Part shown: positions 1 through 24,466 of the stretch, piece after piece
Position numbering within the stretch: position 1 is the stretch's first letter
Layout of the letters: the number at the start of each line of letters is the position of its first letter
Source: a virus
Virus record (IMG/VR): IMGVR_UViG_3300017714_000163
Span: 1-24,466 of that record
Reading direction: 5' to 3' (one strand)
DNA: 24,466 bases
Notes under the pieces: generated by a model
Seen by the model: only the letters and a program-made list of their open reading frames with translations
Told to the model about the DNA's origin: nothing
Databases searched by the model: none
Made by a program: the position numbers and the translations under genes

Positions 1-360
1 ATATGTGGTAAAGATTACTACATTCTCACCAGCAGTTCTAGCAGTATTTACAAACAGATTGATTTTTTCTGCTTTTGTTGTGGAGAAGTGTGAAGTCTCA
101 CCACTATGAACATGCATCACATGAGTGTGAGTAGTATCAATCACCTCAAGAAACTCTTTGCAGAGTTGCTCTGCCAGAAGAATGCGAGGAGCAACAACAA
201 CAATAGTGGAGCCATTGTCGATATACTTTTGATTCTCAATAATATCGTGAATCATGCACATTGTTTTACCACCACCCGTGGGGATGATGACCTGACCCTT
301 GTTATATGCCAGCATCGCATTCAGTGCTTTGCGCTGGTGTGGGCGAAGGGTGGCGGTCAT
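1..360 (-). CDS. SF2 DNA/RNA helicase, N-terminal part (cut by window edge)
   Basis: The first 120 codons of a superfamily 2 helicase; the gene continues beyond base 1. The protein opens with TATLRPHQRKALNAML, a Q-motif-like region. The Walker A motif IPTGGGKT follows at about residues 26-33, then motif Ia (VVVAPRILLAEQ). The truncation removes the DEAH and C-terminal motifs, so the subfamily is open. T4 UvsW is the best-known phage relative, but UvsW has an extra N-terminal domain that is absent here. Its role would be ATP-driven unwinding in recombination or repair, which is inference. The start ATG at 360 is about 16 bases after the likely transcription start of its own promoter, behind a weak purine-rich ribosome site (AAGAGAG). 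Confidence 0.85.
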   Translation of the reverse strand, partial: MTATLRPHQRKALNAMLAYNKGQVIIPTGGGKTMCMIHDIIENQKYIDNGSTIVVVAPRILLAEQLCKEFLEVIDTTHTHVMHVHSGETSHFSTTKAEKINLFVNTARTAGENVVIFTTY

Positions 361-382
361 GCTCTCTTGCGTTGATACAGTT

Positions 383-411
383 ATTATAACAGAAAAGGGG
401 GCCCCTGTGAA
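383..411 (-). promoter_or_regulatory. sigma70-type promoter of the helicase gene
   Basis: The -35 box is TTCACA (5 of 6 consensus, 406-411) and the -10 box is TATAAT (383-388, 6 of 6), with exactly 17 bases between. Transcription should start near 376, leaving a very short leader before the ATG at 360. The -35 box is the loop of the terminator hairpin of the preceding gene. Confidence 0.7.
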
Positions 412-420
412 GGGCCCCCT
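392..420 (-). terminator. Rho-independent terminator after the ParB-like gene
   Basis: A perfect 9-bp GC-rich stem (AGGGGGCCC pairs with GGGCCCCCT, 396-404 and 412-420) encloses a 7-base loop. On the minus strand it is followed by a TTTTCT run. It lies 27 bases past the stop of the ParB-like gene. Confidence 0.88.
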
Positions 421-447
421 AACCAGTTTGCAGATTGTCACATGGAC

Positions 448-1632
448 TCAGGGTTGAGTCAGAGTGATGCAATCAGCTTTAGGATCAAACTGAATAGAAC
501 TACCATACATATCGACGATGTTTTGTTCAGTAGGACGACCCTTATCATTAGGATCTGGTTTAATATACTGCGCCTTGAATCCAGCCAACTTGACTTGAAT
601 ACGAGACTCATCAAACTCACCACAATCATCGAAGATACTCATGGCAAACTTCACCCAAGTCTCTTTCTGTTCATTCCAATCAGCAATGAACTTACCACGA
701 AACTCTTCAAGATCGTCTACACGATTCTGAGAGTATCCTATCACATAGACAGGTACACCATACTTGACAGAGTTACTAATAGCACGAGCCCATACAGACT
801 TGTTGTTACCAGCACCAGAGCAATACACAATATAACCCTGTGTCTGAATCTCCCCTTTAGAGCGACCTTCAATACCTTGTTTAGCAAGGTTTTGAGCAGC
901 AATGAAACCATTCAAGGTGTTCTTGCCATGTCCAGTAGAATTATAAGTACGAAAGTTACTGAAAACTTCACACTCACTATAGGAAGCCTTCTTGATCTTG
1001 CTACGTTGCGTTACAGTACGATCAGCAGCAATAACTTCAACAAAGGCATCAATAGCATCTTGAGTATTCTCAATTAGACCACGCTCTTTAGCGTTAACGA
1101 CTTCTTTTACATAATCAGGGATCTTTTGATCCATCTGAGGATTGCTGTGGTGATTGCTTACGTTACGAGCAACTACTTCAGCATACTCATCTTCATACTC
1201 ATAAATGTCAAAGATGTAACACTCTTGACCCAGATTGTTCAGGGCACCATCACGATTAAAACCAGATTGTGCTTTTAGTGAGTAGATACTGGTGCTTTGT
1301 GAATCAAAGCAAGCAATAGGAGGTTGAGATTCCTTACGATAACCAACAGTATTGAAGTTGTTGGTCAGGTTATTAACGTGCTCAGAGTCATTATTCTTAT
1401 CACGAGGCTGTTGTGCTTCATCATAACGAACAAACTGACGTGGGATGATATAACGTCCCATGAAATGAGCACCAGAATATTCTTTGGGTGGTGCAGTCTC
1501 TAGAGACTCTTGTAATATTTCTTCGGTTAAACCAAGAGGATTGTTACAGGTAAGCAGAACTTTTTGCCACATGGCAAGAACTTCTACGGAGATGTTGATA
1601 GTAGGATTCATTAAATGAATTGAATAGAACAC
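448..1632 (-). CDS. ParB-like domain protein, function unknown
   Basis: A 394-residue soluble protein. Residues about 60-145 have the layout of a ParB/sulfiredoxin-type N-terminal domain: YIIPRQFVRYDEAQQPRD, then a HVNNL helix (85-89), a GY turn, PPIACFD, and GFNRDGALNNLG (124-135). The last matches the place of the ParB GHHR-x-AA-x-LG box. The C-terminal two thirds (about 160-394) match nothing I recognise. ParB-fold phage proteins can be CTP-dependent DNA-binding proteins, nucleases or host-takeover factors; which applies here cannot be told. A GTG start at 1632 has GAGG four bases upstream. An ATG at codon 8 (1611) is an alternative, but no ribosome site precedes it. The gene has its own promoter and terminator, so it is a monocistronic accessory unit. 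Confidence 0.6.
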   Translation of the reverse strand: MFYSIHLMNPTINISVEVLAMWQKVLLTCNNPLGLTEEILQESLETAPPKEYSGAHFMGRYIIPRQFVRYDEAQQPRDKNNDSEHVNNLTNNFNTVGYRKESQPPIACFDSQSTSIYSLKAQSGFNRDGALNNLGQECYIFDIYEYEDEYAEVVARNVSNHHSNPQMDQKIPDYVKEVVNAKERGLIENTQDAIDAFVEVIAADRTVTQRSKIKKASYSECEVFSNFRTYNSTGHGKNTLNGFIAAQNLAKQGIEGRSKGEIQTQGYIVYCSGAGNNKSVWARAISNSVKYGVPVYVIGYSQNRVDDLEEFRGKFIADWNEQKETWVKFAMSIFDDCGEFDESRIQVKLAGFKAQYIKPDPNDKGRPTEQNIVDMYGSSIQFDPKADCITLTQP

Positions 1633-1641
1633 ATGACCTCG

Positions 1642-1654
1642 GGAGTTGAACTCC
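1642..1654 (-). other. Small leader hairpin
   Basis: The palindromic GGAG-TTCAA-CTCC sequence forms a short hairpin in the leader of the ParB-like mRNA, just before the GAGG ribosome site. It could influence translation, but the stem is only 4 bp. Confidence 0.35.
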
Positions 1655-1672
1655 TGTCCTGATCACTTGGCT

Positions 1673-1701
1673 AATATAGGTCAGATTGAGCCTCCTGTCA
1701 A
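1673..1701 (-). promoter_or_regulatory. sigma70-type promoter of the ParB-like gene
   Basis: A perfect -35 TTGACA (1696-1701) and -10 TATATT (1673-1678, 5 of 6) are separated by 17 bases. The TGA in the -35 box is the stop codon of the upstream YunG-like gene. Predicted start of transcription is near 1666. Confidence 0.65.
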
Positions 1702-2177
1702 CCCCTTATCCAATCTTTTTTGAGTCTCACCCCGAGAACCCTCTTACATAACTCAAGAGATACCTGTTGTGGCCTACCTTTCCACCCATACCATTTAGTT
1801 TTCTTTCCTGTATCATATGGTGGATTCTCTTTCACTGACCAGTATTGTTCAGAAGTACAGTCATATACAATGTCATCATGTTGTACCCACCAGTGTTTCT
1901 CACCACGATAATCTTCACCACTATATGGTACTAACTCATCACTATCGATAAGAAAACATAATGCTTGAGTTGAATGATAGCAGTGACCATAGAATCTATT
2001 CATACCCTTATCTTTAGGGTACATCAATCTCTTTCCTTTCAATAGATCTACAGTAAGTTCTTTTTGAATAAGACTCATTACTTCTTCAATATCATTAAAA
2101 GACCAGGGCTCAAACTCTAGAACCCTGGTCTCTGTTATTTTATTTCCATCATAACAATGTCTTTCAATAGTCTTCAT
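1698..2177 (-). CDS. YunG-like Cys/His/Asp small protein
   Basis: A 159-residue protein. Its centre has YGHCYHSTQAL (Cys66), then EKHWWVQ (His95), then IVYDCTSEQYW (Asp106). This order and spacing match the YunG-type proteins and, more loosely, NlpC/P60 and transglutaminase-like folds, where Cys, His and Asp form the catalytic site. Substrate and true activity are unknown; some family members have no proven enzyme function. There is no signal peptide, so it should act in the host cytoplasm. The start ATG at 2177 follows a weak AGG ribosome site. It lies between two fully consensus-like promoters and is therefore probably an early gene. Confidence 0.6.
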   Translation of the reverse strand: MKTIERHCYDGNKITETRVLEFEPWSFNDIEEVMSLIQKELTVDLLKGKRLMYPKDKGMNRFYGHCYHSTQALCFLIDSDELVPYSGEDYRGEKHWWVQHDDIVYDCTSEQYWSVKENPPYDTGKKTKWYGWKGRPQQVSLELCKRVLGVRLKKDWIRG

Positions 2178-2213
2178 AAAGCCTAGTGACTCATATCATC
2201 CTGGACAAGCCAG

Positions 2214-2242
2214 ATTATACACATATTTCAAGGTGTTGTCAA
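2214..2242 (-). promoter_or_regulatory. Perfect consensus sigma70 promoter
   Basis: TTGACA (2237-2242) and TATAAT (2214-2219) match the consensus at all 12 positions, with a 17-base spacer. It lies in the gap between the fibre gene stop and the YunG-like gene, which it should drive from a start near 2207. Confidence 0.85.
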
Positions 2243-2247
2243 GTATC

Positions 2248-4692
2248 TTATGTTGCACTAGTAATAGTTTCCCAAGCAGATCCGTTATAGAATTGCATTT
2301 TATTCAATGTAGAGTTGTATATAAGAGCACCAGATACAACCTTTCCAACAATTGATGTATTGTAATCTCTATCAACTGTTGTTACTTTTGGTGGTAGAAT
2401 ATAGGAATCAGTTCTAAGCCCAACATCAATAGCACATATGGGAGATTCTGTAGCGAATCCGATTGAACCTTGATCTAGGTTACCATCAATAGATAAAGCA
2501 CCAATTCTAATATTAACTCCACCTACACCATCTAGATCAGATCCCCTAAAAGTAAATCCACTACCAACACTACCGATTGTTAGTGTATCACCAATTGCAA
2601 CAGGATTTTCAATATTTGGACAAGATAAGGAAGTACCAACAGTTAAACTACCAAGAACATCTAAGTCAAAAAGTGTTGAGATTCCAGATGTAACACTGAA
2701 CGTTACATCACCACCAATTTCTAAGCTTCCAGTAACAGTTGCGATGCCACCGACAAATAGATCATTTGTCATGCTCACACTAGAACCAACATATATTCTG
2801 TCACCAGTATCTAAACCACCAGTTAAGTTCAAATCAATAAATGTTGATACGCCGATAGTAGCATCAGCAACATTACATTGGAAGTCCTGAGTTGTTGTTG
2901 TTCCACCTATACTAAGATTTTGAGAAACTTCTAATGCAAAGAATGTAGAAACACCACTAGTGTTTGAAATATCAATACTTTGTGCGGAATTAAAAGAAAT
3001 TGCCCCTAAAATGCTTAAATTATCGTATGTTGAAATTCCAGTCTGAGTGTTATGGTTGAAATCAGTCTGTAAAAGATTTAGATTTGTTAGAACATCTAGT
3101 GTTGCAAATGTAGAAATACCACTTAAGTTTGAAATGGTGACATTATCGGGAAGATCTACTGTACCTGTAAATACAGAGTTTCCACTAACATTAAAGTCGT
3201 TCAGAATGTTAAATTGATATGCAGTAGATACGCCATTATTTGCATCATTATTAAATGTAATTCCACCATAGATATAAACATCATCAAGAAACTCACTTTC
3301 TCCAGTAACTGTTAATGCTGCACCTAGTTTTGTATCACCATTAACGTTTAATCTTTCTGTTGGATTTGTGACACCGATTCCAAGGTTTCCAGCCTTGGTA
3401 AGGGTCATTCTCTCTTCGGTAGCGTCACCTCTTACCCATCTAAAGTTTCCATCTAGATTTGCATTGGGAATATTTCTACCTAAATGATAGACATAATCAC
3501 CGTTCGCATAGTTTGATAGTTCTAGTCTTAGAGCTATTTGTCTCAGTTCTGCTGTACTATTACCAATACCTAAGTCGCCACCAAGATTTAGAGTTGCAGC
3601 TCCACTTTCGGTGAGAATTTCTAGATTAGTTCCTTCAGCCTGATAAAGAACAAGTGTAGATTGTGGATCGGTTGTACCTATTCCCACCCCACCATCAGTG
3701 ATGTTAAAAATTGAACCACTTGTGCCAACTTTGAAGCTATCAGTACCATCAGTAATTACGATCTTACCAACACTTAAGTCACCAACAATGTCAGCTCTGT
3801 TGACAGTGAGTGCGATACCAGCATCAATAATGTTTGCAGATACGAAACCAACTCTAATATCTGGAGTTCCTGTTAAAGTTCTAGCAGTAGATGCAATAGC
3901 AGTAAGTGTTCCTTTGAACTCACCTTCATTAAAGGTGGAGATTCCAGATTCAATTAAAGTATTTGCAAAAATTCTTGCTTCAGAACTTCTTCCTGGTTCG
4001 GGTGTGACAGATCCAATGAATCCACCTAGGGCAGTAACGACACCAGTTAATTGTTGATCTTGTACTAACTTAAAGTCTGGAACGAGAGGAAGTTTATCTA
4101 ATTCTAATCTTGGAATTCTTGCTTGGGTTACAATTCCAGATTTTAGTTCATCTGCATCTAGATCTGTTATGAATGTTCCACTACCAGCAAACCTAGTAGC
4201 AGTTATAGCTGCAGATACAAAAATATTTCCATATGCCATTCCAATCCCAATACCACTCTGTTCAGGATCTCCACCAACTTGAAGCTGATACTGTGGAATA
4301 AGAGTTGCAATACCAACATTTCCACCATTATAGACACTAGAAACACCAATACCAGTGTCTACATCAACCCATTGTGAAGTTGGAAGATCTGATAATTTAG
4401 ATCCATCACCAAAATAGGTGACAATTCCACTAAATGAAGTTACAATACCTTGATTAAATTCAAAATTACCAACAACTACACTCTTACCAACTCCAGTTTC
4501 AAAAGATGCGCCAGCAGTAACACGAACTTCAGTAAACGTACTTAATCCACTAAATGATGCCTCCGTTCTAACATCAAAAGATTTGGTTGGTACTGATGTG
4601 CCAATACCAACCAGAGAACCATTGACGACTAATGATTGATCAGACGCCTGAAGGCCTTCTCTAAAATTAAATACCTTCTTAAAATTTGCCAT
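2248..4692 (-). CDS. Tail fibre / adhesin-like structural protein (814 aa)
   Basis: A long beta-rich protein, low in Cys and charge, built from recurring units. VGIGT-x-x-P motifs occur four or more times (near the N-terminus as LVGIGTSVPT, and centrally as GVGIGTTDPQ and NLGIGVTNPTERLNVNGD). The second half repeats GISTF-x-x-L-x-V every 25-35 residues. Such units form trimeric beta-strand fibres in phage and bacterial adhesins. The C-terminus (IYNSTLNKMQFYNGSAWETI) is a motif seen at the ends of many adhesins. I see no S74 chaperone domain. The likely role is a virion fibre that contacts the host. It follows the larger fibre gene and has its own CTAAATA site, so it is a late gene. No Shine-Dalgarno sequence is visible. 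Confidence 0.75.
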   Translation of the reverse strand: MANFKKVFNFREGLQASDQSLVVNGSLVGIGTSVPTKSFDVRTEASFSGLSTFTEVRVTAGASFETGVGKSVVVGNFEFNQGIVTSFSGIVTYFGDGSKLSDLPTSQWVDVDTGIGVSSVYNGGNVGIATLIPQYQLQVGGDPEQSGIGIGMAYGNIFVSAAITATRFAGSGTFITDLDADELKSGIVTQARIPRLELDKLPLVPDFKLVQDQQLTGVVTALGGFIGSVTPEPGRSSEARIFANTLIESGISTFNEGEFKGTLTAIASTARTLTGTPDIRVGFVSANIIDAGIALTVNRADIVGDLSVGKIVITDGTDSFKVGTSGSIFNITDGGVGIGTTDPQSTLVLYQAEGTNLEILTESGAATLNLGGDLGIGNSTAELRQIALRLELSNYANGDYVYHLGRNIPNANLDGNFRWVRGDATEERMTLTKAGNLGIGVTNPTERLNVNGDTKLGAALTVTGESEFLDDVYIYGGITFNNDANNGVSTAYQFNILNDFNVSGNSVFTGTVDLPDNVTISNLSGISTFATLDVLTNLNLLQTDFNHNTQTGISTYDNLSILGAISFNSAQSIDISNTSGVSTFFALEVSQNLSIGGTTTTQDFQCNVADATIGVSTFIDLNLTGGLDTGDRIYVGSSVSMTNDLFVGGIATVTGSLEIGGDVTFSVTSGISTLFDLDVLGSLTVGTSLSCPNIENPVAIGDTLTIGSVGSGFTFRGSDLDGVGGVNIRIGALSIDGNLDQGSIGFATESPICAIDVGLRTDSYILPPKVTTVDRDYNTSIVGKVVSGALIYNSTLNKMQFYNGSAWETITSAT

Positions 4693-4710
4693 CGATATGG
4701 TGTTTTTATG

Positions 4711-4717
4711 TATTTAG
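4711..4717 (-). promoter_or_regulatory. Late-type promoter motif CTAAATA
   Basis: On the minus strand CTAAATA lies 18 bases before the ATG of the 814-aa fibre gene. It resembles the T4 late promoter core TATAAATA, recognised by a gp55-type sigma factor, which is inferred here. Confidence 0.5.
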
Positions 4718-4727
4718 GATTGATTCC

Positions 4728-7700
4728 TTACTTGATACGAATGATATAGAAGAGACCCATGTAAGGAGGAAGGTTTCTATTAGTTCCAGATTGACCATTG
4801 GCGACGATCGCAACATTATGCCCGTGTGAACCAGCATTGCCCATGTTATGTCCATGATTAGGAGTATTGGCAACATTACCACCATGACTGTGATTTCCAG
4901 CTGTTTGCGTATCACCGTGATTGTGATTTGCTTGATCTGGAATATTATGAGTATGGTTGGCTGCGTTGGCAATGTTGTGTCTGTGCTGACCACCACCAGG
5001 AATATTATGACGGTGATTACCAGCGTTGTTTACACCGTGTCTATGGTTTCCGTTATAACTGGTGCTTGCGTTCTGACGGTCAGTTCTAGAAGATCTAGAG
5101 TTTCTATTACCATATTCAGCCTGGTTGTTTCTTCTCTGATAAGTATGTCTATGAGCACCACCATTATTTGTGCTGTGACCATGTTGCCCTTCGTTACCAG
5201 TTTCACCGTGTCCGTGGTTGCCTACGTTACCAGTTTCAGCGTGGCCGTGACCACCTTGCCCACCAGTTTCACCACCGTGAGTATGTTCACCAGCAGAAGG
5301 AGTTTCATGCCCGTGAGCAGCTTGATTTGGAATCTCATGACCGTGAGTACCACCTGCAACCACATTATGAACATGGTTTGGTTGATTACTGACGTTAGTA
5401 TTATGACCGTGTGAGATAGTAACAGAATCTTTTGTACCGCCAGTTGCACCTCGATTATAAAGATTACCAGCGGCAATTCCTATTCTATTTCTTAAATCAG
5501 GAAGTAAGAATGTAGTTCCAGATGGGTTTGCACCGTATGGGAACGAGAGTCCACCATTTGTTAGGTTGGCATATAGATCAGCATAAGCTGACTGACTTAG
5601 ACTTGAACCATCACAGAGATGCCAGTATTCATTATTGGTAATGAAGGATGATGTACCAGCCCACTGCACAATACCGCCAATAGGTGGTAGGTTGGGAACA
5701 ATAAGTTGGTCAGCAACAATAGTTCCAGTAACGTCCATGTCACCCTCAACTCTGGTTAAACCAGAGGCAGCCTTCAGAGTTAGGTTCTCACTGTTTTGTG
5801 ATTCAATTCTTGCTGTGCTAGAACCAGTACCAACTAAAATATCGTGAGCGTCAATACCAAGGAGAGCATCAATTTGTCCACCAAAAGTACCAACACCAGA
5901 AACATTTAGAGAACCAGTTATGGAAGCACTTCCACTAGAACTAAATCTTCCAGTGACTTCTAGATTTGCATCAACTTTAGTATTGCCAGTAATATTGACA
6001 ACATTATTGACTCTTAGTGGACCATCAAACTGAGACAATAGTGTCTTAGATGGACCACCCTCGACAAGTAATCTCTGTCTAACAGTAACTTCATCGAAGA
6101 TAACAGATAGAACTGAAGTATCTTCACCTCTAATTGATGGAATTGGTGCATCAAACGTTGTTTCTTCACCAGTAGATGGGTTGATAATCTTGTTACCAAT
6201 GAAGAAGTCACCATCATTATTCATGGCGGTGTATACAACGACACCACCAGATCTCTTCTGGGATTGTGTTAGGAACTCTTCTCTTCCAGTTAGTGTAATA
6301 TTTTGGACCTGAGGTAGACCAGTTGAGTAGTTACCAGGACCATAACCTAGATATTCAAAAGTATGACCAGAACCTCTTAGAATTGAAGGTCTACGAAGTT
6401 CAACACCTCTAATATTGATTCTCCTAACTCTTGAACCCGATTGATGACTTGCAGTTTGAGAAGCTACATATCCTCTGATTACGGTAAGTTCATTGTTAGA
6501 AGATCCAGATAGGATTGAGTCTGCGATTCTCATGATCTCAGATCCAACCTGAATATAAGATCCGATTGGGAATCTCTCCGCAGTTCCTATACCAGAGTTT
6601 GAAAGTTGTAGAATAATTTTGTTATCTAATTCTGCACTTCCTAGATCATTACCAAGAATTGCATCATCATGTAAGAAGAGGTTTGTTACTCTAGAACCAA
6701 TAGATTCAGTATCAGCATCAATTGATCCACCTTTTGCATCATAGATTGTTGGTAGTATGAATCTTGGTGCTGTTTGTGTAACAGGAGTTGATCCAGCAAC
6801 AGTGAATGTAAGAATACCAACTCTTTCTAGAACAGTAAATCCACTGAAACTATTGTTGTTAGTATCAACGATATTGAAACTACCACCAGCAACTAATCCA
6901 TGTGCTTCATTTGTTTGAATCGTTTGAACATTTGCAACAATTGCACTAACAGTCTTAATACCAATAGAGCGGCCACAATCAACTAGATATTGATCATTGA
7001 CAGGATTTGGATCACCTGAAGTTACAGCGAAGGAAACTTTATTGCTTGCTGGAGTTGCAAGAACACGATAGGCGTTTGTTGCAGTGCTACCAATACCAGT
7101 TATTTGAACTGAATTGTTGACGAAAGTAGAGATACCAGCAGTTGTAACTGTGATTTCAGCACCAGTAAATCCATCAAGATCTAAAGTTTCTGCACCATAA
7201 CCAGAACCAGGATTAATTATTTGAACATTCTCTACAGCACCACCTGATCCAACAGTGACTCTAGATGTTGCACCATCCCAGTTGGAAGTACCATCATTCA
7301 TCAACTTGACGTTGTAGTAATCACCTTCAGTGAATCCACTGCCACCAGTTAATGTTGCATAAGTTGCAATACCAGAGAAACCATGTGGACGATCTAAAGT
7401 TACAGTTACAATACCAACAACATCATTTCTTTCAAAACCAATAACTGTTCTACCGAATCCAATAACTCTAGAAATTTTATCAATACTCTCTCTAGTTACG
7501 CTATTTTCTGGATCATCAATTGCAACATCACCAATTGGTGATCTCTTTGCAAAAGACTTAGCCGCTAATGGGTTTGCAAGAACATTATCTCTATCTAACT
7601 GAGGATAATATTTCTCAATGTTAGGTAGATACTTTAGGTTATCAAATTCTTCACTGATTTGGTTATCGGCACAAAGAACGTTGAAGTGATAGATACCATC

Positions 7701-10601
7701 ACTAATACCAGGATTATGCTTTTGAATTACTTCAGATCTGTATAGTGAAATATTCTTATTGTTATCAACTCTCTGGTATCTTGCCATGAGTTGAGTTCTG
7801 GTGTTCATGTCAGATGTGAAATCACCAGTTGATCTACCAATATTATTAATATCAGTAGTACCATATGTAAAAGTCAGATCATCAATGACTCCAGTAACTG
7901 TAAAGGTGCCATTAAAGCCACTCTTCGCAATACCAGCAGTGTTTGTTGTACTCTGTACGTCAATAATTTTAACTACATCACCAGTAAATAGTTCATGTGG
8001 TTGATCAACTCTAATTGTAACTGTTGAACCACTTGCGGCACAAGTAGAAATATATCTTGGATTTCTATCGAAGTCAAAATCATTTACATCAATAGAAGAA
8101 ATAGTAAAGTCCTGATCAGTTCTACTTGATGTGTTATTACTATCCTGTAGAATAAATCCGTTTACTGGATCTCTACCGATCGTTGATTCTTTTGGTACAA
8201 AATATCTTAGTTTATAAACTTTATCACCAATAGATCTGTTATCAGAAAGTCTCTTGATAAATGTTTCACTGGTTTGAGCACCAATACCTGTTACACCTCT
8301 AGAGACAATCTCAGTGAAAATACTATTGCCTTCCTTACAATGAATAAACCAGTTGTTCTGATTTGGATCAAATAGTACGGGACATCCGATCTCGTTTGCA
8401 GCTTTATCTGATACGCGACTTTCAACTCTTAGACCAGTTCCACCATAAACTGTAATTGCTTCTCCTCTAAGTGCATCACTGGAAGTTGAAGCGACACGGA
8501 ATAGAGCAAGGTTAATACCATCTACGATAGCATAATATACTCTATCTTCCGTTAAATTCTCTGGTAAATCACCATCTTCACTTATAACACGAACCTTCTC
8601 ACCAGTTACAAGATTATGATTAACCTGACAATTAAATCTACCCTCTGAATCTAATCCAACAATTTTAGTAATTCTTTCTTTAGATCCTTGGCCAGTTGCA
8701 ATCGTGGTTGCTGCACCGATTTTATTATCGGTAATTAAAATCGGTGCAGAATATGCAGTTGAACCAGCGCCACTAGTAAAATTAACAAATAGTTCATCAT
8801 TTTCTCTGGCACCAATACGATAACCTTGAGAAATAATTGCAGGTGGGTTATCTTGATCTGTAAATCCAAATAGGTAGAGATGACTATTAATACCTACTTG
8901 CTTTGTTTTATCAACATCAATAGTGAATAGGTCTATATTAGATTCACCTTGTGGAACCGTTTGTGGTGCAATAATACCAGTAACGTATCCCTGGTCATCC
9001 TTTGTAAATGCCTCGGCCTTAAATCCATCAGATATTAAAGCGATCTGTCCAAAGTTGGAGTTAGAGTTAGTAATAGAAGCATCACCACCAGACTCACAAA
9101 GGAAATGACCATTAAATCCAATAGCAAACACAGACACAACCTGAATGATTGAATCATTCACCATCTTAATGTGTGAAGTCTCCCATCCTTTACGATAAAC
9201 TGCTCTACTGTCTAGGTGATAAACAGTATTAGAGTTTGTAGAACTAGATTCCGTTGCTAATTGAGAACCAGTTACTTTAGTGATGGAAATACCATCATAT
9301 GTTCTAGATACTGGATTATACTTAACGAAAGCACGGTCATCTTTTTGTAGTGATACGGCCGTAAACTGTGCCACAACCATTGACTTAAAGCCAGAGGCAG
9401 TTGCACCATCAGCCAGCATACCATTCATGCCGAAAACGGATCTGAGAGACACGTTAAAGACGTATGGTGATGCACCAGTAACAGTATCAGTTTCGATCGT
9501 TACAGTGGCACCAGAGACATTTCCAGTGGCAAGCAGAGTGGTTTGTGCATCTGCTAGTAGATATCCAAATGTAGTTGCATCTGTAACTGAAGTAACGAAT
9601 GTTGAAACATTATAATCAGCAGGCGTCACACCTCTAATCTTAACTGGTGTACCAACTGTTAGATTATGTGGATCATTTGTTTCAACAGTAATCAAAGTGG
9701 ATGGTGTAACACCATCACCTGATTTAATCGTCTTGATTGCAATTGGATCTGCTTGGAACGCACCAACGATTTCCCATTCAACTCTACTCTTAGAGAATCC
9801 TAGTGGTTGATCTGGGAACTTCTGATCAATATTTCTACCAGATGCTTCATTAAAAGCATTTGATATTTTACTATAATACATGTCAAGGTCAGTTAGACCT
9901 GTACCTTCAACGATATTGACACCATCAGCAAAGCCAAAACAAGTTAGTTTGTGGTGAGAGAATGTTGGTGCTGATTTATTAATGACCGAGAAATCTACAG
10001 GGTCTGTATAGACCTGAGAATTCAAATCTCCATCAAAGAAAGTAAAGTCTCTAAAGTAACAAGTACCAGTTAGACGGATTACAGCACTTTCTGGAGCTGA
10101 GTCATCTGTTGGGTTTGGAACATATAGTGGTTTAATTTTGGTTTTTCTTAAGTCAAAACCAACAATAGCAGTACCTCTAGGAAGAACAACGCCACCTCTG
10201 TGGTCGTTAAACTTATAGAGCATATTATCTTCGACACCCAAATCGAAGACTGAAGATAATGATAGGGTTAATATCGATTGAGCGAGAGTTTCTGTACCAG
10301 CTGGAGAGATTGCTTTTGCAGTACCATTATCATCTTTAATTCTAAATCCTGGTCTATTATCAATAAAGTGAACACCAGGAAACAGTAGAATCGTAGTTCT
10401 ATCAAAGAGATCGTTATCGTTTCCTCTTACATAGGAAAATCTCGCAGATTCTAGAAGTGCTCTCTGAATAGTTTTGAAGGGTTGAGAGAGTGAATTACCC
10501 TGATTTTCTATACTATCAGTGGCACCGATATCGTTGGGATTCACATATAGAATCTTACCCTCGGTGTTCTTAATAAAATTCTGGAGTTTACTAAGAGGCA
10601 T
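4728..10601 (-). CDS. Giant fibre protein with collar domain and HxH tip (1957 aa)
   Basis: Largest gene in the window. The N-terminus (ILYVNPNDIGATDS, then FKTIQRALLESARF and TILLFPGVH) looks like the entry to a pectate-lyase-type right-handed beta-helix. The body has Ig-like and beta-helical repeats, including motifs such as INPGSGY. Residues about 1637-1715 form a phage tail-collar domain (PPIGGIVQWAG, WHLCDGSSLS, FLLPDLRNR), as in T4 gp12. After that come 17 HxH motifs (residues 1731-1928) and a hydrophobic end (PPYMGLFYIIRIK). In T4 gp37 the HxH motifs of three chains bind iron along the needle tip. The role is probably a trimeric receptor-binding fibre at the baseplate. The start ATG at 10601 has no clear ribosome site; a CTAAATA lies 33 bases upstream. 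Confidence 0.82.
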   Translation of the reverse strand: MPLSKLQNFIKNTEGKILYVNPNDIGATDSIENQGNSLSQPFKTIQRALLESARFSYVRGNDNDLFDRTTILLFPGVHFIDNRPGFRIKDDNGTAKAISPAGTETLAQSILTLSLSSVFDLGVEDNMLYKFNDHRGGVVLPRGTAIVGFDLRKTKIKPLYVPNPTDDSAPESAVIRLTGTCYFRDFTFFDGDLNSQVYTDPVDFSVINKSAPTFSHHKLTCFGFADGVNIVEGTGLTDLDMYYSKISNAFNEASGRNIDQKFPDQPLGFSKSRVEWEIVGAFQADPIAIKTIKSGDGVTPSTLITVETNDPHNLTVGTPVKIRGVTPADYNVSTFVTSVTDATTFGYLLADAQTTLLATGNVSGATVTIETDTVTGASPYVFNVSLRSVFGMNGMLADGATASGFKSMVVAQFTAVSLQKDDRAFVKYNPVSRTYDGISITKVTGSQLATESSSTNSNTVYHLDSRAVYRKGWETSHIKMVNDSIIQVVSVFAIGFNGHFLCESGGDASITNSNSNFGQIALISDGFKAEAFTKDDQGYVTGIIAPQTVPQGESNIDLFTIDVDKTKQVGINSHLYLFGFTDQDNPPAIISQGYRIGARENDELFVNFTSGAGSTAYSAPILITDNKIGAATTIATGQGSKERITKIVGLDSEGRFNCQVNHNLVTGEKVRVISEDGDLPENLTEDRVYYAIVDGINLALFRVASTSSDALRGEAITVYGGTGLRVESRVSDKAANEIGCPVLFDPNQNNWFIHCKEGNSIFTEIVSRGVTGIGAQTSETFIKRLSDNRSIGDKVYKLRYFVPKESTIGRDPVNGFILQDSNNTSSRTDQDFTISSIDVNDFDFDRNPRYISTCAASGSTVTIRVDQPHELFTGDVVKIIDVQSTTNTAGIAKSGFNGTFTVTGVIDDLTFTYGTTDINNIGRSTGDFTSDMNTRTQLMARYQRVDNNKNISLYRSEVIQKHNPGISDGIYHFNVLCADNQISEEFDNLKYLPNIEKYYPQLDRDNVLANPLAAKSFAKRSPIGDVAIDDPENSVTRESIDKISRVIGFGRTVIGFERNDVVGIVTVTLDRPHGFSGIATYATLTGGSGFTEGDYYNVKLMNDGTSNWDGATSRVTVGSGGAVENVQIINPGSGYGAETLDLDGFTGAEITVTTAGISTFVNNSVQITGIGSTATNAYRVLATPASNKVSFAVTSGDPNPVNDQYLVDCGRSIGIKTVSAIVANVQTIQTNEAHGLVAGGSFNIVDTNNNSFSGFTVLERVGILTFTVAGSTPVTQTAPRFILPTIYDAKGGSIDADTESIGSRVTNLFLHDDAILGNDLGSAELDNKIILQLSNSGIGTAERFPIGSYIQVGSEIMRIADSILSGSSNNELTVIRGYVASQTASHQSGSRVRRINIRGVELRRPSILRGSGHTFEYLGYGPGNYSTGLPQVQNITLTGREEFLTQSQKRSGGVVVYTAMNNDGDFFIGNKIINPSTGEETTFDAPIPSIRGEDTSVLSVIFDEVTVRQRLLVEGGPSKTLLSQFDGPLRVNNVVNITGNTKVDANLEVTGRFSSSGSASITGSLNVSGVGTFGGQIDALLGIDAHDILVGTGSSTARIESQNSENLTLKAASGLTRVEGDMDVTGTIVADQLIVPNLPPIGGIVQWAGTSSFITNNEYWHLCDGSSLSQSAYADLYANLTNGGLSFPYGANPSGTTFLLPDLRNRIGIAAGNLYNRGATGGTKDSVTISHGHNTNVSNQPNHVHNVVAGGTHGHEIPNQAAHGHETPSAGEHTHGGETGGQGGHGHAETGNVGNHGHGETGNEGQHGHSTNNGGAHRHTYQRRNNQAEYGNRNSRSSRTDRQNASTSYNGNHRHGVNNAGNHRHNIPGGGQHRHNIANAANHTHNIPDQANHNHGDTQTAGNHSHGGNVANTPNHGHNMGNAGSHGHNVAIVANGQSGTNRNLPPYMGLFYIIRIK
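4818..5411 (-). repeat. HxH metal-ladder repeat region (17 motifs)
   Basis: Seventeen His-x-His motifs, mostly in the frame x-H-[GRTV]-H-x, recur about every 10 residues (about 30 bases) over residues 1731-1928. One break of roughly 30 residues, rich in Arg, Asn and Ser, lies after the ninth motif. Between motifs the linker is mostly G/N/A/Q. The repeats are at protein level; the DNA copies have diverged. Confidence 0.9.
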
Positions 10602-10606
10602 GGATA

Positions 10607-10650
10607 TAAAAGTCGCTAGCTTTGCATTATGATATATTTAGCGACTTTTA
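10607..10650 (-). terminator. 12-bp hairpin between tRNAs and the giant fibre gene
   Basis: A perfect 12-bp inverted repeat (10607-10618 with 10639-10650) holds AGTCGCTA cores and A/T ends, with a 20-base loop. On the minus strand the stem ends in TTTTA. It can stop transcription coming from the tRNAs and, being symmetric, from the other strand as well. The loop and arm carry the CTAAATA motif of the fibre gene. Confidence 0.65.
10635..10641 (-). promoter_or_regulatory. Late-type promoter motif CTAAATA
   Basis: CTAAATA on the minus strand, 33 bases before the giant fibre start, overlaps one arm and the loop of the hairpin at 10607-10650. Confidence 0.45.
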
Positions 10651-10672
10651 AAGTATTAACATTATACCGTGA

Positions 10673-10745
10673 TGCTTCCTGAGAGGATCGAACTCTCCTT
10701 AGGCAAATTATGAGTTTGCTGCATTCACCAGATTGCTAAGGAAGC
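10673..10745 (-). tRNA. tRNA with anticodon CAU (elongator Met or Ile2)
   Basis: A full 73-base cloverleaf. The acceptor GCTTCCT/AGGAAGC is fully paired, with discriminator A. The D arm has 3 bp and a GG in the loop. The anticodon arm is GCAAA-CTCATAA-TTTGC, the variable loop is CTAAG, and the T arm is GAGAG-TTCGATC-CTCTC. CCA is not encoded. It is not an initiator tRNA, because pair 1-72 is G-C and the anticodon stem lacks the three G-C pairs. Whether C34 is modified to lysidine, making it an AUA-reading Ile tRNA, cannot be seen from sequence. Confidence 0.93.
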
Positions 10746-10748
10746 TAA

Positions 10749-10820
10749 TAGGACTGCTGGGAATTGAACCCAGTTTACCCCGTTATAAGCAGAGAGCATT
10801 AACCAATATGCGACAGTCCC
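10749..10820 (-). tRNA. tRNA-Ile, anticodon UAU
   Basis: A 72-base cloverleaf. The acceptor GGGACTG pairs with CAGTCCT (first pair G-U). The D stem is GCAT/ATGC, the anticodon arm is CTCTG-CTTATAA-CGGGG with two G-U pairs, and the T arm is CTGGG-TTCAATT-CCCAG. The discriminator is A and CCA is not encoded. The anticodon UAU reads the Ile codon AUA. Only three bases separate it from the CAU tRNA, so the two are surely processed from one transcript. Confidence 0.9.
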
Positions 10821-10861
10821 TTAAGCAATCAAATATCACATATAGGTGGTTGATGCTTAAG
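10820..10861 (-). other. Hairpin at the mRNA/tRNA boundary
   Basis: An 8-bp inverted repeat CTTAAGCA/TGCTTAAG (10820-10827 and 10854-10861) encloses the last codons of the 61-aa gene and ends at the first base of tRNA-Ile. It may mark a processing site. Confidence 0.4.
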
Positions 10862-11014
10862 ATATTCGTAAAATGTCATTTTCATTTCTTTCTGAGTCAT
10901 ACCACAATGCGCTGCAGCTTCAGGCAAATTCATTGTGCAATAATATAATCCTTCATGTGCTTCAGCGACATTTTCTTTAGTTGTCTTATTTTTTTCAGGT
11001 AGATTATATTTCAT
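10829..11014 (-). CDS. Small hypothetical protein with HTH-like helix pair (61 aa)
   Basis: A 61-residue protein. The central region EGLYYCTMNLPEAAAHCGM plus TQKEMKMTFYEYLKHQP reads like a helix-turn-helix: a helix, AAAHCGM as the turn, and TQKEMKMTF as the recognition helix. Small proteins of this kind are common in cyanomyoviruses, but I know of no assigned function. It sits alone between late genes, directly behind a perfect host-type promoter, and its stop lies 8 bases before tRNA-Ile. It is therefore probably co-transcribed with the tRNAs early in infection. A DNA-binding role is possible but only inferred. Confidence 0.6.
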   Translation of the reverse strand: MKYNLPEKNKTTKENVAEAHEGLYYCTMNLPEAAAHCGMTQKEMKMTFYEYLKHQPPICDI

Positions 11015-11035
11015 TAGATTTCAAAACGCTCAGAT

Positions 11036-11064
11036 ATTATAAAGGATTATTGATGATGTGTCAA
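11036..11064 (-). promoter_or_regulatory. Perfect consensus sigma70 promoter of the tRNA island
   Basis: TTGACA (11059-11064) and TATAAT (11036-11041) match the consensus fully, with a 17-base spacer. The TGA within the -35 box is the stop codon of the upstream 249-aa gene. It should start near 11029 and serve the 61-aa gene and both tRNAs. Confidence 0.85.
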
Positions 11065-11810
11065 CTTGTTTGAATACCAGTTGGGCCTGCATTGGGATAG
11101 AAGTTCTTAATTCTATTCTGACGATCCTTAGAAAATTTTCTACCTTTTTTAAACGCCCACCTCTGTCTTCTATATTCCATTGCTTCTCCTTTAACAATAT
11201 CTGATTGACCACCATATTCATTTCTTGGACCAGATGCTTTTGCATTATTATAATCAGTTAAAGCTTGTTGTTGAGCGGTATATAGTGCAGAACAACTTTG
11301 AGTACAAATACCAGAAACTAATTGAGTAGCGGAGACATATCGCAACACGGTTGAAATACCTGAATTTTCAATCAGATTTTTATAACCTTCCCCATAATTG
11401 TTTGGGTTCAAATCTGTATTGGGACCAGCATTATTTGTTAAATTGACTGTACCATTGTCATCATTTGGAGCGTCCCCGTCATAAGAGTCACTATTAACAT
11501 TTTTCATTTTAGCCCTGGCAACTTCATAAAAAACAGTAACAGCCGTTCCTACGAGAAATGCAGTGCTACCAAGACCAGCAACAGAACAACCACATCCAGC
11601 TGCAACAATCCCAAAGTTTACCGCCTGACTCAAATAACTGTTGGCATCAACAACAGTTTGTGCATATAATGTATCACTTGATAGAGATAATACAGTAATG
11701 TCTTTGATTTGTTCGGTTTGATCATTAACTCTGGTATCTAGATATGCAACATCTTTATCTAATTGCCCTGATTCTTGATCGTATCTTTTTTGTAATGGTG
11801 ATTTTGCCAT
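11061..11810 (-). CDS. Putative virion protein with hydrophobic segment (249 aa)
   Basis: Not recognised. Residues 20-40 look helical and polar. Residues about 64-96 are a long Gly/Ala/Val-rich hydrophobic stretch (GIVAAGCGCSVAGLGSTAFL and onward to FYEV) that could cross or insert in a membrane. The middle is an Asn/Asp-rich linker, and there is a second small hydrophobic helix near 160-185. The C-terminus is strongly basic (YRRQRWAFKKGRKFSKDRQ). It is last in the tail gene block, starting two bases after the stop of the fibre gene before it, so it is probably a late virion or tail-associated protein. The C-G-C cluster in the hydrophobic part is unusual for this phage. Confidence 0.6.
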   Translation of the reverse strand: MAKSPLQKRYDQESGQLDKDVAYLDTRVNDQTEQIKDITVLSLSSDTLYAQTVVDANSYLSQAVNFGIVAAGCGCSVAGLGSTAFLVGTAVTVFYEVARAKMKNVNSDSYDGDAPNDDNGTVNLTNNAGPNTDLNPNNYGEGYKNLIENSGISTVLRYVSATQLVSGICTQSCSALYTAQQQALTDYNNAKASGPRNEYGGQSDIVKGEAMEYRRQRWAFKKGRKFSKDRQNRIKNFYPNAGPTGIQTS

Positions 11811-11812
11811 AA

Positions 11813-12754
11813 TTAATTACCCAAAGGATTGAGTGGTAAAAATCCTGTACCTGTATGTCCACTATCTATAACAGTTTCACCATTTCGTTTTACTTTAGTA
11901 TCAGAGTTCTCAAAGTCGCTCATGCTTTCTCCCTTATATTCAATAATTAGATCACCAAGATCTTTTCTTTCTCCATGAATAATATAAAAGTATTCTAGAT
12001 CTTGTGCTTGATGACCAACAGTTACAGCATTATCTTCAATTTTTTTAACATGTAAACTACTACATGCCTTACCGATTGGTGTTAGTTGAACAGTAATACT
12101 ATCTTCATGTACAAGTCCAATCCAATAATCTGGTAGTTTGATAGTTTTTTCTTTCGTCTTTCCACGATAATATACGCCCATCTCAGGGCCTTCCAATGCT
12201 GCGTGTGCAAGTCTCCAACCCTCTCCTCTAGTTGGGTGTTTAATATCAAACTGTTTGAATGGTGCAGCAACACTAGAAAACGCACCAAATGATGCTGTGA
12301 TGGTTGAACATGTGATATTTCCAGCAGTAGCATTATTTGAAGCGTTTGCAGTTGATGCAGCTTCAACAGTAGCACCTGCCGTAATATTTACAGATGCTTT
12401 TACATCTGCACCTGCTTTCGTTGCAATACCACTTACATTAAACAATCCAATAACATTTACACCACCAGTAGCATTAATTGCCAATGGAGCTCCAAGTACA
12501 TTTAGTGATGCAATTCCAGGAGTAGGAACTCCAATACCAAAAAGTCCAGTTGGAACAAGTCTTGGTCCAATACTTACAGTGGCATTGGCAATTCCACCCA
12601 AATCAAGACATTGACCAAAATAAGAGGGTCCAGATGTTGTAAAAGTTCCTGGTATTATAGAACTAAGACTTATGGGAGATCCCATAATTTGTTGGCTTGC
12701 TACCGTGCCAACATGAAATTTGCCAGTTGATAGTGCTTCTAGTGATAGGGACAT
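11813..12754 (-). CDS. Fibre-like structural protein with C-terminal head domain (313 aa)
   Basis: Residues 1-165 are a low-complexity beta-rich shaft of Ala/Ser/Thr/Gly repeats (VNVIGLFNVSGIAT, ASVNITAGATVEAAST). Residues about 167-245 form a compact domain beginning FKQFDIKHPTRGEGWRLAHA, then LEGPEMGVYYRG, IKLPDYWIGL and SITVQLTPIG. This domain caps many phage and algal-virus fibres, often next to chaperone-type ends. The role is a short fibre or baseplate decoration. The ATG at 12754 has GAGGG eight bases upstream, lying just past the stop of the preceding gene. Confidence 0.65.
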   Translation of the reverse strand: MSLSLEALSTGKFHVGTVASQQIMGSPISLSSIIPGTFTTSGPSYFGQCLDLGGIANATVSIGPRLVPTGLFGIGVPTPGIASLNVLGAPLAINATGGVNVIGLFNVSGIATKAGADVKASVNITAGATVEAASTANASNNATAGNITCSTITASFGAFSSVAAPFKQFDIKHPTRGEGWRLAHAALEGPEMGVYYRGKTKEKTIKLPDYWIGLVHEDSITVQLTPIGKACSSLHVKKIEDNAVTVGHQAQDLEYFYIIHGERKDLGDLIIEYKGESMSDFENSDTKVKRNGETVIDSGHTGTGFLPLNPLGN

Positions 12755-12757
12755 AAT

Positions 12758-13327
12758 TTAAACCCTCAATGTGTTAGAAATATCAGATAACAGAGTTCCC
12801 CATTGACCAGCAATAAGACCTTTTACAGTGTTTACTACACTGGGAGCTCCAGAACTTTTCATATCTCCAATTATGTAAATGAATCCAGTAGCATCAAGAA
12901 CCAGATTTTTTTCTCCGACAATTTGAACTTCACCACCAGCAATTTGAATGGTTTCATTTGAGTTGAGACTCATGATTCCATTTGCTCTCAACTCGATTTG
13001 ACCATCTCCCCCCGCACCTTCAGCTTCAAAGAATATATTTTTTGCTTTAAATTTAATATTATCAGCAACAACCACGAAATCGCCGTTCTTGCAATATATG
13101 GATTTTGCAACCTGCTCGTTTTGTTTAACATCTTCTGGATCTACGTTACATATTTCTTTAAATGGACCATTCGTTACAATAGTTCTAGCACCATTATTCC
13201 ATTGGGTATCACAATTACCAGCTCTGGTCCATGTAGTTAATTCACGACCAGTATCATCATTTCTTCCTGGTCCACACATAATGGAAGCATTTTCGTTATC
13301 TAGTAACCTGTAATTTCTTTTACTCAT
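12758..13327 (-). CDS. Baseplate spike beta-helix protein, gp5 C-terminal-like (189 aa)
   Basis: The N-terminal half is Cys- and Asn-containing and not recognised. Residues about 85-155 consist of short alternating strands (DFVVVADNIKFKAKNIFFEA, QIELRANGIMSLNSNETIQI, GEVQIVGEKNLVLDA), the pattern of the trimeric beta-helix of T4 gp5 and other spikes. It follows the OB-fold gp5-like gene by three bases, so the T4 single-chain spike may be split over two genes here. A strong GGAGG ribosome site before its ATG is encoded in the Gly codons at the end of the upstream gene. Confidence 0.6.
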   Translation of the reverse strand: MSKRNYRLLDNENASIMCGPGRNDDTGRELTTWTRAGNCDTQWNNGARTIVTNGPFKEICNVDPEDVKQNEQVAKSIYCKNGDFVVVADNIKFKAKNIFFEAEGAGGDGQIELRANGIMSLNSNETIQIAGGEVQIVGEKNLVLDATGFIYIIGDMKSSGAPSVVNTVKGLIAGQWGTLLSDISNTLRV

Positions 13328-13330
13328 TTG

Positions 13331-15928
13331 TTAATATCCTCCTCCGTATCCACCACCACCACCCGAAGGTGGAGAAGGAGATGGACTAGGTGTTGATGGT
13401 GTAGTGGGTGTTGATGGTGTTGGTGTATTAGTAGAAGTTGATTGAACATTCACATCAGTATTTGTTGGTATATTTAATGCATTAGATGATGGAGTTATTG
13501 GATCAATTGCTTCTTGAACTGTTGAAGATGATGATTCGCTCGATGATGTAGTATTTCTGATTACAGTAGATCCTAGTTTAGACAAACTTTCTGCTACTGT
13601 ATCATAAATCAGCGCATGTGGTCTATCTGAATGAGCAGCACCAACCATCTTCACTCCTTTATGTACATGATATGGACCGTAATATGGTTGACCGTTCACA
13701 TAACCAACCAACTCTTGAGTTTTTGATGTACATTGTATGACAGAAAGTGTACTAGAACTATACCTACTTTGTTCTTCTACAGTAAATTCAGATGCCTCAG
13801 TGAAAACTATACTAGGTCTCAATCTAACACCATTACCAGTCTTACTATTTATTGTAATATCTGGAATTTCAACAAATCCACATTGCTCACCTTTAATGAC
13901 AATCTCGACCAATTGGCCAGAATCAGTATATCTTCCTTCCAATAAGAGACCTGGCATAGGTGGAGTAACAATAAATGTATCATCCTGAGCATAACCATAT
14001 CCAGTAGTAATGACACTGATTTTATCTAAACATCCAACGACAGGAACAGTGACAATCTCATCGCCACCACCGCCGCCGCTACCGCCATCACCGCCGTTTC
14101 CACCGTCACCATCATCAGGGAGGCCAGGATCAACGGTTCCACCACCATCAGTAGCATCATCATCTCCACCACCATCAGGTAAATCGATGATGATCTCATC
14201 ATCTCCACCACCAATAGGTTTTTGAGCATCGTCATCAGGATTATCATTATCAGATCCATCAGGAACATCAATGTATCCCCAACCAGGATTTGTGATAATA
14301 ACACCTGTCAATCCACCATCAATGGGGTCAATTTCAGCATAACCAGCTCCACCAGAACCATAATTGCATGGATCATCAAATGCAACGAATGGAGGATACT
14401 TATATCCCAATCCTTTCTGAGAAAGTAAAACTCCGATGATATTACCTTTTTTACTAATAACTGATGATGCTAATGCCTCTGCGACTGGATTACCACCAAA
14501 AATACTAACAGTTGGTGGGGTGCATTCATCACCACCTACAATATCACAAGCACTAGGACCAGTAGTATCTCCCAATCCTGCTTCTTCTAACCACCCAAGA
14601 GCTCCCGTCGTTGGGTCTGGTATTTGTAACTCAGACAAGAATTTATTAAAATTATCTTTTTGTTGTTTTGTTGGACCACCCCAAGGGCTAGAATTGAATT
14701 TTGTAACTTCAGAACAGTTTTTAGTCAAACACAAGAAACCAATAATACCAAGAATCTGATCAATGACATCCATGATGGCACCGCCAATATCCAACACACC
14801 ATCCAAATACTTACTAATCTCCTCCATAGCACCATTTAATGCGCCTTGCAATGCACCCAAAACATTATTAATTAAAGCATTTATAAATTTTTCAGCAGAA
14901 CATATTGGAGCAGCTGCTATTTTATCAAGAAGAGCAGCAAGGAAGTCACCAATCAGTCCAGGAAGTTCATCTATCGTGATTTGAAAGATGCAAAATATAA
15001 TATCAAGAATCTTTGCAAGAATTGAGTCTGCTAAATCCTTTGCAACGTCTCCCAAGATAAGATCTATTGCATTAGAGACTAATGTTCTAATTTGTTTAAG
15101 TACCCAGTTTCTAACTCTTTGTATAAGTGTTCTTAATACTGCAGCGATATTATCAATGATCTTGTTAATTTGTCCAGCAAAATCATATACCTTATTAACA
15201 GTGCCAAGAACATATGTTGCATAGTATTTTTTTACACCGTTTAGTATGCTTGCAACCTTTGATATTTCAACTTGAATTCTAGAAATAGTGTCGGTTCCAC
15301 AATTATTCGGACCACTAAATTCCTCCATCAAGTTATACATCTCCCAAGTATTTAAATTACTAGGGACAAAATTTGAATAAGATGTTGAGTCAGAAACTAC
15401 GGTAGTTTTAAATTCCCCTGATGGATTAGATTCTTTACCCTGTTTATTTGTATTTGATTTTAAATCTGGACTTTTACCTTCTGATGCCACTCTCCAAGCT
15501 GGAAGATTGTCGGTATAAGGAAATGATGAGTCAAATGGATTAATTCCACTATTTGCATCTTGATACTCAGCAGAACTTACATTTGGAGCATCTTTATCAA
15601 AATAACCATATATACCATCAATGACTGGTTGTTGTGCATCATCACCGTCTGCAAAAAATCCACTTACAAGTTCACCACCAACGATTCCACTAGAAGCATT
15701 ATTTCCTTGTCCCATACTGGTGGGTCTTTTAATAATTGCCGTTGGTAGATCTTTATCTGGAAGTATTGATCTATCTTCAGTATGATATCCTAAAATTCTA
15801 ACAGGTACTCTCTCTCCCCAGTTATAACCTTCATTGATAGTTTTACTGAACGGCACTTTGCCAATCCAATATCGATAACCATCACGGCCAAAAAAAGAAC
15901 TGTTGAGTAAAGAGTCTGTAACTGACAT
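13331..15928 (-). CDS. gp5: gp5-like baseplate hub/spike protein (865 aa)
   Basis: Residues about 13-110 are a gp5-type OB-fold domain: FFGRDGYRYWIGKVP, GYNWGERVPVRILGYHTED, LPTAIIKRPTSMGQ, GGELVSGFFADGDDAQQPVI. Residues about 250-420 are amphipathic helices (LKQIRTLVSNAIDLIL, LIGDFLAALLDKI). Two or three beta units with a G-[LWY]-GY motif follow (KGLGYKYPPFVAF, NPGWGYIDVP, TGYGYAQDD). An Asp/Gly-rich linker separates them, then PYHVHKGVKMVGAAH, and a Ser/Thr/Pro and poly-Gly tail. T4 gp5 has a lysozyme domain after the OB-fold; I do not see one here. The likely role is the central spike/hub subunit binding gp27. The GAGGA ribosome site lies in the last codons of the 75-aa gene. Confidence 0.75.
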   Translation of the reverse strand: MSVTDSLLNSSFFGRDGYRYWIGKVPFSKTINEGYNWGERVPVRILGYHTEDRSILPDKDLPTAIIKRPTSMGQGNNASSGIVGGELVSGFFADGDDAQQPVIDGIYGYFDKDAPNVSSAEYQDANSGINPFDSSFPYTDNLPAWRVASEGKSPDLKSNTNKQGKESNPSGEFKTTVVSDSTSYSNFVPSNLNTWEMYNLMEEFSGPNNCGTDTISRIQVEISKVASILNGVKKYYATYVLGTVNKVYDFAGQINKIIDNIAAVLRTLIQRVRNWVLKQIRTLVSNAIDLILGDVAKDLADSILAKILDIIFCIFQITIDELPGLIGDFLAALLDKIAAAPICSAEKFINALINNVLGALQGALNGAMEEISKYLDGVLDIGGAIMDVIDQILGIIGFLCLTKNCSEVTKFNSSPWGGPTKQQKDNFNKFLSELQIPDPTTGALGWLEEAGLGDTTGPSACDIVGGDECTPPTVSIFGGNPVAEALASSVISKKGNIIGVLLSQKGLGYKYPPFVAFDDPCNYGSGGAGYAEIDPIDGGLTGVIITNPGWGYIDVPDGSDNDNPDDDAQKPIGGGDDEIIIDLPDGGGDDDATDGGGTVDPGLPDDGDGGNGGDGGSGGGGGDEIVTVPVVGCLDKISVITTGYGYAQDDTFIVTPPMPGLLLEGRYTDSGQLVEIVIKGEQCGFVEIPDITINSKTGNGVRLRPSIVFTEASEFTVEEQSRYSSSTLSVIQCTSKTQELVGYVNGQPYYGPYHVHKGVKMVGAAHSDRPHALIYDTVAESLSKLGSTVIRNTTSSSESSSSTVQEAIDPITPSSNALNIPTNTDVNVQSTSTNTPTPSTPTTPSTPSPSPSPPSGGGGGYGGGY

Positions 15929-15931
15929 TAA

Positions 15932-16159
15932 TTAGTCCTCATAAACCAGACATTCTGGTTCCGATGGGTTAGCGTCACAATATAGTTCTAATGGTGATGG
16001 ATCATGATGATCACCTGCTTCAATCTCTGCCTTATGATGTTCTGCATAATCTTCTAGTTCATGTAGTTCACCCTCAATGTGACGACGTTGATTGGGTGAA
16101 ATCAAGGGATTGTCAAGGATTTCTTTGTCCTTTGCGATGTGTGTTTCGATGTTTTCCAT
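15932..16159 (-). CDS. Small acidic conserved-type protein (75 aa)
   Basis: A 75-residue acidic protein. Residues 1-45 are a likely helical hairpin (ETHIAKDKEILDNP, NQRRHIEGELHELEDYAEHH). The tail LELYCDANPSEPECLVYED has two Cys that could pair. I recall this tail type as common next to gp5 in cyanomyoviruses, but no function is assigned. It sits between the hub gene and gp5-like gene with gaps of only three bases on each side, so it is probably a virion or assembly factor of the hub. A GGAG site precedes its ATG. Confidence 0.7.
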   Translation of the reverse strand: MENIETHIAKDKEILDNPLISPNQRRHIEGELHELEDYAEHHKAEIEAGDHHDPSPLELYCDANPSEPECLVYED

Positions 16160-16162
16160 AGG

Positions 16163-17455
16163 TTAAGCTCCTAGTGTATCTCGTATAATTAATAAGTGTG
16201 AATAAGATCTTGAATTTGTAAATTGGTGGCAAACTTCTTTAATGAGGAACTTGCCACTTAATTCTTTATCAAATTCATATTGGCATCCAAGTTTTGCTAT
16301 ATTCACTTCTATACAGTCACCAGCATGTAGATTTAGGTTTTGTGGAACTGTAATATTTAGTATCTGTGTAAAAATCTTATTATATGTAATGGGTGCTTGT
16401 GCTGAAAATTCTGAGAAAGCAAAGTTTATTTTTTCTCGATCAGTTAAACCTTGCATATCATTCATTCCCATATAAATTCTAGTCATAGAAAGATCAAGAT
16501 CTTCTGGTGGGTTGTATATACCTTTACCTAAAAATTCTGTGTCTTCGATACTTTCCCAGTCAAATTCAATTTTATCTTGACCAGTTTCCATAGCACCAGC
16601 AAAAGGATCAAAATTATATCTTTTTGCACCAAATGCACCCAATTGTGTTTTTCTCACCAAATCATTTGATTGTACTTGAGTATATCTCAATATCCTCTTA
16701 TTTGGATTTGATTGAGTTCCATATGGATTTTTTGGTTCGTATTGAGTAGCAGCAGTTCCACCATAAGTATAAACTACATTAACACCATCTTCTTGAAGAA
16801 TCGGTTGTTTAATTAGGGATTCGATTGATTTAAAATTATAACCTCTTCTAGTTTCAAAGAAAACAAATCCAGCAGATTTTCCAGATTCTTCACCAATAGA
16901 TCTCGGGCACATTTTCAAAATAACAGTGAATGGTTTTCTAGAATTGCCTTGATATGAAAAATTAGATGAACATGGAGATGTGATAAATTCTTTATCTGTT
17001 TTTAACTCAGTATCTAAAATACTACGAACATTCTCAGATGTTACAGCCTCTGGTAATTTTCTAAAGACTCTTTCCCTTGAGTCTACAAAAAATTCATTTG
17101 AAATAAAATTAAATTGAAGTAATTCTTTATTGTTATCCTGCGATAACTGAGCTGGTTTGAAAACTCTCAGTGTTGTAAGATTGAGAGTTTGTTTGCGTTG
17201 ATTTGTTATTTTAATATCTGCTTTTTCACCACCAACTACAGGTAATCCAGACATCAATGGATCGTTAAATGTTTTAGAATTAATATTATTTCTACCACTG
17301 TCCATTACAAAAGTTTTTGCAGTCACTACTGGTGAAAAAATATCTTCATAGTATAAAAATTCTCCACCAGTACCTGCACTGATGTCAACTTCATTCTCAC
17401 CATTAGCACTGGTGAGTGTAAATTTTTCTATAATAGATAATTCGGTTGCTGACAT
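16163..17455 (-). CDS. gp27: gp27-like baseplate hub protein (430 aa)
   Basis: Mixed alpha/beta protein with the layout of gp27/gpD-type hubs. The N-terminal half has a barrel-like domain (VDISAGTGGEFLYYEDIFSP, VVGGEKADIKITNQ). The centre reads NSRKPFTVILKMCPRS and GFVFFETRRGYNFKSIESLI. The C-terminal barrel reads LHAGDCIEVNIAKLG, then LSGKFLIKEVCHQF and SYSHLLIIRDTLG. Hub proteins join the tail tube to the spike. The length (T4 gp27 is 391 aa) and position two genes before gp5 agree. Its ATG shares one base with the stop of the upstream gene (TGATG), so translation is probably coupled. The symbol is by role and context. Confidence 0.65.
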   Translation of the reverse strand: MSATELSIIEKFTLTSANGENEVDISAGTGGEFLYYEDIFSPVVTAKTFVMDSGRNNINSKTFNDPLMSGLPVVGGEKADIKITNQRKQTLNLTTLRVFKPAQLSQDNNKELLQFNFISNEFFVDSRERVFRKLPEAVTSENVRSILDTELKTDKEFITSPCSSNFSYQGNSRKPFTVILKMCPRSIGEESGKSAGFVFFETRRGYNFKSIESLIKQPILQEDGVNVVYTYGGTAATQYEPKNPYGTQSNPNKRILRYTQVQSNDLVRKTQLGAFGAKRYNFDPFAGAMETGQDKIEFDWESIEDTEFLGKGIYNPPEDLDLSMTRIYMGMNDMQGLTDREKINFAFSEFSAQAPITYNKIFTQILNITVPQNLNLHAGDCIEVNIAKLGCQYEFDKELSGKFLIKEVCHQFTNSRSYSHLLIIRDTLGA

Positions 17456-19515
17456 CAGGTATATGCTGTAGAAACGTCGGTGACAATACTATTTAACGAT
17501 GAACCTCCAGATGATCCACTTGACATAGATCCGCCTGTAGGAATTGGTGTTGATTTTCCAACGGGAACAGGAACGTAAGTAATTAAAGTGCCTTTTCCTC
17601 TTCTTCGGCCTCTAGGAATATTAGAACTTACATTAACTGGTCTAACATTACTTGCAGATGATCCTTCTGCACCATGTGAGACAGAGATTTGATCAGTTCC
17701 AATAATCTTTGCTTCTCTTCCATAACCACCTGCCGTATAAACTTGTCCAACTGCAAATGGGAAGGTTGTTTTTGCTCCAGGTTGACCAGGCAAAGTTCTT
17801 TGTAGTTTAGAATTTAATTCTTGAATATCAACAGCTGGTGATGATCTAGCGTCATGCCTTTGCTGTTCATATAAAATCGCATTCCTTAATTTTGAATCAC
17901 TCATTCCCTTATACAATGTTTGAGCACTACTTCCAAGATGAACATGGGAACCTCTATTAAACATTGCTTTAATTGCATGAAATGCAACCTCTCTAATTTG
18001 CCCCCTCTGTTTTTTAGATAGGTTTGCTGGGCCATCGATATGATAATGTGTTGCATACTGTGATTCTGTTGTTCCATCTGGTCCCCTTCTACTACCAGAT
18101 CCACCTTGTACTAAACCACGTTCTCCAGATCTCAGTGGTATTAAGTTCACACCACCAGTGCTGATTGTTGGTCTAGAACCAGGCATTTGATTTTGTCTTG
18201 ATGATCGTGGAGCTGCAGGAGTTTGTGTTGGTGAAGGTGATGGAACAGCTGCTGGAGGTGGGGATTGCACTACTGGAGGTGCCTTTCCTAATGGAGTTTG
18301 AGCTGCTCTATTAATTAGATCCATTCCTGCCTGATCTTTCAATAATCCAGTTCTTTTATCTGCTGTCCAGTGACTCAATCCACCACCTGGCATAGTCAAT
18401 AAAACGGCCGCCAAATAATCTTGAACATCTGGACTAAATTTTACCTTATCTGAAATTCCAGCATATCTTAAGACAGACTCCAAAGTTCCTTTTAAGAACT
18501 GATATCTTCCTGCAGCATGTATAAACCCTTGATTATTTCCCAATTTTTTATTTTGAGATTGCAAAACCTCAGCAATAGTCATGTTGGTGAGATCTTTTCC
18601 AATTCCACCTTTTGATGGACCACTATATGGTCTTCTCCCCGCCCTATCAGGTACTGTGCCTTGATTCATTGCATTATAATTTCCAGCAGCTGCTGATTCA
18701 TATTCAGATATTTTATCTAAAGCCTGTCTATGGATAGGTTGCAATCTACTTGAATAGTTACTTCCTGATGTAGATCCTGATGTAGACGGAGTAGCAGGTG
18801 TAGATTCAGTAGTTGATTGTGATGGTCTTTGTTGTGCTTGACCTTTACCTGATCCAGATGGATCACCACCTGGACCTTGAAATTCTGGTTCTGGTTTTGG
18901 TTTTGTTATATTTTTAAAATTTTCTACTGCTTCATCAAAGTTATTACCCAAAGAATCAAAAGATGCATTTAACTCATCCATTTCCTTTTGTAATTTTCCT
19001 TCTTTGTCTGTGAAATCAAAGTTTTTAATATTTGCAATTGCCTGAGAGACAACTCCTTTTATTCCCACAACAATATTTCTGACATCACGAAGCATACCTT
19101 TACCTGCCTCAATGATATTTCCAATACGATATTTTAGCGTATCAATAAATGCTAAAATTCTAGGAAGTTGTGTAGTCAACCAACCCAAGAGAAGATATCC
19201 TAGTGCATTCATTATTCTGCCTAAGAATCCTTTTCCCTTATCTAGAGCACGAGCTGCAATTCCACCACCACTAGATTTATTTGCCTCTAGTACATCCTCT
19301 CTCGATCTTCTTTCATTTCTAAATCTAAACAGTTGATTTAGTCTTTTTTCCTTCTGATTTATTCTGTCACCAACTAATTTTTTCTTTTGAAATACTTTTA
19401 TAGCTTTAATTGAAGATTTTCTAGTAGAAATGGTGCTTCTTCTAAGAGAAACAATAGTTTCATCTAGAGGAGAAGACTTAAAAGTATCTCTTAGTAGAGC
19501 AGATGAAAGTGCCAT
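17455..19515 (-). CDS. Tail hub-region protein with lysozyme-like domain (686 aa)
   Basis: Residues 1-80 are basic and helical. A hydrophobic segment with LLLGWLTTQLPRIL lies at 108-121. A Pro/Ser/Thr/Gly linker spans about 210-255. Residues about 262-400 resemble the lysozyme-like fold of lambda lysozyme and SLT enzymes: ISEYESAAAGNYNAMNQG with a candidate catalytic Glu, IHAAGRYQFLKGTL, and a following helical part ending SHWTADKRTGLL. A second linker follows, then a region with THYHIDGP (about 489) and GSHVHLGS (about 523), a possible metal site like M23/M15 peptidases. It probably cuts peptidoglycan during injection. It shares the GWLTT region with the upstream gene. It starts two bases after that gene's stop. 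Confidence 0.62.
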   Translation of the reverse strand: MALSSALLRDTFKSSPLDETIVSLRRSTISTRKSSIKAIKVFQKKKLVGDRINQKEKRLNQLFRFRNERRSREDVLEANKSSGGGIAARALDKGKGFLGRIMNALGYLLLGWLTTQLPRILAFIDTLKYRIGNIIEAGKGMLRDVRNIVVGIKGVVSQAIANIKNFDFTDKEGKLQKEMDELNASFDSLGNNFDEAVENFKNITKPKPEPEFQGPGGDPSGSGKGQAQQRPSQSTTESTPATPSTSGSTSGSNYSSRLQPIHRQALDKISEYESAAAGNYNAMNQGTVPDRAGRRPYSGPSKGGIGKDLTNMTIAEVLQSQNKKLGNNQGFIHAAGRYQFLKGTLESVLRYAGISDKVKFSPDVQDYLAAVLLTMPGGGLSHWTADKRTGLLKDQAGMDLINRAAQTPLGKAPPVVQSPPPAAVPSPSPTQTPAAPRSSRQNQMPGSRPTISTGGVNLIPLRSGERGLVQGGSGSRRGPDGTTESQYATHYHIDGPANLSKKQRGQIREVAFHAIKAMFNRGSHVHLGSSAQTLYKGMSDSKLRNAILYEQQRHDARSSPAVDIQELNSKLQRTLPGQPGAKTTFPFAVGQVYTAGGYGREAKIIGTDQISVSHGAEGSSASNVRPVNVSSNIPRGRRRGKGTLITYVPVPVGKSTPIPTGGSMSSGSSGGSSLNSIVTDVSTAYT

Positions 19516-19517
19516 TA

Positions 19518-21224
19518 TTATTGATAATTTATGTTATAAATTGATGTTGCTAGACTTCTATATGGATTCAACGTATCATATGTTAATTGGTTTGGAATTT
19601 CATTTCCTGATGTAAGTGGGTATTTCTGTTCAAGAGTTTGAATAGCATCTCTGACATCCTGTGGCATTTCATTATCTTTTTCATCATCAAAGTCTGGTCC
19701 AGCAGACATTAGTCTATTGGAAGTTTGTTTATCCGTGCTAGGAACCTTAACATTTTCCTGATGAAGATGTGGCACTGCAGCTGCAGTTGGCGGTGCAGCA
19801 ACACCCGTACCTCTACCTTTAGCACCAACACCTGGTGTAAAACCACCCTCTTCGGGTTTCTTCATCAATCCTAGACCTTGTAGGAAGTTTGTGATTGGAT
19901 CATTCGCAAATCCAAACAGGTTATCCATACCAAGTGGATCATACAAACTATCCAAACCACCTGTTACGACTTGACCTATTTGTTGACCTATAAAACCACC
20001 ACCAATAGCACCAGCAGCTCCAACTAAAAGTGCTCCTGGTCCAGTTGTAAGACCGAGAAGACCTGCAAGACCACCACCTAAAGTTGCACCTTTAAGAGTT
20101 AATAACATTTCTGGTATTACAGGCACAACTGCCTGAGTTGGCGACATTCCCTGATCTAATCTACTTTTTATTTTTGATACTACGAACGCTCCTTTTAATA
20201 CTCCACCAAGAGCACCAAGAAATCTTGCATTACCTAGTAATGATTTTAATCCACGAAGAACTCCTCTAGGTTTGCTAAAGAATGCAAGTGGGTTTTTAGG
20301 AGTAACTACCTTGGGAGGAGTTGGCTTTGGTGATGGTATACTAGGTGCCCTACCTGGAGTAGTCCCTTGCATTTGAGGACCAGTCGGTTTTCCAGTAGGA
20401 CCGAGAATTGTTCCACCAGATCCTGGGGGTCTACCAGGAGCTACTCCAGGTCTTGTAGCACCAGGAACTGTAGTAGCACCAGGTTTTCCAGGTTTTGGTG
20501 TAGCACCAGGAACTGTAGTAGCACCAGGTTTTGGTGCTACAGCAGGAGGTTTTGGTGTTACTACAGGAGGTTTTGGCCTTAGTGCATTAAATAACGACGT
20601 AAAAGGTTTTAATAGTAAAAATTTTCCAAGTCTGAAAGTTAATCCACCAATAGTGGTAATTAAACCAATCAATCCGCCATTCAATACTAAAAATGCTGCG
20701 CCAGCCGCTGCTAATGCAGTGGCAAGTTCACCTTTTAATTTTTCAAATTCAGATTTATTTCCATTTGCATCAGCCTGAAGCATTCTGAGGAATTTAGTGG
20801 TCAACCAACCACCAAAAAGAAATAGTAATGCTTTTTTTAAGTCAAATAATTTACTACTTACAGCACCCTTTACTGCATTAATAGGTTTTGTTATTGCAGC
20901 AGTGAGTCTTGACTCTAAAATATTTTCAGATCTTCCAAAAGCAGTTCTTTCAGCGTCTCGTAATCTTTCACGCTTAGATGCATCTGCTTGAGATAATTCT
21001 GCCCTTGTCTCACCACTTATGGCTCTCGTAAGAGTTTCAAGATTTCTACCAATAGACTCAACGTTTCTATTGATAGATGTTAATTGTTTTCCTAAAAAAG
21101 TATATACTTCTACTTGCTGCCTATTATTCTGAGTCTCAACTTCCACAAGACTTTCACGCACCGAAGAAGCTGTAACTGTGCTTTGTGATGGTAATAGTTT
21201 TGATGTGTTGAGTCTAGATGCCAT
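19518..21224 (-). CDS. Tape-measure-like tail protein, gp29-like (568 aa)
   Basis: Residues 28-110 are heptad-rich helix (VEVETQNNRQQ to RNLETLTRAIS). At 132-150 there is LLFLFGGWLTTKFLRML. Long Ala/Leu/Gly-rich hydrophobic helices follow (about 165-215). A Pro-rich tract with PKPGATTVPGAT units comes next, then more Gly/Ala hydrophobic stretches (about 370-430) and an acidic tail. Coiled coil plus hydrophobic segments, a length close to T4 gp29 (590 aa) and a position after gp26 fit the tail-length determinant, which also enters the host envelope. No motif proves it. Its ATG lies within the last codons of the 53-aa ORF (11-base overlap). Confidence 0.6.
   Translation of the reverse strand: MASRLNTSKLLPSQSTVTASSVRESLVEVETQNNRQQVEVYTFLGKQLTSINRNVESIGRNLETLTRAISGETRAELSQADASKRERLRDAERTAFGRSENILESRLTAAITKPINAVKGAVSSKLFDLKKALLFLFGGWLTTKFLRMLQADANGNKSEFEKLKGELATALAAAGAAFLVLNGGLIGLITTIGGLTFRLGKFLLLKPFTSLFNALRPKPPVVTPKPPAVAPKPGATTVPGATPKPGKPGATTVPGATRPGVAPGRPPGSGGTILGPTGKPTGPQMQGTTPGRAPSIPSPKPTPPKVVTPKNPLAFFSKPRGVLRGLKSLLGNARFLGALGGVLKGAFVVSKIKSRLDQGMSPTQAVVPVIPEMLLTLKGATLGGGLAGLLGLTTGPGALLVGAAGAIGGGFIGQQIGQVVTGGLDSLYDPLGMDNLFGFANDPITNFLQGLGLMKKPEEGGFTPGVGAKGRGTGVAAPPTAAAVPHLHQENVKVPSTDKQTSNRLMSAGPDFDDEKDNEMPQDVRDAIQTLEQKYPLTSGNEIPNQLTYDTLNPYRSLATSIYNINYQ
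20454..20532 (-). repeat. 34-bp perfect direct repeat in the tape-measure-like gene
   Basis: Two identical 34-base copies at 20454-20487 and 20499-20532 have a period of 45 bases, exactly 15 codons. They encode the KPGATTVPGAT unit. Weaker Pro-rich copies (PKPPVV, PKPPAV) follow the same theme on the N-terminal side. Confidence 0.9.
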
Positions 21225-21375
21225 TTGCTTGCTTACGTTTCAGTTCTTCCTCTTCCAGGTATGCTAAGAGAAGTGAAACATACACTTCTCTTTCCCATGG
21301 CATCATATTCTCTAACTCACTTAAACTATATTTATGATGCTGCATCAAGGCAAAATTAGTTTGATAGTACGACAT
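21214..21375 (-). CDS. 53-aa gp51-like ORF, probably the frameshift extension of gp26
   Basis: Begins ATG at 21375 (MSYYQTNFALMQHHKY) and ends in TAG at 21214, with the core motif LSELENMMPWEREVYVSLLL followed by a Glu/Lys-rich helix. Short helical units with an ER-x-x-Y core are typical of the second part of tail-assembly chaperones and of hub-assembly proteins; the gp51 name is tentative. No ribosome site precedes the ATG (CACATACTTCTCTG). The frame is open upstream to 21432, through the end of gp26, and includes a slippery site. Hence it may not be made alone but as the C-terminal part of a gp26 fusion. It overlaps the next gene by 11 bases. Confidence 0.7.
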   Translation of the reverse strand: MSYYQTNFALMQHHKYSLSELENMMPWEREVYVSLLLAYLEEEELKRKQANGI

Positions 21376-21395
21376 CAGAGAAGTATGTGCCAGGG

Positions 21396-22112
21396 CTATG
21401 CGAAAAAAGATGCTAACCCTTCCAGAACAACTTCACTTTCTACCTTAGTATTTGGATTTTCGACCTTCAAAGTATGAGTCAATTTTGGCATAGATGCAAA
21501 AAACTTTTCAACTTTAGAGAATTGTGATGATGTCAAATTACCAATAAATTCATCTAATTCTTTTTTAGTACAATCTGAAGTATTCCAAGATTCTTCTTCA
21601 GAATAAATCTGATCAATGCAGTTTGCAATAATATCAAATCCTTGATCAACGTTAATATCTTCACCATTGAAGTTTGTTTTTACAAACTCATCTAGTGATG
21701 GATACTTCATTCTTAGTGTAAGTTCGTCATCTAACTGAATGTCCTTTTCATGACCTTCCTGATTAGTGACACTGATATCATCAATATTAATTTGAACCTC
21801 AACTTCAGTTTGATTGTCATCAGGACAAGTGACAATTACATCAATAAGTTCTCCAACAGATTTTGCACGAACATTTAAGAATAGATATTCAATATCAAAA
21901 GTAGAAAGAGAATCTACTTTCACACCTCTAGAAAGAATACAAGCAGCGAGAACATTTTTCACTGCCATTGTAATTTGTTTCATATCTTGACTTTCTAAAG
22001 CCATGATAAGAACTTTTTCTTCCTTTACCAAAAATGGACGATACTTGATTTTTTTCTTAATGGAAGGCAACTCAAGTTCATAAACAGGAGTGTTAGACTT
22101 TGGTAAAGGCAT
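21396..22112 (-). CDS. gp26: gp26-like baseplate hub subunit (238 aa)
   Basis: An acidic, mostly helical protein starting MPLPKSNTPVYELELPS, then KIKYRPFLVKEEKVLIMALES, and ending VVLEGLASFF. This layout (a short strand entry, a KYRPFLVKEEK motif, and a final L-x-GL-x-x-FF) is that of T4-type gp26 baseplate hub proteins (T4 gp26 is 208 aa). In the hub it may serve, like other tail chaperones, to bind the tape measure. The ATG at 22112 has no ribosome site; a CTAAATA lies 27 bases upstream. The last codons TCT TTT TTC GCA TAG hold a slippery heptamer. Confidence 0.8.
   Translation of the reverse strand: MPLPKSNTPVYELELPSIKKKIKYRPFLVKEEKVLIMALESQDMKQITMAVKNVLAACILSRGVKVDSLSTFDIEYLFLNVRAKSVGELIDVIVTCPDDNQTEVEVQINIDDISVTNQEGHEKDIQLDDELTLRMKYPSLDEFVKTNFNGEDINVDQGFDIIANCIDQIYSEEESWNTSDCTKKELDEFIGNLTSSQFSKVEKFFASMPKLTHTLKVENPNTKVESEVVLEGLASFFA
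21402..21408 (-). other. Candidate -1 frameshift slippery site T TTT TTC
   Basis: The heptamer fits X XXY YYZ in the gp26 reading phase, two codons before the gp26 stop. After a slip, translation reads CGC ATA GCC CTG and onward, through the ATG of the 53-aa ORF, with no stop. The predicted product has 237 + 9 + 53 = 299 residues. Confidence 0.6.
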
Positions 22113-22139
22113 AATGTATTAAAATAATCTAGGTTTTTT

Positions 22140-22146
22140 TATTTAG
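22140..22146 (-). promoter_or_regulatory. Late-type promoter motif CTAAATA
   Basis: CTAAATA on the minus strand lies 27 bases before the gp26 start, in the 38-base gap after the gp54-like gene. It is the only such site seen ahead of the overlapping gp26 to gp5 gene run. Confidence 0.5.
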
Positions 22147-22150
22147 TAGG

Positions 22151-23068
22151 TCAACTGACAACTGAAGAAGAAACACTAGCATCACTAATTCTAACTAGAT
22201 CAGAGCCTTTTCCAGATGTAGGTTCCCAACCACCTTTTGCTGCAAGAATGAAATTATCAATAGATTGTTGAGTATAATTAATAGTCTCACCATTATTTGA
22301 AGTGAAGTACTTTGCTAATTTAGAATTGTATTCACCAGTATCGTTTTGAGTGGCGGCTGAATATGCATTTGCTTTACTAAATGCATCACCAAGATTGTTG
22401 TTTTCTGAATTGAAATTAAATGGATATGGTGATTTAGTACTTTGTGCAGCCGCTGTCATGTAATGTCTTTCATAATTAAAATCAATACTAATTCTTAAAA
22501 TAGAGTTTTGACTTTCATATCCTATTGGAGTAGATGTAATTGAAACAGGAAATAACCCAACAAAACTATATGCAACTGCTGCTTTATAATCTCTATCAAA
22601 TTTATAAATTCTCATACTATCACACTTATATCCAGTAGTACCTCTTGGATATCTCATTCTATAAAAGTATCCAGGATTCTTTGGATTTCCAGCTGCACCA
22701 TTGTTTGGGATGCCATTACCACCAGTGATATATGCCATCCAAGATTCAAAAAATCTTAGAACTTGATATTGACTATCACAATAGAAACTTAAATTTATGT
22801 TATTAAATATTTTGGTGTGTGCATACTGTTGTTGTACACCAGTGAAATTGCCTTCAATAGTTGTAGTTGCTACACTAGATCCAGGTAACACAGCATTGTA
22901 ACATAAAAGACCCGCAGTGTTATTGTAAAAACTTTTCAAGACTCCATTTTCAGCAAAATTTTGCTTCATGCCAAATGGAAAATCTTGAAATTGTACCTCA
23001 TAATGAGATGACTGAGCCAAATCACTAAAAGTATTTTTGATATCTGAAATTTTTTTTGGTCCTGGCAC
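22151..23068 (-). CDS. gp54: gp54-like baseplate tail-tube initiator (305 aa)
   Basis: The tail-tube fold is suggested by HYEVQFQDFP near the N-terminus, then LLCYNAVLPGSSVATTTIEG, a strand with INLSFYCDSQYQVLRFFESW, and YKCDSMRIYKFDRD followed by YSFVGLFPVSITSTPIGYES and an SIDFNYERHYM strand. gp19, gp48 and gp54 share this fold. The length fits gp54 (T4: 320 aa), not the shorter tube protein. The partial gp48-like gene on the other strand makes gp54 the better name. The C-terminal third is Asn/Ser-rich. It starts with GTG at 23068; AGG lies about 10 bases upstream. Confidence 0.62.
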   Translation of the reverse strand: MPGPKKISDIKNTFSDLAQSSHYEVQFQDFPFGMKQNFAENGVLKSFYNNTAGLLCYNAVLPGSSVATTTIEGNFTGVQQQYAHTKIFNNINLSFYCDSQYQVLRFFESWMAYITGGNGIPNNGAAGNPKNPGYFYRMRYPRGTTGYKCDSMRIYKFDRDYKAAVAYSFVGLFPVSITSTPIGYESQNSILRISIDFNYERHYMTAAAQSTKSPYPFNFNSENNNLGDAFSKANAYSAATQNDTGEYNSKLAKYFTSNNGETINYTQQSIDNFILAAKGGWEPTSGKGSDLVRISDASVSSSVVS

Positions 23069-23097
23069 TCTAAATACCTATAGTGAAATTTTTATAA
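23069..23097. promoter_or_regulatory. 29-bp divergent promoter region with late motif CTAAATA
   Basis: This short gap separates the minus-strand gp54-like gene from plus-strand gp4. The plus strand has CTAAATA at 23070-23076, 21 bases before the gp4 ATG. On the minus strand a TATAAA-type stretch occurs near 23091-23096, only 22 bases from the GTG; it could be the late promoter for gp54, but the match is weak. Confidence 0.45.
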
Positions 23098-23532
23098 ATG
23101 GCGTATAAAGGTAAATTTATTCCCTCAAATACAAAAAAGTATAGAGGGAATCCAACTAACATTATTTATAGGTCTCTTTGGGAAAGAAAGTTCATGGTCT
23201 ATTGTGACCTTAACGAAAACATTCTTGAGTGGGGTAGTGAAGAAATAATCATTCCCTATAGATCACCATTAGATTCGAGAGTACATCGTTACTTTCCAGA
23301 CTTTTATATTAAGGTTCTTGAAAAGAATGGAAGTGTTAAGAGATATATTATTGAAATTAAACCTAAGAGATTTTGCGAAGAACCAAAAGTTCAGAGCAAA
23401 AAAACTAAAAAATACATTTATGAAGTAACTGAATACGCCAAAAATCAAGCAAAATGGGAGGCTGCAACAGATTATTGTGCAGATCGCAGGTGGCAATTTA
23501 AAGTTCTTACTGAGGATGATCTAGGTATATGA
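23098..23532 (+). CDS. gp4: gp4 head completion protein (PD-(D/E)xK-like)
   Basis: A 144-residue protein matching T4 gp4 in full layout: KGKFIPSNTKKYRGNPTNII, YRSLWERKFMVYCD, then IPYRSPLD and RYFPDFYIKV, IIEIKPKRF, and a final KWEAATDYCADRRWQFKVLT. The acidic residues Glu29, Asp68 and E86-I-K88 have the order of a PD-(D/E)xK nuclease site. gp4 closes the filled head and prepares the neck for tail joining. It follows a CTAAATA late motif and overlaps the next gene by four bases (ATGA). No ribosome site is visible. Confidence 0.88.
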   Translation: MAYKGKFIPSNTKKYRGNPTNIIYRSLWERKFMVYCDLNENILEWGSEEIIIPYRSPLDSRVHRYFPDFYIKVLEKNGSVKRYIIEIKPKRFCEEPKVQSKKTKKYIYEVTEYAKNQAKWEAATDYCADRRWQFKVLTEDDLGI

Positions 23533-23882
23533 GTAGAATTCAACCATTGATCAATAACTTAACTGGGGTAGAAGATCCAGATGATTTAATGATGGAGATC
23601 ATGGAGGTTCTACCAGAAACAATTGATTCGACAGAAGTTGAAGTTGGAAACTTCTGCACTTTTGTTTATCAACCAAAAACTCCTTTTATTCGATATGATC
23701 AAAATCCTCTGGTTGCAGTTGTTGCAAAGTTTAACTGGGGATTTCGTGGAATTAATTATCATTGGGGAAGTTATAGAAACTATACTAACGAAGAAGTTGT
23801 TGGTGCTGTTCACCTAGTAAACTCTTCAGAAGTATCAGATCTAAGAACAATACCATATCAAAATTATCGACTAAATATTTAA
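23529..23882 (+). CDS. Conserved-type phage protein of unknown function (117 aa)
   Basis: A 117-residue acidic N-terminal part is followed by a core FCTFVYQPKTPFIRYDQNPL, then AKFNWGFRGINYHWGSYRNY, and YTNEEVVGAVHLVNSSEVSD. I recognise the YDQNPL, WGFRG-x-N-x-HWG and Y-x-x-EV motifs as recurring in T4-like phages of marine bacteria, without a known function. It does not look like T4 gp53 (196 aa), although gp53 occupies this place in T4. Its ATG overlaps the gp4 stop, so translation is coupled. It probably acts in the head, neck or baseplate. Confidence 0.7.
   Translation: MSRIQPLINNLTGVEDPDDLMMEIMEVLPETIDSTEVEVGNFCTFVYQPKTPFIRYDQNPLVAVVAKFNWGFRGINYHWGSYRNYTNEEVVGAVHLVNSSEVSDLRTIPYQNYRLNI
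23871..23877 (+). promoter_or_regulatory. Late-type promoter motif CTAAATA
   Basis: On the plus strand, 22 bases before the gp48-like ATG and inside the last codons of the 117-aa gene. The spacing is almost the same as at gp4 (21 bases). Confidence 0.5.
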
Positions 23883-23899
23883 AACAGGGTCTATCTCTA

Positions 23900-24466
23900 A
23901 TGCCAGCAAAGAGTAAGAAATCAAAACTAGCCCCTTTTAGATATCCGACAACAGTTCTTGATGACTATTCGGATTATCTTTCGATGTCAATTCGTACATA
24001 TAAACCGAGTAATAAATTTCAAAATGAAAGTGCAGCATTAAAGTTATTTGGTCAAGGTTTAAGTAATCAAGTAGGAAAAACAAAAGCAAATATAATTTTA
24101 CCAGTTCCAACATCAATAACAGCATCAAATGGTGTTACATGGAACGGTGCCACAATGAATGTTATAGAAGATATTGCAATGAGAGCTGCGCCTGCATTTA
24201 TGGAGGAAGGAATAAAAGGGTTAAACAGAGAAGTTGAGAAAGGTGTAAGGGGTATTGGATTAGGTGATGATGTAATTAAAGCAGCACAAGCAGGATTCAC
24301 TGCAAAAATTCTCCAATCGTTTGGAAGTAATGTTACCTTTGGACAAGCTCTAGCAAGAACAACAGGTCAAGTTTTGAATCCAAACTTAGAGTTGCTATTT
24401 AATGGACCTGGTTTAAGATCATTTAGTTTTTCATATCAATTAACACCAAGAGATGCTAATGAAGCA
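23900..24466 (+). CDS. gp48: gp48-like baseplate tail-tube cap (partial, 5' part)
   Basis: The first 189 codons of a gene running past the window end. The ATG at 23900 begins MPAKSKKSKLAPFRYP. Then come DDYSDYLSMSIRTYKPS, ILPVPTSITASNGVTW, a helical Gly/Ala part (VEKGVRGIGLGDDVIKAAQA), and LNPNLELLFNGPGLRSFSFS followed by a PRDANEA turn. The NPN-x-E-x-LF-x-G-x-x-LR-x-F pattern matches gp48 in T4-like cyanophages, a protein that caps the baseplate and starts the tube. A weak CAGGG ribosome site is present. Confidence 0.72.
   Translation, partial: MPAKSKKSKLAPFRYPTTVLDDYSDYLSMSIRTYKPSNKFQNESAALKLFGQGLSNQVGKTKANIILPVPTSITASNGVTWNGATMNVIEDIAMRAAPAFMEEGIKGLNREVEKGVRGIGLGDDVIKAAQAGFTAKILQSFGSNVTFGQALARTTGQVLNPNLELLFNGPGLRSFSFSYQLTPRDANEA

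Follow-up and report, generated by a model that had tools for sequence, protein, structure and literature searches.

Tail assembly chaperones of T4-like phages were identified in 2022 by Vladimirov, Gautam and Davidson (Virology 566:9-15), according to two later papers that cite this work (PMC10885494, PMC12846349). The first of these credits it with the observation that some T4-like phages do without a frameshift and carry a longer fusion gene beside a short one (PMC10885494), and the second with slip sites of the poly-T kind in the TAC-N genes of T4-like phages (PMC12846349). A 2016 review had listed T4 as the exception to tail-chaperone frameshifting (PMC5009743). Earlier still, a comparison of T4-like genomes from 2010 recorded two oddities of gp51: the cyanophage protein has about 20% of the normal length, and the protein is "missing" in Aeh1 (PMC3037559).

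Here we analyze a viral DNA of 24,466 nucleotides (IMG/VR record IMGVR_UViG_3300017714_000163), referred to throughout as the window. A first-pass annotation, made from the sequence alone, predicted a programmed -1 frameshift that fuses gp26 to a small downstream open reading frame, and knew of no such chaperone described for T4-like phages. The latter statement has to be withdrawn in view of the 2022 study. As the citing papers portray that study, it already contains the main idea, and the gain of the present work is breadth, controls, stimulators and detail; the Shine-Dalgarno-like element, the covarying stem and the quantitative controls reported below may be new.

The gp26 locus and its predicted slip site

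The gp26 gene of the window (22112..21396, minus strand) encodes 238 residues matching PF12322 (T4_baseplate, E 3e-74) and phrog_150 (E 1e-79). A tail tube protein gene lies directly upstream of it (22151..23068, minus; phrog_45 E 6e-36, PF23849 E 2e-16). The 3' end of gp26 reads TCT TTT TTC GCA TAG, which places the slippery heptamer T TTT TTC (21408..21402, minus) in the gp26 phase, with TTT at 21407-21405, TTC at 21404-21402 and the 0-frame TAG (21396..21398, minus) one codon past it. In the -1 frame, no stop intervenes between 21432 and a TAG at 21216-21214. Within this frame, the extension beyond the slip site (21214..21402, minus) contributes 62 residues, RIALAHTSL...KRKQANGI, so that a -1 slip would yield a product of 237 + 62 = 299 residues. 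The junction reads ...SFF-RIALAHTSL-MSYYQT..., and the junction-spanning peptide of the predicted fusion is SFFRIALAHTSLMSY. On the heptamer, its phase, the open -1 frame, the fusion of about 299 residues and the junction, the first-pass annotation was accurate base for base.

That annotation started its small open reading frame, of 53 codons (21214..21375, minus), at the ATG of MSYYQ and noted that it lacked a ribosome site. Indeed, no Shine-Dalgarno sequence precedes the ATG at 21375 (GCACATACTTCTCTG-ATG). As a stable start, however, this ATG does not hold up, since S-T4, whose gp26 is 81% identical, has none at that place.

The extension would encode a T-like domain (the T domain, discussed below), and the next gene after it (19518..21224, minus; 568 residues) had been described as tape-measure-like. 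This placement is plausible, on weak matches: the window copy gives a tape-measure match of just E 0.78, and its counterparts in relatives reach E 7e-10 with phrog_58 and E 2e-5 with phrog_305. The ATG of the 568-residue gene sits inside the T-domain reading frame, with an 11-nt overlap (21214-21224) and no Shine-Dalgarno sequence, and several relatives show overlaps of 8-11 nt at the corresponding place. This arrangement suggests translational coupling. Because the gene starts within the T-domain reading frame and has no Shine-Dalgarno sequence, its translation may be tied to the frameshifted ribosomes that read T. Elsewhere on the minus strand, the window also encodes an 865-residue baseplate hub/tail lysozyme-like protein (13331-15928; phrog_1922 E 2e-76) and, in the same region, a 1957-residue open reading frame that is possibly a tail fibre (4728-10601).

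An AlphaFold2 model of gp26 built from 100 sequences has a pLDDT of 92.6, compared to 42 for a model from the single sequence. Searching the PDB for the fold of this model returned no significant match, the best among chaperones being the HK97 tail chaperone (HK97 gp13, 2ob9; E 1.5, TM 0.41 of the target), and a sequence search found no solved relatives. By analogy, gp26 is predicted to be the short form of a tail assembly chaperone (TAC-N), with a role like that of lambda G.

Conservation, coding and predicted stimulatory signals

To place the window among its relatives, we used 377 loci from IMG/VR scans and phage records, each covering the whole gp26 end plus 200 bases or more of what follows, which form 84 clusters at 70% protein identity. 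They include phages of Synechococcus and Prochlorococcus, Sinorhizobium phages phiM7 and phiM9, Stenotrophomonas phage YB07, Pseudomonas phage pf16, Aeromonas phage Ah1 and Vibrio phage phi-Grn1. An in-phase T TTT TTN stands at the end of gp26 in 375 of the 377 loci and in 83 of the 84 clusters. It is spelled TTTTTTC in 69 of these 83, and the 0-frame stop follows one codon later in 74. At the other codon positions of gp26, the same motif occurs only 20 times in 18,992 (0.1%).

The two exceptional loci differ in kind. Vibrio phage Kuja (locus L007, around 3735-3747) has C CTT TTT in place of the heptamer and keeps the T domain in the -1 frame; a single-tRNA slip (P-site T TTT) is possible there. 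A Stenotrophomonas phage (L237) lacks one T of the run found in its near-identical sister (L236), so that gp26 reads through in a third frame; the missing T is probably a sequencing or assembly error.

Beyond the slip site, the -1 frame behaves as coding sequence. Over codons 1-18, the -1 frame has a pN/pS of 0.13, compared to 1.38 and 1.80 for the 0 and +1 frames, respectively. Stops are absent from the -1 frame over the same stretch in all 83 clusters, while the +1 frame has them in 77 of 83. An alignment of relatives, which the first-pass annotation had put forward as the check on its prediction, thus bears it out: the heptamer, its phase and the stop-free -1 frame are conserved, and purifying selection extends across the junction.

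We also found signals on either side of the heptamer. In the window, a Shine-Dalgarno-like GGAAGGG (21423..21417, minus), a predicted stimulator, lies 9 nt upstream of the first slippery codon. Across clusters, an element of this kind at 8-10 nt upstream has a mean duplex energy of -6.45 kcal/mol, compared to -4.62 ± 0.18 kcal/mol under synonymous resampling. It is encoded mainly by LEG codons, and the Glu codons at this position are GAG in 40 of 57 cases, against 27% in gp26 bodies.

Downstream, the 60 nt beginning 9 nt past the slip fold more strongly than the synonymous null (z -1.79 ± 0.18), an effect that fades with distance. In 43 marine relatives, a 9-bp stem starts 7-8 nt past the heptamer. 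Its paired positions covary, with 15 double-changed cells compared to 3.9 in shuffled data (covariation 0.115 versus 0.028). One pair is seen as U-A, G-C and A-U, although changes at its 3' base alter the residue encoded in the -1 frame (Glu, Ala or Val); the pairing is therefore kept at the expense of the encoded residue. The downstream RNA of P-SSM2 folds with a z of -4.07. That of the window folds no better than its shuffles (z -0.46), and no stable stem-loop was found in it, leaving the heptamer and the Shine-Dalgarno-like element as the window's signal. At the level of sequence, these comparisons show that the signal is present and conserved, that the -1 frame is coding, that the upstream bases are biased towards a Shine-Dalgarno match and that the stem covaries.

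Readings of the junction and a proposed mechanism

Most database records that we viewed annotate the small open reading frame, as gp51, as a separate protein, which would require its own start or termination and reinitiation past the gp26 stop. A start codon overlapping that stop (xxATG) does occur in 12 of 83 clusters, including phiM7 and phi-Grn1, and in such lineages reinitiation might serve as an additional route. The window has no such overlap, and its small open reading frame has no Shine-Dalgarno sequence. More generally, 34 of 83 clusters contain no ATG, GTG or TTG in the first 13 codons past the slip, which rules out independent initiation as a general route. A ribosome site with an independent start in relatives was one of the findings that the first-pass annotation had expected to speak against it; a start within those 13 codons is preceded by a 5-nt Shine-Dalgarno match in only 1 of 83 clusters. 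Furthermore, the -1 frame is under purifying selection from the heptamer onwards, ahead of any start codon, and a separate protein would leave the heptamer unexplained. We regard this reading as very improbable.

Two other explanations address the heptamer itself. RNA polymerase could slip on the T run and produce mRNAs with fused frames by transcriptional realignment, and heptamer conservation by itself would fit this as well as it fits ribosomal slippage. Yet 71 of 83 clusters have a run of exactly six T and none has more than eight, and T runs of such length are short for polymerase slippage. The fixed codon phase, the Shine-Dalgarno-like element at fixed spacing and the downstream stem are features that stimulate ribosomes, and we consider polymerase slippage very improbable. 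Alternatively, TTT TTC might persist for no other reason than a need for two phenylalanines close to the C-terminus of the protein, without any frameshift. The motif GLxxFF is conserved as protein, T4 gp26 included, so conservation of the FF pair alone proves nothing. The choice of codons is another matter. Synonymous change at the two slippery codons is 0.00 and 0.01, compared to mostly 0.2-0.4 nearby (79 independent pairs of relatives), so that synonymous alternatives are nearly absent, and other FF pairs in gp26 use TTT TTC in only 9 of 92 cases. In all 83 clusters, the codon that precedes the pair has T as its third base, where codon usage predicts 48.7 (log10 P -20). T4 gp26, which still ends in GL-KE-FF, spells the same pair TTC TTT. 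With the -1 frame coding as well, a purely protein-level explanation is already contradicted, and its chance is close to nil.

Given the conservation of the heptamer, the selection on the -1 frame and the lack of a general independent start, the predicted frameshift between gp26 and the small open reading frame is well supported. It is very probable, judging from the sequences, that gp26 is a short chaperone and that a -1 slip on T TTT TTC gives its 299-residue long form. In the proposed mechanism, a minority of ribosomes translating gp26 would slip back one base at the heptamer, where both Phe tRNAs could re-pair (TTT/TTC to TTT/TTT). These ribosomes would bypass the TAG one codon on and append the 62-residue C-terminal domain. 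Slippage would be made more frequent, as in E. coli dnaX, by the Shine-Dalgarno-like element 8-10 nt upstream and, in many relatives, by a stem-loop 7-8 nt downstream. If the two products act like lambda gpG/gpGT and P2 gpE/gpE+E', the tape-measure protein would be coated by many copies of the short form and a few of the long one, which would recruit tail-tube subunits before leaving. Ribosome slippage in infected cells, its frequency and the chaperone function are inferred.

The T domain, gp51 and comparison with known systems

The 53-residue part of the -1 extension matches phrog_634, "baseplate hub assembly catalyst" (E 2e-25), and the extension aligns with the C-terminal tails of gp51 from the T4 clade; Pfam and NCBIfam offered no convincing name for it. 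On this similarity, the -1 extension is a T-like domain at the end of the long form and a homologue of the C-terminal part of T4 gp51. T4 gp51 itself matches PF12322 over residues 1-201 (E 4e-52) and phrog_634 over residues 147-246 (E 1e-23), while T4 gp26 matches PF12322 alone (E 9e-64), and the two proteins match each other. By homology, therefore, T4 gp51 is a gp26 paralogue carrying an extra T domain. The same two products that a frameshift would make from one gene would thus come, in the T4 clade, from the paralogous genes 26 and 51. Having short and long paralogues in T4 favors the G/GT-type chaperone reading of the first-pass annotation. In addition, T4 gp51 is needed for assembly yet absent from the particle (PMC3004832), which fits a chaperone role.

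Five of five T4-clade genomes contain both genes and lack the heptamer: T4 (locus L009, 3303-4729), RB43, a Krischvirus, Acinetobacter phage KARL-1 and Aeromonas phage 31. Loss of the heptamer where a separate gene encodes the long form provides a natural control for the frameshift. In a tree of the shared domain, which is unrooted and whose long branches leave the inner order uncertain, gp26 and gp51 of the T4 clade form one group (99/98) that excludes every frameshift member, and the frameshift side includes the Straboviridae Ah1 and phi-Grn1. This topology fits the origin of T4-clade gp26 and gp51 from one duplication in the T4 lineage. In Aeh1 (L397), the T domain lies in the -1 frame behind the T TTT TTC of gp26, and in Ah1 (L008) it lies in the -1 frame behind the gp26 heptamer, unannotated.

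These observations point to a broader scheme that we consider likely, with less assurance than the frameshift itself. T4-type phages outside the T4 clade would have in common a single chaperone made by frameshifting, with a rate of slippage that depends on a signal tuned in each lineage: the Shine-Dalgarno-like element, T TTT TTN and a covarying stem kept at amino-acid cost. The T4 clade would have escaped once, by gene duplication. A single escape would explain both oddities of 2010, why gp51 looks "truncated" in cyanophages and why it seemed "missing" in Aeh1 (PMC3037559). On the frameshift reading itself, the small cyanophage "gp51" would be the C-terminus of a frameshift product and not a truncated gene, and annotation in hundreds of genomes would be affected. 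None of the records of frameshift-type relatives that we viewed joins the two frames, and some leave the small open reading frame out, while the P2 entry has the join. The frameshift also bears on the 2016 statement that T4 is the frameshifting exception (PMC5009743), and frameshift versus duplication offers a natural series for how a protein ratio is kept.

The gp26 frameshift is thus a well-supported case of a known phage mechanism, and the view that gp26 and its long form work like G and GT, which concerns their mode of action and not common descent, is also well supported. The closest described system is the pair of T4-like chaperones gp26 and gp51 reported in 2022, apparently, from what later papers say of them, the same proteins: a short and a long form with one common domain. 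The T4 clade makes them from two separate genes, whereas the window and its relatives have one gene and a -1 slip. P2 and lambda G/GT likewise combine a short form with a -1 extension, and do so ahead of the tape-measure gene, a position that is plausible for the window. The annotated P2 site, T TTT TTG, has the same geometry as that of gp26, although P2 gpE has 91 residues and gp26, at 238, is far longer. We rejected the T domain as a homologue of P2 E', to which it has no detectable homology (hhalign E 0.13). Phage Adele (Vandenendeviridae/Andersonviridae) has a chaperone ahead of its tape-measure gene, a -1 frame open across the locus and a poly-T slip motif, but this motif is GTTTTT and the phage families differ from those of the gp26 relatives (PMC12846349). 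Outside phages, E. coli dnaX joins an upstream Shine-Dalgarno sequence, a slippery heptamer and a downstream stem-loop into a three-part signal like that of the gp26 relatives (PMC5600365). Its heptamer is A AAA AAG, compared to T TTT TTC in gp26, and a stem-loop of the dnaX type is lineage-dependent at gp26 loci, weak or absent in the window and present in marine relatives such as P-SSM2.
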